Below are positions 1 through 64,000 of a stretch of DNA of 64,000 nt, piece after piece. This DNA is from Kordiimonas sp. SCSIO 12603 (lineage in GTDB: Bacteria > Pseudomonadota > Alphaproteobacteria > Sphingomonadales > Kordiimonadaceae), in assembly GCF_024398035.1 (NCBI RefSeq), contig NZ_CP073748.1, positions 3,525,001-3,589,000 of the forward strand, written 5' to 3'. The translations under genes were made by a program, and so were the position numbers. Position 1 is the first letter of the stretch; every line of letters starts with the position of its first letter. The notes beneath the pieces are model-generated. The model was not told the DNA's origin and ran no database searches. It saw only the letters and a list, made by a program, of their open reading frames with translations.

Positions 1-34
1 CGTATTGGCGCACAGCCATTTAAGGAGGCGCTTT

Positions 35-544
35 ATGGCACTCATTAATTTCACAGGTATTGAAGCTGGCAACTGGACAGTTCTAGCTGAAGATGAACAG
101 CCAACTGAAGGCGCCAAGGTTGCTGCCTCGGTTGCTCGTATTACCGAGGAAAACGAAGGCTTCTTCGCCGCTGTTGGCGAACTGGGCGCTGTGGTTTCTA
201 CAGAGACTGCCTATGCCGATTTAACACCACTTCTCAACAAGCTTTCTTTTGTAGCGATTGAGTTCCCAGCGTTTACTGATGGCCGTGGTTTCTCACTAGC
301 TGTACGCCTACGTAAAGACCTTGGTTTTAAAGGTGAAATCCGCGCTGTTGGCCCAGTGATGCCTGATCAGGCCATGCACCTTATGCGCTCTGGCTTTGAT
401 ACAGTTGATGTAGCAGACGAACGCAAAGAAGCGTTTGAAGCCTGCGCTGCTCGCTTCAAGCAGTTTTACCAAAGCGATTACCGTGGTGCGGTTTCCATCG
501 CACACGCTCGCCATTCATCAGATGAAAGCAGGAAAGCATCATGA
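35..544 (+). CDS. DUF934 family protein of the sulfate assimilation operon
   Basis: Protein of 169 residues that I recognise as DUF934, a family of unknown biochemistry almost always encoded beside sulfite reductase and cysH, so a role in assimilatory sulfate reduction is inferred from context. The ATG at 35 is chosen because a strong TAAGGAGG Shine-Dalgarno lies just upstream; the frame is open further left but has no better start. The stop overlaps the next start (ATGA), which implies translational coupling to cysH. No signal peptide or membrane segment is visible. A sulfite reductase gene would be expected just left of the window. Confidence 0.9.
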   Translation: MALINFTGIEAGNWTVLAEDEQPTEGAKVAASVARITEENEGFFAAVGELGAVVSTETAYADLTPLLNKLSFVAIEFPAFTDGRGFSLAVRLRKDLGFKGEIRAVGPVMPDQAMHLMRSGFDTVDVADERKEAFEACAARFKQFYQSDYRGAVSIAHARHSSDESRKAS

Positions 545-1293
545 CGGCGCTACCAGCCATAAAAGATGCCAGCTATTTTGATGCACTTGATGCTGCCTCA
601 TACCTGGATAGCAGGTATGGGGAAGGCGCACCTCAGAAGGTGATTGATGGTGCGCTGAAATATTTTGGCCGCAGATTTGCGCTGGTTTCTTCTTTCGGCT
701 CAGAATCTGCTGTGCTTCTGCACTTAGCAGCTGAAGTTTCAAAAGATATCCCTGTCCTGTTTTTGGATACAGGGAAACTGTTTGGCGAAACACGCCGCTT
801 TCGTGATGAGCTGACGGACAAGCTTGGCCTTACAGATGTTCGTACCATCAAACCTGATGAGAATGATCTACATACCAATGATCCAAAAGGGAACCTATGG
901 GTAAGTGACACTAATAAATGCTGTTACTTCCGCAAGGTAGTACCTCTGGATTCAGCACTTCAAGGTTTTGAGGGTTGGGCATCTGGCCGCAAACGTTTTC
1001 AAGGTGGTGTACGCTCGCTTTTGCCGCATTTCGAAGCATCTGATGGACGTGTAAAAGTGAACCCAATGGCTTTCTGGAACAAAGAAGATGTAACGGCTTA
1101 CATTGAAAAACACAGACTGCCACGACATCCTCTCGTAGAGCAAGGGTTTGCCTCCATTGGCTGTATGCCGTGTACTGAGCCAGTGAGCGAAGGCGAAAGT
1201 GACCGTGCGGGCCGTTGGAAAGGCCAGAACAAAACCGAATGCGGCATACACTTAAGCTTAGCTGAAAACTCACGAGTACTCTCAGGGAATTAA
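541..1293 (+). CDS. cysH: Phosphoadenylyl/adenylyl-sulfate reductase, iron-sulfur type
   Basis: Reduces activated sulfate (APS or PAPS) to sulfite with electrons from thioredoxin. The 250-residue protein has the PP-loop nucleotide-binding motif SSFGSES near residue 50 and the C-terminal ECGIH motif with the catalytic cysteine C234. It also carries a CC pair at 127-128 and a CxxC at 208-211, the four ligands of the 4Fe-4S cluster typical of bacterial APS-type reductases, so APS is the likelier substrate. It overlaps the DUF934 gene by 4 bases, which puts both in one operon. Confidence 0.95.
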   Translation: MTALPAIKDASYFDALDAASYLDSRYGEGAPQKVIDGALKYFGRRFALVSSFGSESAVLLHLAAEVSKDIPVLFLDTGKLFGETRRFRDELTDKLGLTDVRTIKPDENDLHTNDPKGNLWVSDTNKCCYFRKVVPLDSALQGFEGWASGRKRFQGGVRSLLPHFEASDGRVKVNPMAFWNKEDVTAYIEKHRLPRHPLVEQGFASIGCMPCTEPVSEGESDRAGRWKGQNKTECGIHLSLAENSRVLSGN

Positions 1294-1461
1294 GTTTTCC
1301 TCAGTGTAATTAATTACAAGTTTTGTGCGGCTCTTGATAAAAAATTACAGGAGCATGCAGCAAAAGCTTGGTCTATTTCTGAAACCTATATATGATGCCC
1401 GCGAATAAGTTTTTCTTATGTATTTGACGGATGTAAAATAGATCAATCGGCAGGAGTTATT

Positions 1462-2400
1462 ATGAAACGGTCTTTATTGCCACTAAACGCCCTACGTGCT
1501 TTTGATGCTGCTGCCCGACATATGAGCTTCAAGCTTGCCGCCGATGATCTTTCTGTAACACCTGCGGCTATCAGCCAGCAGATTCGGTCGTTAGAAGATT
1601 TTCTGGGTGTAGAATTATTCCGCCGCACTAATCGTTCACTAGTACTGACAGAAGCTGCACAGTTATCACTTGCGCCGCTAAAGCAGGCGTTTGAACACAT
1701 GGAAGAAGCTGTTGATATCCTTACAGACAGCAAAACATCTAATGTGCTGAAAGTAAGCGTATCGCCGTCTTTTGCCAGCAAATGGTTGGTACCACGAATT
1801 GCCAGGTTTTATGCGCGCCGCCCTGATGCAGTGGTAAAAATTTCAGCGACCATGATCCTCACAGACTTCAAAGTGGAAGATACTGATATTGCGATCCGTT
1901 ATGGCCTTGGCAAATATGACGGGCTGTTCGTGGAAGAAATTCTCCGGGAAACGATCTTCCCTGTTTGCTCCCCAGAACTTCTGGAAAAGAGTAACCTCAC
2001 CTCACCTGAAGGTATTCTGGAACACACACTGATCCATGATGATAGTACCGTTGAGGATGAAAGCGCCCCGAACTGGAGCATGTGGCTCAAAGCTGCGGGT
2101 GTTGATATCCCAGACGGAACCCCTGCTCTGCACTTTAACAACAACGCGCTTGCTATTGAGGCTGCTGTTGCAGGCCGCGGTGTAGCGCTCGCTCGTTCCG
2201 CCATTGCGGAAGAAGACCTTAAAGCCGGCCGTCTCGTAAAACCATTCGGCGAAGCTGTACCGATTGATTTCGCACATCATGTAGTGTGTCCGGAAGACAA
2301 GCTCAAAAACGAACGAGTTATGGAATTTATCGATTGGCTTCGGGATGAAACAGGCAACGGCCCTAGCATTGAAGATGCGGAACTCGCTGAAGAAGTTTAG
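1462..2400 (+). CDS. LysR-family transcriptional regulator, GcvA-like
   Basis: Protein of 312 residues with an N-terminal winged helix-turn-helix (about 5-65, ALRAFDAAARHMSFKLAADD then SVTPAAISQQIRSLE) and a C-terminal periplasmic-binding-protein-like effector domain (about 90-295). The HTH wording is close to the GcvA/AmpR branch of LysR regulators. The target and effector cannot be read from sequence; there is no divergently transcribed partner, and the upstream cysH is co-directional. Start fixed by AGGAG seven bases upstream. An acidic tail ends the protein. The 168 bases between cysH and this gene probably hold its promoter. Confidence 0.92.
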   Translation: MKRSLLPLNALRAFDAAARHMSFKLAADDLSVTPAAISQQIRSLEDFLGVELFRRTNRSLVLTEAAQLSLAPLKQAFEHMEEAVDILTDSKTSNVLKVSVSPSFASKWLVPRIARFYARRPDAVVKISATMILTDFKVEDTDIAIRYGLGKYDGLFVEEILRETIFPVCSPELLEKSNLTSPEGILEHTLIHDDSTVEDESAPNWSMWLKAAGVDIPDGTPALHFNNNALAIEAAVAGRGVALARSAIAEEDLKAGRLVKPFGEAVPIDFAHHVVCPEDKLKNERVMEFIDWLRDETGNGPSIEDAELAEEV

Positions 2401-2424
2401 CAGTCCGGACACACTGAAACAATC

Positions 2425-2457
2425 AAACCGCTTACATAATTGTAGGCGGTTTTTTTA
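2425..2457 (+). terminator. Intrinsic terminator after the LysR gene
   Basis: An 11-pair stem (AACCGCTTACA / TGTAGGCGGTT, one G-U pair) with a TAAT loop is followed by seven T residues. It closes the LysR transcription unit. Confidence 0.88.
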
Positions 2458-2517
2458 TTTTTAAATCAGCGCCTTACCTGTAATCACATCTACTTAAATT
2501 CGTCTCGCTCTTGAAAA

Positions 2518-2536
2518 ATGATATCAAAATGATATC
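2518..2536 (+). promoter_or_regulatory. Tandem ATGATATC repeats upstream of the SPFH gene
   Basis: The octamer ATGATATC occurs at 2518-2525 and 2529-2536, one helical turn apart, about 28 bases before the SPFH start. Each copy contains the palindrome GATATC. Tandem short repeats of this kind are typical binding sites for ribbon-helix-helix proteins, and such a protein is encoded at 3490-3693. The link is inference. Confidence 0.4.
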
Positions 2537-2563
2537 TATTATATATAGCGAGAGGAGAAAAGA

Positions 2564-3433
2564 ATGCTAAAAGAACGTTCCGTGGGCACCCTTAACGGCA
2601 TTATGATGCTTAGTGTATTTGCCCTGACCTTGGTCGCGACAGCACTTATTTTTGCTAACAGTATCCATGTAGGCGCCAAACCACTAGCGGTGATCACACT
2701 GGTAATATCCCTCATATTTCACCTTATCTTCGCCATTGGATTCTTTATGGTACAGCCAAATCAAGCAGTGGCCTTAACGCTGTTTGGTAAATACAAAGGC
2801 TCTACCAAAACATCTGGCCTTAGGTGGGCAAATCCATTTTTCTCAAAACACAAAGTTTCCCTGCGTGTTCGTAACTTTGACAGTGACAAACTTAAGGTAA
2901 ATGAACTAGGCGGTAGTCCAATTGAAATTGGCGCAGTTGTTGTGTGGCGTGTGGTGGATAGCGCCGAAGCTCTTTTTGCTGTTGATGACTATACAAGCTT
3001 TGTCCGTACGCAGTCAGAAGCGGCACTCCGTCAGGCAGCAACAAGCTACCCTTATGACGGCAAAGATGAAGATGAAATCGCCCTGCGTTCTCATTCTTCT
3101 GAAATATCCAAACATCTCATGGAAGAAATTCAAGCTCGGCTTGCAGATGCTGGTGTTGAAGTACTTGAAGCCCGTATCAGCCACTTAGCTTACGCACCAG
3201 AAATTGCCAGCGCTATGCTACAGCGCCAGCAGGCTGGTGCCATTATCGCCGCCCGATCACTCATCGTGGAAGGTGCAGTTGGCATGGTGGAAACTGCGCT
3301 CGCAAAACTGAAAGAAGATGAAATTGTAGATCTGGATGAAGAACGCAAAGCTCAGATGGTTTCCAACCTTCTCACAGTTCTTTGTAGTGATAAAAGTACA
3401 CAGCCTGTTGTGAATGCTGGCTCCATCTATTAA
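2564..3433 (+). CDS. SPFH/band 7 (stomatin-like) membrane protein
   Basis: Protein of 289 residues with two N-terminal membrane segments (about 13-32 and 43-65) followed by an SPFH/band 7 domain (about 66-230): [15 protein letters not shown], then the conserved GLRWANPF and [10 protein letters not shown] stretches. SPFH proteins oligomerise on the inner membrane and organise microdomains; the precise cargo here is unknown. Start supported by GAGGAG eight bases upstream. The ribbon-helix-helix gene follows 56 bases later on the same strand with only a hairpin between, so the two probably form one unit. Confidence 0.88.
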
Positions 3434-3441
3434 CACTCTCC

Positions 3442-3464
3442 GCCCACAGCATCATGCTGTGGGC
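3442..3464 (+). other. Intercistronic hairpin between SPFH and RHH genes
   Basis: A perfect 10-pair stem, GCCCACAGCA / TGCTGTGGGC, with a TCA loop. There is no T-tract on either strand, so it is probably not a full terminator. It may stabilise or partly attenuate the SPFH mRNA ahead of the small regulator gene. Confidence 0.6.
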
Positions 3465-3489
3465 AAACGCATAAGTGAGAAAGGCAACA

Positions 3490-3693
3490 ATGCCTGATAA
3501 AAAGAAGCCCAGCAAAAAAGCTTACGCACTCCGTATTAACGGAGACATTCTGGATGCCGTTCACCGCTGGGCCGATGATGAACTCCGCAGCGTAAATGCA
3601 CAGATAGAATTTATCTTAAGAGATGCTCTTCGCCGCGAGGGTCGCATCAAAAACCCTGAAGCACCAAATCCAGTTGTTCTGGATGATGAGTAA
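3490..3693 (+). CDS. Small ribbon-helix-helix (Arc-like) DNA-binding protein
   Basis: A 67-residue protein with an Arc/MetJ-type ribbon-helix-helix fold: the strand KKAYALRINGDILDAV followed by the helices around RSVNAQIEFILRDALR. The wording RSVNAQIE is highly typical of Arc-family antitoxin-like or autoregulatory proteins. I place the start at ATG 3490 because AGAAAGG lies five bases upstream; an in-frame GTG at 3475 has no ribosome site. It follows the SPFH gene and may repress it through the tandem repeats at 2518-2536. No toxin gene is adjacent, so a toxin-antitoxin role is not supported. Confidence 0.82.
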   Translation: MPDKKKPSKKAYALRINGDILDAVHRWADDELRSVNAQIEFILRDALRREGRIKNPEAPNPVVLDDE

Positions 3694-3712
3694 ACATCTA
3701 GCCGCTAATAAA

Positions 3713-3732
3713 AAGGGGCCCTAAAGGCCCCT
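3713..3732. terminator. Bidirectional terminator between RHH and M14 peptidase genes
   Basis: Stem AAGGGGCC / GGCCCCTT with a short CTAA-type loop, A-rich on the left and T-rich on the right. It lies between two convergent genes and can serve both. Confidence 0.75.
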
Positions 3733-3763
3733 TGATTTCAACATTACTTTCCAAACGCCATTA

Positions 3764-6376
3764 CTAGTGCGAGTGGGCTTCCATTGCGGCTTCTTCATCA
3801 TCGGCGAACGAACGGTTAAAGGCGCTTGAGAAGAAGATTGCATTCAGGAACAATTTCTCTGAACCATAATAAGTGGCACGGAAATTCGGATTATCCGCAA
3901 ACAATACAATTGTACCGCGTCCAAAGCGTTCTGCCGTCATCATCGGTGAGCCTTTCAGCTCTTTAATCCGTTTGTCAGAAGCATAACCAGATACAAGCGG
4001 GGCATCTGTATACACAGCAACTTGAGCGTACGGATCATTTGGTACACGCAGTTTAATCGATGTGTTACGATTTGTTGCCACATGATCACGCACAAAGCCA
4101 AATGCCATTGGATGTGTGATATCCAGTTCACTCTTGAACACAGCACCACCAATTACATGCTCAGCATCTTTTTGGCCTTTCTGTGAATACTTCAAACGCT
4201 GCACCGGCGCTGATGGACTTGCTTTCTCCGCTTTTTTCTTTGGCAGGATATTATTCATCACCCAACTTGCGCCTTGGCGGTGCGCAATCAAAGTACCACC
4301 AGAACGAACCCAATCTTTCACACGGTCTTTCATATTCGCAGGCACCATACGGCTGTTACCACCAACAAGAATAACATGTGTGTAATCATCAAGGTTCACG
4401 CGGCTAAGGCGCTCATTACGCACAAGTGTTACAGGCATGTTCATGCGGTGATCAAGCAAGTGCCAAACCTCACCGGCATCATAAGGATTTACACCCGGCC
4501 CAGTAACTAACAACGGCTTTGGAGCCTTCAGATCAGATACCGTGTTCCTACCGCCCAGATCAGCACCTGCATCCAGCGTACGGCCACTTGTTACCGCATG
4601 TACCTGAATATTATTTTCAGCAGCCAGCATTTGCACCAGACGATCAATCCGGCCCGCAGATACAGTTTGTAAATGCTTCTGTACGATAATGGCACCGCGC
4701 TCAAACGCCACAACACCTTTTGTGGTTTTCACGCGAACTGGTTCTTTATTTACGCGTGCCATAATGCCTTCCTGCAGAAGCGCATTCACCACTTTCGGCG
4801 CATAATAATCTGACCAACGGAACATATAGGCATAATCAGAAGTATCAGGTGTTTTAGCAACGAAGCCTGTTGATGTTACAGCATCACCCAGCTTGCCTTT
4901 AATGCTGCCTGTTACCTCTGCATAATCAAGACCGAAAGCAGCAGGCATGGTCCAGCCAGATACATCATAGAAAACCTTATCAGGGAATTCGGTGATCTTG
5001 TTAAAGAGCGCTTTAGCCATACGGTAGTTAGCTTGATCCATCGGCACGATGTAGCTATCGCCGCCATATGAACCGCCACCTGCTTTCACACTACCGTTCA
5101 CACGGTATGCTTTCACCTTATGACGGCTTAGGAAATCAAGGAAGATATCCATACGAGTATGATCTTCCGGCGCACGGAATACATAGCCCTTCACCTTATC
5201 GCTTTTCGCTAGGTCAGCACCTGATTTGAAAAACTCACGCTGGTAATCATGCAGTTTTTCACGCATTGCCACCGCACCCTGGATAGTGCTGTAGCTTGTA
5301 CCAACATGGTTTTGAACATTCTCTGAGTAGGTTTTAAGCCCTTGATCACTTTCGCGAGCAATACCCATCTGGGCACCAGCTTCAAACAGAATACCAAGCG
5401 AACCGTTCACCTGCGGGTAAGTTGATCCTTTACCGATATAATAGTTATCAAAGCCTTCTTCAGAGAAATAAAGCTTTCCTTCATCATCCAGCCAATTCAC
5501 ATGATAGCCAGCAATCTCATAAAGAAGCTCACGACCTTTTGCCGGAATCATCGGATATTTCCGTGTTGGAACACCGGGATGGAAATAATAAGTACTGTTC
5601 GGTCCCATTTCATGGAAATCGCCAGAAACCTGCGGTTTCCACTCATGCCATTTTGCAAGCCAAGCTTGGCTTTCAGGCTGAGTTTGCAGCAGCCACTGGC
5701 GGTTTAGGTCAAACCAATAATGGTTGGTACGCGCCCCCGGCCAGAACTGATTATGTACCTCGTGGTTTGGATCTGTCGCAAGCACATCAGAACCGTACTG
5801 AGTTACCCACGCTGCACGGCGACTGTGGCCATCAGGGTTAAAAATGGCCGTGATCAGGATAACGCTATTATCCAGTTCGTTTTCCACGCGTTCGCCCTGC
5901 GCTGCAGCAAGGTGATAAAGTGTTGGCACAGCAGCATCCATACCGCTGGCTTCAGCACCGTGCACACCGTAGTTGAGCCATGTTACAACTGGCATATCAT
6001 CATTTGCCTGATCCGCTGTTTTCGGATCAGTACGCAACAAATGGTTTGCTTTAATTTCATCAAGGCGGGCATGGTTCTCTGGGCTGGTGATGGTGATAAA
6101 GAGGATCGGGCGACCTTCGTGGCTATAGCCAATTGTCTCCGCTTTCATCCTGTCACTATTTGCAGCCAGCTCTTCAATATAGCGCAGCATAAGATCATGA
6201 CGGATTGGCTGATCACCAATATCATGTCCAATAATCTCACCCGGTTTCAGAACCGATTGGTCGTAGTTAACGCCTTTCTGCAGATAATAATCCAGCGGTT
6301 TAGCTTGTACGGCTTCCGCTTGCCACATGGCAGCACCCAGCATCAGGCCCGCCATTAGTCCCTTTAAATTATACAT
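3764..6376 (-). CDS. Secreted M14-family zinc carboxypeptidase
   Basis: A large metallopeptidase of 870 residues with an N-terminal signal peptide (MYNLKGLMAGLMLG, cleavage likely after AVQA). The M14 zinc site is visible: H and E in YGVHGAEA near 138-141 and a second His in GDFHEMGP near 254, with the catalytic Glu in ILFEAGAQ near 331. The C-terminal half looks like a glutamine-amidotransferase-like fold, as in other long periplasmic M14 proteins. It probably trims peptides in the periplasm or outside the cell. ATG 6376 is preferred over upstream candidates because AGAGGG lies eight bases before it. It follows threonine synthase by 58 bases on the same strand. Confidence 0.9.
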   Translation of the reverse strand: MYNLKGLMAGLMLGAAMWQAEAVQAKPLDYYLQKGVNYDQSVLKPGEIIGHDIGDQPIRHDLMLRYIEELAANSDRMKAETIGYSHEGRPILFITITSPENHARLDEIKANHLLRTDPKTADQANDDMPVVTWLNYGVHGAEASGMDAAVPTLYHLAAAQGERVENELDNSVILITAIFNPDGHSRRAAWVTQYGSDVLATDPNHEVHNQFWPGARTNHYWFDLNRQWLLQTQPESQAWLAKWHEWKPQVSGDFHEMGPNSTYYFHPGVPTRKYPMIPAKGRELLYEIAGYHVNWLDDEGKLYFSEEGFDNYYIGKGSTYPQVNGSLGILFEAGAQMGIARESDQGLKTYSENVQNHVGTSYSTIQGAVAMREKLHDYQREFFKSGADLAKSDKVKGYVFRAPEDHTRMDIFLDFLSRHKVKAYRVNGSVKAGGGSYGGDSYIVPMDQANYRMAKALFNKITEFPDKVFYDVSGWTMPAAFGLDYAEVTGSIKGKLGDAVTSTGFVAKTPDTSDYAYMFRWSDYYAPKVVNALLQEGIMARVNKEPVRVKTTKGVVAFERGAIIVQKHLQTVSAGRIDRLVQMLAAENNIQVHAVTSGRTLDAGADLGGRNTVSDLKAPKPLLVTGPGVNPYDAGEVWHLLDHRMNMPVTLVRNERLSRVNLDDYTHVILVGGNSRMVPANMKDRVKDWVRSGGTLIAHRQGASWVMNNILPKKKAEKASPSAPVQRLKYSQKGQKDAEHVIGGAVFKSELDITHPMAFGFVRDHVATNRNTSIKLRVPNDPYAQVAVYTDAPLVSGYASDKRIKELKGSPMMTAERFGRGTIVLFADNPNFRATYYGSEKLFLNAIFFSSAFNRSFADDEEAAMEAHSH

Positions 6377-6434
6377 TATGAAAACCCTCTTTTTCATGAA
6401 AGGCGCTAAGCCTTTCACCCCAAATCCGTTGAAC

Positions 6435-7670
6435 TTATGAAACGCCAATAAGCTTGCCGTAGTCAATTGCTTTATGCCGGTCGATAGCATCTGCCTGTTC
6501 AGGCATCGGGTATTTCAGCCCGTTCCCACAATTGAAAAGAACAACTCGATCTTCTTTAGAAACCTTACCCTCCTTCAGTGCTTTTTTATAAGCTGCAAAG
6601 GTTGCAGCGCCTTCAGGGCAAACAAGTACACCTTCCGTGCGGCCGATTTGCTGGCGTGCTTCTTCAATAGCGTCATCGTCAACGGCAGAAGCAAAGCCGC
6701 CGCTTTCACGTACTGCATCAAGAATAAGGAAATCACCGACAGCCACTGGCACTCGAATACCTGCCGCATAAGTATGTGCGTTTTCCCAAAGCTCCGCATG
6801 ACGTGCGCCTTCATCAAATGCCTTCACGATTGGGGCGCAACCAGTTGCTTGTACAGCCACCATTTTAGGGCGCTTCGAGCCAATCCACCCCAATGCTTCC
6901 ATTTCATTGAAGGCTTTCCACATACCAATAAGGCCGGTGCCGCCACCTGTAGGATAGAAAATTACATCAGGTACTTCCCAGCCAAGTTGAGCTGCAAGCT
7001 CCAGACCCATAGTTTTCTTACCTTCGATACGGTAAGGCTCCTTGAGTGTTGAAACATCAAACCACCCGGCACTTTCTTTGCCTTCGCCTACGATTTTCCC
7101 ACAATCGTTAATCAGGCCATTCACACGCCAGACTTTGCCGCCCATCAAGCTGATTTCGCGAATATTGGCATCTGGAGTATCATCAGGCGCAAAAATATAA
7201 CTTTCCATACCCCCAGCCGTTGCATATGCGGCCATAGCAGCTCCAGCATTGCCATTTGTCGGCATAGCTAACTGATTGATACCAAGTTCTTTCGCCATCG
7301 CAACTGCAAGTGCCAAGCCGCGAGCTTTGAAACTGCCCGTTGGCAAGCGTCCTTCATCCTTGATGATAATCTCACCCGTCACGCCCATATCTGACGCTAG
7401 CTTTGGGCAAGATAACAGTGGTGTATCATCTTCACCTAGGGTGATAACATTTTCAGTATCCACAATAGGCAAAAGCTCTCGCCATTTCCAGAAACCACCG
7501 CCACGAGCCCATATTTCGTGCTTGTTAACCTTGCCCTTCATCGCCTCTAGATCATAACGCACAAGAAGCGGACGCCCTGCCCGAGACAACCCGTGAATTT
7601 GCGCTTTTTCATAATCTGCTTCACCTGTAATACCGCATTCCAGATGACTAACGTAATTTTCAAATTGCAT
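6435..7670 (-). CDS. thrC: Threonine synthase
   Basis: A pyridoxal-phosphate enzyme that converts O-phosphohomoserine to threonine. The 411-residue protein has the lysine motif PTGSFKARG with the cofactor lysine at about 115, the phosphate-binding PTNGNAGAA stretch and the GGGTGLIG loop. The N-terminus (LECGITG then GRPLLVRYDL) matches the archaeal-type threonine synthases. ATG 7670 is preferred over the TTG at 7745: GGGGTG lies upstream, and the longer form would overlap the divergent HNH gene. The M14 peptidase gene follows. Confidence 0.9.
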   Translation of the reverse strand: MQFENYVSHLECGITGEADYEKAQIHGLSRAGRPLLVRYDLEAMKGKVNKHEIWARGGGFWKWRELLPIVDTENVITLGEDDTPLLSCPKLASDMGVTGEIIIKDEGRLPTGSFKARGLALAVAMAKELGINQLAMPTNGNAGAAMAAYATAGGMESYIFAPDDTPDANIREISLMGGKVWRVNGLINDCGKIVGEGKESAGWFDVSTLKEPYRIEGKKTMGLELAAQLGWEVPDVIFYPTGGGTGLIGMWKAFNEMEALGWIGSKRPKMVAVQATGCAPIVKAFDEGARHAELWENAHTYAAGIRVPVAVGDFLILDAVRESGGFASAVDDDAIEEARQQIGRTEGVLVCPEGAATFAAYKKALKEGKVSKEDRVVLFNCGNGLKYPMPEQADAIDRHKAIDYGKLIGVS

Positions 7671-7728
7671 CACTGACACACCCCGATTTTTATAGAAACA
7701 ACCCTGCTTCTGGCTTAGATTATTCTGT

Positions 7729-8022
7729 ATGGAAAAAAAAGACACATGCCCGTTATGTGATCGTCCGTTCGGAAAAGACGTGCAAATGCATCACCTTATC
7801 CCGAAGTCACAAGGCGGTAAGGAAACAATTCCTCTACATCCGATTTGCCATCGTAAGCTTCACGCTCTATTTAACGAAAAAGAGCTGGCGCGGAATTACG
7901 CTGCGGTGGAAGCATTAAGGGACCAGATAGAAATCAAACGCTTTACAGCATGGCTTAGGGGTAAGCCACCTGATTTCTATAGGAAAACAGCTCCACAAGG
8001 TGGCAAGCGCCGGAGAAAATAA
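7729..8022 (+). CDS. Small HNH-family endonuclease-like protein
   Basis: A 97-residue protein with a zinc-knuckle CPLCDRP, the HNH core QMHHLIPKSQGGKE and the final PICHRKLHALF. This is the compact HNH fold found in many stand-alone bacterial proteins of unknown substrate. A basic tail (GGKRRRK) could bind nucleic acid. It is divergent from threonine synthase, 58 bases apart. No methylase, integrase or phage gene is adjacent, so neither restriction nor homing is supported by context. No clear Shine-Dalgarno precedes the ATG. Confidence 0.88.
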   Translation: MEKKDTCPLCDRPFGKDVQMHHLIPKSQGGKETIPLHPICHRKLHALFNEKELARNYAAVEALRDQIEIKRFTAWLRGKPPDFYRKTAPQGGKRRRK

Positions 8023-8047
8023 TAAAAACTGTGGGCTAACTAACTTT

Positions 8048-8950
8048 ATGAAACCAGCGCCAATTTCCTTCGAGAAATGGAGCCAATGCGGCAAATATTT
8101 CGAATGGCATAACCATAATGTGTTTTATCAGCGGGGTGGTCAGGGACCCGTGATGCTGACAATACACGGATTTCCAACAAACAGCTGGGACTGGGGCTGG
8201 GTTTGTAAAAACCTTGTCTCTCGCTTCCATATGGTGGTGCCTGATCTGCTTGATTATGGCTTATCTTTGAACGCCAAATCAGCTGTCTGCACTGTGCGTG
8301 ATCAGGCAGATATGCTTGAAGCTTTGATGAAGCATAAAGGCATTTCGGATGTGCATATACTAGCCCATGATCTAGGAAACACAGTAGTGCAGGAATTGCT
8401 TGCGCGTCAAAATGAAAGCAATCTTTCCTTCCGGATTGAAAGCGCTATTTTCCTTAATGGCGGCATGATCCCTGAACTCCATAGACCAAGGCTTGCTCAG
8501 CGCCTGCTTGCAAGCCCCATTGGCCCTTGGTTTGCAAGCTTCATTAAACGTGAAAAATTCTTACAAGGTCTTGCCGAGGTATTCGGGAAACATACGCGCC
8601 CCGAAGGCGAATTTCTGAAAGAATTCTGGCCAGCGATTAAAGGTATCAACGGCCGCGCCTCTTTTAGCCGCCGTATCCGCTATATGAAAGAGCGCAAGGA
8701 AAACGCTGATCGCTGGGTGCCTGCACTGCCGGAAGCCTCTACCAAAATACCAATGTTTCTGATTAACGGCACTGATGACCCTGTATCCGGCGCACATGCA
8801 GCAGACGGTTTTGAAAAACTGGTACCTCGTGCCAAAGTCGCGCGTCTACCGGGTATCGGGCATTTCCCGCAGATAGAAGACCCCGAAGCCGTGTGTGAAC
8901 TGGTACATAAGTTCCATGACTGTATTGTGGAAAAAAGCGTGCAAAGCTGA
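8048..8950 (+). CDS. Alpha/beta hydrolase, haloalkane dehalogenase/epoxide hydrolase branch
   Basis: A 300-residue alpha/beta-fold hydrolase. The oxyanion HGFP motif lies near residue 40, and the nucleophile elbow is HDLGN, where Asp rather than Ser is the nucleophile, as in epoxide hydrolases and haloalkane dehalogenases. The acid residue is probably in NGTDDP and the catalytic His is in GIGHFPQIEDP near the C-terminus. The substrate is unknown. ATG 8048 is chosen over GTG 8000, which would overlap the HNH gene. A terminator follows. Confidence 0.85.
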   Translation: MKPAPISFEKWSQCGKYFEWHNHNVFYQRGGQGPVMLTIHGFPTNSWDWGWVCKNLVSRFHMVVPDLLDYGLSLNAKSAVCTVRDQADMLEALMKHKGISDVHILAHDLGNTVVQELLARQNESNLSFRIESAIFLNGGMIPELHRPRLAQRLLASPIGPWFASFIKREKFLQGLAEVFGKHTRPEGEFLKEFWPAIKGINGRASFSRRIRYMKERKENADRWVPALPEASTKIPMFLINGTDDPVSGAHAADGFEKLVPRAKVARLPGIGHFPQIEDPEAVCELVHKFHDCIVEKSVQS

Positions 8951-8974
8951 CTATTTCACAATTTGATGGTTTTC

Positions 8975-9009
8975 AATAAAGCGCTGCTCGCATAGGGTAG
9001 CGCTTTATT
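8975..9009 (+). terminator. Intrinsic terminator after the hydrolase gene
   Basis: An 11-pair stem, AATAAAGCGCT / AGCGCTTTATT, with a 13-base loop, ends in a T-rich stretch just before the exporter gene. Confidence 0.75.
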
Positions 9010-9029
9010 TGTGAATATCGAGATACTCC

Positions 9030-10232
9030 ATGACTACCCAAGCAGAACAGCCAACAAAATTTGCAGCACTCCTCGCCTGCGCAACTATCATTATAGGTTC
9101 AGTGCTTGGCCTTGCGGGCATTGATCTCGTGTTACCGTCAGTGCCTGAATTCCCTGAGGTGTTCGGCACTACAATTGCGCGCTCCCAGCTTGTACTCGCG
9201 GCATTTGTGGCAGGCTCTACATTTGGCTTCCTGCTTTTCGGTAGTCTTGGGTCTTACGTAGGCCGACGCAAACTGTTTATTGGCTCCCTGTTCTTTTACG
9301 GCATACTCTCGGTTGCCGGAGCATATGCACCTAATATTGAAACTTTGATCGCTAATCGCCTTCTACAGGGTGCAGCTGCATCTGGCTCTGCGGTGCTCGC
9401 ACCGGGCCTTATAAGAGAGCTTTTCGGAGAGCTTGGCGCTATTCGGGCTGTAAGCGCTATGGGCAGTATTGAATCGCTTGTACCCGGTCTTGCCCCTATA
9501 GCTGGCGCATGGCTGCATACCCAATACGGCTGGAAGACATCTTTTTTGCTCACAGGTATTCTGGTATTCGCCATTTGTCTTTTTGTGATTGTACGCCCGA
9601 AACTACTCCCCAGCATCGGCACCAAGAAAAACAGGAACAACGGCAGCTATATGAAGCTGCTGAAAAACACCACTTACCTTCGGTATGCACTTAGTCATGC
9701 GCTTGTGCTTGGTGGTTTGCTAACTTTCGTGTTCGCAGCACCCGCGGTCATCAAGGAAACTATGGGCGGCAGTATTGATGATTTCATCTATATGCAAATG
9801 GTCGGTGTAGCCACTTTCATCTTGTTCGCAAACTTATCGGGTAACTTTGTGAAAAGGTTCGGTATCGAAGTAGTTATCACTTTAGGGACCTATATCTCAT
9901 TCCTGGGTACATTAGCATTATTGGCATATGCTTACTTCGGGCAAAACAACCCCGACCATCTAAAGTATATTTTCTGGATTCTAAATTCGGGCCTGGGCCT
10001 CAGGGGTGGAACAGGTTTTGTACGTGCACTTTCCGCGGCAAAAGAAGATGACGACAGAGCATCTGCGCTTATCATTTTGTCTGTCACTAGCCTCGCTTCA
10101 ATTGCCACCGCCTTATTTGCGCCTTTTATCAAAGTAGGATTAACCGCACTGACGGGCACAACATGCTTAATCGTTCTACCGGCAGTGCTTCTTATTGCTT
10201 TCATCAAACCACTTCAGGATAAGCCTGAGTAA
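9030..10232 (+). CDS. MFS transporter, Bcr/CflA-like drug exporter
   Basis: A 400-residue inner-membrane protein with twelve predicted transmembrane helices and a basic central loop (about 192-205). The motif-A-type loop GSYVGRRKLFIG after helix 2 and the ALLACATIIIGS/LVLPSVPEF start match the Bcr/CflA branch of proton-coupled multidrug exporters. The substrate cannot be told from sequence. It ends 15 bases before the aminotransferase gene, and the two are probably co-transcribed. Confidence 0.85.
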   Translation: MTTQAEQPTKFAALLACATIIIGSVLGLAGIDLVLPSVPEFPEVFGTTIARSQLVLAAFVAGSTFGFLLFGSLGSYVGRRKLFIGSLFFYGILSVAGAYAPNIETLIANRLLQGAAASGSAVLAPGLIRELFGELGAIRAVSAMGSIESLVPGLAPIAGAWLHTQYGWKTSFLLTGILVFAICLFVIVRPKLLPSIGTKKNRNNGSYMKLLKNTTYLRYALSHALVLGGLLTFVFAAPAVIKETMGGSIDDFIYMQMVGVATFILFANLSGNFVKRFGIEVVITLGTYISFLGTLALLAYAYFGQNNPDHLKYIFWILNSGLGLRGGTGFVRALSAAKEDDDRASALIILSVTSLASIATALFAPFIKVGLTALTGTTCLIVLPAVLLIAFIKPLQDKPE

Positions 10233-10247
10233 TTATAGGAATAACTT

Positions 10248-11102
10248 ATGTCTCGTACCGCTTATGTTAATGGCGCTTATGTGCCGAATGATATGGCTTT
10301 TGTTCATATTGATGACCGCGGTTACCAGTTTGCGGATGGTGTTTATGAAGTGGTATCGGTTATTGACGGCAAAATGATTGACGAAGAACCCCATCTTGAC
10401 CGCCTCTGGCGCTCTATGGGCGAGTTACGGATGACAGAACCCGTTACACGGTCTGCACTCAAACTTATCAGCAAACAACTGTTACAAAAAAACCGTTTGA
10501 AGAATGCACTTCTCTATATTCAGGTTTCACGCGGTGTAGCAAAGCGGGACCACGCTTTCCCACAAGGTGACCTCCGGTCATCTCTTGTTATGACCTGCCG
10601 CCGTTTTGATTTTGGCGCTGTTCGGGAACGCGCTAAAACGGGTATCAAGGTTTCAAGCCAACCGGATATTCGGTGGGGCCGCTGCGATATTAAAGCTACA
10701 GCTCTTCTCCCTAATGTTCTGGCCAAACAGGCTGCAAAAGAAGCTGGCGCTTTTGAGGCAATACTTGTAGATGCCGACGGCAATGTTACAGAAGGCAGCA
10801 GCACTAGTGTCTGGATGGTAGACAAAAACGGAACTCTGGTTACCCGCCCACTCAAAGATAACATTTTACCGGGGATCACGCGAGCAACCCTCATTGAACT
10901 GGCCGAAAAGCATCAGATCAGGATTGAAGAACGAGCCTTTTCTATTGAAGAAGCAAAAGCCGCAAAAGAGATGTTCCTCACAAGTGCAACCAGCTGTGCT
11001 ATGCCAATTGTTGAACTGGATGGAAGTGCAATTTCTGACGGGAAACCCGGCTCCGTTGCCACTAAACTTGTTGAGCTATACTGGGACTTTGCAGGAAAAT
11101 AA
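10248..11102 (+). CDS. dat: D-amino-acid aminotransferase (class IV, PLP)
   Basis: A 284-residue fold-type IV aminotransferase. The DDRGYQFADGVYEV stretch near residue 25 is characteristic of D-alanine aminotransferases, and the cofactor lysine is in the IKATALLPNVLAKQ region near 145. EGSSTSVWMV and PGITRATLIELA are the usual C-terminal motifs. It interconverts D-alanine and D-glutamate with their keto acids. A TAGGA site precedes the ATG. Its stop overlaps the pentapeptide gene's start (TAATG). Branched-chain aminotransferase is the main alternative, but the N-terminal motif favours the D-specific type. Confidence 0.85.
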   Translation: MSRTAYVNGAYVPNDMAFVHIDDRGYQFADGVYEVVSVIDGKMIDEEPHLDRLWRSMGELRMTEPVTRSALKLISKQLLQKNRLKNALLYIQVSRGVAKRDHAFPQGDLRSSLVMTCRRFDFGAVRERAKTGIKVSSQPDIRWGRCDIKATALLPNVLAKQAAKEAGAFEAILVDADGNVTEGSSTSVWMVDKNGTLVTRPLKDNILPGITRATLIELAEKHQIRIEERAFSIEEAKAAKEMFLTSATSCAMPIVELDGSAISDGKPGSVATKLVELYWDFAGK

Positions 11103-11860
11103 TGCAAAACCGAGACACAATTCTTACCGCCGTTGAAAACAGCGAAATTATATTCGGGCAAGAGATCACTGAATATGATTTCGCTGAAGAAAACCTAAGT
11201 GGCGCAGAATTTGAGAATTGCACATTCTCAGGAGTAGATTTTTCAAACGCTGAAATACAAGAAGCTTTGTTCAGAGACTGTGTTTTCAAAAGCTGTAATT
11301 TCAGCAGTATTGAAGGTAGAAGCTCCCAGTTTATCAATTGCAACTTCTTAGACAGCGAGACCGGTAAAGGCGGCATGTTCAAGTATGCCGCGCTGAGAGA
11401 CACATGTTTTGAAAACTGCAACCTTTCTGCTGCATCTTTTAAAGGTTCGCTCCTCTTTGAAGCCCGGTTTAACAACTGTAGCGCCCAAGGCAGCAATTTT
11501 GAGGATGCTACCTTTTCCTATGCACTGGGTGGTAAAGTGACCACAACAAGCATCACTATTCATGCATCAAACTTTGATTATGCCCAGTTCGAAGGCCTTT
11601 CCTTTGAAGGATGTATGCTCACGGAAAACAGTTTTCGGGAAGTTGACTTCAGCGGTTGTGATTTCGCAGATGCAGACCTTGGCGGTTCTAATCTGGCGGA
11701 CGCTGATACAATACGGGCAATCTTTGATGGGGCTAATCTGACAGGAACTAATCTGCAAGGGATGCAACTTGGAGCCTTAGCGAGTTTTGAGAACATGAAA
11801 ATAGACCAAGCCCAGCAAAAAGACCTTCTTACTGGGCTTGGGATTATTGTTTTTGACTAA
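11102..11860 (+). CDS. Pentapeptide-repeat protein
   Basis: A 252-residue protein made almost wholly of A(D/N)LxX/F-type pentapeptide repeats (for example ADLGG SNLAD, FDGANLTGTNL), which fold as a right-handed quadrilateral beta-helix. Some such proteins (Qnr, MfpA) mimic DNA and protect gyrase; others have no known role, and nothing here decides. The tail MKIDQAQQKDLL...LGI is a common ending of this family. Coupled by TAATG overlap to the D-amino-acid aminotransferase gene, and its stop overlaps the opposing gene by 4 bases. Confidence 0.85.
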   Translation: MQNRDTILTAVENSEIIFGQEITEYDFAEENLSGAEFENCTFSGVDFSNAEIQEALFRDCVFKSCNFSSIEGRSSQFINCNFLDSETGKGGMFKYAALRDTCFENCNLSAASFKGSLLFEARFNNCSAQGSNFEDATFSYALGGKVTTTSITIHASNFDYAQFEGLSFEGCMLTENSFREVDFSGCDFADADLGGSNLADADTIRAIFDGANLTGTNLQGMQLGALASFENMKIDQAQQKDLLTGLGIIVFD

Positions 11861-12303
11861 CCTTCTTCAGCCTCTGAAGCATCCGTGGGTGCAGATGATG
11901 CTCCCCAGCCTTTGCTTTCCATAAACGCCAGTAGCAAGCCAATAATAGCACCATTGACCAGATGCATAATTGTAAGCGGCAACCGTGCATCACCTGAAAG
12001 GCTAACCATATTCACAAACCAGATGGAATCTGTAGCTGTAAGGTACAAACCAAACATCACACCAAACATGGCGCCAGCTTTCATATCACCAGATCCTACG
12101 GCCTTACCAAACATCCAAACTACCACGATGGTTTGCACAAAATGATACCCTAGATTCTGAACAAAAGTCTCTTCCTGCGGATGCATGGCAGGTGCCATCG
12201 TTGCCATAGCATCCTTGAAAACTACATCACCACCAACCGTATACAAAACGGCATAAGCTATAAACGCGACAACTACATTGAGTACAAACTTACCAATATT
12301 CAT
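11857..12303 (-). CDS. Small four-helix membrane protein of unknown function
   Basis: A 148-residue protein with about four hydrophobic segments (roughly 5-25, 50-70, 78-100, 112-132) and an acidic, soluble tail (SSAPTDASEAEEG). I do not recognise a family with certainty. It lies 12 bases behind the MscS-like gene on the same strand and probably shares its transcript. Its stop overlaps the convergent pentapeptide gene. Confidence 0.75.
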   Translation of the reverse strand: MNIGKFVLNVVVAFIAYAVLYTVGGDVVFKDAMATMAPAMHPQEETFVQNLGYHFVQTIVVVWMFGKAVGSGDMKAGAMFGVMFGLYLTATDSIWFVNMVSLSGDARLPLTIMHLVNGAIIGLLLAFMESKGWGASSAPTDASEAEEG

Positions 12304-12315
12304 TGGCCTCTCCCC

Positions 12316-13647
12316 TTACTCGGATGTTGTTATGCTGTCGTAATCCCTCATATCAAAAGCCGGGTTGCCCCCAGTCTCATGTTTTACATGTACCACACGT
12401 TGCGGGAATGGGAACTCCACCCCCTCTTCATTGAATTTATCCCAGATACGCCCCATCACATTGCTGGCAACGTTTGAAACGCCATTTTGTGGATCATCGA
12501 TCCACATACGTAGTTCCAGATCAACACCGCTTTCGCCAAAGCCCCGGATGAGCGTTCTTGGTGCTGGTTGTTTTAAAATACGTTTTTCTTCATTGGCGGC
12601 ATCTACCATGAGCGCCATAGCCTGTTTCACATCACTATTATAGCTTACCTGCACAGGGATACGTCTGCGCACAAGTCTATGGCTATGAGACCAGTTCACA
12701 ACAGGCTGCGTGATCATATCTTCGTTTGGGATCAAAAACTCTGTGCCGTCTCGAGTGATAACGCTGGTATAGCGAGCTGCCAAGCGGTTAATGGTGCCGT
12801 AAGTGCCGCCCGTTTCAATCACATCACCCGGCTTAATCGAACGGTCTACCAGCAGAATAATGCCGGAAATAAAGTTACCCACAACCTTCTGCAAACCAAA
12901 ACCAATACCAACACCAAGCGCACCACCGAATACCGCAAGCGCGGTGAGATCAATCCCCGTCGCATTAAGAGAAATAAGGAACGCCAAAGATACCAAAAGG
13001 ATTTTCGAGACTTTGGTCATCAAAGCCCGCGCCGAAGGTGGTACAGCCTCAAAACCCTTGATTTGTTTTTCAATAAGCGAAGAAAGCGCAAAAGCACCCC
13101 AAATCATAAACCCGAAGGTTATCAATCCTTTGATCAGGGAAAGAACGCTTAACTCCACTTCGCCAAGTGGCAGTTTTGCGCCTTCAAGAACAATAAGAAT
13201 AGGGTCAAGAAGCCCCATAATATTTAAGGCAGCTACCGACCATGCTGTATAAGCAATAAGTCTGGCCAGCTCTCGGTTCGCCAGCATCCCCACCGCAAGC
13301 CGGATTACAAACCACGCTGTAAACAAGCTCGTCGCGATAGAGAGTAAATAGGTTTGCATAAAGGGCTGCAGGATCAGTATCGCTGTCCAGGTCAGCATGA
13401 TAGAGAAAGCCGCTACCAAAACAGGATTGAGGAATCTCCGATCAGCCTTTTGTACCATAGGATGGTCGCCAAAGGCTTTCATAATGCCTTTATAGATAAG
13501 AGCACATACAAAACGGGAGACAAGAACAATAACTGCCAGAATAGCAAGTTCGATGAGGCGTTCAGGTTCCAGAAAGTTATTTTGAACCCAAGCCCATGCT
13601 TGCTGCAACTTATTGAGGATATCTTCGTAAAAGTCTTTTTCGCCCAT
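12316..13647 (-). CDS. MscS-family mechanosensitive ion channel
   Basis: A 443-residue inner-membrane protein. The N-terminal half has about five transmembrane helices; the pore-lining helix and MscS beta domain follow (GGALGVGIGFGLQKVVGNF around 235-255, then SGIILLVDRSIKPGDVIETG), with a cytoplasmic cage domain to the end. The channel releases solutes on hypo-osmotic shock. It sits 9 bases behind tadA and ahead of the four-helix membrane protein, which suggests a three-gene unit. Confidence 0.92.
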   Translation of the reverse strand: MGEKDFYEDILNKLQQAWAWVQNNFLEPERLIELAILAVIVLVSRFVCALIYKGIMKAFGDHPMVQKADRRFLNPVLVAAFSIMLTWTAILILQPFMQTYLLSIATSLFTAWFVIRLAVGMLANRELARLIAYTAWSVAALNIMGLLDPILIVLEGAKLPLGEVELSVLSLIKGLITFGFMIWGAFALSSLIEKQIKGFEAVPPSARALMTKVSKILLVSLAFLISLNATGIDLTALAVFGGALGVGIGFGLQKVVGNFISGIILLVDRSIKPGDVIETGGTYGTINRLAARYTSVITRDGTEFLIPNEDMITQPVVNWSHSHRLVRRRIPVQVSYNSDVKQAMALMVDAANEEKRILKQPAPRTLIRGFGESGVDLELRMWIDDPQNGVSNVASNVMGRIWDKFNEEGVEFPFPQRVVHVKHETGGNPAFDMRDYDSITTSE

Positions 13648-13656
13648 TTAGCGAGT

Positions 13657-14109
13657 TTAACGCCGAGACTGGAAAAAGTCTCTTAATAATTTCGCGGCTT
13701 CTTTTTCAAGAATGCCGCCATAAACTTCAGGTTTGTGGTGTGTGGTTTTATGACTGTAGATACGAGCACCTACAGTAACACCCCCACCCTTAGGATCATC
13801 TGCACCGAAATAAACCCGCCTGATACGCGCAAAAGCAATCGCCTGCGCACACATGGCGCACGGCTCCAGCGTTACATAAAGGCTACACCCTTCAAGTCGC
13901 TCTGACCCAAAGGCCTTCGCAGCAGCGCGAATAGCTATAAGCTCAGCGTGTCCGGTCGGGTCTTTCGCCCCCACCACATCATTTCCGGCCTGCGCGAGCA
14001 CTGCACCATCTGGCCCTACGACAACGGCACCAATCGGCACCTCACCACGCTCGGCAGCTTTTTCAGCTTCCCTAAGGGCTGTGTGCATATGCGGAAATGT
14101 ATCAATCAT
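13657..14109 (-). CDS. tadA: tRNA-specific adenosine deaminase
   Basis: A 150-residue zinc deaminase that converts A34 to inosine in the tRNA-Arg(ACG) anticodon. Zinc and catalytic motifs are TGHAELIAIR (His, Glu) and PCAMCAQAI (two Cys). The length fits TadA once the start is set at ATG 14109; upstream in-frame codons run antisense through rluB and lack family similarity, so the longer form is rejected. An ATG at 14088 is also possible. Divergent from rluB and followed by the MscS gene. Confidence 0.9.
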   Translation of the reverse strand: MIDTFPHMHTALREAEKAAERGEVPIGAVVVGPDGAVLAQAGNDVVGAKDPTGHAELIAIRAAAKAFGSERLEGCSLYVTLEPCAMCAQAIAFARIRRVYFGADDPKGGGVTVGARIYSHKTTHHKPEVYGGILEKEAAKLLRDFFQSRR

Positions 14110-14185
14110 AGGAATGCATGTATCAGTGTGATAGGTATGAAGCAAGATATTGCGCTTTTCTGCGCTCAAGCCTATGGTGCGCCGC

Positions 14186-15208
14186 ATGACAGATAAAGAT
14201 ACAGATATGACTGAAAACGAAGCGCCTAAAGGCGAACGTATTGCCAAAGTCCTCGCTCGTGCTGGCGTGGCTTCACGCCGTGAAGTAGAACGCATGATTG
14301 AAGATGGCCGTGTTTGGTTACACGGCAAGAAACTGGAAACGCCAGCCACGCTCGTGACCAGCCTTGAAGGCATCCATGTAGACGGTGAAGCCATTGGCCA
14401 AGCCAAACAAACCAAACTTTGGCGCCTGCATAAATCTCGCGGTACACTTACCACCCACCATGACCCTGAAGGGCGTCCAACAGTTTTTGAGCGTCTACCT
14501 AATCATATGGGCCGTGTAATCAGTGTTGGCCGCCTTGATATGAACACTGAGGGCCTGCTTCTTCTTACAAACGATGGTGAGCTCGCCCGCTGGCTTGAGT
14601 TACCTGCCAATAGTATTGAACGCACGTACCGAGTGCGTGTGCACGGCTATGTTAAACCCGGTGTGTTCAACAAATTGAAAAATGGCACCACGATTGACGG
14701 TGTTCACTACGGTCCAATTGATGCTGAACTTGAGCGTCAACAAGGTGCTAATGCGTGGGTGATTGTTAAAATTCGCGAAGGTAAAAACCGCGAAGTGCGG
14801 AAAGTTATGGAAAGCATCGGTTTTGAAGTGAACCGCTTGATCCGCACACATTATGGTCCTTTCTCACTTGGTACAATGGCCAATGGTGCTGTGGCCGCCG
14901 TTGGTGAAAAACAGATGCACGAGCTACTTGGTGATTTCTTTAAAGACGCAAAAGAAACTGTTGCAGCTCCGAAGGTAAGACATAATCCAGAAAAATGGGC
15001 AAAAGCTAAAAAACAAAACAACCCAAAACCAGGTGCCAGCCGCAAACGCAAATGGGAACAACAAAAGCGCGATGGTGTGTTACCTGCAAAATCTGAAACC
15101 AAAGCTTCAGCGCGAAAAAAGGCGGACACGGTTGCACGAAAACCTGCCAAACCAACAGGCAGACCAGCTCGTGGCTCTAAGCCTCGCCCAACCGGCAAAG
15201 CTAAATGA
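14186..15208 (+). CDS. rluB: 23S rRNA pseudouridine synthase, RluB/RsuA family
   Basis: An S4 RNA-binding domain (GERIAKVLARAGVASRREVE, about 12-60) is followed by a pseudouridine synthase domain with the catalytic motif GRLDMNTEGLLLLTNDGE. The protein is 340 residues. The C-terminal 90 residues form a lysine/proline/arginine-rich tail of the kind seen on RluB homologues and probably bind rRNA. The start is uncertain among ATG 14174, 14186 and 14207; none has a strong ribosome site. Its stop overlaps rsmD (ATGA). Confidence 0.88.
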   Translation: MTDKDTDMTENEAPKGERIAKVLARAGVASRREVERMIEDGRVWLHGKKLETPATLVTSLEGIHVDGEAIGQAKQTKLWRLHKSRGTLTTHHDPEGRPTVFERLPNHMGRVISVGRLDMNTEGLLLLTNDGELARWLELPANSIERTYRVRVHGYVKPGVFNKLKNGTTIDGVHYGPIDAELERQQGANAWVIVKIREGKNREVRKVMESIGFEVNRLIRTHYGPFSLGTMANGAVAAVGEKQMHELLGDFFKDAKETVAAPKVRHNPEKWAKAKKQNNPKPGASRKRKWEQQKRDGVLPAKSETKASARKKADTVARKPAKPTGRPARGSKPRPTGKAK

Positions 15209-15768
15209 GCAGAATAGTTGCAGGTATCCACCGAGGCCGGCGCCTCAATATGCCTAAGGGAAAAGATGTTCGTCCAACCACAGACAGGATGCGCGAACGG
15301 CTTTTCTCAATGCTGATGCATAGTCGCTATCCTGATCTTATTGATGCAAGGGTAGCCGATCTGTTTGCAGGTACTGGCGCGCTGGGGCTGGAAGCCCTCT
15401 CTCGAGGAGCGGCACATACCACTTTTGTAGAAAAAGCTCGCTCTTCAGTGGATATTATCAACAGTAACATCGCCCTGTTGAAACTGGAAAAAGAAACGAA
15501 GGTTATTTCAGGCAGCGCCCGTACACTGCCTAAATCTTCAACCCCCTTCGATTTTATCTTCATGGATCCTCCCTACAGGCAAGGCCATGTAACGCCAACG
15601 CTTGAGAGTATTATAGATAGTAACTGGCTTGCGGAAGATGGTGTTATCATCTGCGAACTCGCGGCGGATGACACCAGCATATTTCCCGATGCACTGGACT
15701 TGATTGACGAACGTACACAAGGCCAACAGCGCATTGTGTTTTTAATGCGTAAAAATACCGAAGGTTAA
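15205..15768 (+). CDS. rsmD: 16S rRNA (guanine-966-N2)-methyltransferase
   Basis: A 187-residue SAM-dependent methyltransferase. ADLFAGTGALGLEALSRGA is the SAM-binding glycine motif and FMDPPY is the catalytic N6/N2-amino methyltransferase motif. The N-terminal RIVAGIHRGRRL and RPTTDRMRERLF are diagnostic of RsmD. The 4-base overlap with rluB makes a two-gene rRNA-modification operon; an intrinsic terminator follows about 120 bases after the stop. Confidence 0.95.
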   Translation: MSRIVAGIHRGRRLNMPKGKDVRPTTDRMRERLFSMLMHSRYPDLIDARVADLFAGTGALGLEALSRGAAHTTFVEKARSSVDIINSNIALLKLEKETKVISGSARTLPKSSTPFDFIFMDPPYRQGHVTPTLESIIDSNWLAEDGVIICELAADDTSIFPDALDLIDERTQGQQRIVFLMRKNTEG

Positions 15769-15792
15769 ACACGGCCAATTCGTATCATGGAT

Positions 15793-15915
15793 GTGGACAA
15801 AAGAAGCTCCATTATTTTGTCCACTGCCCTATTTCCCGGCTTCATATCTTGAAGCCTCAATATGTTGTTTACTATTAATACCTCGCAGGATGCGGTTTTC
15901 CGCATCCTCTTTTTT
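15793..15915 (+). ncRNA. Candidate small RNA or structured 3' UTR behind rsmD
   Basis: Three hairpins in a row: a perfect 10-pair stem GTGGACAAAA / TTTTGTCCAC (15793-15802 with 15815-15824), a 7-pair stem GGCTTCA / TGAAGCC (15838-15856), and a terminator hairpin (15887-15908). The spacing and the strong terminal hairpin resemble a bacterial sRNA, either with its own promoter or cut from the rluB-rsmD transcript. No match to a known sRNA family can be claimed from sight. Confidence 0.4.
15887..15915 (+). terminator. Strong intrinsic terminator
   Basis: A perfect 9-pair GC-rich stem, AGGATGCGG / CCGCATCCT, with a TTTT loop is followed by CTTTTTT. It ends rluB-rsmD or the candidate small RNA and insulates the patatin-like gene. 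Confidence 0.92.
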
Positions 15916-15988
15916 CAGCATAAAAAACTTCATTGGCCTTTCACTCATTTCCTGTAAACTCACCTAAACATTTATGAGGAAACGATTT

Positions 15989-18352
15989 ATGCGGGAACTG
16001 GAGCTGCGCTTAGCCCTGGTTTGTTACGGTGGGGCATCGCTTGCTGTTTATATGAACGGTATCTCGCATGAGATACTTAAACTTATTCGCGCGTCTCGTG
16101 CTTACCACAGCATTGACAACCGAGACAAACTGGCATCCGCCACATTCTTGGAACTCGCACCTAAACGCCCCTACACTACGGATACAGAATCTCTCTATTA
16201 CGAACTCCTTCAAATGCTTGGAGAAAGGATTGATATCAGAGTGATTGTTGATGTTGTCTCAGGCACATCGGCGGGTGGCATCAATGGTATTTTCCTCGCA
16301 CGGGCTATAGCACATGATCTGGATTTCAACCCTCTTCGCGATATGTGGATGAAACTGGGGGATGTAGAAGAACTGATGGAAAAAGGTACTATCGCCGAAC
16401 GTTTCAGCAAATTCTACCTCTACCCTTTTATCTGGCTTTTTGCAGATAAAGCCTTTGATGACGCTAATCCAGATGAGGAAAGCAAAAGAAAGCTCTCACG
16501 CTTTCTCAGGTCTCGATGGTTTAAACCACCCTTTTCGGGACGCCGTATGCTCAGTTGGATGATCAGTGCCTGTCAGAATATGGGGGAAGCTGATGCAAAC
16601 CATTCTCTACTGCCGAGTGGTCATAAACTGGATCTTTTTGTAAGCATCACTAATTTCTTCGGGCAACCAAGGCGACTGAAGCTACATGACCCGAAAGAAA
16701 TCAAAGAACGCCAACATAAAGTGCCTCTCAGTTTTTCCTACTTAAAAGCGGAGGGACAAACGCTAAAAAGCGAGCTGGATGACAGCAACATTCCCGGGCT
16801 TGGGTTTGCCGCTCGCGCAACAAGTAGCTTTCCCGGTGCATTTCCGCCCATATCTTTCAGTGATTTAACAGCGTATCTGAAACACAAGAAAATGCCGTGG
16901 CCTTCAAAACAAGCATTCTTCGCTAAGAACTTCCCGAACCAAATACATAATGAAGATGCGCTCAACACCATGTCATTCATTGATGGCGGTGTGACAAATA
17001 ACAAACCGTTCGGTGAAGCCTTAGAAGCCATGGAAGACAGGGCTGCACACAGAGAGGTAGACCGCCGGGTAATTTATGTAGACCCAATGCCAGACCGTGC
17101 AACGGATCGATTGAACGACCACAGTGAAGAAAAGCCGGGTTTTTTCCGTACTATTTTATCATCACTTGCAGAAATTCCCCGCAACGAACCAATTTATGAT
17201 GACCTGCAGGATATTGCAGAGCGCAATAAAGAGGCGCGACGCATGGAAAGCGTTTACGCCACGATTGAAGCTGAAGTGCGACAGCTCGTGGACAATATGC
17301 TGCAACTGGATGCAGAGAAGCGCGTAAGTACTGCTATTCTCGCCAGCTGGCGTGAGCGCGCGCACCGACTTGCAGAAGAAAAAGCTGGTTACGGCTACAG
17401 CACTTATATGCAAAGCAAAACTTTAAGCTTACTTGATCGCCTAGCCAAACTACTTGTCCACATAGCTTCTGCAAGCGGTCAGAAACTCAGCCAAACATTA
17501 GCGCGGGAAAGAATTTACGCTTGGGCGAACGAACAGAAAATTGACAAGGCCGATCTCAACCAGTCGCATGAAGATCTACAGAACTTTATCAAGTTCCTCC
17601 GTGCTTTTGATGTGGATTATAGGGTTCGGCGGCTTAGGTTCACCGTGAGACAGCTTAATCAGTTCCTCCAAACAACCTGCGGAGAAACAACTGCGTTTCA
17701 TAAACTTACTAAACAGCAACTATACAAGAGCATGGAAACCTTCCGCTCTAAGTGGCACGCAGAAGCTTATGCAGGCACACTGGATGATATATGGAAAAAC
17801 AAAGCCCTACTGCCTGATGACGCAGTACCAGCAATCATGAATCGTATTGCTGAGACCATGCAACTGGAAGAGCATGATTTTATCACCGATGAATTTATGG
17901 CGCTTACCCTTTCTGGCGCTGGCGATGAAGACCTGAAACTAACCCTTTTCAGGGCATATGTGGGCTATGCTTTTTATGATGTGCTGACACTGCCAATGTC
18001 TACACATGCCGACCTGCAGGAAATAGACGAAATTCGGGTTGACCGTATCAGTCCAGTAGACTGTGCATCTATGCACCAAGATGATCAACCGCTGAAGGGC
18101 ACTGAGTTATATAATTTCGGCGCTTTCTTCAGCCGTAAGGCGCGGGAAAATGATTATCTTTGGGGCCGTATCCATGCAGCGGACAGGCTTGTTGATTTCG
18201 TACTCGATGCAGCGGGCAAAGAAAATATTCCTGCCGACTTTGATCGCACTCGCTTCAAGAAGCGCCTCGCCAACAGAATTCTATCAAGCGAAGAACACGC
18301 GATGAAGCATAGCGGTGAACTAATCGCCAAAATGCGGGCAATATTTAACTAG
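15989..18352 (+). CDS. Patatin-like phospholipase, TIGR03607-type
   Basis: A 787-residue protein whose N-terminal half is a patatin lipase domain: the oxyanion-hole region LVCYGGASLAVYMNG at the start, the nucleophile GTSAGG at 92-97 (Ser94) and the catalytic Asp in FIDGG (about 332). The remainder is long, helical and charged, as in the TIGR03607 patatin-related proteins. It probably hydrolyses membrane lipids. The start is ATG 15989, with GAGGA eight bases upstream; an ATG at 15974 lies before that site. An AT-rich hairpin and then an orphan gene follow. Patatins also act as effectors in some anti-phage systems, but no cyclase or sensor gene is nearby. Confidence 0.85.
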   Translation: MRELELRLALVCYGGASLAVYMNGISHEILKLIRASRAYHSIDNRDKLASATFLELAPKRPYTTDTESLYYELLQMLGERIDIRVIVDVVSGTSAGGINGIFLARAIAHDLDFNPLRDMWMKLGDVEELMEKGTIAERFSKFYLYPFIWLFADKAFDDANPDEESKRKLSRFLRSRWFKPPFSGRRMLSWMISACQNMGEADANHSLLPSGHKLDLFVSITNFFGQPRRLKLHDPKEIKERQHKVPLSFSYLKAEGQTLKSELDDSNIPGLGFAARATSSFPGAFPPISFSDLTAYLKHKKMPWPSKQAFFAKNFPNQIHNEDALNTMSFIDGGVTNNKPFGEALEAMEDRAAHREVDRRVIYVDPMPDRATDRLNDHSEEKPGFFRTILSSLAEIPRNEPIYDDLQDIAERNKEARRMESVYATIEAEVRQLVDNMLQLDAEKRVSTAILASWRERAHRLAEEKAGYGYSTYMQSKTLSLLDRLAKLLVHIASASGQKLSQTLARERIYAWANEQKIDKADLNQSHEDLQNFIKFLRAFDVDYRVRRLRFTVRQLNQFLQTTCGETTAFHKLTKQQLYKSMETFRSKWHAEAYAGTLDDIWKNKALLPDDAVPAIMNRIAETMQLEEHDFITDEFMALTLSGAGDEDLKLTLFRAYVGYAFYDVLTLPMSTHADLQEIDEIRVDRISPVDCASMHQDDQPLKGTELYNFGAFFSRKARENDYLWGRIHAADRLVDFVLDAAGKENIPADFDRTRFKKRLANRILSSEEHAMKHSGELIAKMRAIFN

Positions 18353-18363
18353 AAACAAACCAC

Positions 18364-18397
18364 CATAAAGATTATATGTATATCTTTATGCAATTTT
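18364..18397 (+). terminator. AT-rich hairpin after the patatin gene
   Basis: A 9-pair stem, CATAAAGAT / ATCTTTATG, with a 9-base loop, is followed by CAATTTT. It is a weak intrinsic terminator at best. If functional, the next gene needs its own promoter. Confidence 0.45.
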
Positions 18398-18410
18398 AAC
18401 GGTTATTTAT

Positions 18411-19301
18411 ATGTCAGAAAATATTCGAATTGACCTTTTTCTTCGCTACAAATTTGACTACGAAGAAGGCGGAAGTCTACTTGATGCTTATGATGGCACA
18501 AAATCACTACACGGTATCGCTAAATCTATTAACCTCTTCACACATGCATTCCTTAAAAATGATATTTTAAGACAGGCTCCTCGCCTACAAGGCGCTAAGA
18601 TATTTGTAACACCGCAACGAGAAGGTTCGGTCCTTCAACAAATACAAGTTTTCATACAAGATCCAATTGTCATCGCTGCACTTGGTGGCTACTCAGCATT
18701 AAAAATACAACAAATAGAAAAATTATTCACAAACAGCCTTAAATGGGCCTTCAAAGCAGCTACAGGAACCAACACTCAAAATGACGAATTGGGAGAGATA
18801 TCTCCTAGCTTAGTTGGAACCGATTTAGAACCTCACTTTAACGACTTTCAACAACAAACCCTTCAAGATCTACCTGAGGTAATAGAACCAGCCTTAATTG
18901 AGTTTCACAGGCCACTCCTTAAGAGTAATGGAACAATCACTTTGGAAGATAATCAGAATATAGCGCTCGCACATTTTGATTATTCTACACTACAGTATTT
19001 ACAGAATACCACTCTCCAAGAAAATAGGGAAACCATCGTTGGTAATGTCACTAGATTAAACGGAATCAATGGCAATGGTCGACTATTTGATCAAAACTTA
19101 AATCGAACCGTAAGTTTTGAACTAGCCTCTAAAGAAATTTTCGATAAAGTCGGTAAAACTCTATCTTGGTCAATTGATAAGTTTATTCGGAAAGAACCTT
19201 GCGAACTCAAATTTACAATTTTGAGAGCAATAAGCGAAAATGAACGAACAAAGAAGTATTTTGTTTACGATGTAAGCTTCTCCGACGGAACAAAATTATA
19301 A
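18411..19301 (+). CDS. AT-rich orphan gene, no recognised family
   Basis: A 296-residue soluble protein with no family I can name. One modest hydrophobic stretch lies near 83-97 (QDPIVIAALGGYSALK); the rest is polar, mixed alpha/beta by composition. The base composition is clearly more AT-rich than the flanking genes and codons such as AAA, TTA and AAT dominate, which suggests horizontal acquisition. There is no Shine-Dalgarno before the ATG. Its stop directly abuts the mutL stop (tail to tail, no gap). It may be a partner of the patatin gene just upstream, but only adjacency supports this. Confidence 0.7.
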   Translation: MSENIRIDLFLRYKFDYEEGGSLLDAYDGTKSLHGIAKSINLFTHAFLKNDILRQAPRLQGAKIFVTPQREGSVLQQIQVFIQDPIVIAALGGYSALKIQQIEKLFTNSLKWAFKAATGTNTQNDELGEISPSLVGTDLEPHFNDFQQQTLQDLPEVIEPALIEFHRPLLKSNGTITLEDNQNIALAHFDYSTLQYLQNTTLQENRETIVGNVTRLNGINGNGRLFDQNLNRTVSFELASKEIFDKVGKTLSWSIDKFIRKEPCELKFTILRAISENERTKKYFVYDVSFSDGTKL

Positions 19302-21233
19302 CTAACGACGGCCAAATAATTTTTCGATATCGTTAAGCGCAAGTTCCACATAGGTAGGCCTACCGTGATTACATTGGCCTGAATGAGGAGTGGCTTCCAT
19401 TTCCCTAAGCAGCGCGTTCATTTCATCAACGGTAAGCCTACGGCCAGAGCGCACACTGCCGTGACACGCCATTGTACCTGCCACTTCTTCAAGTTTTTCT
19501 TTCAAGGACAATGCTTCATCAAGTTCGGTTATTTCATCAGCCAGATCACGCACGAGGCCTTTGGCATCTAGCTTACCGAGCATGGCCGGTACTTCACGCA
19601 CCACAACAGCCCCTTCGCCAAATGGCTCAATAACAAGACCAAGAGCTTCCAGTTCCTCTGCGCGCTTAAGCAAACGTTCAGCAGGCGCATCTTCAAGTTC
19701 CACCACCTCTGGCAACAGTAGTGATTGACGCGCAACACCTGTTTCAGCCATCTGCTTTTTCATACGTTCATAAACAAGCCGTTCATGGGCTGCATGCTGA
19801 TCAACGATCACGATCCCATTTGCTGTTTGGCTCACGATATATGTGGCATGTACTTGCCCCCGTGCTGTGCCGAGTGGAAAATTCTCTGGCTCTGGCTGCG
19901 CTTGTGGCACTGGTGGTGTTTCAGCGGAATATGGCGTCTGCATACTCTCCGCAACCGAGGTATATGATGCATCTTCAACAGGGCGCGCACTTGGCGCAGA
20001 AATATCCCCTTGCGGGTCAAAACCAAGCTGGGTTTCCCGAGCTTCCACAGGCTGATAAAGCTGGTCTGCTACCTGCTGAAAGCCTGACGGTAACGTTGGA
20101 CGTTCTACTTGCCGGGTCCACGGCATCGCAGTTCCTGCCCCTTCTGCTTTAATTGCCCCAAGGGCAGCGCCAGCCACCGTTGTGGATGCTCGGTGCCCAG
20201 CCATGCTCAAACCATGCCTGAGAGCTGAAACAATAAGCCCACGCACCAAACCTGCTTCCTTGAAACGCACCTCCGCTTTCGCAGGATGTACATTCACATC
20301 AACAAATTCGGGCGGCACCTCAAGGAAAAGTGCAAGTACAGGATGTCTATCCCGCGCTAGATAATCTTGATAGGCACCACGTACCGCGCCCACAAGCAAG
20401 CGGTCTTTCACAGGCCTACCGTTCACAAACAGATACTGGTGCTGTGCGTTACCGCGGCTAAAAGTTGGTAAACCTGCGAAACCAGTAAGCCGCAGCCCTT
20501 CACGTTCCGCATCAATTTCAATGGCATTTTCCCGGAATTCTCGGCCAAGGATAGCGCCTAACCGCTCCAAACGCGGGTCCTCTGTCAGGCTTACCACGGG
20601 CGGTGCACGGAATGTAGTTCGGTCGCCATCACCGAAAGTAAAAGCAATATCAGGATGTGCCATAGCAAGGCGCTTGATCACATCCCCTGCCTGACCATAT
20701 TCCGTGCGAGCTGTTTTCATAAACTTAAGCCGGGCCGGTGTGGCATAGAACAAATCCCGCACTTCAATGCGTGTACCTTCCGTATGGCCCGCGGGTTCAG
20801 CTTCGTGCTTCACCCCACCTTCAACACGAATTGCCCATGCGTCTTCAGCTTCCTTCGCGCGCGAGGTAACACTAAGGCGCGCTACTGAACCAATAGAGGC
20901 CAAAGCTTCACCCCGGAAACCGAGCGAGGCGATATTCACCAAATCTTCGTCTCGTAGTTTCGAGGTGGCATGCCTCTCAACCGCAAGCGAAAGTTCTTCG
21001 GCATTCATACCACAACCATCATCCGACACCTGGATAAGGGCCTTGCCGCCATCCCGCATGATCACATCAATCCGCGTTGAACCAGCATCAATAGAATTTT
21101 CAACAAGTTCCTTCACTGCACTTGCAGGACGTTCTACCACCTCACCAGCAGCAATTCGGTTGATGGTTCGTTCAGAGAGAAGGCGGATAATTCCCGCTTC
21201 TTTCGGGAGGGTATGTCGGTTCTGGCTAGTCAT
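19302..21233 (-). CDS. mutL: DNA mismatch repair protein MutL
   Basis: A 643-residue protein. The N-terminal GHKL ATPase domain has the motifs [21 protein letters not shown] and [12 protein letters not shown]; the transducer domain follows to about 335, then a low-complexity linker (about 345-460) and a C-terminal dimerisation domain with [12 protein letters not shown] and a CHGSVRSG...QCNHGRP ending. MutL couples MutS mismatch recognition to strand incision and excision. Length and domain order are normal for alphaproteobacteria. It is head-to-head with the ArsR gene. Confidence 0.97.
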
Positions 21234-21303
21234 GGCGCGACCCTATCAGGCTTTGAAAAGGGATGAAAGAAAATGCCGTTTTTAGCTGTATATTTTTCAT
21301 AAT

Positions 21304-21358
21304 TTAACCAAATGGTTGACTATTTAGAAAATATCCATATACTTAACCATATGGTTAA
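21304..21358. promoter_or_regulatory. Two palindromic operators over the ArsR start region
   Basis: TTAACCAAATGGTTGA (21304-21319, near-perfect) and TTAACCATATGGTTAA (21343-21358, perfect) lie 39 bases apart. The second contains the proposed start codon of the ArsR-type gene at 21351, and the first contains an alternative in-frame ATG at 21312. Such placement would block both promoter and translation start, typical of autorepression by an ArsR-family dimer. Confidence 0.7.
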
Positions 21359-21707
21359 CGATAATACACAACGACTAGATGCTGTCTTCCATGCTCTTTC
21401 TGATCAAACCAGAAGAGGTATGCTTGTAAGTCTCAGCAAAGAAGATCAAACAGTTTCTGATCTGGCAGCGCCTTACGCTATGTCTCTTGCTGCTGCTTCG
21501 AAGCATATTAAAAAACTCGAGCAAGCAGGCCTTGTAACCCGCGAGGTTATCGGACGCACCCATATCTGCCGCTTAAACGCAAAAGCAATGGCTGAGGCGC
21601 AAGCATGGATCAAACAGTATGAATGTTTCTGGGCTGACAGATTAGATGATCTTGAAACAGAACTCCTGAAAGCAAAACGCAAACAGCTTGCAAAGGATGA
21701 GACATGA
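21351..21707 (+). CDS. ArsR-family helix-turn-helix repressor
   Basis: A 118-residue winged-helix protein of the ArsR type: FHALSDQTRRGMLVSL at the front, SLAAASKHIKKLEQAGLV as the recognition helix, and a helical tail. No metal-binding cysteine box is present, so it belongs to the non-metal branch that is commonly paired with SRPBCC/AHSA1 proteins. The start is at 21351 or 21312; neither has a ribosome site and each lies inside an operator palindrome. It overlaps the SRPBCC gene by 4 bases, so the two form an operon. Confidence 0.9.
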   Translation: MVNDNTQRLDAVFHALSDQTRRGMLVSLSKEDQTVSDLAAPYAMSLAAASKHIKKLEQAGLVTREVIGRTHICRLNAKAMAEAQAWIKQYECFWADRLDDLETELLKAKRKQLAKDET

Positions 21708-22237
21708 ATATTCATGGAAAATTATTGGACGAGCAAACAGTTCGGCTAGAACGCCTGTTACCCGGGCCGATCGAGCTTGTATGGGAGTACCTGACAGAAT
21801 CGGAAAAACGCGGCAAATGGTTAGCAACCGGCGAAACCGAACCAAGTGTTGGCGGCAAGGTAGAACTGCACTTCAATCACGACAACCTATCCCCTGAGCG
21901 AGATAGCGAGGCCCCTTCAACCGATTGTGGCGACGGCACAATTCACTACGGAACCGTAACAAAATATGAACCACCGTATAGACTAGCCTATACATGGGCC
22001 GAAAATACGGGCAGCACCTCAGAAGTAATGTTTGAGCTTGAGGCTATTGGTGACCAAGTGAAGTTAACCATCACACATGAACGACTACCAGATATGGAAA
22101 CTATTGTTGGCGTGTCTGCAGGTTGGGAAACCCATGTTGCTATAATGGCGGATTGCCTTGCTGGCATTACACCTAAACCATTCTGGGGCGTGTTCAACAA
22201 GATCAAAACAGCGTATGAAAACCTCTATGCCACCTAA
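21704..22237 (+). CDS. SRPBCC (AHSA1-like) domain protein
   Basis: A 177-residue protein with the START-like ligand-binding fold of the AHSA1/YndB type: LLPGPIELVWEYLTESEKRGKW at the front, the central GTVTKYEPPYRLAYTW strand pair and a C-terminal helix. Members bind hydrophobic ligands; the ligand here is unknown. Translational coupling to the ArsR regulator indicates that its level is set by that repressor. A bidirectional terminator follows immediately. Confidence 0.88.
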   Translation: MNIHGKLLDEQTVRLERLLPGPIELVWEYLTESEKRGKWLATGETEPSVGGKVELHFNHDNLSPERDSEAPSTDCGDGTIHYGTVTKYEPPYRLAYTWAENTGSTSEVMFELEAIGDQVKLTITHERLPDMETIVGVSAGWETHVAIMADCLAGITPKPFWGVFNKIKTAYENLYAT

Positions 22238-22241
22238 CAAA

Positions 22242-22265
22242 AAAGCCGGTTCAAAGACCGGCTTT
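22242..22265. terminator. Bidirectional terminator between SRPBCC gene and bamF
   Basis: A 9-pair stem, AAAGCCGGT / ACCGGCTTT, with A-rich and T-rich flanks lies between two convergent genes. Confidence 0.85.
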
Positions 22266-22286
22266 CTTTAAATGATTTATGTAAGT

Positions 22287-22727
22287 CTACCCGCCCGTTG
22301 AAACGCGGTTAACCTCAACATTATCAGGGCGGAAGGTACGTTCTTCAGCTTCAAGAAGATCAGCGAGAAGAAGCTTCTTTTTCACTACATCCTGCGTTAA
22401 AGGACCACCAACATTCGAACGAATATCCACATCAGCATACGGCAACTGGCTGAGCAGTTGATTTTCGCTTTGGCTCTTTGGAACCTGACGAGGGAATTTC
22501 TTCCCAGGGAACAACGCATCAAATGCAATACGGCCAGGGTTAATAGTTTGAGCGCGTGGCTCGCCCGGGCGTGGCGGTGTTAAAGTTGATTCCGGCGGAA
22601 CTGCGAGCGGCGCCCTGTCCACAACTTCAAACTCGTTCGGCACATAGGTTTTCTTACTGCCACCGCTACCACATGCAGCGAGACAAGCGGTTGCCAAAAC
22701 TAAAACTGATACAGACTTGAGCGTCAT
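22287..22727 (-). CDS. bamF: DUF3035 lipoprotein, BamF of the outer-membrane assembly machine
   Basis: A 146-residue lipoprotein: signal peptide with the lipobox LAAC (Cys about 19) followed by a proline-rich linker (VPPESTLTPPRPGEPRAQ) and a short conserved region. DUF3035 is the alphaproteobacterial BamF subunit of the beta-barrel assembly complex. The start is supported by GGGAG eight bases upstream. It is the last gene of the ileS-lspA-bamF operon, and its precursor would be processed by the LspA encoded just before it. Confidence 0.85.
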   Translation of the reverse strand: MTLKSVSVLVLATACLAACGSGGSKKTYVPNEFEVVDRAPLAVPPESTLTPPRPGEPRAQTINPGRIAFDALFPGKKFPRQVPKSQSENQLLSQLPYADVDIRSNVGGPLTQDVVKKKLLLADLLEAEERTFRPDNVEVNRVSTGG

Positions 22728-22756
22728 TCACCCTACTCCCTTGTGATCACGCTGGT

Positions 22757-23272
22757 TTAATTGTCAGCTTGATCGGCGTTTAAGGCATTTTTAGGGCCTT
22801 TCCTGCCTTCAAGCAAGCCATCAATTAAAAGAAGTATCACACCAATGGTTATGGCACTGTCCGCCACGTTAAAAACATAGAAATTATAGCTAAAAGCATG
22901 AAGGTGAATAAAATCCACCACAGCACCATGTAAGAATCGGTCAATGATATTGCCAATAGCCCCGCCAAGAATGATAGCAAGCCCCAAACCCTCAAGCTTT
23001 CGCTCCGTGGTTCGCAGCCAATTCAACAACCACATACTGATGCCTGCAGTTAGGATAACAATGCCCCATTTACCAAGGCTGTCACCGATAGGCAGGCCCA
23101 TAGAAATACCGTAGTTCCATACCATGGTGAAATTGAGGAATGGCAGCAGTTCAATGGAACCAACTTCCGGCAGTTTCAAGCCGTTCAATACCCACCATTT
23201 GCTGATTTGATCAGCGAGTAAAAGTATCCCGCTGATCAGCAAACCACGTTTAAAATATGGGCCAACCTTCAT
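22757..23272 (-). CDS. lspA: Lipoprotein signal peptidase (signal peptidase II)
   Basis: A 171-residue inner-membrane aspartyl peptidase with four transmembrane helices that cleaves prolipoproteins before the lipidated cysteine. The motifs GGAIGNIIDRFLHGAVVDFI and FNVADSAITIG carry the two catalytic Asp residues. The gene follows ileS by 5 bases, the usual bacterial ileS-lspA arrangement. A charged C-terminal tail ends the protein. Confidence 0.96.
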   Translation of the reverse strand: MKVGPYFKRGLLISGILLLADQISKWWVLNGLKLPEVGSIELLPFLNFTMVWNYGISMGLPIGDSLGKWGIVILTAGISMWLLNWLRTTERKLEGLGLAIILGGAIGNIIDRFLHGAVVDFIHLHAFSYNFYVFNVADSAITIGVILLLIDGLLEGRKGPKNALNADQADN

Positions 23273-23277
23273 ATCTG

Positions 23278-26085
23278 TTAGCCTGCGTCGTGCGCATCAA
23301 CCGCTGCATTACAGCGGTTACACAAGTCACCATTTTCAGTAACTTCTGGAGATACCACCCAACAGCGCTCACATTTCTCGCCATCTGCCACTGTAATAAC
23401 AGCAACATCTTCACTTCCTACCTTCAGTGTAGCAGCTGAGGTGATGAAAATCTCTGCAGCATCAAGGCCATCAAATGCTTTGAGTGTAGCTTCATCAGCT
23501 ACAGTCACTTCAGCATTTGCCTGCAAGCTTGAACCAATCGTCTTATCGCGGCGCAGAAGTTCAATCGCAGATGTTACTGTTGAGCGCACTTCGCGGATTT
23601 TTGCCCACTTGGCTGCAAGAGCATCATCTTTCCATTCCGAAGGTGTATCCAGCCAAAGCTGACGGTGTACGCTTGGTGCATCGGCACCATGGCGAGACAA
23701 CCAAACTTCTTCTGATGTGAAAGAAAGGATAGGCGCGAACCACAGTACAAGGCGGTTAAATACTTCATCAAGCACGGTGCGAGCTGCACGGCGGCGCGTA
23801 TCAGCCGTGTTATCACAGTAAAGCGCATCTTTCCGGATATCGAAATAGAATGTGGAAAGATCAACGATACAGAATTGATAAAGTTCACGGAAGATCGGGT
23901 TGAAATCATAGCTATTTGATTTCGAACGGATCAGCTCATCAAGTTCTGCAAGGCGGTGTAAAACCCAGCGCTCAAGCTCAGGCATCTCCGATGCTGGCAA
24001 GCGCTCTTCATCCGTGAAGCCATCCAGATTACCAAGTAGGTAGCGCATCGTGTTACGGATCTTACGGTAAGCATCAGCCTGGCCTTTGATGATCTCATCA
24101 CCGATACGTACGTCTTCCATATAGTCAACAGCAACCACCCACAGACGCAGAATATCAGCGCCATACTGCTGGATGATTGTTTGCGGCGCTACGGTGTTGC
24201 CGAGCGATTTGGACATCTTGCGACCTTCACCATCCATGGTGAAACCGTGTGTAAGAACACCTTTATACGGAGCCACGCCACGTGTCCCACAGCTTTCCAA
24301 GAGGCTTGACTGGAACCAGCCACGGTGCTGATCAGAACCTTCGAGATACAAATCAGCAGGCGACTGAAGATCAGGACGCATTTCGCTTACAAACGCGTGT
24401 GTACAGCCACTATCAAACCAAACGTCAAGAATATCGTGTACTTGCTCGTAATCATCAGCGCTATATTTATCGCCAAGGAAATCCTGTGCAGGAACAGCAA
24501 CCCATGCATCAGCGCCGCCATCTTTAACCGCAGCCACAATACGGGCATTCACTTCAGCATCCTGAAGAATTTCGCCTGTTTCTTTATGTACGAATACAGT
24601 GATTGGTACACCCCAAGCACGCTGACGAGAAATTACCCAATCAGGGCGATCTTTTACCATCGCTTCAATACGGTTCTGGCTTACTGCAGGGTACCAGTTT
24701 ACTTCTCCGCGAATTGCCCGTAGCGCGTTTTCACGCAGGCCAGTTTTCTCCATAGAGATAAACCACTGTGGCGTATTACGGAAAATAAGCGGTGCTTTGG
24801 AGCGCCAGCTGTGAGGATAACTATGTGAAAGCGTGCCTTTAGCAATAAGACCATCAACAGCTGTTAGAAGCTCACAAACCTCATCAGCTACTTTATAAAC
24901 GTGGCGGCCAGCAACAAGCGCTACATTATCATAATAGCAACCAGCTTCATTCACTGTGTACGGTACAGGAATACCAAATTGAACGTGTGCTACCTGATAG
25001 TCATCGTCACCGTGGCCTGGAGCCGTATGTACGAAACCGGTACCCGCTTCAGTGGTTACATGGTCACCCGGTAGCATTGGCACATCAAAATCATAGAAGC
25101 CATCCGCATCTGCGTGACCGTTCCATGGGTGCATCAACACGGAACCTTCAAACGCAGAACCCTTTACATGGGCAATCTGTAGATAATTGCTAATACCTGC
25201 ACGGCTAACAAAATCCACCGCCAGTGCTTCAGCAACTACAAAACGGTCACCTTCTTTGGCAAGGGCGCCTTCTGCTGTCTCAGTTACTTCAAGCACAACA
25301 TAATCAACAGCAGGGCCAAAACAAACCGCACGGTTTGCAGGGATGGTCCACGGTGTTGTTGTCCAGATAACAACGCGAGCACCATCAAGTTCTTTCGCAG
25401 ATGTTTCCTTTACACGGAACGCTACATCAATCTGTGTGGATGTGTGATCATGATATTCCACTTCAGCTTCAGCGAGTGCCGTTTTCTCAACCGGAGACCA
25501 CATCACAGGCTTGGAACCTCGATACAACGCACCGGATGTTGAGAACTTCAAAAGTTCTTCAACGATCTGCGCTTCCGCATCGAAATCCATAGTCAGGTAA
25601 GGTTTGTTCCAGTCACCGAAGATACCAAGGCGCTTGAACTCTTCTTTTTGAACACCGATCCACTGATCTGCAAACTCGCGGCACTCGCGGCGAAATTCAA
25701 CAGGATCAACCTCATCCTTGTTTTTCTTCTTCTTGCGGTATTTTTCTTCGATCTTCCATTCGATCGGCAAACCGTGACAATCCCAGCCTGGAACATACGG
25801 TGCATCTTTACCCTGCATCTGTTGTGATTTGGTAATCACATCCTTCAGGACCTTATTCATTGCGTGGCCAATATGGATGTTCCCATTTGCGTACGGAGGG
25901 CCATCATGCAGTACGAACTTTTCCTTGCCCGCAGCATCTTCGCGCAGTTGTTTATAAATGCCTTCTTTTTCCCACTTAGCAAGGAATTCAGGCTCACGCT
26001 TGGGGAGCCCCGCTCGCATTGGGAAATCTGTTTTAGGCAAAAAGACTGTATCGCGGTAATCGCGTTTTGTTTCTTCAGCAGACAT
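23278..26085 (-). CDS. ileS: Isoleucyl-tRNA synthetase
   Basis: A 935-residue class I synthetase. The HIGH motif is in PYANGNIHIGHAMNK near 66-76 and the KMSKS motif in GRKMSKSLGN near 620; the C-terminus holds the zinc ribbon CERCWVV...CNRC, which marks the bacterial (mupirocin-sensitive type) enzyme. It charges tRNA-Ile and edits Val. First gene of the ileS-lspA-bamF operon. About 225 bases of untranslated DNA with two hairpins precede it. Confidence 0.97.
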   Translation of the reverse strand: MSAEETKRDYRDTVFLPKTDFPMRAGLPKREPEFLAKWEKEGIYKQLREDAAGKEKFVLHDGPPYANGNIHIGHAMNKVLKDVITKSQQMQGKDAPYVPGWDCHGLPIEWKIEEKYRKKKKNKDEVDPVEFRRECREFADQWIGVQKEEFKRLGIFGDWNKPYLTMDFDAEAQIVEELLKFSTSGALYRGSKPVMWSPVEKTALAEAEVEYHDHTSTQIDVAFRVKETSAKELDGARVVIWTTTPWTIPANRAVCFGPAVDYVVLEVTETAEGALAKEGDRFVVAEALAVDFVSRAGISNYLQIAHVKGSAFEGSVLMHPWNGHADADGFYDFDVPMLPGDHVTTEAGTGFVHTAPGHGDDDYQVAHVQFGIPVPYTVNEAGCYYDNVALVAGRHVYKVADEVCELLTAVDGLIAKGTLSHSYPHSWRSKAPLIFRNTPQWFISMEKTGLRENALRAIRGEVNWYPAVSQNRIEAMVKDRPDWVISRQRAWGVPITVFVHKETGEILQDAEVNARIVAAVKDGGADAWVAVPAQDFLGDKYSADDYEQVHDILDVWFDSGCTHAFVSEMRPDLQSPADLYLEGSDQHRGWFQSSLLESCGTRGVAPYKGVLTHGFTMDGEGRKMSKSLGNTVAPQTIIQQYGADILRLWVVAVDYMEDVRIGDEIIKGQADAYRKIRNTMRYLLGNLDGFTDEERLPASEMPELERWVLHRLAELDELIRSKSNSYDFNPIFRELYQFCIVDLSTFYFDIRKDALYCDNTADTRRRAARTVLDEVFNRLVLWFAPILSFTSEEVWLSRHGADAPSVHRQLWLDTPSEWKDDALAAKWAKIREVRSTVTSAIELLRRDKTIGSSLQANAEVTVADEATLKAFDGLDAAEIFITSAATLKVGSEDVAVITVADGEKCERCWVVSPEVTENGDLCNRCNAAVDAHDAG

Positions 26086-26165
26086 AATTCTCGTTCCGCT
26101 CTCTTATTCTTTCGGCGCATAGCCGAATATAACTATATTCTTGGTGAAAGTGACAAACTAGAAAC

Positions 26166-26223
26166 CCCGGTCGCTACGTAAGCGCCGGGCCAGTAATTCG
26201 AATAATGCTGGCAGTTATCTGCC
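26166..26223 (-). promoter_or_regulatory. Two hairpins in the gap between the receiver gene and ileS
   Basis: Stem CCCGG-CGCT / AGCG-CCGGG with one bulge (26166-26189) and stem TGGCAG / CTGCCA with a 4-base loop (26208-26223). They could end the receiver-gene transcript or form part of the ileS leader. Neither is followed by a clear T-tract. The rest of the 226-base gap 26086-26311 shows no gene and no tRNA. Confidence 0.4.
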
Positions 26224-26311
26224 ACTCATATGAACATAGATTCGTCATGGGGCGAGTTTTAACAGTGGTCACCCCTGCTGTCGAGCATTGAATCTGCTAG
26301 AAAGCGCTATT

Positions 26312-26869
26312 TTACTCGCCTTTGAAATAGATTTGCTGCTTTTCCACTGCCATAGCCCCTTCCTGCCGAATGCGACGTTCAAGGCCACCATATGCCTTCT
26401 TGGACTGCCTTCTGTCTGGCCCACTATATCCAGTTATCTGAATAAATGGCTTTGGATGCAGCATGATATCAGCAAGACTTTTAAGCAAAGTTGAAGTTGT
26501 AAAAGGAAGAATAATCATCTTATTCACGCCAGCATCTCGCGCAGCGATTACATCATGCCTGCTAGGGTTTTTCATACACATAATAATTGGTGCTATAGAA
26601 GTTGGACTGGCAAGCATACGCACAAAACGCACAAAATCCACCCCGCCAAGATCGGAAAAGCTATCTTCTACCAACAGGAAATTAAAATGCGTTTGCCCAA
26701 AACGTTCAAGCGCATCTCCTTTGCTTTCAGCAATTTGGATAATATCTGCTTTTTGTTCTTTAAAAATTGCACGCGCACCTTCTGCCGCCTGACCATTTTC
26801 CATAGCGATCAAAACGCGCAAATCATTTTTGCTTCCTAGTACCAAGTCACTCGCCCCACGAATACTCAA
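26312..26869 (-). CDS. CheY-like receiver protein with degenerate active site and GPDRR tail
   Basis: A 185-residue protein with a receiver fold (about 17-128) and a basic C-terminal extension. The phosphoacceptor Asp is plausibly in FLLVEDSF, but the invariant lysine near the last strand is replaced: the usual KPF reads ILPF. The tail has the sequence GYSGPDRRQ, a motif seen after receiver domains in many alphaproteobacteria. It may act as a phosphorylation-independent scaffold; that is inference. The start (TTG 26869) is uncertain because no ribosome site is visible; it may begin closer to the LRVLIAMENG stretch. Confidence 0.75.
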   Translation of the reverse strand: MSIRGASDLVLGSKNDLRVLIAMENGQAAEGARAIFKEQKADIIQIAESKGDALERFGQTHFNFLLVEDSFSDLGGVDFVRFVRMLASPTSIAPIIMCMKNPSRHDVIAARDAGVNKMIILPFTTSTLLKSLADIMLHPKPFIQITGYSGPDRRQSKKAYGGLERRIRQEGAMAVEKQQIYFKGE

Positions 26870-26970
26870 TTAAGATAAAAAGTATAATCTGCTTACTCTT
26901 AATAAAGTAACAATCACAACATGCAATTTTAAGTACTGATTCATGCTATTTATTTTTCACCGTGCACAAA

Positions 26971-27003
26971 AAAATGCCGGCTTCACAAAGAGCCGACATT
27001 TTT
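26971..27003 (-). terminator. Intrinsic terminator after the TerC gene
   Basis: A 12-position stem, AAAATGTCGGCT / AGCCGGCATTTT on the minus strand with one mismatch, runs into a T-tract. It lies 36 bases past the TerC stop. Confidence 0.85.
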
Positions 27004-27039
27004 AACTTATTCAGTATTCCGCTACGGAAAATTTGATTA

Positions 27040-27780
27040 TTACTCAGATTGAGCTTTTTGTTGCTCACGTTTTTTAAGTTTGCGTTTTCGCGACATTAAG
27101 TTGAGTACTTCCACACCTAATGAGAATGCCATAGCAAAATAAATATAACCTTTCGGCACATGCACTCCGAGACCTTCGGCTACAAGGAATACACCAATCA
27201 AAAGAATGAAGGATAGTGCAAGGATTTTAAGTGTTGGGAACCGCTCAATAAAGCTGGCAATGAATCCTGATGAAAAGATCATTACAATCATTGCAACAGT
27301 CATCGCTGCAACAATAACTGGAATACTATCGGTCAGCCCCACAGCCGTCATCACAGAATCAAAAGAGAAAATAATATCGATGAAAACAACCTGCGAGATA
27401 ACCGCCAACATACCACCAGTGTATGTTTTACAGTCTTCGATTTTATCGCCCGTAATTTCATCATGGACACTATCTGTAGCTTTGTAGATCAGGAAACCAC
27501 CCCCAACGAGCATCAATATATCTTTCCCTGAGAAAGAATGCCCAAACAGATCTAGAAGTGGTTCTTTAAGACCTATGATCCACGCCACCCCCATTAGCAG
27601 ACCAATGCGCATAACAAGCGCAAGGGTTAGACCAATAACACGAGCTTTTTCTCGCTGACCATCAGGCAGATGACCAACAAGCAAGGCTACAAAAACCACG
27701 TTATCAATCCCGAGAATAATCTCAAGAGATGCCAAGGTCAGGAAGCTAACCCACAGATGATAATCAAGTAACAGTTCCAA
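27040..27780 (-). CDS. TerC-family integral membrane protein
   Basis: About 246 residues with seven or so transmembrane helices. The TerC signature is clear: LEIILGIDNVVFVALL near the start and VFIDIIFSFDSVMTAVGL in the middle, each with the conserved acidic membrane residues. The family is linked to tellurite resistance and, more generally, to metal (Mn) export for exoenzyme metallation. I place the start at TTG 27780 because GGAGG lies five bases before it; the longer TTG start at 27792 overlaps that ribosome site. A basic C-terminal tail ends the protein. Confidence 0.88.
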   Translation of the reverse strand: MELLLDYHLWVSFLTLASLEIILGIDNVVFVALLVGHLPDGQREKARVIGLTLALVMRIGLLMGVAWIIGLKEPLLDLFGHSFSGKDILMLVGGGFLIYKATDSVHDEITGDKIEDCKTYTGGMLAVISQVVFIDIIFSFDSVMTAVGLTDSIPVIVAAMTVAMIVMIFSSGFIASFIERFPTLKILALSFILLIGVFLVAEGLGVHVPKGYIYFAMAFSLGVEVLNLMSRKRKLKKREQQKAQSE

Positions 27781-27857
27781 GGGAGCCTCCAAGTTAAAAT
27801 ATCAACACGTCTTAGTTAATGATCAAATGTGTTTATAATATTTGAACAGGAATACAA

Positions 27858-28691
27858 TCATTCAACTATATTTTTATTCTCAAATTCATCAATGTTCGCC
27901 AGCACAATATCTTTAATTTCATCTGGCGCTCCCTCAAGGTGAGCAGTAATGGTCTCACGGTATCCACCGCTTTTAATTAATTTACTTAAACCGCGATTAA
28001 ATAGATTACGCATAATTTCACCGTCTTGAGTTTTAGCAAACAGAACATGCGCATAATTATGATCTACATCACTTGGGTAACTTTCAAGGAACACTCCGTT
28101 GGAATCATTTTTCATCAAATGGCCCGCTGTAAGTGTTGGCAATAGTGTAAAATCAGCCCGTCCTGTTTTTACAAGCTGGTAACAGTTTTCAAGCGAAGTA
28201 GGATTCACAACACGCAGATCATAATGTTCAATATGTGGTCGAATAAAGTCAGGAATGGTCCAGCCAAGAGGATAACACCAGGTGCGCTCAGCTGAACTAT
28301 CATGAAGGCTTGAAGGAAAACGAAAATCTGAATCGTGAGATATAAACACATGTTTGAAAATATAAATTACATCAGAAAGGTAGAATTTTTCCTCTCTTTC
28401 TTTTGAGTACACCCAAGCGAATGTCCCAATTATTCTTTTAAGCTCTAAATCCCGGTAACTGCGAGGCCATGGCCTGATAAGGAGATCAAGATCAACACCT
28501 TCCAGTTTCAAACTTTGCCTTACAATATCAGTAAGCAACCCATCATTAAGATGAGCCTTCGAAATATACGGTGCGAAATCGACATCTGTTGCAAGCTCAA
28601 CCCGCTGTTCTTCAGCCGAAACCGCAGGCAGCAGAGGCCAGAGTATAAGCATGGCGATCAGGAAACCTCGTACTTTGCCTTGCTTCAGCAC
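27858..28691 (-). CDS. Periplasmic amino-acid-binding-like protein (second of a tandem pair)
   Basis: About 277 residues: signal peptide (FLIAMLILWPLLPAVSA) and an SBP_bac_3-like fold with the opening ELATDVDFAPYIS and a GLLTDIVRQSL helix. It is a diverged paralogue of the next gene upstream, sharing PWPRSYRDLELKRIIGTFAW/KEREEKF wording. The start is GTG 28691, eight bases after AGGAGG; the TTG at 28694 is too close. No ABC permease or ATPase lies nearby, so the pair may sense a ligand rather than feed a transporter. It begins 4 bases after its neighbour's stop. Confidence 0.8.
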   Translation of the reverse strand: MLKQGKVRGFLIAMLILWPLLPAVSAEEQRVELATDVDFAPYISKAHLNDGLLTDIVRQSLKLEGVDLDLLIRPWPRSYRDLELKRIIGTFAWVYSKEREEKFYLSDVIYIFKHVFISHDSDFRFPSSLHDSSAERTWCYPLGWTIPDFIRPHIEHYDLRVVNPTSLENCYQLVKTGRADFTLLPTLTAGHLMKNDSNGVFLESYPSDVDHNYAHVLFAKTQDGEIMRNLFNRGLSKLIKSGGYRETITAHLEGAPDEIKDIVLANIDEFENKNIVE

Positions 28692-28694
28692 CAA

Positions 28695-29567
28695 TTACTC
28701 CTCCTGCCCATCATGCAAAACACCTATATCACTTAAACCAGCTTTAATATCTTTCTGCATTTCTATAGGTAGACCCACCAAATACGGTGAGATGATATCA
28801 AGGTATCGGCCATTTTTTACCAATGCCTCAAAACCTTTATCATATAGCGCTTTAGCCTTTTCACCCGCATGGGTTCGCGCAAATAATATATGTGTATTAC
28901 CAAAATAAATATCGTCAGGAGCGCTATAAAAGAACAACGGGCCCGGCCTGATACCTTCCGCTAGAAGAATACGAATATTGCTACCAAGCGCTAAACGCTG
29001 CACAAAAACTATATCTACCCGTCCGGTAAATATCATACGAAAACAAGATTCGATACTTGGAGGCAGAGCCACCTCCAGCACCCCTTTGCTTTTCATTTCT
29101 TCGGCAAAAGCCGGAAGTGTCCAACCCAGTGGGGAACACAGAACAAGTGACTTACCCTCGCTATGTTTCTCGTGAAACGTATCGGGATACTTGAAGTTTT
29201 CCACCCTACTGACGAAAACAGCTTCAGATCGAAACATTGGCCGAGACAGAAGGAATTTTTCTTCTCGTTCTTTAGTATGTGCCCAACTGAAGGTGCCGGT
29301 AATTTCCCCTATCTCTAAAGCTCGATGCGCTCGCTTCCAAGGCATCAATCTTAGCTTTAAGGTAACGCCCACCTCGGCAAAGCTTGCCCGAACCAATTCT
29401 GTGAACAAACCGCCAGAGGCAATCTCATCTGTGATAAACGGCGGGAAATCCATATTGGTGACAAGCTCAATTTCTTCAGCATAGGCTGAAGGTATAGCCA
29501 AAAACCCCACACATAATGAGAGGGCTGCTATTCCTGTCTTTATTTTTTTTGTGTCTAAACCGAGCAT
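28695..29567 (-). CDS. Periplasmic amino-acid-binding-like protein (first of a tandem pair)
   Basis: A 290-residue protein with a signal peptide (LSLCVGFLAIPSAYA) and an SBP_bac_3-type fold beginning ELVTNMDFPPFITDE, then GGLFTELVRASFAEVGV and PWKRAHRALEIGEITGTFSW. These are hallmarks of the orphan polar-amino-acid-binding-like proteins common in marine Proteobacteria. No ligand can be assigned. Tandem duplicate of the gene at 27858-28691, with which it is almost certainly co-transcribed. No obvious ribosome site before the ATG. Confidence 0.82.
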   Translation of the reverse strand: MLGLDTKKIKTGIAALSLCVGFLAIPSAYAEEIELVTNMDFPPFITDEIASGGLFTELVRASFAEVGVTLKLRLMPWKRAHRALEIGEITGTFSWAHTKEREEKFLLSRPMFRSEAVFVSRVENFKYPDTFHEKHSEGKSLVLCSPLGWTLPAFAEEMKSKGVLEVALPPSIESCFRMIFTGRVDIVFVQRLALGSNIRILLAEGIRPGPLFFYSAPDDIYFGNTHILFARTHAGEKAKALYDKGFEALVKNGRYLDIISPYLVGLPIEMQKDIKAGLSDIGVLHDGQEE

Positions 29568-29623
29568 CTTATTAAAATCATTAATATGAACAACTTAAGA
29601 TGCCCTTAACTGGGTAGGTTTAA

Positions 29624-30655
29624 TCAGTCTCGCGCTCTGACATGTGGTTCAGGAAACAAATCCAGATAAGCATCAAGGGTTGGACCACCAAGACGTGCGC
29701 GGTCATTCTCGGGCTCCGCAAGTACTATTTTGGCAACTCGACAATCTTTTGCAATCTGGTTCTGTAGTTCTTCAAGACCACTAAATTTCATCTCAGGCCT
29801 AAGAAAAGCAACAAGTTCAACCCGGAGATGGCGATCATAGATTTCTTCATTGAAATCAAATAGATGTACTTCCATCAACACATCGTGCTTATCAAAGGTA
29901 GGGCGCTTCCCGATATTAGCCACCCCCATAATAAAGCGGCTTTCATCATCAAGTCTCGCTCTTACGGCATAAACACCGAGTTTAGGCTGAAGGCTTTCCC
30001 CCAACTCAACATTTGCAGTTGGAAAGTTAATCGTGCGACCACGCTGATCCCCTTGGGTCACACGGCCATTAATTGTCCACCAATGTCCAAGCAGTGCAGC
30101 AGCTTTTCTAGCCTCACCATTTTGCAGGGCCTTCCTCACTACGGTAGAGCTGTAAACCTCACCTGCATACCCTTCAAGGCCAACAGTTACAGCCTTGATC
30201 ACAGAAAGACCAAAACCTTCCATATCGCCCATATAAGCTAGAACGTCAGTACCGCCGCCACGCTTGCTACCGAACCGGTAATCATAGCCAACAAAAACAT
30301 GCTGAGCGCCAAGACCATCAACAAGAATATCCAACACAAAATCTTGGGCTGACATGCCGGCAAGCTCTTTATCGAACGGCAGCACAAGAAGCTGATCCAC
30401 GCCAAAACGTTCTAGAAGCTGTGAACGTTCACGGAAAGGTGTCAGCCGAAATGGTGGCGCATTGGGTGCAAAAAAGCTAACCGGGTGCGGTTCCGTAACC
30501 ACAACAGTGAGCTTTAAACCAAGCAAACGCGCTAGTCGGCCAGCTTCACCAATCACCACTTGGTGGCCACGATGAAAACCATCAAAATTACCAAGAGCCA
30601 CCACACTACCTTGTGTTTCAGCTCCCAGTTCACTGACATGCCTCAATAAGCGCAT
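29624..30655 (-). CDS. ribF: Bifunctional riboflavin kinase / FAD synthetase
   Basis: A 343-residue bifunctional enzyme that phosphorylates riboflavin to FMN and adenylates FMN to FAD. The N-terminal FAD synthetase domain has the nucleotidyltransferase motif LGNFDGFHRGHQ near residue 22; the C-terminal riboflavin kinase has GDQRGRTINFPTAN (about 205) and YAVRARL. Length and order are normal. It lies 54 bases behind the MaoC gene, on the same strand. Confidence 0.96.
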   Translation of the reverse strand: MRLLRHVSELGAETQGSVVALGNFDGFHRGHQVVIGEAGRLARLLGLKLTVVVTEPHPVSFFAPNAPPFRLTPFRERSQLLERFGVDQLLVLPFDKELAGMSAQDFVLDILVDGLGAQHVFVGYDYRFGSKRGGGTDVLAYMGDMEGFGLSVIKAVTVGLEGYAGEVYSSTVVRKALQNGEARKAAALLGHWWTINGRVTQGDQRGRTINFPTANVELGESLQPKLGVYAVRARLDDESRFIMGVANIGKRPTFDKHDVLMEVHLFDFNEEIYDRHLRVELVAFLRPEMKFSGLEELQNQIAKDCRVAKIVLAEPENDRARLGGPTLDAYLDLFPEPHVRARD

Positions 30656-30709
30656 CTCTTATCCCTGCTTGTTTGCTTTTGGTTTATATAGGTGAAATAT
30701 AAATATTGC

Positions 30710-31135
30710 CTATATATTTTTGCGATTAGGCACATACACCAAGGCTTCGCCTGTCACCACCTTTTTGTCTTTTACAAAACAAGCAGTCTCGAATTTAACC
30801 CGGTTCTTGCCTTCAACACACTCAAGTACACTTACTTCCGCTTTAACTGTGTCACCAAACTTGACAGGCGCTAAAAACTTTACTGACTGGCTCATGTAAA
30901 TAGCTCCCGGGCCAGGTAGTTTGGTTCCCAACACTGCAGAAATAAAACTGCTGCTAAGCGCCCCATGAGCAATACGTTCCTTAAATTGGGTCCCTGCGGC
31001 ATAATCTGCATCCACATGCACGGGATTGTGATCTCCAGATACCGCCGCGAACATATTCACCATTTCTTCCGTTACCAAATAGGTCATGCTCTCGCGCATT
31101 CCCTCAGAAATATCTTCAAAAAAAATCTGTTCCAT
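30710..31135 (-). CDS. MaoC-like (R)-enoyl-CoA hydratase family protein
   Basis: A 141-residue hotdog-fold protein with the hydratase motif FAAVSGDHNPVHVDADYA (catalytic Asp and His) and FKERIAHGAL. Members hydrate trans-2-enoyl-CoA, linking beta-oxidation to polyhydroxyalkanoate or fatty acid synthesis. ATG 31135 is chosen because AGGTG lies five bases upstream and the family starts at this point; the in-frame extension to 31198 has a spurious hydrophobic stretch. Confidence 0.9.
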   Translation of the reverse strand: MEQIFFEDISEGMRESMTYLVTEEMVNMFAAVSGDHNPVHVDADYAAGTQFKERIAHGALSSSFISAVLGTKLPGPGAIYMSQSVKFLAPVKFGDTVKAEVSVLECVEGKNRVKFETACFVKDKKVVTGEALVYVPNRKNI

Positions 31136-31382
31136 AAGTTCACCTACAAAAAAAACACCAATCAACGGCACCGTTAAAAACCTAAATACCTTCAGCACAT
31201 ATACAGTATTTGCAAATTTCTTTGCGAAATATTAGGGTTAGTGATGAGAAGCAATTGAAAGATCATTATCTTTAGGTTAACCAATTCTTCAGAATGTCGG
31301 GGCTAATTTCCCGATATGGGAATAGTTCAGAGGATCTCTTTGGAGATGCTCTTAGTGCAAATCATTATGTTGAGGAAATATC

Positions 31383-31769
31383 ATGGCCGTTGATATGGGT
31401 ATGCCGATCCTGATCGTCGACGACTACAAAACAATGCTCCGCATTGTACGTAATCTACTAAAACAACTTGGTTTCAATAATGTGGATGAAGCCACAGATG
31501 GCTCTATGGCGCTGGAGAAAGCCCGCGCTGGTAAATATGGCCTTATTATTTCTGACTGGAACATGGAACCAATGACTGGTTACGAATTCCTGAAAGAAGT
31601 TCGTGCTGATACTCAGCTTAAAGATACACCATTCATCATGGTGACCGCAGAATCTAAAACAGACAACGTGATCGCTGCGAAAAAAGCTGGCGTGAACAAC
31701 TATATTGTTAAGCCGTTTAACGCTGCGACACTAAAATCAAAAATGAATGCCGTTCTCGGAGATTTCTAA
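31383..31769 (+). CDS. cheY: Chemotaxis response regulator CheY
   Basis: A 128-residue single receiver domain: acidic pair in LIVDDYK (about 13-15), phosphoacceptor Asp in LIISDWNMEPMTG (about 59), Thr in MVTAES and Lys in IVKPF (about 111). All catalytic residues are present. Phospho-CheY binds the flagellar switch protein FliM. AGGA lies eight bases before the ATG. cheZ follows with no gap. No other chemotaxis genes are in the window, so this is a detached cheY-cheZ pair. Confidence 0.95.
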   Translation: MAVDMGMPILIVDDYKTMLRIVRNLLKQLGFNNVDEATDGSMALEKARAGKYGLIISDWNMEPMTGYEFLKEVRADTQLKDTPFIMVTAESKTDNVIAAKKAGVNNYIVKPFNAATLKSKMNAVLGDF

Positions 31770-32759
31770 ATGAGTGCCGAAGAGCTTCCGGATCAGATCA
31801 GATTACTGGTCGATAGTTTAAGGAAGCAAAATACCGCAAACCTATCACTGACAGATGTTGCATCTGTCACGGAAGTATTGATGGGCACAATGCAGGTATT
31901 TTTCGCAAACATTGATACGTCTGTTTATCGGGAATGCCGGGCGCTCAGCGACTATATCAGCAACGCCCGTAAGGAAATCGCTTCCTTGCAGCCTTCTGAT
32001 TTGGAAAGCGCCCGTATTCCGAGAGCAGGTCTGGAATTGGACGCTATTGTTCAGTCCACCGAAGACGCTACAAACACCATCATGGAAGCTGCCGAAGAAA
32101 TCATGGGTGCTGACACCAGTGATTCTGAAGCTTATCAAGCTGTTACCCAAGATGCTGTTATGCGAATTTTTGAGGCTTGTTCTTTCCAGGATATTACCGG
32201 ACAACGAATCTCTAAAGTAGTTGAGACCCTCTCCTATATCGAGAAACGAGTTCTCGAACTTCGGAACCTTCTTGGGGTAACCGAAGATGATATCGACGTA
32301 GCCAATGAAGAACACCAAAAAGAACTTGATGAACGCGCTCTGCTTTCAGGCCCTGCGCTTGAAGGTGAAGGGATCGATCAAAATCTGGTTGATCAACTTC
32401 TTGGAGATGACGATGCGGCACCTGCAGCAGAAGCACCAGCCCCGGAACCTACTCCGGAGCCTGTTGCAGAAGCAGCACCGCCGCCGCCTCCTAAGCCACA
32501 GGCTCCTCCACCACCTCCTGCACCGGAGCCACCCAAACCTGTTAATCCACGTCAGTTGGATTCAATGTTTGAGGAAGACTTCGATCCTGTAGCTGAATTA
32601 GCTGCCAAGGAAGCGGAAAAAGAAGAAGCTAAGAAAAAGGCCGAAGAGGAAGAAGCCAAAAAGGCTGCTGCCAAAAAAGAAGAAAAGAAGGAAGAGGACA
32701 TTGATCTTCCCTCTGGTGAAGAAGTTAGCCAGGATGATATTGACGCGCTCTTTGGCTAA
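31770..32759 (+). CDS. cheZ: CheY phosphatase CheZ, with a long proline-rich linker
   Basis: A 329-residue protein. The helical CheZ domain carries the phosphatase motif SFQDITGQRISKVVE (about 139-153), whose Gln drives dephosphorylation of CheY. A second region is unusual: a proline/alanine-rich linker (about 215-258) and an acidic/lysine-rich segment lead to the C-terminal peptide SQDDIDALFG, which resembles the CheY-binding tail of CheZ and the N-terminal CheY-binding peptide of FliM. A similar DQNLVDQLLGDD lies before the linker. Coupled directly to cheY. Confidence 0.92.
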   Translation: MSAEELPDQIRLLVDSLRKQNTANLSLTDVASVTEVLMGTMQVFFANIDTSVYRECRALSDYISNARKEIASLQPSDLESARIPRAGLELDAIVQSTEDATNTIMEAAEEIMGADTSDSEAYQAVTQDAVMRIFEACSFQDITGQRISKVVETLSYIEKRVLELRNLLGVTEDDIDVANEEHQKELDERALLSGPALEGEGIDQNLVDQLLGDDDAAPAAEAPAPEPTPEPVAEAAPPPPPKPQAPPPPPAPEPPKPVNPRQLDSMFEEDFDPVAELAAKEAEKEEAKKKAEEEEAKKAAAKKEEKKEEDIDLPSGEEVSQDDIDALFG

Positions 32760-32762
32760 GAT

Positions 32763-33650
32763 TTACCAAGATAACTGTTGCATTACGGCGTGGGGAACAG
32801 CCTTTCCTGCGCCGAAAATTTTTCTAAACTGTGCAACAGACACCCTACCATCCTCGGCTTGGCGCTCAAGTTCAGGGAATTCCATACGGTGAATACCGCC
32901 AGCAATAAATAATCCCTTATACCCAGCAGCCAGAGCACCAGCCATATCAGTTTGCAAGCTATCACCAACCATCAGTATACGGTTTTTGGGTGTATCCGCA
33001 GGCAAACCACATTCTTTCAGACATGATTGAAGCGCATAAGCCGTAGGTTTACCAAACCAACGTACCTCCCCGCCTATTTCTTCGTATAGATCTGCAACTG
33101 CGCCTGCACACTGATAGAGTTTATCTCCCACATGTACGATACGGTCAGGGTTCGCACATAAAAGCGGTGTTTGTTTTTCTGCAGCAATCTTCAGCCAATT
33201 CCTGTGCTTTTCCACATCCCTATAATCAAGGTCTGTTGCAAGAATAACATCTGCTTCATCAGGGTGGTTCACCTCAACAACAGGCAATCCTTCTACCGTA
33301 TTCCTGTCTCCTGCTGGCCCAAGGTGATAGAGTTTTTTTCCTCTAAAATTTGCCCGCACTTCATCACGAGCCAATCCACCAGACGTTACAACAAAATCTG
33401 TTAAATCTTCAGATAGCCCCATAGAAATAAGATGATCTCTTACATGGAACCTCGGTCTTGGCGCATTTGACAGAAAAACCGTTTTAATTCCAGCAGCTCG
33501 AGCCTTCTGTATGGCTATTTCTGCAGATGGGTGCAGACTAATTCCATCATGCATTACCCCCCAAAGATCACAAATAATGAGATCAAGTTGATCAGAAAAC
33601 TCTCGGATTCCTGAAATTAAATCAATGGGACGACCACCACTATTAGGCAT
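32763..33650 (-). CDS. HAD-superfamily hydrolase, TIGR01459 type
   Basis: A 295-residue haloacid-dehalogenase-like phosphatase of the NagD-like IIA group. Motif I is IICDLWGVMHDG (nucleophile Asp), motif II is FLSNAPRPR, and motif III/IV is ILMVGDSLQTDMAGALAAG. TIGR01459 members occur widely in alphaproteobacteria next to ribF or elsewhere; the substrate is unknown. It starts 8 bases after the EAL gene and converges on cheZ with a 3-base gap. Confidence 0.9.
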   Translation of the reverse strand: MPNSGGRPIDLISGIREFSDQLDLIICDLWGVMHDGISLHPSAEIAIQKARAAGIKTVFLSNAPRPRFHVRDHLISMGLSEDLTDFVVTSGGLARDEVRANFRGKKLYHLGPAGDRNTVEGLPVVEVNHPDEADVILATDLDYRDVEKHRNWLKIAAEKQTPLLCANPDRIVHVGDKLYQCAGAVADLYEEIGGEVRWFGKPTAYALQSCLKECGLPADTPKNRILMVGDSLQTDMAGALAAGYKGLFIAGGIHRMEFPELERQAEDGRVSVAQFRKIFGAGKAVPHAVMQQLSW

Positions 33651-33658
33651 AAAACTCT

Positions 33659-35080
33659 CTACAATTCCCGGCTTAATTCATGTGCCGAAGCTGGTTCGCC
33701 AAATAAATATCCTTGTGCAAACTCAACCTGTGTTTCTAGCGCCTGCAATACCATATCTTCGGTTTCAACTCGGCTGGCTACAAGCTGCATACCGCGACGG
33801 CGCAACGATGATTTGAAGGCGTCTACGTCACCACGCTCAGGGTGAGATTCTATAAGTGCACTCAAATCTGCTTTGATAAATTGGAAATTATACTTCTCAA
33901 GCTCAGTGAAACTATCATCAAACTCAGTCACCATATCTAATGAGAAGCCAAAGCCTCTTTGACCCAGTATTTTCAAACGTCCAAGCACATCATCATTCAA
34001 CATTTTAAAATCTTGCTGTGCTATCTCAAATACTAAGCGCCCGGAAAACTCTTCATTGCTGGTCATAAAATCAATGAACTGCGGGAAAAACTCATCATCT
34101 TCCATAGAATGACGTGACATATTACAGAAAAAGCGAAGTTCGGGTTTTCGCTTACCCATTCTGCGAACAAGCTGAATAAGGCGGAACAATAAAAGGTTAT
34201 CGATAGTACCTATTAATCCTTTGCTTTCCGCAACTTTCATATATTGGCGCGGCAGTACAATCCGACCATCTTCATCTCTCACGCGAGAGAAACATTCATA
34301 GTGTACTTTCTTTCGGCTTGGCAGGCTTACAAGCGGCTGTAAATATAAATCAATACGGTTTTCAGATAGTGATTCTTTCACCACTTTTAGAAGTTGATCT
34401 TCACGCTTGATAAGACGGATAGGCGCCCTTCGTGGACCAACAGTAGCACGAGGCTCAGCAACTGACTTTCTTTCTTCATCATCAGATTTTTGATCAAGTG
34501 TCCCATCATCGATAACAGCAAGCGCTGCCTCTTCAGGTGTAAGCTCTAACTCTTCGATCTCTTCTTCAGTGATCACCTCTGGAGTTTCTTCTTCCACCTC
34601 TTCAACGATCTCTTCGTCATCATCTTCTTTTACGGGAGGTAAATGATCTACGCTAAGTTCAAGCACCTCCTCTTCAGTAGGCTCGACTGTATCTTCAGCA
34701 ACCTCAACTGGCTTAAATCCACGTTCCTGCGCCGTCACCTGAGAAAGAAGCGTCTGTAGGACTTTAAGTTCAGAAACCACCAATTCATTCTGTTCTTCAC
34801 CCATTCGGCTTCGGCTCACCATCTCTCGCCGCGCGCGTTCCAAATCCCTACGCAGAATTTTGACTGTGTCTTCAAGACTATCCAACCGATGTTTAGCATT
34901 TTTCTCTGAGCGGCTAACTACGAGCCAATTTTGTATCTGCCAAGCTCCGAAAAATATAAACATGCCAATATATCCGGCATGCGACATTGAAATACCCAAA
35001 GCACGTGGCAGAATAACCGTCGCTGCTACGCCGAGAATAAAATAAGAAATGAACAATAAGATTTGCGTTATTGGCGCCAT
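33659..35080 (-). CDS. TipF-like membrane protein with degenerate EAL domain
   Basis: About 473 residues: two N-terminal transmembrane segments, a coiled coil (about 50-110), a strongly acidic linker (about 120-215) and a C-terminal EAL-type domain (about 230-470). The domain is degenerate: the EAL signature reads ECF (HYECFSR), and DDFG-type metal residues read DMVTEF. It is therefore unlikely to hydrolyse cyclic di-GMP but may bind it. This layout matches Caulobacter TipF, a flagellar assembly factor. The start is ATG 35080 (GGGAAG upstream) rather than GTG 35107. Confidence 0.82.
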   Translation of the reverse strand: MAPITQILLFISYFILGVAATVILPRALGISMSHAGYIGMFIFFGAWQIQNWLVVSRSEKNAKHRLDSLEDTVKILRRDLERARREMVSRSRMGEEQNELVVSELKVLQTLLSQVTAQERGFKPVEVAEDTVEPTEEEVLELSVDHLPPVKEDDDEEIVEEVEEETPEVITEEEIEELELTPEEAALAVIDDGTLDQKSDDEERKSVAEPRATVGPRRAPIRLIKREDQLLKVVKESLSENRIDLYLQPLVSLPSRKKVHYECFSRVRDEDGRIVLPRQYMKVAESKGLIGTIDNLLLFRLIQLVRRMGKRKPELRFFCNMSRHSMEDDEFFPQFIDFMTSNEEFSGRLVFEIAQQDFKMLNDDVLGRLKILGQRGFGFSLDMVTEFDDSFTELEKYNFQFIKADLSALIESHPERGDVDAFKSSLRRRGMQLVASRVETEDMVLQALETQVEFAQGYLFGEPASAHELSREL

Positions 35081-35254
35081 AGAGCTTCCCGCCTGACAGT
35101 TACCCACTTCTTATAAACTGCCACAAAGAAGCAGTGTGGTTAAGCTATAATTCCGTTTCTTTATTCCTCCCCTTAACATGTCACTGAAACAGTGTCATCA
35201 TAATGCCTTATAGTTTATCCAGTATCTGGAGCGATTTTAATAAGGGGACACTTC

Positions 35255-35995
35255 GTGAAAAAATTCATCCTAATCGTACTTCTGCTCATTCTCGCAGGTG
35301 GCGCATATGCATACACACAATTAGGCACTATCGTAAAAACTGGCTTTGAAGTCGGTGGCCCCGAGGTACTGAATGTTTCAGTAAATGTAGATGAAATCCA
35401 GATTTCTCCCTTATCTGGAGAAGTACAAGCCTCTGCTCTTGCACTTGGTCAACCCAAAGGTTTTGGAGACGGTCCAATTGCAAAGGTCGGCAATTTCGAG
35501 ATGAAGCTCGAGCCTGAAACACTGCTTACAAACCATATCATCATTGACGAAATTGTTATCAACGAGCCTCTCTTTGATATTCGTATGCTTGACGGAAAGA
35601 TGAATATCAAAGCCCTTCAAGAAGGTTTGAACATTCCAGAAACAGGCCCTACTACAACCGAAACTGCTTCCTCTGAGGAAATCACACTTACTATTCGCAG
35701 CATGAAAGTGACCTCTCCAAAAGTTCTTGCCCAGTCTGATGGTCTGTTATCAATAGATGAAGATATCAACTTAGCGGACTTTACCATTACAGATTTAGGT
35801 ACTGATGAAAAAGGTTTGGCACCAGCAGAAATTGCTCGCCATGTTATGGATACTCTCCAACCTCAAATCGCAAAAGCCCTTGTTGCCGCAGGGGCATCCA
35901 AGAAACTTCAAAATCTTGCGGACGATGCACGTGGCAAATTAGAAAAAGGTGTTGGTGGCCTTCTGAACAAACTAAAGAAAAAAAAGGATAATTAA
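35255..35995 (+). CDS. AsmA-like membrane-anchored protein of unknown role
   Basis: A 246-residue protein with one N-terminal membrane anchor (KFILIVLLLILAGGAYAY) and a periplasmic part rich in beta strands, with the repeated pattern seen in AsmA/DUF748-type proteins (VNVDEIQISPLSGEVQASAL, then IIIDEIVINEPLFDIR). AsmA-like proteins are tied to lipid transport and envelope integrity. The C-terminal end is amphipathic and lysine-rich (KLEKGVGGLLNKLKKKK). GTG start, seven bases after AAGGGGA. Confidence 0.72.
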   Translation: MKKFILIVLLLILAGGAYAYTQLGTIVKTGFEVGGPEVLNVSVNVDEIQISPLSGEVQASALALGQPKGFGDGPIAKVGNFEMKLEPETLLTNHIIIDEIVINEPLFDIRMLDGKMNIKALQEGLNIPETGPTTTETASSEEITLTIRSMKVTSPKVLAQSDGLLSIDEDINLADFTITDLGTDEKGLAPAEIARHVMDTLQPQIAKALVAAGASKKLQNLADDARGKLEKGVGGLLNKLKKKKDN

Positions 35996-36054
35996 TGGAT
36001 TGATTTCTAGACCAGACAGTCCATTATCTTGGTATATCATCTAGGGAGATAACA

Positions 36055-36354
36055 ATGTCACTTGAAAAAATCACAGAAGAAATGCGCAGCCGTGTCGGCG
36101 CTCATTCGCCAATCCAAAAAGTAATCAAATTTGATTTTGGTGATGATGGCATCGTACGTATTGATGGCGTTTCTTCACCAACCGTAATTGATAACGACGA
36201 CACAGATGCCGACTGTACAGTGAAAGTTTCAATGGAAAACTTCATCCAAATTGCAGAAGGTAACCTAAACGCACAGATGGCTTTCATGACAGGCAAATTG
36301 CGTGTAGAAGGCGATATGAGCATTGCGATGCAGCTGGGATCAATTCTCGGCTAA
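36055..36354 (+). CDS. SCP2 sterol-binding domain protein
   Basis: A 99-residue protein that is a single SCP2 lipid-binding fold: the central VKVSMENFIQIAEGNLNAQMAFMTGKLRVEGDM wording is diagnostic, and length is normal for stand-alone bacterial members. It probably binds or carries acyl chains or lipids in the cytoplasm. GGGAG lies six bases before the ATG. A strong terminator follows 8 bases after the stop. Confidence 0.92.
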   Translation: MSLEKITEEMRSRVGAHSPIQKVIKFDFGDDGIVRIDGVSSPTVIDNDDTDADCTVKVSMENFIQIAEGNLNAQMAFMTGKLRVEGDMSIAMQLGSILG

Positions 36355-36361
36355 AAAACCC

Positions 36362-36388
36362 GGCGGCTCACTGAGCCGCCTTTTTTTT
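36362..36388 (+). terminator. Intrinsic terminator after the SCP2 gene
   Basis: Stem GGCGGCT / AGCCGCC with a 5-base loop and eight T residues. The next gene starts only 12 bases later, so its promoter must lie inside or upstream of the hairpin, or some read-through occurs. Confidence 0.93.
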
Positions 36389-36399
36389 GGTGAGTATAT

Positions 36400-36927
36400 A
36401 TGCTGGATAAAATCCGTTCTGCACTTATTGGTGTTAGTCTTTTCGTTATTCTGGCCCTTGGTGGCCTTTATATGTATGTCCAGATTAAAGGCGGCGATGG
36501 TCTCCTTGGAAACGAAGAAGGCTCTTTAGAACCAACAAACTTCAGTACACTGTCACATACAACCAGCGATGATGGCTTTCTTCTGTGTTCACCAGATATC
36601 TGTCCAAATGCAGAAATTGATGAAATTCCAGAAACCTTCCAGTTATCTGCAGCAAAGCTGAGACAATTGGTTGCTGATTTCACCGACAATTATAGCAACA
36701 TCAACACTCTGAGCTTTAACTTTGCCGCCAACCAGTTCGAATTCACAGAGAAACTACCGGGAAAACCATTCCCAACAGTAGTATCTGTGAAAATTATTGA
36801 AGTTACACCTTATTCAAGTCAGCTGGTCATCTATGCTTATCGCCCTGTTGGTGACACATCTAAGGCACAAAATAGAGAGACTGTTGAACGTTGGCTTAGC
36901 TTAATGCAGGCCGACGCTGCTTCTTAA
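36400..36927 (+). CDS. Hypothetical protein with one N-terminal membrane anchor
   Basis: A 175-residue protein with an N-terminal hydrophobic segment (ALIGVSLFVILALGGLYMYV) and a soluble part containing the cysteine pair CSPDIC, which may form a disulfide in the periplasm. The rest is mixed alpha/beta with a TDNYSNI...SFNFAANQFEF stretch. I do not recognise the family. GGTGAG lies six bases upstream of the ATG. Its stop shares the palindrome GCTTCTTAAGAAGC with the convergent gene. Confidence 0.75.
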   Translation: MLDKIRSALIGVSLFVILALGGLYMYVQIKGGDGLLGNEEGSLEPTNFSTLSHTTSDDGFLLCSPDICPNAEIDEIPETFQLSAAKLRQLVADFTDNYSNINTLSFNFAANQFEFTEKLPGKPFPTVVSVKIIEVTPYSSQLVIYAYRPVGDTSKAQNRETVERWLSLMQADAAS

Positions 36928-37364
36928 GAAGCTTCCTCAACAGCTTGGGTATCAACACCAGGTAATGTTGGCGTTGATATCTGTACAAAACTGGAATTAC
37001 CACCGGACCTACCCTGAAGGCTTTCTCTAATCTGTGCCTGCGTTTCCCTGTAGCTATTAAGAGCATTCCCTATTCTGGTAGGGGCAACAAAAGGAGCCGC
37101 GGCTTCAGCTGTTCGGGTTTCAGCCAGTAAAAGCCCAGTGCCCGTCGCCAGTAAACCACTACCAGCAGGCTCAAACTGAGCCGGTATTGCTTGCGGTGCG
37201 GTATTATCCTGCCCTGTTTCACTGGTCTCTGGGAAGCGGCTCGCAAAGGTATGAGCAACTGTTTGAGGGCGCAGAGAAGGGTTCGTACCTCGCACAGGAG
37301 TACGTTCAAACCTTGTAGGCTCAGTCGCTACACGCGACTGGCTAGCAAAAGCTGCATCTGCCAT
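36924..37364 (-). CDS. Low-complexity hypothetical protein
   Basis: A 146-residue protein rich in Ala, Thr, Pro, Ser and Gln, largely disordered by composition, with a short helical stretch (APFVAPTRIGNALNSYRETQ). No signal peptide or membrane segment. A GGGTG ribosome site lies six bases upstream. The stop overlaps the stop of the facing gene by 4 bases. Family and function unknown; coding status is likely but not certain. Confidence 0.6.
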   Translation of the reverse strand: MADAAFASQSRVATEPTRFERTPVRGTNPSLRPQTVAHTFASRFPETSETGQDNTAPQAIPAQFEPAGSGLLATGTGLLLAETRTAEAAAPFVAPTRIGNALNSYRETQAQIRESLQGRSGGNSSFVQISTPTLPGVDTQAVEEAS

Positions 37365-37560
37365 ATTGGCACCCGTAAATTTTCACCCACAGCTATTTTA
37401 CCCTCAAGCTATACCTTTTGGCAACTTTTTGAGCAGAATGGGCCTAGCATGGGCGTTTTTCTTGTGCTAGGTCTGGCTGTTGAGCGAATGTGTAGCTGCT
37501 TCCTGGGGGAGGAGAGACACTCGAAATAAGATAAGAGTAAAAGAAAAGCGAATTTGTACA

Positions 37561-38361
37561 ATGGATAACACCACACTCGCCATCTACATTCATGAACTCC
37601 GTAATCAGTGTCTTCATGCACAGGCGTCTTTCAACCTGTTCAACCAGTCTGTTCAAGCGGGTCAGGGTCAAGGCATTCTTTATTCCGCCCAAATGATTTT
37701 GATGCCAACAAGCCAGATTGCTTCTCTTTTATGGCCAACACGTGCTCGCGCACGTCACCGCGGTGAAGCACTACGTAAGGTTCTTCAGCTTGACGATAAG
37801 CACCCTCTCAATGACCGTCGCCTCTCGGAAGTATGGGAGCGCTCAGACGAGAAAACGGAAGAATGGATTGCCAATACAAAAGGTAAGCAGATCGCCTTCG
37901 ACCTAGTAGGTGACCCAAAAGTACTTGGTGATGGCACCAGCACAGAAGAAACAATCTATCGCGGCTATAACCCAGACACCCGTATTTTCACATACCGCGG
38001 TGTTTCCTTTAATCTGCCAGCAGTTGCTAATGCACTGACAGATGTAGCAGGTCGTGTAAATGTTGTTTACCGCCAAATGTTCCCTGAACAAGCTAAGGCA
38101 GACGATGAAGCACGTGCACGTGCTGAAGAAGCCCAGAAACAGGCGATAGCTGAGCAGCAAAAAGCAATGGAAGCTGCTGAAGCAGCAAAAACAGAAACTG
38201 AGCAACCAGCTGAAAAGAAAAAAGCGCCTGCTAAAAAAGCAGCCCCAAAAAAGGCGGCTGAGAAAAAAGCCCCTGCGAAGAAAAAAGCGCCTGCCAAAAA
38301 GCCTGCAGCTAAAAAGGCTCCTGCTAAAAAAGCAGCTCCAAAAAAGGCAGCCTCAAAATAG
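37561..38361 (+). CDS. Protein with histone H1-like lysine/alanine-rich tail
   Basis: A 266-residue protein. The first 180 residues form a folded domain I do not recognise (IHELRNQCLHAQASFN near the start, then a helical middle). The C-terminal 65 residues are almost only K, A and P in repeats such as KKAPAKKAAPKK, like bacterial histone H1-like and AlgP-type proteins, which bind nucleic acid or polyanions. A charged helix (EARARAEEAQKQAIAE) connects the two. ATG 37561 has only a weak upstream ribosome site. A strong hairpin follows the stop. Confidence 0.8.
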   Translation: MDNTTLAIYIHELRNQCLHAQASFNLFNQSVQAGQGQGILYSAQMILMPTSQIASLLWPTRARARHRGEALRKVLQLDDKHPLNDRRLSEVWERSDEKTEEWIANTKGKQIAFDLVGDPKVLGDGTSTEETIYRGYNPDTRIFTYRGVSFNLPAVANALTDVAGRVNVVYRQMFPEQAKADDEARARAEEAQKQAIAEQQKAMEAAEAAKTETEQPAEKKKAPAKKAAPKKAAEKKAPAKKKAPAKKPAAKKAPAKKAAPKKAASK

Positions 38362-38376
38362 CCAGATTAATCTTCT

Positions 38377-38407
38377 ATTCAGGGCAGATATGATATCTGC
38401 CCTGAAT
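38377..38407. terminator. 31-base perfect palindromic hairpin after the histone-like gene
   Basis: Two 15-base arms, ATTCAGGGCAGATAT / ATATCTGCCCTGAAT, flank one G. It is followed only by GAGTTTTAG, a weak T-run, so it may end transcription or shield the upstream mRNA from exonucleases. The two arms could also serve as a DNA operator. Confidence 0.65.
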
Positions 38408-38456
38408 GAGTTTTAGCTACCTAGGTAACTGGTTTAGAAGAATAACGGATAGTATA

Positions 38457-38807
38457 ATGAAAAATTGGATTGCTACATTTGTTATTGCAACAGCTATGAG
38501 CACATCAGCACTTTCAGCTGATTGCGGTGAACCACCAATGGACAGACCAACTATTCCTGATGGGGCCACCGCAACTCAAGCATCTATTCGTGCAGCCCGA
38601 GATTCTGTAATTGCTTACTCTACAAAAGTTGATACCTACCTTCAGTGTATGGATAGGCGAGCAACAAATGTTGTCCCATATCTTACCAAAGATCAAAAGG
38701 TACGTTGGGATGAAGATCTGGCAAGCATCCATGAAAAACGCCGCGACCTTCAAACTAAAATGAATGAAGCAATTCGTGCTTACAGGAACGCTATTCGAAA
38801 GAAATAG
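38457..38807 (+). CDS. Small secreted protein of unknown function
   Basis: A 116-residue protein with a clear signal peptide (WIATFVIATAMSTSALSA, cleavage before DCGEPP). The mature part of about 97 residues is helical and charged, with two cysteines (CGEPP and QCMDRR) that could form one disulfide. I recognise no family. No strong ribosome site precedes the ATG. An intrinsic terminator follows. Confidence 0.72.
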   Translation: MKNWIATFVIATAMSTSALSADCGEPPMDRPTIPDGATATQASIRAARDSVIAYSTKVDTYLQCMDRRATNVVPYLTKDQKVRWDEDLASIHEKRRDLQTKMNEAIRAYRNAIRKK

Positions 38808-38830
38808 ACGGTTAATTATACGATTAATTT

Positions 38831-38855
38831 AAAGGACCTTATAGGTCCTTTTTTT
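38831..38855 (+). terminator. Intrinsic terminator after the small secreted protein
   Basis: Stem AAAGGACCT / AGGTCCTTT with a TAT loop, then a T-tract. Confidence 0.9.
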
Positions 38856-38878
38856 GTTTCTAGATATACTCTCACCCC

Positions 38879-38900
38879 AATTAGACTAAATAGTCTAATT
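38879..38900. promoter_or_regulatory. 22-base palindrome upstream of the acyl-CoA dehydrogenase gene
   Basis: Half-sites AATTAGACTA and TAGTCTAATT flank AA, giving a perfect 10-base inverted repeat about 65 bases before the acyl-CoA dehydrogenase start. It is distinct from the terminator before it and lacks a T-tract hairpin function. A TetR- or MarR-type dimer operator is the natural reading. Confidence 0.6.
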
Positions 38901-38964
38901 TATTTGACTCTTCCCCTTGAGCGCCCCATCTTTCTTCACAAGAGGAAATAAAGGGAGAAAACCA

Positions 38965-40104
38965 GTGTTAGCAAAGCGCGCTGTGTATGACGAAGAACAC
39001 CATATTTTCAGAGATGCGGTTCGAAAATTCTACGAAACAGAAGCTACTCCGCATGCAGAAGAATGGTCAAAGGCCGGGCAAGTGCCACGCACATTCTGGA
39101 ACAAAGCTGGTGAAGCAGGCATTCTTTGCCCTCAATTACCTGAGGAATATGGTGGCGTGGGTGGTGACTACCGCCTGAACTGTATAATCAATGAAGAACA
39201 AGCCTATTGCCGGGCTGGCGGTGCAGCTTTAGCAGTACATTCAGATATTGTAGCACCTTACCTTCTTGATTATGGTTCCGATGATCTAAAGGAACGTATT
39301 CTCCCTAAAATGGCCACAGGTGAAATGGTCGGTGCAATAGCCATGACCGAACCCGGTACCGGATCTGATCTTCAAGGTATGAAAACAACCGCCAAGATGG
39401 ACGGCAACCATTATGTTGTAAATGGTTCTAAGACTTTCATCTCCAACGGACAAAACTGTGATTTTGTGATTGTCGCCTGCAAAACAGATTCGAACGCTGG
39501 TGCACACGGAGTGAGCCTGATTGTTGTCGAAGCAGATCGCGAAGGGTTTCGTAGAGGACGAAATCTGGATAAAATTGGTCAGCACTCATCTGATACGTCA
39601 GAGTTGTTTTTTGATGAAGTACGTGTACCTGCTACTAACCTTATTGGTCAGGAAAACGCAGGCTTTATGTACCTTATGCAGCAACTGCCACAAGAACGCC
39701 TATCTATTGCTGTTATCGCAATGGCTGGGGCACAGCGCGCTTTTGATATTACCTTGGACTATGTAAAACAACGTGAAGCTTTTGGTAAGCCGATCATGGC
39801 ATTCCAGAACACCCGCTTTAAAATGGCCGAAATGAAAACTGAGCTGGAAGTGGGCTGGGCCTTCCTGGACCAGTGCTTGAGCCGCCATATAAAAGGGGAG
39901 CTGGATGCGCAAGGTGGCGCGATGTCCAAACTTTGGACTACAGAAATGCAAGGCCGCGTGGTAGATCAGTGTCTCCAGCTTCATGGTGGATATGGCTTTA
40001 TGTCTGAATATGAAATCGCACATCATTTCACTGATTCCCGTGTACAACGTATTTACGGCGGTACATCTGAAATCATGAAAGAACTGATTGGCCGGACACT
40101 GTAA
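38965..40104 (+). CDS. Acyl-CoA dehydrogenase
   Basis: A 379-residue FAD enzyme of fatty acid or branched-chain oxidation: AMTEPGTGSDLQGMKT (FAD/substrate loop), the VNGSKTFISNG stretch and the C-terminal LHGGYGFMSEYEIAHHFTDSRVQRIYGGTSEIMKELI with the catalytic region. It passes electrons to ETF. The start is GTG 38965 with AAGGGAGA upstream; a TTG at 38917 in the same frame has no ribosome site. A palindromic operator candidate lies upstream. Substrate chain type is not decidable by eye. Confidence 0.93.
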   Translation: MLAKRAVYDEEHHIFRDAVRKFYETEATPHAEEWSKAGQVPRTFWNKAGEAGILCPQLPEEYGGVGGDYRLNCIINEEQAYCRAGGAALAVHSDIVAPYLLDYGSDDLKERILPKMATGEMVGAIAMTEPGTGSDLQGMKTTAKMDGNHYVVNGSKTFISNGQNCDFVIVACKTDSNAGAHGVSLIVVEADREGFRRGRNLDKIGQHSSDTSELFFDEVRVPATNLIGQENAGFMYLMQQLPQERLSIAVIAMAGAQRAFDITLDYVKQREAFGKPIMAFQNTRFKMAEMKTELEVGWAFLDQCLSRHIKGELDAQGGAMSKLWTTEMQGRVVDQCLQLHGGYGFMSEYEIAHHFTDSRVQRIYGGTSEIMKELIGRTL

Positions 40105-40185
40105 GGCTTTTTGTCTCAGATATTTGCGTGACGTCCTTCTTCATGCTAGAGGGGCGTCATATTCTAAATTGATGAGGCATTTAAA

Positions 40186-40365
40186 ATGGCACTTCAAAAA
40201 GTAACTCTACAGGCAAAACTTAAGCGCGGTACTTTTTACTGGGTTGCTGAAGTTGAAGCTGCGTCTGAGGAAGAAGCCGTAGTTGCTGCAGAAAACCTAT
40301 TCCTTGCGGAAATGGAAAATGCACACGAATGGGAATTCAGCGACTATAACGTAGAAAACGCATAA
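40186..40365 (+). CDS. Short acidic protein of 59 residues
   Basis: A 59-residue ORF beginning MALQKVTLQAKL with a compact beta-alpha look (KVTLQAKLKRGTFYWVAEVE, then an acidic helix ASEEEAVVAAENLFLAEME) and the end DYNVENA. GAGG lies eight bases upstream of the ATG, and an intrinsic terminator follows directly, which supports a real gene. No family recognised. It is likely its own transcription unit or the tail of the acyl-CoA dehydrogenase message. Confidence 0.7.
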   Translation: MALQKVTLQAKLKRGTFYWVAEVEAASEEEAVVAAENLFLAEMENAHEWEFSDYNVENA

Positions 40366-40370
40366 GTTTG

Positions 40371-40405
40371 AAAAAGCTGCCATCCCTATGATTGGCAGCT
40401 TTTTT
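40371..40405. terminator. Bidirectional terminator
   Basis: A stem of about 12 pairs, AAAAAGCTGCCA / TGGCAGCTTTTT, with a short loop. It serves the small gene on the plus strand; its left arm overlaps the last codons of the facing SRPBCC gene. Confidence 0.88.
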
Positions 40406-40964
40406 GTTGCGCATCTTTACCTGCTGTCCAGCGCTCCAGCGCATTAATAGAAACATCCATACGCTTTTCTTGAGCATCACTTTCTCGGAAAAACCAGAAA
40501 CGGTCTTCATACGCATTAGGCCTGATAACATCTCTGATCATAACCTTGGTTTCGCATGGCCCTAACGGCTCCAACTCTACACTCCACCAGCGTATCTCAT
40601 GATCCGCTTCCTGACGGGTTTTAAAAACACGTTCTTGCAACAGTTCGGTTGTTTCTTCCCATGCACGCCAGCGTCGGTAAATACGCTGCCAATAAAGCAT
40701 TCTAGAACGCCCCTCCTCAATAGAAAGTCCATTCACCAGTGTCAGCTCACCCTGCCAGCGCACTCTATTTTCATTATCTGAGACAAACTGCCAAACCTCT
40801 GAAACAGGAGCATTAATTACCCGTTCCCGCTTAAACTCAAAGGCGCCATCATATACCACATAGCCATGGTAAAAAACGCTCACAACGAGCGCCATGATAA
40901 ACGCAGCTACGCCTTTATGGTAAAGGTTCCAATCCTTAAATCTGTCGCGATACTTACGAGCCAT
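40386..40964 (-). CDS. Membrane-anchored SRPBCC-like protein
   Basis: A 192-residue protein with an N-terminal membrane segment (VAAFIMALVVSVFYHGYVV) followed by a START/SRPBCC-like domain (ERVINAPVSEVWQFVSDNENRVRW, then the strand-rich WAWEETTELLQERVF and a C-terminal helix). Such proteins bind hydrophobic ligands. No family more specific is recognised. The stop codon lies inside the terminator hairpin at 40371-40405, a compact arrangement. AGGA lies just upstream of the ATG. Confidence 0.72.
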   Translation of the reverse strand: MARKYRDRFKDWNLYHKGVAAFIMALVVSVFYHGYVVYDGAFEFKRERVINAPVSEVWQFVSDNENRVRWQGELTLVNGLSIEEGRSRMLYWQRIYRRWRAWEETTELLQERVFKTRQEADHEIRWWSVELEPLGPCETKVMIRDVIRPNAYEDRFWFFRESDAQEKRMDVSINALERWTAGKDAQQKSCQS

Positions 40965-41090
40965 ACTTCCTGCCTTTTATCTTGCCTCTACCTGCTTGAC
41001 GTCTACTTCATTAGCGAGCAGTGTGTCGCTGGGAGAGGAACTAATAGCGTATACTATAACATTTATCGCTTGAATAGAGGGGAGCAAAAA

Positions 41091-41480
41091 ATGCCAATCA
41101 CACTTATTTCAGCAAGCCTTATCGGCCTGCTACTCATCTACCTATCTTGGGGTGTCGTGAAAGAACGCCAACGCACTAAAGTCAGCATCGGAGATGGTGG
41201 CGATGACCGACTACATCATGCGATCCGCGCGCATTCCAACTTAATAGAATATGCCCCGATAGCCCTCATTCTTTTTGGCTTATTGGAATCAAATGGAGCG
41301 AATCACTGGCTAATGATTGCACTCTCAACCTTCTTTGTGGTGGGACGCTATATGCACGGTGTAACATTCGGAAAATTTGAAGGTCGCAACCCATTTCGAT
41401 TTTATGGCACGCTATTCACATGGCTAACAATTTTATTTGCCTCAATTACCGGTGTCTTAATGGCATTGCACGTTATCTAA
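41091..41480 (+). CDS. MAPEG-family membrane protein
   Basis: A 129-residue, four-helix membrane protein of the MAPEG fold: the conserved HHAIRAHSNLIEYAPIALILF stretch and the GRYMHGVTFG pair are characteristic. MAPEG members include glutathione transferases and lipid-modifying enzymes; bacterial ones are mostly uncharacterised. The start at ATG 41091 has GAGGGGAG upstream; the longer frame to 40866 is antisense to the SRPBCC gene and rejected. Confidence 0.88.
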   Translation: MPITLISASLIGLLLIYLSWGVVKERQRTKVSIGDGGDDRLHHAIRAHSNLIEYAPIALILFGLLESNGANHWLMIALSTFFVVGRYMHGVTFGKFEGRNPFRFYGTLFTWLTILFASITGVLMALHVI

Positions 41481-41488
41481 ACATTATT

Positions 41489-41510
41489 AAGGCGGCCTAA
41501 CAGTCGCCTT
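41489..41510. terminator. Weak terminator at the MAPEG / TetR junction
   Basis: Stem AAGGCG / CGCCTT with a 10-base loop, then TTCATTT. It overlaps the last codons of the TetR gene. Weak, but positioned correctly for both convergent genes. Confidence 0.4.
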
Positions 41511-42150
41511 TCATTTGCTCTGTTACAGGCATAATCAACAAGTTCGCAAACCAATCCCGGAAGCCTGTTTTGGCTTCTACTTCAGAAAGCCCCAGCTGCT
41601 CTTTCAAAAAATCTCCCGCTATACCATCACCAACTGCTGTAAGGGCGGATAACATCACTGTATAACGCGCCCTCTGCCGAGCAACTTTCCAGCCTTCTTC
41701 ACTATCATCGCCGTTTTCAGAGACAACGAAAGCTGCAATCTCTTCGACAAGACGATCAAATAGCTTGCGCATTCTTCCGTCTTCATCCTTTGGCAAGTTC
41801 CCTTTCAACATCATCCAGGCTAGAAGCCGCGCGTGCCCACCATCAGACAAGGTTTCAAATACATTCATCAAAATCGTATTTTCAGTTACCTGATCCTTAC
41901 GGGTTTTATAAATGGCAAGGATATCTTCCAGAAGACGTGCGGCCATACTCTCAATAAGTGCTGCCCTTACCCCCTCTGCACTACCAAAATGGTGAAGAAC
42001 CGTTGAATGGGCAACTCCCGCAACACTCGCCACTTCTTTTACCTGCAATCCTTCAGGACCTGCATCCTGCAGCCTTTCTTTGGCAGCATTCAGGATCAGA
42101 GCCTTTGCTTCTTCAGGCGTTCGACGAATACGTTTCTTCACAGTAGCCAT
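41497..42150 (-). CDS. TetR/AcrR-family transcriptional regulator
   Basis: A 217-residue repressor with an N-terminal TetR helix-turn-helix (EAKALILNAAKERLQDAG, then GVAHSTVLHHFGSAEGVRAAL, about 15-60) and a variable helical ligand domain. Divergent from coq4, with an inverted repeat in the shared 92-base gap, so it likely represses itself and possibly coq4. The ligand is unknown. Confidence 0.9.
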   Translation of the reverse strand: MATVKKRIRRTPEEAKALILNAAKERLQDAGPEGLQVKEVASVAGVAHSTVLHHFGSAEGVRAALIESMAARLLEDILAIYKTRKDQVTENTILMNVFETLSDGGHARLLAWMMLKGNLPKDEDGRMRKLFDRLVEEIAAFVVSENGDDSEEGWKVARQRARYTVMLSALTAVGDGIAGDFLKEQLGLSEVEAKTGFRDWFANLLIMPVTEQMKGDC

Positions 42151-42172
42151 AAATTCTATCTCTAAACTTTTT

Positions 42173-42198
42173 CACTATTGACATTTTTGTCGATAGTG
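42173..42198. promoter_or_regulatory. Inverted repeat between TetR gene and coq4
   Basis: CACTATTGACA and TGTCGATAGTG form an 11-base inverted repeat with one mismatch around TTTT. Its position in the divergent promoter region suits a TetR operator. Confidence 0.65.
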
Positions 42199-42242
42199 TT
42201 ATTTTTATCCTTAAGGTTAAGCATACGCGAGGAAGCAGAAGC

Positions 42243-42998
42243 ATGTCGAGCCATACGGAAGAAATCAAATATACTCCGCAACCACGTCGCTGGGGCGATG
42301 CATGGCGCGCACTTAAGCAGTTGATGGAAACACCAGAGGATACCACGCAGGTTTTCAAGATCATGAAAGCTCTGGCTGGCAATTCCCTGTTCAATGAATT
42401 CAAACGCTTCCGCAAAACAGATTTCGGCACAAAAGTGTTGGATGAACGAATCAATCTTTTTGATACACTTACCAACCGCGATTATCTATCCAAGCTTCCA
42501 GAAGGCACTCTTGGTAAAACATACTATGATTTCTGCCAGCGCGAAGGCATTTCGCCTGAAGGCCTTATTGAGGCCAGCGCGGAGGAATATGAAGGTTTTG
42601 AAGATAAAAACCTTGAGTTTTATGCAAACCGTACGCGCGAAAGTCATGATCTTTGGCATGTGGTAAGCGGTTATGGTCGTGACGGCCTTGGTGAGGTATG
42701 CGTTGTTGCTTTCTCTTATGCACAGACCAAAAGCTTAGGCTTTGCGGCAATCGCGGTTATGGGCGCTCATAAATTTAAAAGCGATTTTCAGGACGCAAAT
42801 ATCTGGAGCACTATGTGGCAGGCCTATATGAACGGCCGCAAAGCTGCATGGTTGCCGGGCGTAAATTGGGAAGCCCTTATGGATAAACCACTTGAAGAAG
42901 TGAGGGAACTTCTGAACATCAGAACACCCCAGAAATACCAAAAACTGGATCATGTGATTGCCGGTACCCGGCCTGAGGTATTAGCGACACAAGCATAA
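42243..42998 (+). CDS. coq4: Coq4-family ubiquinone biosynthesis protein
   Basis: A 251-residue protein with the Coq4 zinc-site signature: SHDLWHVVSGYGRDGLGEVCV near 134 contains the HDxxH and downstream Glu ligands. Coq4 scaffolds the ubiquinone synthesis complex and, as shown for the eukaryotic protein, can act in C1 decarboxylation/hydroxylation. The start is supported by GAGGAAG. Divergent from a TetR regulator, which is unusual for a biosynthetic gene and may indicate that it belongs to a fatty-acid-responsive regulon. Confidence 0.88.
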   Translation: MSSHTEEIKYTPQPRRWGDAWRALKQLMETPEDTTQVFKIMKALAGNSLFNEFKRFRKTDFGTKVLDERINLFDTLTNRDYLSKLPEGTLGKTYYDFCQREGISPEGLIEASAEEYEGFEDKNLEFYANRTRESHDLWHVVSGYGRDGLGEVCVVAFSYAQTKSLGFAAIAVMGAHKFKSDFQDANIWSTMWQAYMNGRKAAWLPGVNWEALMDKPLEEVRELLNIRTPQKYQKLDHVIAGTRPEVLATQA

Positions 42999-43007
42999 AG
43001 ACAAAAA

Positions 43008-43037
43008 GAAAAGCCCCACCATTTGGCGGGGCTTTTC
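43008..43037. terminator. Bidirectional terminator between coq4 and the TPP enzyme gene
   Basis: A 10-pair stem GAAAAGCCCC / GGGGCTTTTC with an inner CC/GG step, A-rich left and T-rich right, between convergent genes. Confidence 0.93.
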
Positions 43038-43039
43038 TT

Positions 43040-45415
43040 TTACTTCATTGCAAATGCTGAGGCACAAGCATCCAGTATTGCTTCTGTACCAATTCGGTAC
43101 TCTTCATAAAGCTGGTTGATATCACCTGATTGACCAAAACGATCAATACCGAGCGGCATCACTCGGTGACCACGCACAGCACCCAACCAACTCAGCGTCG
43201 CTGGCACTCCGTCTATCACCGTTACCAGCTTCGCATTGGGTGAAAGCTGACTGAGAAGCGCATCGATATGTGACTGAACAGTGACACCGTCTTTGCCCAG
43301 TGTCGCCACGCTGGCTGACCATTCCTTATGAACAAGATCTGGTGACGGTACCGCCAGAAGTCCCGCACCCGGGATATCCCCCAACACTTCCTGGAGCGCT
43401 TCATTTGCTTCTGGCGCTACAGCACCCGTATAAATAATGGCAAATTCAGCACCCTCTTCAGGTGCATGTTCCCAATATGCACCCTTGAGCATATCAGTAA
43501 TCCATTCATCACCATCACGTTCAGGTTGCTCAAGCGGCCGTGTGGACAGACGAAGATAAACACTATCTCCCTCAGGCTTTTGCATATGCTCAAAGCCCCA
43601 CTGCATAATATAACGGAGTTCATCATTATAAGCTGGCTCGAAATACACGAGCTTATCCTGTGCCATACCAATAACTGGCGTATGAATACTCTGGTGGGCA
43701 CCACCTTCTGGTGCCAACGTTACGCCAGACGGCGTTGCAACGAGCATAAAACGGGCGTCTTGATAGCAGGCATAATTAAGTGCATCGAGCCCACGGTTAA
43801 TAAACGGATCATAAAGCGTGCCAACAGGAATCAGACGTTCGCCAAACAAGCTGCCAGAAAGCCCCATCGCCGCGAGTGCAAGGAACAGGTTATTTTCCGC
43901 GATACCAAGTTCAAGGTGCTGACCGCCTTTGTGGCTACGCCAAATTTGCGGGCTCATCACCTTCTCGCTTTTGAACGTATCCTCTTGGCCTTCACGACCG
44001 TAAATACCGCGCTGATTTACCCAACCACCAAGATTGGTAGAAACCGTTACATCCGGGCTGGTGGTGATAATATTATCTGCGATGGCATCTGATGATTTCG
44101 CCATAGCGTTCATGATTTTACCAAAACCAACCTGTGTTGACTGTTTACTTGGACCCAGATCCATCAACTCAGGGACAGGAAGCACCGCTGCGTCATAACG
44201 GCGATGTTCAGGTGTATTGAAAGGTACATTTGAAAGGTAATCCTGAAGCGCTTCTGCTTCGTCATCCATACCTGCAAACTTATCCCATTCTTGCCCTTCT
44301 GGCACACCCATCAATTTACGAAGCTCTTCCATCTGTGTCGGATTCATCAGGCCTGCATGGTTATCTTTATGGCCCTGAAACGGTAGACCATAACCTTTCA
44401 CAGTATAACAAATGAAACAGTGTGGTTGATCGCTATCAATGCTGCGGAAGGTCTCTAAAAGCAGCTCCATATCATGACCACCAAGGTTGGTCATTAATGC
44501 CTGAAGTTCCTCATCATCATAGCTTTCAAGCAAAGCTTTCACACTACGCTTGGAACCGATATCTGCAAGCAAGCGTTCACGCCACGCAGCACCGCCCTTG
44601 TAAGTAAGTGCGCTGTAGAGATCGTTCGGGCATTCATCAATCCATTCCTGAAGAGCTATACCACCCGGCTTTTTAAACGCAGCCTGTTGCATCTTTCCGT
44701 ATTTAAGATTGATAACTTTCCAGCCCGTCGTTTCAAAAATATCGGTGAAACGCGTAAACATACGGTCGCTAGTAATGGCATCCAGGCTCTGACGGTTATA
44801 ATCAATAATCCACCAGCAATTACGGAGATTGTGCTTATAACCTTCAATGAGAGCTTCATAAATGTTACCCTCATCAAGCTCCGCATCCCCCATCAACGCG
44901 ATCATCCGGCCTGCATTTTCTTCGTCCATCACGCCTTTATCAATAAGATGGTCCTGAACGAGAGAAGCAAACGCTGTTACCGCGACACCAAGACCAACCG
45001 ATCCTGTTGAGAAATCAACATCGTCTTTATCTTTGGTCCGGCTTGGATACGATTGAGCACCACCAATAGAGCGAAAACGCTCCAACTGATCACGTGATTG
45101 CTTACCGAATAAATACTGAATAGCATGAAACACTGGGCTAGCATGCGGCTTCACCGCAACTCTATCTTCAGGCTTAAGTACACCAAAGTAGAGCGCACTC
45201 AATATAGTGGCCAGTGATGCAGATGATGCCTGATGCCCCCCTACTTTCAGTCCATCAGCCGATGGGCGAATATTGTTTGCATTATGGATTGTCCAAGAAG
45301 CAAGCCACTGAACACGATCATAAAGCTTATTAATAGTTTCTACTTCTGCTGCAGAAACCAACGAGTTCTCTGATGAAACCTTTGGGGCAGTTTCGCGGGT
45401 CGTGGCTTTAGCCAT
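43040..45415 (-). CDS. AceE/transketolase-like thiamine-diphosphate enzyme
   Basis: A 791-residue protein related to homodimeric pyruvate dehydrogenase E1 (AceE) and transketolases. Visible motifs: VGGHQASSASLATIL (substrate loop), LMGDAELDEGNIYEALIEG with the GDxE part of the thiamine-diphosphate motif near 200, and WIIDYNRQSLD with its Asn. A transketolase pyrimidine-binding half follows, including the catalytic Glu in ELGIAENNLFLALAA. Shorter than AceE (about 890). It may decarboxylate a 2-oxo acid or transfer ketols; the substrate is uncertain. ATG 45415 follows GAGGG; the extension to 45499 is less likely. Confidence 0.82.
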   Translation of the reverse strand: MAKATTRETAPKVSSENSLVSAAEVETINKLYDRVQWLASWTIHNANNIRPSADGLKVGGHQASSASLATILSALYFGVLKPEDRVAVKPHASPVFHAIQYLFGKQSRDQLERFRSIGGAQSYPSRTKDKDDVDFSTGSVGLGVAVTAFASLVQDHLIDKGVMDEENAGRMIALMGDAELDEGNIYEALIEGYKHNLRNCWWIIDYNRQSLDAITSDRMFTRFTDIFETTGWKVINLKYGKMQQAAFKKPGGIALQEWIDECPNDLYSALTYKGGAAWRERLLADIGSKRSVKALLESYDDEELQALMTNLGGHDMELLLETFRSIDSDQPHCFICYTVKGYGLPFQGHKDNHAGLMNPTQMEELRKLMGVPEGQEWDKFAGMDDEAEALQDYLSNVPFNTPEHRRYDAAVLPVPELMDLGPSKQSTQVGFGKIMNAMAKSSDAIADNIITTSPDVTVSTNLGGWVNQRGIYGREGQEDTFKSEKVMSPQIWRSHKGGQHLELGIAENNLFLALAAMGLSGSLFGERLIPVGTLYDPFINRGLDALNYACYQDARFMLVATPSGVTLAPEGGAHQSIHTPVIGMAQDKLVYFEPAYNDELRYIMQWGFEHMQKPEGDSVYLRLSTRPLEQPERDGDEWITDMLKGAYWEHAPEEGAEFAIIYTGAVAPEANEALQEVLGDIPGAGLLAVPSPDLVHKEWSASVATLGKDGVTVQSHIDALLSQLSPNAKLVTVIDGVPATLSWLGAVRGHRVMPLGIDRFGQSGDINQLYEEYRIGTEAILDACASAFAMK

Positions 45416-45559
45416 GCTTTTTATCCCTCTTATTATAGGGCGTTCTTGACGCCATTCTTCATCTGTCACATAAGGGCCTGACACACAGAAGTCTAGCAAA
45501 GAAGCAGCATAGTGGCGCTGTGTTTAATCACCATGATGCGAAAAGAAAGGAGCTGTAGT

Positions 45560-47362
45560 TTGAAGATGATCGACCTGCATACCGCTCCTTTTGTTTTACT
45601 TGATGATAGCCGTCCTTCACATTCGGCAGGCAACAGTTATCTGTTTCACACTCCCGAACATATTATTCAAGCAAACGAATTTGAAGATATCCCTATAGCT
45701 CTAGCTGCAATTGATGAAGCAGTAGAGGCAGGTCTTTATACAGCCGGATGGATCAGTTACGAGGTAGGCTACTATTTTGAAAAACGGTTACACCATCTTG
45801 CTTCACGTTCAAGCGAAGAACCGCTCATATGGATGATGGTTACCTCACACCGAGATGAACTTACCCCAAAACAGGTTGAAACGCTTCTTCACACATCGCG
45901 CCGGGGTAATAAAAAATCTTTCGGAATAGAATTCAAAAAACCTGATTTAACCGAAGCTGAATACAATAAAGCAATCTCAAACATTCACGCGTTTATTGAA
46001 GCTGGCGACGTTTATCAGATAAACTATACATTTCCATTACCCGTGGAGATCAAAGGCTGCAGCATAGAGCTATATAATGAATTACGGAAAAACCAACCCG
46101 TATCATTTGGAGCTTATATTAACACTGGTGAAACAGAGGTATTATCTTTCTCCCCTGAGCTATTCCTCGAGCGCAAAGATAATCAACTAAAATCCAAACC
46201 AATGAAAGGTACTGCTGCCCGAGGGAAAGACGCCGAAGAAGATGCATCAATTGAACAGTTTCTAGTGAATGACGGCAAGTCTAGAGCTGAAAACCTTATG
46301 ATTGTCGATTTAATCCGGAACGATCTCAGCCGCATTGCAAAATCGGGTTCCGTTCAAGTCCCCAAACTCTTTGAAACAGAAAAATACAATACACTATTTC
46401 AAATGACATCAACGGTAACAGCTACCGCAATAAAAGACTTAACACCTACGCAAGCCCTCACTGCTATGTTTCCTTGCGGCTCCATAACGGGTGCTCCAAA
46501 GGTGCGTGCCATGGAAATCATTGCTGAACTGGAACCTCATGCGCGCGGCGTCTACTGTGGTTCAATTGGATATTTCCACAGTAAAAGCTGGTCTCTAAAT
46601 GTACCCATCCGGACCCTGGTAAGAAACGACGATGCCAAAAGCCGCTTAAGTGTTGGCAGTGGTATAGTGGCAGATAGCAACCCAGAGGGTGAGTATCAGG
46701 AATGCCTCCTAAAGGCTCGCTTTACCGAACGCACTGTCAACGAATTTGCTCTAATCGAAACTCTCCTTGTTGAAGAGCAAGAATGCAAAAACCTTGATCT
46801 GCATATGAAGCGTATAAAAAACAGTGCTGATTACTTCAATTTTGCGTTTCCAAAATCAGAAATAGAAAATGCCCTTAAAGGCCATGCTTCATTACTGAAT
46901 ACGAAACACAAGCTGCGCCTTCTTTTAAACAAGGCAGGCGCCTTCAGTATTTCAAGTAACAAACTTTCCGAACCTACTTCGGAAAATAGGAAGATAAAGC
47001 TATCAGAGAAGCGAACTGATTCGACTGAAGTTTTCCTACGCCATAAAACAACGAATCGCTCCCTATATAATGAAGAGTTCAAGCGTGCCATCGCTGATGG
47101 GTATCTGGATGTACTCTTTATCAACCAACATGGTTTCATTACCGAAGGCGCTATCAGCAATATTTTCGCAGAGATTGACGGGAACCTGTATACCCCACCA
47201 CTTTCAGATGGCGTTTTGCCAGGAATTCATAGAGCCTCAATGCTGGAAAACAACCTGGCAATTGTTCGTTCTCTTACCTTGAGTGACCTACAAAAGGCAG
47301 AAGCCTTATATATAGGGAACGCTGTCAGAGGCCTCCGCAAGGTCGCCATCTCGGATTTCTAA
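45560..47362 (+). CDS. pabBC: Fused aminodeoxychorismate synthase I / ADC lyase
   Basis: A 600-residue fusion for p-aminobenzoate (folate) synthesis. The N-terminal two thirds is PabB, with MKGTAARGKD near 215, LMIVDLIRNDLSRI near 250, and FPCGSITGAPKVRAMEII near 305. The C-terminal part (about 385-600) is a class IV aminotransferase-like PabC, with ITEGAISNIF and LPGIHRAS. Both catalytic steps are therefore in one chain; a separate PabA glutaminase is expected elsewhere. TTG 45560 is proposed as the start because AGGAG lies seven bases before it; ATG 45566 is farther. Confidence 0.93.
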   Translation: MKMIDLHTAPFVLLDDSRPSHSAGNSYLFHTPEHIIQANEFEDIPIALAAIDEAVEAGLYTAGWISYEVGYYFEKRLHHLASRSSEEPLIWMMVTSHRDELTPKQVETLLHTSRRGNKKSFGIEFKKPDLTEAEYNKAISNIHAFIEAGDVYQINYTFPLPVEIKGCSIELYNELRKNQPVSFGAYINTGETEVLSFSPELFLERKDNQLKSKPMKGTAARGKDAEEDASIEQFLVNDGKSRAENLMIVDLIRNDLSRIAKSGSVQVPKLFETEKYNTLFQMTSTVTATAIKDLTPTQALTAMFPCGSITGAPKVRAMEIIAELEPHARGVYCGSIGYFHSKSWSLNVPIRTLVRNDDAKSRLSVGSGIVADSNPEGEYQECLLKARFTERTVNEFALIETLLVEEQECKNLDLHMKRIKNSADYFNFAFPKSEIENALKGHASLLNTKHKLRLLLNKAGAFSISSNKLSEPTSENRKIKLSEKRTDSTEVFLRHKTTNRSLYNEEFKRAIADGYLDVLFINQHGFITEGAISNIFAEIDGNLYTPPLSDGVLPGIHRASMLENNLAIVRSLTLSDLQKAEALYIGNAVRGLRKVAISDF

Positions 47363-47525
47363 AAACGAATCAAATTTAAACATCTGATCAATTACTCAGA
47401 AACTATCCCTGTTTTAGGAAAAAAATAGAGGCATCTGTTAACTGCTTTTTTAGAGAATGTTGATAGCTTCCTCAGCGGGTAATCAGAACGCCTAATGTTT
47501 ATAGTAATTTGTGAGGTTCAACTGA

Positions 47526-47714
47526 ATGCATTCATCTAATTCTCCTTCCTCCCTCCCTCAATCTGGAATGGATAATAGTTCTATTTCCAGTCACAGCCGA
47601 TCATTAGCGACTAAGCTTTCAGGTCATATGGGGCTGGAGAATGCAATACGTGTAAGCAAAGAGAATCAGTGGCACGGCGTGCTTGCAGCACTGCTGGAAC
47701 TGAAAGCACGTTAA
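47526..47714 (+). CDS. Small protein of 62 residues, unknown function
   Basis: A 62-residue ORF with a serine-rich N-terminus and a helical C-terminal half (ENAIRVSKENQWHGVLAALLELKAR) that looks like a conserved short-protein core. GAGG lies nine bases upstream of the ATG. There is no signal peptide or membrane segment. The gap of 163 bases to pabBC contains no terminator I can see. I recognise no family; coding status is moderately supported. Confidence 0.55.
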   Translation: MHSSNSPSSLPQSGMDNSSISSHSRSLATKLSGHMGLENAIRVSKENQWHGVLAALLELKAR

Positions 47715-47834
47715 AGTCGGACTACGTAAGGTAAAATAAACGTTAGTTATCATTTCTCGTCTTCAAGCAACAAAAATCAACCTCTGAAAAAAATGCTACC
47801 TTTAAATGCACTTATATATTGACCTTTTCGAATA
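47715..47834. other. Intergenic DNA, no feature seen
   Basis: AT-rich stretch between the small ORF and the palindrome that precedes the TonB operon leader. I see no gene, repeat or terminator in it. Confidence 0.5.
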
Positions 47835-47851
47835 ATGTAATATTATTACAT
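47835..47851. promoter_or_regulatory. 17-base palindrome upstream of the TonB operon leader
   Basis: ATGTAATA-T-TATTACAT, a perfect palindrome. It matches the pattern ATGTTATA-N-TATAACAT (Zur-type operator) at all but one symmetric position pair. It lies just ahead of the presumed promoter of the long leader and could bind a Fur-superfamily regulator. See also the sites at 54057-54112. Confidence 0.55.
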
Positions 47852-47881
47852 ATACATAACGGTCTATATTTCAGCTGTTTT

Positions 47882-48325
47882 TAGGTGCAAAATTAAACAG
47901 ATATGTGCCTAGAAACACGAAAAGTGAAATTTTTGCTTGGAATCGTGAAAGATTCTTGGATGATAGGCCCCGAGCCGGACCACCCGTCTCAACCCCGACC
48001 TGTTCGTGAAAACGGATAAGGTCATTTAAAAAGATCATCCGTGCTTAAGTATAAAAGCTCAAAGGATGGCAGAGCGGAACAAAGTAATTTGTTGAGTGGT
48101 CGGCACAATTGGGAGAGGTCGGGAAACCTTTTAAATGGAACTGCCAGTGATCTGATGAACACGTTTTGTCAGAGAGGTACGGCAGACATACTCCCAGTTT
48201 GTTAGGGTAAAGGTTTGAGTAGCATTAAATGCTCTTGAATTTTTGCAAGGTTTAATCCGCCTCAGGGTTACCTCTGGTTATTCATTTAACCGGACTAAAG
48301 GTATCTAGGAGGCTTTATAAAACCC
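47882..48325 (+). ncRNA. Candidate structured 5' leader RNA of the TonB operon
   Basis: About 450 bases without a credible gene but with many pairing elements: TAGGTGC/GTGCCTA (47882-47911); GGAATC/GATTCT (47939-47956); a GAAA-loop hairpin (47997-48023); an overlapping alternative stem ACGGAT..GGTC/GATC-ATCCGT (48012-48042); AACAAA/TTTGTT (48078-48093); a three-way junction closed by TGGGAG/CTCCCA (48110-48196) with branches AGGT/ACCT and CTGCC/GGCAG; AGCATT/AATGCT (48221-48233); and a final domain whose closing stem GCCTC/GAGGC (48259-48313) buries the AGGAGG ribosome site. It looks like a cis-regulatory RNA. No known riboswitch class is recognised. Confidence 0.55.
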
Positions 48326-48346
48326 ATGTGGGCAGAAAATGGATAA
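48326..48346 (+). CDS. Six-codon upstream ORF (MWAENG) overlapping the DUF3450 start
   Basis: ATG at 48326 opens a six-residue frame ending at TAA 48344-48346, overlapping the DUF3450 start codon (48339) in another frame. The AGGAGG at 48307-48312 is 13 bases from this ATG and 26 from the DUF3450 ATG, so ribosomes may enter here and re-initiate downstream. Inference from spacing only. Confidence 0.35.
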   Translation: MWAENG

Positions 48347-49109
48347 GGCTAAAGTGAAACGGATAGCTGTCTCTACAGCCGCAGTCGCCGCGATCCTTCT
48401 AGGAGCAACTGCTGCTAATGCACAGGAAGCTCAAGTGAAGTCGATCGTTGACGAAGTAAACGCGGCTAACCAAATCGCACAAGCTTCTCAACAGAAGATC
48501 GATGGTATCAACGACGCAACAGAAAAACTTTTTGTAGATTACAAAGGTGTTCTCAAGACAAATGCTGGCCTGCGTGCATATAACGCTCAGCAGCGTCGTG
48601 TGATTTCTCGTCAAGAAGAAGAAATCGGGAAGCTAAAAGAATCTATCGGTCAGATCGATGAGATTAAACGTCAGATCACTCCTCTGATGCTTGATATGAT
48701 CGAAGACCTTAACGAATTCGTTCAAGCGGACATCCCGTTCCTGCTTGCAGAACGTGAAGAGCGTATCGCTTCCCTACGTGAAGCTATGGATAACCCGAAC
48801 GTAAGTGACCCAGAGCGTTTCCGTGTTGTACTTGAAGCTTATAAAGCTGAAGTTCAATATGGTCGTACATATTTCGCGTATGAAGATACACTTCCAGATG
48901 GTCGTAGCGTGAACTTTGTTCGTCTTGGTCGTGTAGGTTTTTACTACCAGACTAAAGACACAACAGAGACAGCTGCCTGGAATTCTGAGACAAAATCTTG
49001 GGACATTCTAGGTGCAGATTTCACGACACCAGTTCGCCAGCTTATTCGTATGGCTCTACGCCGTACACAGACTGACGTAACTGTGCTTCCTATCTCAGCA
49101 CCGAAGTAA
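48339..49109 (+). CDS. DUF3450 periplasmic protein of the TonB operon
   Basis: A 256-residue secreted protein: signal peptide (AVSTAAVAAILLGATAANA) then a long helical coiled-coil region (about 30-110, EVNAANQIAQASQQKIDGIN...) and a C-terminal domain with RSVNFVRLGRVGFYYQTKD. DUF3450 proteins are almost always encoded at the head of operons with TolQ/ExbB/ExbD/TonB and probably act as periplasmic partners of the energised complex. Codon use (CGT for Arg, GGT) implies strong expression. The gene is 15 bases ahead of the TtpC-like gene. A structured leader precedes it. Confidence 0.9.
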   Translation: MDKAKVKRIAVSTAAVAAILLGATAANAQEAQVKSIVDEVNAANQIAQASQQKIDGINDATEKLFVDYKGVLKTNAGLRAYNAQQRRVISRQEEEIGKLKESIGQIDEIKRQITPLMLDMIEDLNEFVQADIPFLLAEREERIASLREAMDNPNVSDPERFRVVLEAYKAEVQYGRTYFAYEDTLPDGRSVNFVRLGRVGFYYQTKDTTETAAWNSETKSWDILGADFTTPVRQLIRMALRRTQTDVTVLPISAPK

Positions 49110-49124
49110 GTAGGGGAATTAGCA

Positions 49125-50477
49125 ATGAAAAAGATTATTACTTCCGCTGCTCTTCTCGCTGTAGGCCTATCGGCTTCAGTGTCTGCACAAGATGGCAGCA
49201 TGTCAGATCTTCTGAACAAGGTTCGTGAAGGTCGTGTAAGCGAAAGCGCTGAGCACAAAAAACGTGAAGCAGAGTTCCAGGCTCGTAAAGGTCAGCAACA
49301 AAAGCTTCTTACAGATGCTCGTGCTGAACAAGCTCGTCTTGAGCGTGAAAGTGCTCGTCTTGAAGAACAACGTCGTAACAATGAACAAGAAATCACACGT
49401 CAGGTTGAAATCCAGCGTGAACGTCTTGGTCAGCTAAGTGAGCTTTTCGGTGTTCTTCAGCAAAACGCTGGTGATGCAAAATCAATCATTTCTACATCAC
49501 ACGTTTCTATTGATAACCCAAACCGTCTTGCTGAAATCGACAACCTGATTTCTAAAGCACAAGAATCTTCAGAGCTTCCAACACTATCGGATATCCGTGC
49601 GTGGCCAGCTCAGATGATCCTTGAAATGATCGGTTCTTCTGAAGTTAAAAAGTTCAATCACGAAGTTCGCTTGAACGACGGTTCTACACAGAACATGGAA
49701 GTTGTTCGTATTGGTGACTTTGGCCTTGTTGGTGATGGCAAATATCTTCAGCTAACTCCAAAAGGTGTTGTTGCTGAGCTTCAACGTCAGCCTTCTGACC
49801 GTTTTACAGGCACAATTGCTCCGTTTGAGAACTCGACAAGCGGCATGCACGCTCTAGGTATTGACCCAACACGCGGTCAGCTTCTTAACCTTGAGATCGA
49901 CAAGCCAACTATTGAAGAGCGTCTAGACCAAGGTGGACCAATTGGTTACATCACTCTAGGTCTTGGTGTTATTGGTGTTATCATCGCAATCCTACAGTGG
50001 CTATACCTACTGGTAGTTGGAGGTAAAGTACGCAAACAGATCCGTTCTGAAACTGCGGACACAGGTAACCCTCTTGGCCGTGTATTAGCTGTTTACGACC
50101 AAAACCGCAGTGTTGACGTTGAAACTCTTGAGCTGAAACTTGACGAAGCAATTCTAAAAGAAACTCCTGCTCTAGAGCGTGGCCTAACAATTGTTAAGCT
50201 TATCTCTGCTGTTGCGCCTCTATTTGGTCTTCTCGGTACAGTGACTGGTATGATTGAGACATTCCAGGCTATTACACTATTCGGTGCTGGTGACCCATCA
50301 CAGATGGCTGGCGGTATTTCCGCGGCTCTTATGACTACTGTGGAAGGTCTTGTTGTAGCGATCCCAACTCTGCTTCTGCATACATTCGTATCAGGTTCCT
50401 CTAAGAGCGTTATCCACGTTCTTGAAGAGCAGTCTGCTGGTATCATTGCAGTTCACGCTGAGAAAGCGAACGGATAA
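49125..50477 (+). CDS. TtpC-like MotA/TolQ/ExbB family protein with periplasmic coiled coil
   Basis: A 450-residue inner-membrane protein: signal peptide (LLAVGLSASVSA), a periplasmic domain with a charged coiled coil (about 45-115, HKKREAEFQ...EQRRNNEQEITRQVE), then a TolQ/ExbB proton-channel domain (about 275-445) with LGLGVIGVIIAILQWLYLLV, KLISAVAPLFGLLGTVTGMIETF and the last pore helix. This layout is that of TtpC, needed by the Vibrio TonB2 system. AGGGGAA lies upstream. Its stop overlaps the exbB start (TAATG). Confidence 0.92.
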   Translation: MKKIITSAALLAVGLSASVSAQDGSMSDLLNKVREGRVSESAEHKKREAEFQARKGQQQKLLTDARAEQARLERESARLEEQRRNNEQEITRQVEIQRERLGQLSELFGVLQQNAGDAKSIISTSHVSIDNPNRLAEIDNLISKAQESSELPTLSDIRAWPAQMILEMIGSSEVKKFNHEVRLNDGSTQNMEVVRIGDFGLVGDGKYLQLTPKGVVAELQRQPSDRFTGTIAPFENSTSGMHALGIDPTRGQLLNLEIDKPTIEERLDQGGPIGYITLGLGVIGVIIAILQWLYLLVVGGKVRKQIRSETADTGNPLGRVLAVYDQNRSVDVETLELKLDEAILKETPALERGLTIVKLISAVAPLFGLLGTVTGMIETFQAITLFGAGDPSQMAGGISAALMTTVEGLVVAIPTLLLHTFVSGSSKSVIHVLEEQSAGIIAVHAEKANG

Positions 50478-51004
50478 TGCGGAGCCTTAACGACGCATTT
50501 GACGCTATCCGGGCGTTCATGGAACAGGGCGGAGACGTCTTGTTCCTGATCCTCGCGGTAACGTTCATTATGTGGGTGCTCATTGTCGAACGTATGTGGT
50601 ATTTCACGCTTGAATATAAAAAGCAGAAAAACCGCGTGATCGAAGCTTGGGAAACACGTACCGAGCGTAAATCATGGTTTGCACACAAAATTCGTACAGC
50701 CATGATTTCAGAGGTAAACCACGATCTATTCCGTGGTGTGAACCTCATTAAAACGCTCGTAGCGCTTTGTCCTCTTGTAGGACTTCTCGGTACGGTAACA
50801 GGTATGATCGAGGTGTTTGACGTTATGGGTTCACAAGGTAGTTCCAACGCACGTGCGATGGCTGCCGGTGTATCCAAAGCAACAATCCCGACAATGGCGG
50901 GTATGGTTGCTGCACTATCAGGTATTTTCCTGAGCACATATATTGAACGCCGCGCTAAACGTGAGTCAGAAAGTCTTGAAGACAGCCTGACCATGGATCA
51001 CTAA
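50477..51004 (+). CDS. exbB: ExbB-type proton channel subunit
   Basis: A 175-residue MotA/TolQ/ExbB protein with three transmembrane helices: FLILAVTFIMWVLIVERMW, then TLVALCPLVGLLGTVTGMIEVF and TIPTMAGMVAALSGIFLSTYIE. It uses the proton gradient to energise TonB. The start overlaps the TtpC-like stop by one base. The operon thus has two TolQ-type subunits, the long TtpC-like one and this standard one. Confidence 0.93.
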   Translation: MRSLNDAFDAIRAFMEQGGDVLFLILAVTFIMWVLIVERMWYFTLEYKKQKNRVIEAWETRTERKSWFAHKIRTAMISEVNHDLFRGVNLIKTLVALCPLVGLLGTVTGMIEVFDVMGSQGSSNARAMAAGVSKATIPTMAGMVAALSGIFLSTYIERRAKRESESLEDSLTMDH

Positions 51005-51027
51005 GCTGGATTTGGAGAGGAACACTA

Positions 51028-51444
51028 ATGCGCAAGTTCGCAAAAGCAGAGGAAGAAGCTGAAGTAAATATGACCCCGATGCTCGACATCGTGTTCATCA
51101 TGCTGATCTTCTTTATCGTAACTGCAACGTTCGTTAACGAATCTGGTCTCGAGATCAACAAGCCGGAGGATAACAATTCAAGTAATCCTCCACCACCAGA
51201 TGAAGATAAGCGCGCAATCGCATTTGTGATTGATGAAAACAACAGAATTACACACGATTTCCTTCGTATTGATGTATCTTCTGTTTCTTCAATCATCAAA
51301 AAAGAAAGCGTTGAGCGCCCAGAAGCTCCTGTAGTTATTCAGGCTGCTAAAGGTTCGGAGTTTGGTTTAGCTATACGTATCTATGATGCGGCTAAAGCAG
51401 TTGGTCTTGGTGATGAAAAGATCGTAATGACGCCTAAGAAGTAA
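51028..51444 (+). CDS. exbD: ExbD-type biopolymer transport protein (first copy)
   Basis: A 138-residue single-pass membrane protein. The membrane helix VNMTPMLDIVFIMLIFFIVT contains the conserved Asp essential for proton coupling. The periplasmic part starts with a proline-rich stretch (NNSSNPPPPDED) and ends in a beta-alpha domain. A GGAGAGG site precedes the ATG. It is followed by two intercistronic hairpins and a second exbD. Confidence 0.93.
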   Translation: MRKFAKAEEEAEVNMTPMLDIVFIMLIFFIVTATFVNESGLEINKPEDNNSSNPPPPDEDKRAIAFVIDENNRITHDFLRIDVSSVSSIIKKESVERPEAPVVIQAAKGSEFGLAIRIYDAAKAVGLGDEKIVMTPKK

Positions 51445-51449
51445 TCGCT

Positions 51450-51493
51450 GGCGGGAAAATTCCCGCCATCACGGCGAAGCGCCCTAAGGGGCG
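51450..51493 (+). other. Two hairpins between the exbD copies
   Basis: GGCGGGAA / TTCCCGCC (51450-51467) and CGCCC / GGGCG (51480-51493). Neither has a T-tract. They may set relative protein levels by mRNA processing or stability. Confidence 0.55.
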
Positions 51494-51507
51494 AATTGGA
51501 GAAAACC

Positions 51508-51906
51508 ATGCGTAACCACGCTCAACAAGAAGAAGATACCGAAATTAACATGACCCCGATGCTCGACATCGTGTTCATCATGTTGATCTTCTTCATCGTT
51601 ACCGCGGTATTCGTAAAGGAATCTGGGACGACCGTTATCAAACCTGAAGCAGAGACAGCTGTGAGCCTTAAACAGGTGAGCGTACTGATCGCTGTAACAG
51701 AAGATGACGAGATCCACATCAATCGGGAAGTGAAAGAGTTAGAGGAAGTTCGTACGGCCGTTGAAAAACTGCATGCGGAAAACCCAAAAGGCTCCGTTGC
51801 GATCCAGAGTGATGAAACAGCAGATGCCGTTCTGGTAATGAAAGTGTATGACGCCATCAGAGATGCTGGTGTTGAAAAAATCGCTATCGCTACGGAGGTC
51901 AAATAA
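51508..51906 (+). CDS. exbD: ExbD-type biopolymer transport protein (second copy)
   Basis: A 132-residue ExbD paralogue with the same membrane motif (INMTPMLDIVFIMLIFF) and its key Asp, and a differing periplasmic domain rich in Glu and Val. ATG 51508 follows GGAGAAA; the frame's earlier TTG is not needed. Two ExbD subunits next to each other suggest a heteromeric ExbD dimer or stoichiometric control; this is inference. Confidence 0.92.
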   Translation: MRNHAQQEEDTEINMTPMLDIVFIMLIFFIVTAVFVKESGTTVIKPEAETAVSLKQVSVLIAVTEDDEIHINREVKELEEVRTAVEKLHAENPKGSVAIQSDETADAVLVMKVYDAIRDAGVEKIAIATEVK

Positions 51907-51907
51907 C

Positions 51908-52525
51908 ATGATTACTCGGGTAGCCAGCTCACTTGTTGTCGCTTCTAGCGTTACTTTCGGTCTGTTTTTCGTAATGCATTCACTTGTTGCGGGAGACGGC
52001 GAAGTAGTATTGAACGAAGACAAAAGAGCTCGTTTCATCGATGTTGTACAGGACATCGAAGAACAACCTCCACAACGTCTGGAACGTAAAGTAGAGAAGC
52101 CACCAGAGGTGGAAGCACCTCCGCCAGAGATCGACACACCTGTTGTTGATAATTCTGGTCCAGATAAACTGAACCTATCCGTAGGTCGCGCCAATACAGC
52201 AGCAGCTGTTGATCTTGGCGGCATTGACCTTGGCCCAAGTTCAGATGGTGACTACCTTCCGCTTGTACGTGTACAGCCACAATACCCACGTCGTGCTCAA
52301 GAGCGCGGAATCGAAGGTTTTGTGATTGTGGAACTAACCGTTGCTGCTGATGGTACTGTACCACCAGAGTCAATTGTTGTGTTGCAAGCCGATCCAAAAG
52401 GTTATTTTGAACGTGCTGCTATCAAAGCTGCTCAAAAGTTCAAATATAAACCGAAGGTTATTAACGGTAAGGGCCAAGAAGTGACTGGTGTTACATACAA
52501 GTTCAGCTTCAACATGGCTCAATAA
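51908..52525 (+). CDS. tonB: TonB energy-transducing protein (main operon)
   Basis: A 205-residue protein: N-terminal membrane anchor (VASSLVVASSVTFGLFFVM), an acidic then proline-rich linker (PPQRLERKVEKPPEVEAPPPE) and a TonB C-terminal domain (about 120-205, YPRRAQERGIEGFVIVELTV, YFERAAIKAAQKFKYKPKVING). It spans the periplasm to energise outer-membrane receptors. GGAGGTC precedes the ATG. Only 1 base separates it from exbD. Confidence 0.95.
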   Translation: MITRVASSLVVASSVTFGLFFVMHSLVAGDGEVVLNEDKRARFIDVVQDIEEQPPQRLERKVEKPPEVEAPPPEIDTPVVDNSGPDKLNLSVGRANTAAAVDLGGIDLGPSSDGDYLPLVRVQPQYPRRAQERGIEGFVIVELTVAADGTVPPESIVVLQADPKGYFERAAIKAAQKFKYKPKVINGKGQEVTGVTYKFSFNMAQ

Positions 52526-52543
52526 GCGAGACAGGAAAGAGAC

Positions 52544-53947
52544 ATGAGTATCAAAAACACTCTTAAATCCCTGTCGGTAGTGGCGGTTGCAGCTGTTGCA
52601 TTTGCGACCGTCCCTATGCCGCAAGGTACACCATTTGCTGAAACAGCTTTCGCGCAAGAACAAGCTGCTAATAAGCCACGGAAAACCCGCAAAGTGCAGG
52701 CGATCCCACTTCCTTTCCAGAAAAAACTGGAAAAAATTAGCGAAGTCTTGAACCCGGAAGAGATGTCAGATGCTGAAAAGCAAGCAACTCAGACAGAGCG
52801 TCTTGCTCGCGCTTCTCAGTTGTTAGATGATGCCTACAATAGCCGCGGTGTAAATGATTACGCTAAATCTATCGTATGGCAGTATCGTGCTCAGATCGCT
52901 TTCGATCGTGAAGATACACCAGGCGCAATTAATGCTTTTGAAAACGTTCTAAAGTTCAAGGAATCTATTCCTGTAGCTCAAGAACACGGCATTATGTATA
53001 ATCTGGCACAGCTTTATTACTCCATCGAGAACTACGATAGAGCTTTGCAGTATCTGAAGGATTGGGAGCGCGAAGTTTCAGCTGTTGACCCTGCTCTCGT
53101 AGGCGTAAACCAGTTGGTCTTTATTTCTCAGGTTTACTACACTCTCAACGAATTCAATACAGCGATCACATATATTGATCGTGCTATTACTGACGCTGAG
53201 AAAGTGGACACCATCGAAGTTAAAGAAAACTGGTATGGTCTACGTCTAGCTTGCCTATGGGAACTGAAAGACTATAAACGTGCTCAGGATACATTGATCA
53301 CGCTTATCGTTAACTGGCCAGACCCAAGCTACTGGAACCAGCTCGCTGCGACGTATCAGGAACTAGGCAATGAAACAGCATCATGGTCCATTCTTGAAGC
53401 TGCCTATAAGCAGGGCTTCCTAGATGATAAACCAGCACAAATTCGTAACGTTGCGCAGATTCAAATCGCTCGTGACGCGCCAATCAAATGTGCATGGATT
53501 ATCGAAGACGCTCTAAAGGAAGAGCAGCTTGAACGCGATGCAGAAAACCTTCGTACGCTAGGTCAATGCTATATGCAGGCTGCTGAGTTTGATAAGGCAA
53601 TTGCACCTCTTACAGCTGCTGCTAAATCTGAAAATGATGGAGACTTATGGTTCCAGATTGGTCAGGTACAGCTGGCAAGTGATGACCTAACCGATGCAGT
53701 AACCTCTTTTGATAAAGCGAACAGTGAATTCACTTCTTCAAAAGATTCCAAAGCTGCTGGTAAACGTTTCTCAACTGTGATGATGAAAGCTCAGGCTCTG
53801 ATTGAACTTAAACGTTTTAAAGAAGCTAAAACCGCTTTCGCTGAAGCAAGTAAAATTGCGAAGACTTCACGTCAACGCAGGCAAATTTCTCAGTGGAGAG
53901 GTTACCTCAAAGCTGAAGAAGCTCGTGAAGCAACGCTTAAAGGCTAA
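52544..53947 (+). CDS. TPR-repeat periplasmic protein of the TonB operon
   Basis: A 467-residue protein with a signal peptide (VVAVAAVAFATVPMPQG...FA) and tandem tetratricopeptide repeats from about 90 to 440 (for example YAKSIVWQYRAQIAFDREDT, AITYIDRAITDAEKVDTIEV). Such a TPR protein closes many TonB/DUF3450 operons and probably scaffolds the complex in the periplasm. AGGAAAGAG lies upstream of the ATG. Codon bias is strong, as in the rest of the operon. A strong terminator follows. Confidence 0.9.
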   Translation: MSIKNTLKSLSVVAVAAVAFATVPMPQGTPFAETAFAQEQAANKPRKTRKVQAIPLPFQKKLEKISEVLNPEEMSDAEKQATQTERLARASQLLDDAYNSRGVNDYAKSIVWQYRAQIAFDREDTPGAINAFENVLKFKESIPVAQEHGIMYNLAQLYYSIENYDRALQYLKDWEREVSAVDPALVGVNQLVFISQVYYTLNEFNTAITYIDRAITDAEKVDTIEVKENWYGLRLACLWELKDYKRAQDTLITLIVNWPDPSYWNQLAATYQELGNETASWSILEAAYKQGFLDDKPAQIRNVAQIQIARDAPIKCAWIIEDALKEEQLERDAENLRTLGQCYMQAAEFDKAIAPLTAAAKSENDGDLWFQIGQVQLASDDLTDAVTSFDKANSEFTSSKDSKAAGKRFSTVMMKAQALIELKRFKEAKTAFAEASKIAKTSRQRRQISQWRGYLKAEEAREATLKG

Positions 53948-53968
53948 TCTTCATTACATAATGATTAA

Positions 53969-53996
53969 AACGGCGTCCTTTGGGCGCCGTTTTTTT
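53969..53996 (+). terminator. Intrinsic terminator of the main TonB operon
   Basis: Stem AACGGCG / CGCCGTT, extended by CC/GG, with a T-tract of seven. It separates the main operon from the tonB-exbD satellite. Confidence 0.93.
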
Positions 53997-54056
53997 ATGT
54001 CGATTGTTCCCCTTCTTCCTAACTCTTTTCACATCATAAACATACTACACTCAAAT

Positions 54057-54112
54057 AGTTATATTATAACTTTACATAATCTTTTGATTTGATATTGTTA
54101 TACTATAACAAT
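54057..54112. promoter_or_regulatory. Two Zur-like palindromes before the satellite tonB-exbD pair
   Basis: AGTTATA-T-TATAACT (54057-54071) and ATTGTTATA-C-TATAACAAT (54094-54112) share the core GTTATA-N-TATAAC, 39 bases between centres. This core equals the gammaproteobacterial Zur (zinc uptake regulator) operator core as I remember it. The second copy ends 2 bases before the ribosome site and overlaps the promoter zone. Zinc repression is inferred from this likeness only. Confidence 0.65.
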
Positions 54113-54126
54113 CCAGGAGCAAACTA

Positions 54127-54729
54127 ATGAAGATAGGGAAATACATACCAATCACAGCGACAGCCATCACAACCACCAGCGGCTTATTCTTTCTTATGCA
54201 AAGCTTAGTCGCTGACAATGAAATACAGGTTGATCAGAGAGAGCCTGTACGCATTATTGATTTTGTACAAGCTATCGAGGAGCCAGAGGTTTCACTCACC
54301 GACCGAACAATTGAACCTCCTGTTGAAATAACCCCTCCTCCTCCAAGAGTTGCCCCCTTACCAACAGATACAGAAGGCAATCCAAGCATCAATATTCCTA
54401 CTGGCCCACCACCCCTTCCTGGTCCACCAGAGGGGCCTCAAATAGGCGGTTATACAGATGGTGCTCAAATACCTCTAGTACGTATACAGGCAAGCTACCC
54501 AAGAAAGGCATTAGAGCGCGGTATCGCTGGCTGGGCTGTTGTTGCTTTCCGCATTGATCCATCAGGTACGGTGCAAGACCCAGAAATTATCGAAGCAGAA
54601 CCTGTAGGCTATTTTGAACGGGCAACTCTAAAGGCCATAAAGAAGTTTAGATACAAGCCAAAAGTTATCAATGGCCAAGCTGTGGAATCTTTCGGTCAGT
54701 TCAGAATGGTGTTTAATTTAGATGAATAA
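54127..54729 (+). CDS. tonB: TonB protein of the satellite operon
   Basis: A 200-residue TonB paralogue: N-terminal anchor (ATAITTTSGLFFLMQSLV), proline-rich linker (ITPPPPRVAP, then GPPPLPGPPEGPQ) and a C-terminal TonB domain (about 115-198, YPRKALERGIAGWAVVAFRI, YFERATLKAIKKFRYKPKVING). It is clearly related to the TonB encoded at 51908-52525. AGGAG precedes the ATG. It lies in its own, separately controlled unit with an exbD and no exbB. Confidence 0.93.
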   Translation: MKIGKYIPITATAITTTSGLFFLMQSLVADNEIQVDQREPVRIIDFVQAIEEPEVSLTDRTIEPPVEITPPPPRVAPLPTDTEGNPSINIPTGPPPLPGPPEGPQIGGYTDGAQIPLVRIQASYPRKALERGIAGWAVVAFRIDPSGTVQDPEIIEAEPVGYFERATLKAIKKFRYKPKVINGQAVESFGQFRMVFNLDE

Positions 54730-54743
54730 GGGCCGAGGGAATT

Positions 54744-55145
54744 ATGCGATATAAATCAAAACAAACTGCTAGCCGTGTTGATATGACTCCTATGTTAGAT
54801 ATTGTCTTCATCATGTTGATTTTCTTCATCGTAACAGCAACTTTCCTTAAGGAAACAGGTGTTACTGTACAAAGGCCGGAAGGCATAGCCAAAGCGCCTG
54901 ATAAAGAACAACAGGCCTTGGTATTTCACGTTGAAGCAGACAATCGACTTTCACTGAACGGCAGGAATATCGATATCTGGTCAGCTGAAGCTTTAGTAAA
55001 AGAAGCCATAACCATAGATCCGGAAACAGCTGTTACCATTAACCTAAAGGAAGGAGCAGATATGAAAACTTTCATGCGTATCTATGACGGCCTTCGAAAG
55101 GTTGGCGTGCCCAAATATAGACTGCCTGTCCTGACCCACTCATAA
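54744..55145 (+). CDS. exbD: ExbD protein of the satellite operon
   Basis: A 133-residue third ExbD paralogue. The membrane motif VDMTPMLDIVFIMLIFFIVT with the key Asp is intact. The periplasmic part differs from the other two (LKETGVTVQRPEGIAK...). With the upstream tonB it forms a two-gene unit that lacks an ExbB, so it must use an ExbB or TolQ from elsewhere, most simply those of the main operon. Terminator follows 3 bases after the stop. Confidence 0.93.
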   Translation: MRYKSKQTASRVDMTPMLDIVFIMLIFFIVTATFLKETGVTVQRPEGIAKAPDKEQQALVFHVEADNRLSLNGRNIDIWSAEALVKEAITIDPETAVTINLKEGADMKTFMRIYDGLRKVGVPKYRLPVLTHS

Positions 55146-55148
55146 AGA

Positions 55149-55174
55149 AAAAGGCACCCAAACGGGTGCCTTTT
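55149..55174. terminator. Bidirectional terminator between satellite exbD and serine hydrolase gene
   Basis: Stem AAAAGGCACCC / GGGTGCCTTTT with an AAAC loop, serving both convergent genes. Confidence 0.93.
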
Positions 55175-55177
55175 ATT

Positions 55178-56443
55178 CTAATGCACTAACGCGTCATAAA
55201 CTTTATTACGCATATCCTTACGTAATGGATAAATCCCGGAAGGCAGTACATTCGTCATCAAAATCACGACCAATTCTTCTTTCGGATCAATCCAAAAAAT
55301 GGTATTTGCCATACCACCCCAAAAATAATTACCAATATTGGTTTGGCCTTTAACAACACTAGGGTCCTGAACAACAGCAAAACCAAGCCCAAAACCTAAA
55401 CCCTGCTTACCGCCAGCGATACCATTCAAATTACCCGGAAGCTGATTTGTACGCATCATCGCCACAGTCTTTTCTTTAAGCAGACGAACACCATCCAACT
55501 CGCCACCATTGGCAATCATCTGTGAAAATCTCCAGTAATCTTCTGTGGTAGACACCAAACCACCGCCGCCAGAAAGCACCCCAGGCTGAACGGTAAAATC
55601 CTGCCAAAATTCCCCCTTGTATGGCACAAGGGCCTTCTTTTCATCTAAGGCGTACATCTCTACCAGACGAGATTGCTCATCCCCCTCAGCATAGAATCCG
55701 GTATCATCCATTCCAAGTGGTTTGAAAATACGCTTACTAAAGAATTCGTCTAGTTCCATTCCGGATAGAACTTCAATCAAGCGACCCTGTACATCAACTG
55801 ATAAAGAATACACCCATGCACCACCCGGTTGGTATAATAGCGGTTCCTTACCGAGCTTTTCCGTAAGTGTTTTAATAGAATCATCAGCGCCAAAAGAGAA
55901 AACACCATTTTTTCGGTACGACCTATCAACGGGGGTATCAGAGAAAACGCCATAGGAAAGGCCTGCAGTATGGCGCATTAGATCCAATATAGTCGCTTCT
56001 CTATTTGCTGGAACCGTTTTAAAGCCATCTTCATCTTGCCCTGCAAACACACGTTGGTCTGCAAAGCTAGGTAAATACTTGGAAACAGGATCATCCAAAC
56101 TGAATTTTCCCTCTTCCCAAAGCATCATTAACGCTGCTGTCGTTATTGGCTTTGTCATGGAATAAATTCTGAAAACAGCTTCATCTCCCATCGCCTTGCC
56201 TGCAGCGATATCCTGATCTCCGTAGGTTTCGAAATGAGCAACCTTACCCTGTCTGGCAACTAGAGTGGTTAATCCAGCAAGCTTCCCGCTATCTACATAA
56301 CCTTGAAAATGCTTTTTTAGGTCTTCTAGTTTAGCAGAAGACAAGCCAACGGCTTCCGGCTCAACTTTTGGCAGGTCTTTTGCTGATACACTGGCAGATA
56401 ACGCCGCCCAAGCGCCTACACATAAAACAAATGATCTAAGCAT
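55178..56443 (-). CDS. Secreted serine hydrolase, class C beta-lactamase fold
   Basis: A 421-residue protein with a signal peptide (SFVLCVGAWAALSASVSA) and a beta-lactamase/transpeptidase-like domain. The SxxK nucleophile motif is in IYSMTKPIT (Ser about 92) and a tyrosine motif is in WVYSLSVD; the third motif reads WGG rather than KTG. This belongs to the esterase/EstB-like group rather than true beta-lactamases. The substrate is unknown. AGGA lies seven bases before the ATG. Confidence 0.88.
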   Translation of the reverse strand: MLRSFVLCVGAWAALSASVSAKDLPKVEPEAVGLSSAKLEDLKKHFQGYVDSGKLAGLTTLVARQGKVAHFETYGDQDIAAGKAMGDEAVFRIYSMTKPITTAALMMLWEEGKFSLDDPVSKYLPSFADQRVFAGQDEDGFKTVPANREATILDLMRHTAGLSYGVFSDTPVDRSYRKNGVFSFGADDSIKTLTEKLGKEPLLYQPGGAWVYSLSVDVQGRLIEVLSGMELDEFFSKRIFKPLGMDDTGFYAEGDEQSRLVEMYALDEKKALVPYKGEFWQDFTVQPGVLSGGGGLVSTTEDYWRFSQMIANGGELDGVRLLKEKTVAMMRTNQLPGNLNGIAGGKQGLGFGLGFAVVQDPSVVKGQTNIGNYFWGGMANTIFWIDPKEELVVILMTNVLPSGIYPLRKDMRNKVYDALVH

Positions 56444-56560
56444 TATCTATCCTCTCCCCTGTTGCTTTCTAGTAAACTATGGCATCGAGGATATTGTTCA
56501 AGAGCTGTATCCACGATGAACGTTCATATAAGATTAGCGTATGAAATAATTAGAGTAACA

Positions 56561-56590
56561 AAAAAGCCCGCACGATCTCTCGCACGGGCT
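56561..56590 (-). terminator. Intrinsic terminator of the large nuclease gene
   Basis: On the minus strand, AGCCCG / CGGGCT with an inner CGA/TCG stem and a T-tract. It lies 20 bases past the stop of the giant gene. Confidence 0.9.
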
Positions 56591-56610
56591 CTTTCACTTA
56601 TTTTGGTACT

Positions 56611-59600
56611 TTAGAAAATATAGTTCACAGTAGATAGATCAGACAGTTCTATACCTTCAATAAACACACTGTCATCACCGCCAAGATCAATACGGACACC
56701 ATCTACACCATCAACAGTAACACCTGTTGCCGCGCCTACGACATCAGCAGCTGAAGTGAAATCGGTGGCAGAAAAAGACAGATTCAGAACATCGGCGCCT
56801 AGGTTGAAATCATTAATGGTATCCTGTCCAGCATTACGCCCAAAGATGAAGATATCTTCACCAGCGCCACCAGACAGTACATCATCGCCTGGACCTGCCC
56901 ATAGCACATCATTACCAGCGCCGCCATTTACGGTATCATCGCCCTGACCACCGTATAGCGTGTCTCGACCAATACCACCTTCAACTTCATCATCGCCCTG
57001 GCCGCCAAGGAGAGTATCATCGCCTTCACCACCAATGATGCCATCATTACCAGCACCGCCATAAATTAAGTCGTTATCAGCGCCACCATCAACTTCATCA
57101 TCACCCGCGCCAGCACCAAGAGTATCAGAACCTTGACCACCTTGAACGACATCATCCCCGGTGTCACCAGCGCCAGCGAAACTTGTGTCAGCACCAGCAC
57201 CTGCAATGATCGTATCATCACCGTCACCCGCAATGATAAAGTCATCACCTGCATCTGCATCGATTACATCATTACCGGCACCGCCATCAAATAGCTCAGC
57301 AGCTTCAGAACCAGTCTGTTCATCATCACCATCGCTGCCTGGAACCACGACAATCGGATCAGGCGTCGGCTGCGGATCAGGTGTTGGGTCTGGATCTGGC
57401 GTCGGCTGTGGATCAGGTGTTGGGTCCGGATCTGGCGTCGGCTGTGGATCAGGTGTTGGATCCGGATCTGGCGTCGGCTGTGGATCAGGTGTTGGATCCG
57501 GATCTGGCGTCGGCTGTGGATCAGGTGTTGGATCCGGATCTGGCGTCGGCTGTGGATCAGGTGTTGGATCCGTCGTAGATGCAGCAAATGTAATAACACC
57601 AAGCAGAGGATCATGGTCACTAGCAGCGTCCACAAAGCCCGCATTTACATGAACAATATCAAACTCAACATTACCATTCAGGTTTTCACTTACGAGGAAC
57701 TGGTCAATAGCCTGGGAATTACCTTGGAAGTTAAAGGTGTAACGACCATCTTCAATTGGTACATTATCAACTTGGTTAAAGAGAATTCTATCGTCCCCTT
57801 CACCGCCAGCAAGAATGTCTACTGTATTTGAGAAATTGAAATCATTCAGATCACCCAGAACAATGATATTTGCATCACTGTCTGCCGCCAGCAATGTATC
57901 TACATAACCATTAAGAGCTGTAGCTTGATCTTCTCGGCGTTCAACACCTGCCTCTTCAGCGGGCTGGTTTGCACCGAAGAGATCATCAGAACCACCTTTA
58001 GAAGTGAAATGATTGTTAATAACCGTGAATATTTCACCATTGAATGAGAATTGCGCTTCCAGAGGTAAACGTGAGCCATTGAATGCATCAGCCGATGCAA
58101 CACCCGCGTTAGTCAACAACGTTTCATCAATAGCTTGCAGGCTACCATCTACCAAGTCTACCCGATCGTCATTATAAAGATAAGCAACCCGGATGTTACC
58201 ATTTGGTTGTCCGCCCTGTGTATTTTCTGCAACTGGGTCAACAACCGCAAAAGAATATGTTGGTCCGCCTGCAGCTTCAATAGCATCGATGAGAGCTTGT
58301 AGCGTTTGATCTGATGCAACAGTACCAGATGAAGAACCGTTGTTATCTTGAACTTCCTGTAAAGCAATCACATCTGGGCTGAGAAGATTGGTTACAATCT
58401 GCTGTGCCTGTGCTGCGATTTGATCTACATCACCAGGATCAAGATTCAACACGTTATAACTAGCAACAGATACAGAATTTTCATCACCTTGCAACGTAGT
58501 GATTTCTGGTACGGTACTGCCATCTGTAACCCCAGCAAACTCTAACGGAATAACCTCAAAGTTACCAAAATTATATGTAAGAATACCCGTTACATCACCA
58601 AGCAAATCGCCGATCTGAATATTAGTGGTATTAAAATCAACACCAATACTGCTATCGAAATCAATCTGAATACGCTCAGGATTCAAATCCCCTTCTGTAA
58701 CAGTAATCACTCCAAGTGGGCTAAAGCCGGTTGCACCCGCGCCCTGATTTGTCACAGTATAAACTTCGCCAAAACTTTCGCCGGTAGAAACAGCGATAGC
58801 GTCTTCAACAATAACACGCGTACCCTCAAGAGATTCATAAAAATCAATAGCATTGGTGCTGATATCAAACGTATGATTAGCAACATCTGCAGGGTTAGAA
58901 AGATCAATACTAGAACCATTTCCAGAGTTAATGATAACTTCGGTTGGAGGCCTGATACCACCTGCCCCTAGAATAGTCGCTACAGGTAAAGGATTACCAG
59001 AAGAGGTTACCGAGATATCAGTTGCATCAATTTGCGTTACTGTGAGGCGACCTGAGAAACCAACTTCTTCCACTTCACCGGTTACCTGCACAGCATCACC
59101 AACTGCAACGGTTGGTGTTTCATCGGTTGCCACAAAAATACCATCAGAAGAAACAGGGTTTAAATCACCAGTTGGGTGCTGAATATAGAAACCAGGATTG
59201 CTGCTGTCTGTATCGATAGCCGTTACAATACCGGTGGTAATAACAACCTGTCCCTCTAAAGGAGAAAGGTGGTTCTCACCCTGAATTGTGAAAATCTCTG
59301 CTTCGACTGGGTTACCTGAACTGCCAGTAGCATTCGTTGTTCCAGGTGTATCATCGGAAACATCACTAAATTCACCTTGCGTGAAATCGCCCTCACCATC
59401 AGTGGCCCTAAAGACATGCGCAGGCGTAAATCCATCAGATGACCGAATGACAGTGTCACTATAAGTGATGTCAGGTGTTGCATCGGTATTCGAGAGTGTA
59501 ACCGAAGCAATAACATTGCCATACGGTGTTACATCAAGTGTACCATCATCGTCAGTATCCAGATCATCATCAACCGCGCCTGTGAAGTCCTGTACAAGAA

Positions 59601-62076
59601 TGAAAGTTACTGGTGAACTGAAGAAATCGAAGCTCTCTTGAATATCACCTGCATCAAAACTATAGCCTGATCCAGGGTTACCCAACAGGAATACACCGTC
59701 TGCATCTGCAACACCACCCGTTAAATCAAATACAAAATCGATCTCACCTGGTGCAAACTCGCTGGAAATAGCCAATAAAGTCAGGCCGTCCAAGCTAGCT
59801 CCTGGAGTGCCATGTAGTTCGACAAAATTACTTGTGTCATCGCTAGAACCAGATGATCCGATACGAATTTCGTTAAACTCAAAATCTGGAACAGGTACAT
59901 TGGAAATACCCGGAGTTGCAGCAAGTGCAGTGATAGTTTCGCCGCCATCAGTTGTGCGTCCAACAGATTGGTTATCTGCATCGCCGTTTTCCGCTTCGCT
60001 AAACTGAGTAGTTTCACCAAACCCTGTAAGCAAGCCGCTGTCGTCTGCATCACCGTCATCATATACAATCACATCAATCAAGTTTGTTGTTGTAATTGGT
60101 GTATCGTTCGGGAAATCAGCCTCTGTACCTTGATAAAGAGCAACGGCGTCAGCGCCATTTTGAAGGCCACTGTTACTAAACACCAGATCTACATTTGGAG
60201 TTGCAGCATTACCAATTACAAAAAAGCCATTTTCATCAGTGGTATGGCCGTCAAGACTGATCGCATTATAAGATTGGTCATCACTACCGTTAAAGAATAC
60301 TAAAACAAGACCATCGAGAGATGTATTACCTGCACCACCATCATATAGTTCAATAAATTCCGCAGTATCTGAACCTGGTGTCTGGGCATCTACTTCATTG
60401 ATCACAATATTAGTACTTACTGGGGCTGAAGGCGATGGAGCAGCAGAGTTTGCAGCACCCGGTGTTGCGATCAATACGCCCTCTGTATCACCACCATCTG
60501 AAGTACGGCCAATAGTATGCCTATCAGCATCCTCAAAGCCGTCTTCGTCCAGAGCTGTTGTTTCACCTAAAGCTGTAAGAAGCGCGCTTGCATCACCACC
60601 AGTGTTATACACAACAGCATCTATCAAATTTACAGTAGTTGCGGCAGTGCCATCCGGGAAATTAGCCGCTGTATCCTGATAGAGAGCTACTCCATCCGGG
60701 CCATTTTGAATAAGGTTAACTGCAATCACCTGATCCACGCCAGTAACAGCGTTAGAACCAACTACAAAGTAACCATCAGCATCCGTTGTTTGACCAGTTA
60801 GATCAATCGTTAGGTACGAGTTTGTGGTATCACCATCAAAAAGAACAAGGATCAGTCCATCAAGCGACGCATTCCCAACACCACCATCATAAATCTCAAT
60901 AAACTCTGATGTATCAGCACCAGCATCTGTTGTTGTGTCAATTTCATTGATAACAAACACAGGCTCAGGGGCAGGTTCAGCATTTTCGGCGCCTGCAGTA
61001 ACACTTGTTTCTTCAAAGTTTTGCCCTGACAGTCGGCCAAGGGAACTAGCGCCATCGCTATCTGAAGCACTATCATCAAACTGCGTACTTTGATTCAAGC
61101 CTGTAAGCAGCCCCGTGTCATCAGCATCACCTGAACCATAAACAACGGCATCAACAAGGTTAGTATCTGTTACCGCCGTGCCATCCGGGAAATCAGAAGC
61201 TGAAGCTGTGAAAAGCCCAATCGCATCAGCACCAGTTTGCAGCCCAAGTGAAGCAATGGTAAGGCCCGCTCCTGCGACACCAGCATCACCGACTACGAAA
61301 TAGCCGTTTGCATCAGTAGTTTGGCCGGTAAGATCAATAGTACGGTAAGATTGATCTGTATCGCCATCAAACAGTACAAGGACCAAACCATCTAGCGCAC
61401 TGTTGCCAATACCGCCGTCAAATAGCTCAATAAACTGATTTGCCGTATCTGCGGCATCAGCATGGAATTCGTTAATGGTAAAAGTTGCAGATGCCTCAAA
61501 CACCTGATTAGCTGTACCAGGTGTGTTAATCGCTTCCCCGTTTTCTGCTTGGGCGCCATTAATGATACCTTGTCCATCAAAATCGTTACGTACCCAATCA
61601 GCTACAGCATCGGTGTCAGTACCATCCGTTGTGCGTGACGCACCTCCAACAGTGTTTGAATCACCATCAAAACCTCGTGTGAGCACAACAGGAGAGTATG
61701 TCTGATCGCCACTGCCACCGTCATTCACAGCAACACTATCAATAATCGCATCCCAAGGTGTTACATCAAGTACGCCATCATTATCTGAATCGAGATCATC
61801 ACCATCCGCACCAGTAAAGTTTGTAACTAAAAGCAATGTCCCTGTACCGTTCTGGATCGCATTACTTTGGAAATCAGTAACCCAGAAACCATTCTCATCT
61901 GTCGTACCCACTTGATATACGTTATTGATACGGCCCAACGCGTTACTGTCACCGTCAATATCTATGATCCAGTAGTTAGAAAGATCGGTATTTGGGTCTC
62001 CAAATATTTCAATATACTCATTCGTATCTGAGCTGGTGTGATTTGCTACAAACTCATTAATTACCGGTGCTGGCAT
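56611..62076 (-). CDS. Giant secreted nuclease with LTD repeats and RTX tail
   Basis: An 1821-residue protein. Five lamin-tail-like repeats (about 5-190, 200-365, 373-550, 555-728, 732-925; each with INEF/INEID-type starts and an FIE(L/I)-type core) are followed by an OB-like domain (about 929-1040). An endonuclease/exonuclease/phosphatase domain (about 1200-1500) has ALQEVQDN (Glu), GDLNDF and SDHDPL (His). A 12-residue DP-rich repeat (about 1500-1570) and RTX repeats (about 1575-1790, GGxGxD) precede a C-terminal tail. No signal peptide; RTX plus C-terminal signal implies type I secretion. Likely extracellular DNA degradation, like ExeM/Xds. ATG 62076 preferred; TTG 62103 is an alternative. 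Confidence 0.9.
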   Translation of the reverse strand: MPAPVINEFVANHTSSDTNEYIEIFGDPNTDLSNYWIIDIDGDSNALGRINNVYQVGTTDENGFWVTDFQSNAIQNGTGTLLLVTNFTGADGDDLDSDNDGVLDVTPWDAIIDSVAVNDGGSGDQTYSPVVLTRGFDGDSNTVGGASRTTDGTDTDAVADWVRNDFDGQGIINGAQAENGEAINTPGTANQVFEASATFTINEFHADAADTANQFIELFDGGIGNSALDGLVLVLFDGDTDQSYRTIDLTGQTTDANGYFVVGDAGVAGAGLTIASLGLQTGADAIGLFTASASDFPDGTAVTDTNLVDAVVYGSGDADDTGLLTGLNQSTQFDDSASDSDGASSLGRLSGQNFEETSVTAGAENAEPAPEPVFVINEIDTTTDAGADTSEFIEIYDGGVGNASLDGLILVLFDGDTTNSYLTIDLTGQTTDADGYFVVGSNAVTGVDQVIAVNLIQNGPDGVALYQDTAANFPDGTAATTVNLIDAVVYNTGGDASALLTALGETTALDEDGFEDADRHTIGRTSDGGDTEGVLIATPGAANSAAPSPSAPVSTNIVINEVDAQTPGSDTAEFIELYDGGAGNTSLDGLVLVFFNGSDDQSYNAISLDGHTTDENGFFVIGNAATPNVDLVFSNSGLQNGADAVALYQGTEADFPNDTPITTTNLIDVIVYDDGDADDSGLLTGFGETTQFSEAENGDADNQSVGRTTDGGETITALAATPGISNVPVPDFEFNEIRIGSSGSSDDTSNFVELHGTPGASLDGLTLLAISSEFAPGEIDFVFDLTGGVADADGVFLLGNPGSGYSFDAGDIQESFDFFSSPVTFILVQDFTGAVDDDLDTDDDGTLDVTPYGNVIASVTLSNTDATPDITYSDTVIRSSDGFTPAHVFRATDGEGDFTQGEFSDVSDDTPGTTNATGSSGNPVEAEIFTIQGENHLSPLEGQVVITTGIVTAIDTDSSNPGFYIQHPTGDLNPVSSDGIFVATDETPTVAVGDAVQVTGEVEEVGFSGRLTVTQIDATDISVTSSGNPLPVATILGAGGIRPPTEVIINSGNGSSIDLSNPADVANHTFDISTNAIDFYESLEGTRVIVEDAIAVSTGESFGEVYTVTNQGAGATGFSPLGVITVTEGDLNPERIQIDFDSSIGVDFNTTNIQIGDLLGDVTGILTYNFGNFEVIPLEFAGVTDGSTVPEITTLQGDENSVSVASYNVLNLDPGDVDQIAAQAQQIVTNLLSPDVIALQEVQDNNGSSSGTVASDQTLQALIDAIEAAGGPTYSFAVVDPVAENTQGGQPNGNIRVAYLYNDDRVDLVDGSLQAIDETLLTNAGVASADAFNGSRLPLEAQFSFNGEIFTVINNHFTSKGGSDDLFGANQPAEEAGVERREDQATALNGYVDTLLAADSDANIIVLGDLNDFNFSNTVDILAGGEGDDRILFNQVDNVPIEDGRYTFNFQGNSQAIDQFLVSENLNGNVEFDIVHVNAGFVDAASDHDPLLGVITFAASTTDPTPDPQPTPDPDPTPDPQPTPDPDPTPDPQPTPDPDPTPDPQPTPDPDPTPDPQPTPDPDPTPDPQPTPDPIVVVPGSDGDDEQTGSEAAELFDGGAGNDVIDADAGDDFIIAGDGDDTIIAGAGADTSFAGAGDTGDDVVQGGQGSDTLGAGAGDDEVDGGADNDLIYGGAGNDGIIGGEGDDTLLGGQGDDEVEGGIGRDTLYGGQGDDTVNGGAGNDVLWAGPGDDVLSGGAGEDIFIFGRNAGQDTINDFNLGADVLNLSFSATDFTSAADVVGAATGVTVDGVDGVRIDLGGDDSVFIEGIELSDLSTVNYIF
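57360..57572 (-). repeat. Tandem 36-base repeat encoding DP-rich linker
   Basis: About six near-identical copies of a 36-base unit (12 residues, PTPDPQPTPDPD pattern) inside the giant nuclease gene. Internal copies are almost identical in DNA as well as protein, suggesting recent slippage or gene conversion. It links the nuclease domain to the RTX tail. Confidence 0.93.
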
Positions 62077-62593
62077 TTCCCTATTCCCAAGTCTTTTAAT
62101 CAAAACTTCTCCAGCCCCAAAACTCTGGCCGAAGTCATGCTTAATATTATTTTCGCTAAGTTCCTGACGAAACGGTCAGAAAGTTACGGGATATAAACCA
62201 TTCATCAATGACATATTTATTAATAGAAATTTAACCATATTTAACTGATTGAATTATCAGCAAACTTTTCTATTTTATACACATGTGATCAAAAAAGTTT
62301 AAATCACTTAAAACCATAGGTAGGATTTTCACTTTTGGTAAAGTTGCAGTGATTCACAAAATTTTAACTATTTTACAAGGCACTATCACAAGGCTATTTC
62401 ACGAGTATTGTGCGCCTCTGATCTAGCAAAAAGTGTAGAGTTAAAAGTCTTATAAAAGTTAGAGGCAGCAATAATGAGAAGGGTTTTGTCAGCAGTATTA
62501 AAGAAAATGGCGCGACAATCACCATGTTCCACATCTTGAAATAACGAGAAATCGCTTTTACATCAAGTGAGAAAATACACTTACTTTACATCA
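62077..62593. other. AT-rich intergenic region, promoter zone of the nuclease gene
   Basis: About 500 bases with no convincing gene. It holds the start-proximal region of the giant gene (minus strand). A 21-codon ORF at 62474-62539 on the plus strand has a GAGG site but no other support. No repeats or RNA structure stand out. Confidence 0.5.
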
Positions 62594-63706
62594 CTAAACA
62601 TCCGTCCCATTCCCGGACTTGTCCTTATTAAGAACAGTTACATCAATCCCTAGTTTCCGTGCTCTTTCTTGCCATTGAAGGCGGGCCAGAGAACGCATAT
62701 CTTCTACATTGTCCATCTCATCCATGATCTCCATACCCAAAAGGGCCTCAATCACGTCTTCAAGTGTTACAATCCCTTTAGTGCCGCCAAAAGCATCTTC
62801 AACAAGGGCAATATGCTGTCTGCTATTCAAGAAATACTCTAACAAATCTGGGAGTGTACTATCTTCAGCGACACGCTTAATATCTCTTGATAAATCACTT
62901 AATCGCGCATCTTGGTTAGCCTGCGTCTCAAACGCCAACACTTCATCCCTCAACACAACACCCTGAATATCATCAAGATTTTCACCATAAACCGGCATCC
63001 GGGAGAATGTATTTGCCAAACTTGCCTTTGAAGCTTCAACGATAGGTGTGTCAATATGTAGTGCAGCTACCACCGTACGAGGTGTCATAATATCAGTCGC
63101 GTTTAATTGGCTAAACTGGATAAGATTTCTAATGATCTTTGCTTCTTGTTTTTCAATATGCCCGGAACGCTCACCAATACTTGTCATGGCAAGAAGTTCA
63201 TCCCGGGAGAAAGGGTGAACTGGTTTACCTTTTGCTATTAGTTTAGTTAACCCTTCGGATACCCTGATAAGTGGATAAAGCAAGACAATGGAAAATCGGA
63301 TAAACCCCATGGTTGGCCCGATAAGGTTCGTCCAGTATATGGCCCCAATGGTTTTAGGAATAATTTCAGATAAAAATAAAATAGCCAGTGTCATTACACC
63401 TGAGAACACGCCAATCCAAGCACTACCGAACACTGTTGATGCCTGAGCACCCGCTGCAATAGCACCTAATGTATGTGCTATCGTATTCACACTAAGAATA
63501 GCCGCTAGTGAACGGTCCACATTATCCTGCCTAAGGCTTTTTAGCCGCTCAGCCCTCTCCGGATTTTCGCCTTTCATCTTCTCAATATACGAAGGTGTAA
63601 TACTGAGTAGTACAGCCTCTGCGATAGAGCAGAGGAATGAAAACAACAAAGCAATTGAAACGAAAATCACTAACAAGATAATGTCAGCTGATGATGGATC
63701 AGGCAT
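62594..63706 (-). CDS. CNNM/CBS-domain (HlyC/CorC-type) membrane protein
   Basis: A 370-residue protein with a CNNM (DUF21) membrane domain of about four helices (about 5-180) and a tandem CBS pair (about 205-335: ATDIMTPRTVVAALHIDTPI, then the GIVTLEDVIEALLGMEI end). CNNM proteins are associated with magnesium or cobalt efflux. The C-terminal transporter-associated CorC domain is absent or reduced, since the protein ends soon after the second CBS. AGGA lies upstream of the ATG. Confidence 0.9.
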   Translation of the reverse strand: MPDPSSADIILLVIFVSIALLFSFLCSIAEAVLLSITPSYIEKMKGENPERAERLKSLRQDNVDRSLAAILSVNTIAHTLGAIAAGAQASTVFGSAWIGVFSGVMTLAILFLSEIIPKTIGAIYWTNLIGPTMGFIRFSIVLLYPLIRVSEGLTKLIAKGKPVHPFSRDELLAMTSIGERSGHIEKQEAKIIRNLIQFSQLNATDIMTPRTVVAALHIDTPIVEASKASLANTFSRMPVYGENLDDIQGVVLRDEVLAFETQANQDARLSDLSRDIKRVAEDSTLPDLLEYFLNSRQHIALVEDAFGGTKGIVTLEDVIEALLGMEIMDEMDNVEDMRSLARLQWQERARKLGIDVTVLNKDKSGNGTDV

Positions 63707-63804
63707 AAAGGCATCCTCACATTAAAGATAAAGTAAGGATACACACCAAACATAAACTGGTCTAAGTAAAAAAGAACCTGCAATCCCTACTTACTGGCTA
63801 GATT
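63707..63804. other. Short intergenic gap, nothing seen
   Basis: 98 bases between the partial gene and the CNNM gene, with no recognisable signal. Confidence 0.4.
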
Positions 63805-64000
63805 TTACCCACCTGCACAAATACTGTATCCCTCAGGGCATACCCCACCACCATATAGCTTTATAGCATGATCAAACTCATCATCTGTTAGTATCCGTGA
63901 GCTATGCCCATCAAGATAAGCGCTGACATCAAGGTTCAACCGATTAATCGCTTTTTTAAAATTCACCATATCCTTATGCACCCGCGGCAAAGCGGTCTTT
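63805..64000 (-). CDS. Partial gene cut by the window edge, unknown product
   Basis: C-terminal part of a minus-strand gene; the frame stays open through the right end of the window, so the start lies outside. The visible 65 residues (KKAINRLNLDVSAYLDGHSSRI, then HAIKLYGGGVCPEGYSICAGG) include two cysteines near the end that may pair. No family recognised. Confidence 0.45.
   Translation of the reverse strand, partial: KTALPRVHKDMVNFKKAINRLNLDVSAYLDGHSSRILTDDEFDHAIKLYGGGVCPEGYSICAGG

Follow-up and report, generated by a model that had tools for sequence, protein, structure and literature searches.

A conserved structured RNA leader precedes ttpB in Kordiimonadaceae and may control translation of a TonB2-type operon

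In the 64-kb stretch of a Kordiimonas genome that we analysed (the window), the DNA adjoining the 5′ side of ttpB carries a leader that comparison between species indicates is a real structured RNA with a fold kept by evolution. We consider it fairly likely that this leader of approximately 370 nt (approximately 47970 to 48338) acts in cis, folds in conserved domains and sets or switches the initiation of ttpB translation. Its structure, conservation and fixed place are documented below, and it is the regulation that we infer. The RNA would fold into P3 with P3a, P4, P5 and P6, into P7 with P8 and P9, and into P10/P11 plus P12 (Table 1). These domains would present or hold back the ribosome-binding site (RBS) of ttpB, and setting or switching initiation at this point would affect the whole TonB2-type operon. 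Candidate signals are a small molecule, an ion or a protein, and a conserved 5′ block would serve as the promoter/operator that feeds the leader.

Table 1 Features of the ttpB leader and the following operon, in window coordinates
Feature	Position	Strand	Evidence
Sigma-70-like promoter, TTGACC-16-TATTAT (candidate)	47819..47846	+	Pattern scan
Most conserved 5′ block: A/T tract, CTTGG-N14-CTTGG, ATGATAGG	47926..47967	+	Alignments
P3 domain	47974..48105	+	Arm-swap, pair counts, tree counts
P3	47974-47983/48096-48105	+	Arm-swap z −7.5, 0/2000 permutations
P3a, inside P3	47984-47990/48070-48077	+	z −5.0, 0/2000
P4 (stem A of the initial annotation)	47997-48007/48012-48023	+	z −5.8, 0/2000
P5/P5b	48034-48071	+	P5 z −6.4, 0/2000; P5b z −7.8 in blind scan
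P6	48079-48084/48089-48094	+	z −6.1, 0/2000
P7 domain (P7 encloses P8 and P9/P9b)	48106..48199	+	Arm-swap, pair counts
P7	48106-48115/48190-48199	+	z −5.9, 0/2000
P8, weak	Inside P7 domain	+	z −1.7, 106/2000
P9/P9b	48139-48188	+	P9 z −5.5, 0/2000; P9b z −3.3, 1/2000
P10, encloses P11	48207-48214/48241-48248	+	z −5.0, 0/2000
P11	48216-48224/48229-48238	+	z −6.4, 0/2000
P12	48257-48264/48308-48315	+	z −5.8, 0/2000
P12b, inner hairpin of P12	48274-48281/48286-48293	+	z −8.1 in blind scan
Near-invariant RBS segment AAACCCATGTGGGCAGAAA and ttpB start codon	48320..48341	+	Alignments
DUF3450 gene = ttpB, operon gene 1	48339..49109	+	PF11932, E 2e-70
Remaining TonB2-type operon	49125..55145	+	Pfam matches for 49125-54729

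Upstream of the leader lie a chorismate-binding/aminotransferase gene (45512-47362), which we take to be pabBC, and a 62-aa ORF (47526-47714), followed by 624 nt without any ORF of at least 60 aa and then by the DUF3450 gene. The initial annotation had described an untranslated leader here, and 47882-48338 indeed contains no ORF of at least 60 aa. A six-codon frame (ATG TGG GCA GAA AAT GGA TAA, 48326-48346) overlaps the ttpB start; it is probably not a conserved upstream ORF, because several relatives have AAG or a similar triplet in place of its ATG. In four other families of the order, look-alikes of the 62-aa ORF sit at the corresponding position (loci L089, L099, L106 and L123), where they share, by eye, a motif like LA.QLIRHLG..GA..TC.EN.W.GVL.A and are directly preceded by an Rfam c-di-GMP-I riboswitch. 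On the other side of the leader, Pfam matches after ttpB comprise two MotA/ExbB proteins, two ExbD proteins, TonB, a TPR protein and a second TonB (49125-54729); the last ORF (54744-55145) was identified as ExbD-like by eye in the ORF list, outside the Pfam scan. The accessible text of a study of Vibrio vulnificus (PMC6957404) states that TtpB2 carries DUF3450, that ttpB2 is the first gene of the tonB2 operon and that siderophore iron transport requires the first and last genes of this tonB2-type operon. By analogy with that text (PMC6957404), the first MotA/ExbB protein would be TtpC-like and the TPR protein TtpD-like.

The region 47882-48345, in which many complementary segments had been noticed before, folds with a minimum free energy (MFE) of −146.1 kcal/mol, compared with −119.9 ± 5.9 kcal/mol for 100 dinucleotide shuffles (z −4.45), and was more stable than 100 of the 100; its last 360 nt gave a z of −3.56. 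The mean z of 59 control windows from the same 64 kb was −0.94 (s.d. 1.37), with five of these 59 below −3, so that folding energy by itself supports structure only moderately.

We compared 24 Kordiimonadaceae leaders by an arm-swap test, in which helix arms paired within a species are set against arms swapped between species; this test depends less on alignment, and its permutations, including those of the blind scan described below, do not preserve phylogeny. Helices P3, P3a, P4, P5, P6, P7, P9, P10, P11 and P12 each gave 0 of 2000 permutations. The 250 random arm pairs had a mean z of 0.09 with two at z ≤ −3, one of which (z −8.1, left in the random set) may be the real helix P12b. A blind scan over 5,253 segment pairs yielded 35 at z ≤ −4 versus 2 at z ≥ +4, with P3, P3a, P4, P5, P5b, P6, P7, P9, P10, P11, P12 and P12b at or near the top. 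Some of the 35 lie outside the helix model, for example 47966-47973 with 48122-48129, which could be a pseudoknot or could reflect the split into two main sequence groups.

Pair and tree counts were taken from a second approach, a covariance model of the 5′ domain built from seven close leaders, which matched all 27 loci that it was given, several of them with only the model ends aligned. In its alignment, which is fitted to the structure so that the counts rest on that fit, 88.9% of cells are paired, 31 of 37 pairs have both-side changes, 125 cells carry such changes (40 ± 6 when shuffled, 20-37 with slid partners) and the tree count finds 82 kept double substitutions versus 8-16 with slid partners. 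An R-scape-like column-pair test with a tree null returned no significant pairs on cruder alignments from a structure-aware aligner. RNAalifold gave a weak result with a MAFFT alignment (−10.9 kcal/mol; double changes in 5 of 32 pairs) because helix lengths differ, and the structure-aware aligner was written for that reason; on its alignments 34 pairs showed at least three double substitutions, a mixture of real helices and spurious pairs. Covariation is present across relatives, and the leader contains a conserved domain with covariation support, as a riboswitch does. Conserved paired helices from 47974 onward also argue against a transcription start downstream of 48200.

The initial annotation had proposed that the leader switches between two mutually exclusive stems, A and B. 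Stem A, our P4, is real: eight of its nine tested pairs have an ensemble probability of 0.9-1.0 and the ninth 0.53, its arm-swap z is −5.8, and it is a peripheral hairpin that varies in length between species. The two arms of stem B are complementary in sequence (CGGAT/ATCCG), but the five pairs have an ensemble probability of 0.00 in four of four fragments, and the arms pair no better within than between the 24 species' leaders (z −0.4, 673/2000). Because stem B is unpopulated in the ensemble and has no cross-species support, we rejected the stem A/stem B switch. The long-range pairing of UUUUUGCUU with GGGCAGAAA in the MFE structure was likewise dropped, as it showed no covariation in the arm-swap test. 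A three-way junction described in the same annotation stands as far as its closing helix P7 (48110-48115/48191-48196; TGGGAG/CTCCCA) and P9 are concerned, whereas P8 is weak.

Near-invariant unpaired segments (AGATC, ACGGGAAA, AGGGTAAAGG and AAGGTTTAATCC) separate the covarying helices of variable length. Such an arrangement speaks for a metabolite- or ion-binding riboswitch, a narrower version of our preferred reading, in which the segments would form the aptamer and the 3′ domain would set access to the RBS, as does the fixed place before one operon with one strong copy per genome. We nevertheless hold this to be possible with somewhat less than even chances: neither stem B nor UUUUUGCUU/GGGCAGAAA covaries, so that no alternative pairing is supported; a single operon context gives no clue to a ligand; and approximately 370 nt is long for a riboswitch. 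The same facts that favour a riboswitch would also suit a protein-responsive leader, in which ttpB translation is repressed or activated when the RNA is bound by an operon product or a regulator, and control of a leader by its own gene products is common among multi-subunit complexes. This reading strikes us as rather doubtful, however, since the Pfam-scanned operon products (TtpB and those of 49125-54729) include no known RNA-binding domain and a simple protein site needs no large invariant segments. A passive leader, whose structure only protects or positions the mRNA or fixes a constant rate of translation, is favoured by the lack of support for any alternative fold; yet we hold it to be unlikely, as the near-invariant unpaired segments and the conservation up to the start codon exceed the needs of stability.

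The Shine–Dalgarno-like GGGCAG before ttpB is weak by eye. The proposal that the final domain buries the RBS fares well in one respect, the GGG before the start codon being predicted paired (mean 0.76 over 27 leaders), but the partner of this GGG differs between species. A CCC/GGG mini-hairpin before the start codon is possible but weak (z −2.2, 19/2000). Pairing of the GGG with GGCCCCGAG from the 5′ end was rejected: it is the top partner in 10 of 27 leaders, with a value below 0.5 in two of these, and is absent from the 35 top pairs of the blind scan. The last three bases of the 27 leaders, which are the start codon in 24 of them, are predicted open (paired 0.06). We found no convincing intrinsic terminator in the leader, only one weak site (48262-48277) compared with 1.1 ± 1.2 in shuffles. 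Because near-invariant sequence reaches the start codon and no convincing terminator is present, the leader most likely acts on ttpB translation rather than on transcription. By eye, the ttpB start in loci L143, L144 and L146, from another alphaproteobacterial order, lies after a long leader and inside an inverted repeat (CATCGTC..GRCGATG); in L143 and L146 a start codon placed in this way would fit translational control.

The 5′ block has the pattern AAATTTTTGCTTGG-N14-CTTGGATGATAGG, and the 19-nt step between its two CTTGG-like boxes is constant, by eye, in leaders of families f1, f6, f7, f2 and f3. The sequence between the boxes changes, and f2 and f7 have lost the P2 pairing. Pairings P1 and P2 in this block were rejected, as the arm-swap test on 24 leaders gave z values of 0.1 and 0.7, respectively, that is, no RNA-level covariation, and the tree count for P2 found no double substitutions and 11 breaking changes. 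Given this lack of covariation and the fixed spacing, the block is probably promoter/operator DNA rather than RNA, in which case the RNA would start near 47970, at P3. It includes promoter-like elements (a T-tract, a −35-like CTTGGA and a −10-like GATGAT), and with up to three mismatches allowed it has one match in its own genome. The sigma-70-like pattern further upstream is weak alone, with one occurrence in the region versus an average of 2.5 in shuffles; a TTGAC..(T/C)ATTAT box sits at its position in many Kordiimonas relatives (27-leader alignment, by eye), and if this promoter is used, the 5′ block would lie inside the RNA. A near-palindrome, ATGTAATATTATTACAT (47835-47855), overlaps the upstream −10 box and could be an operator; by eye, its TGTTAYATTATTACAT variants occur in Kordiimonas relatives and TGTTATATTGTAACA in locus L090.

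Of 98 relatives searched at the DNA level, 27 genomes gave a match (26 from the same family), and the leader of G016 is 99% identical over 457 nt. DUF3450 lies directly downstream in 27 of the 27 loci checked. The self-contained domains and the promoter-like block directly upstream of them might suggest a separate trans-acting small RNA that precedes ttpB by chance. This is very improbable, because DUF3450 follows in every one of these loci, conservation continues into the RBS segment and start codon, and no convincing terminator is present. A cis-acting leader that controls ttpB remains our preferred reading. When named genomes were scanned with the pattern, 28 stretches matched, of which we took 25 as real (Kordiimonas, Pseudokordiimonas, Eilatimonas, Iodidimonas muriae, Alpha proteobacterium Q-1 and MAGs). 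The Kordiimonas matches include K. laminariae strain 5E331 (L042). In 23 of these 25 the start of a DUF3450 match lies 367-472 nt downstream, on the same strand. The locus edge truncates the other two, whose whole-genome twins, L015 and L011, carry DUF3450. The leader thus holds a fixed position directly upstream of one gene. The remaining three stretches, in Bacteroidetes (L045, L047 and L057), were dropped as chance matches because their loci contain no DUF3450; the L045 match lies inside an ORF, and no ORF covers the other two. Viral contigs gave no match to the leader pattern.

The 5′-domain model matched 27 of 29 genomes of the family, each with a single strong copy; in G024 there is also a second match at E 0.09. 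As for the other two, G010 (83% complete) has neither a leader match nor a DUF3450 match, and G025 has DUF3450 and a diverged leader (R1 E 0.0011). Across the order the model matched 34 of 147 genomes: the 27 of the family, four of f6, the family of Iodidimonas muriae (G045, G050, G054 and G061), and three that we took as chance. In the last group, the G055 match (L079) is antisense within a 395-aa ORF with DUF3450 on another contig, G060 has no DUF3450, and in G492 DUF3450 is again on another contig. The P12 hairpin is part of the MFE structure in four of four f6 leaders, and three of the four also have a P7-like helix formed by the GGAGAG stretch; the Iodidimonas-family relatives appear to keep both leader ends and, probably, P7 and P12. 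Similar ends (the 5′ block and an CCTATGGGAAGA-type RBS segment) are seen by eye in f2 and f7. A P7-domain model, R2 (automatic RNAalifold structure, 11 pairs), matched 20 of 27 leader loci; among 21 further sources it matched only the window itself, missing the other 20, which include the diverged own-family loci L083 and L100, and it reached none of the f6, f2 and f7 leaders. Homology of the leader across the order is accordingly suggestive only, a lead rather than a result.

DUF3450 itself has a match in 82 of the 147 order genomes (74 above its cut-off), and in a sample of the class 19 of 289 genomes, our own included, have it at E ≤ 1e-20. In f8 the ttpB leaders are long, with a CTTGWAA promoter-like box 341-373 nt before the end of the start codon in 21 of 22, and the Kordiimonas fold is not recognisable in them. 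These f8 leaders (L089, L096, L097, L113-L119, L126, L127, L129, L130 and L133-L139) end in GTAGGAAGA..ATG. It is a tentative idea, more doubtful than probable, that the leaders form an unrecognised class of large riboswitch that is old, is shared in diverged form by several families of the order and controls the uptake motor (ttpB-ttpC-exbBD-tonB) rather than one receptor.

Rfam 15 offered no family at gathering score in the window, in the loci of 14 relatives or, in 20 further loci, within 430 nt upstream of DUF3450. Permissive searches gave chance-like matches only, the lowest E being 0.0033 for a microRNA model in one of 14 sources (31.8 bits against a gathering score of 90). The initial annotation's call of an unrecognised cis-regulatory leader holds in part: the covariation, the fixed place, the conservation up to the start codon and the lack of an Rfam family speak for it, and the stem A/stem B switch falls away. 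It is uncommon for a large and highly conserved RNA to lack an assigned family, and complexity of this kind is often a sign of a specific biochemical role. The leader probably controls how much of the outer-membrane uptake machinery is made, and if it is a true switch, the uptake that relies on this TonB system would pass through one RNA checkpoint. The consensus helices provide a ready model of its structure.

As judged from its sequence, the ttpB leader would be a cis-regulatory leader, a known kind of element, and we found no earlier description of this member in the literature searched, which had most subscription papers outside its coverage. The c-di-GMP-I riboswitch (RF01051, RF03167) occupies the same neighbourhood in four other families of the order, before the small ORF that lies ahead of the ttpB leader; neither model matches the ttpB leader or the window. 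The V. vulnificus tonB2 operon is of the same type and also begins with ttpB (DUF3450), and there the accessible text of PMC6957404 places a Fur box and a promoter before ttpB2 and mentions no leader RNA. Compared with riboswitches and other cis-regulatory leaders, the ttpB leader differs in that it matches no Rfam 15 family, and it shares with them a long 5′ leader, covarying helices, near-invariant junction segments, a place beside a transport operon and conservation up to the RBS.
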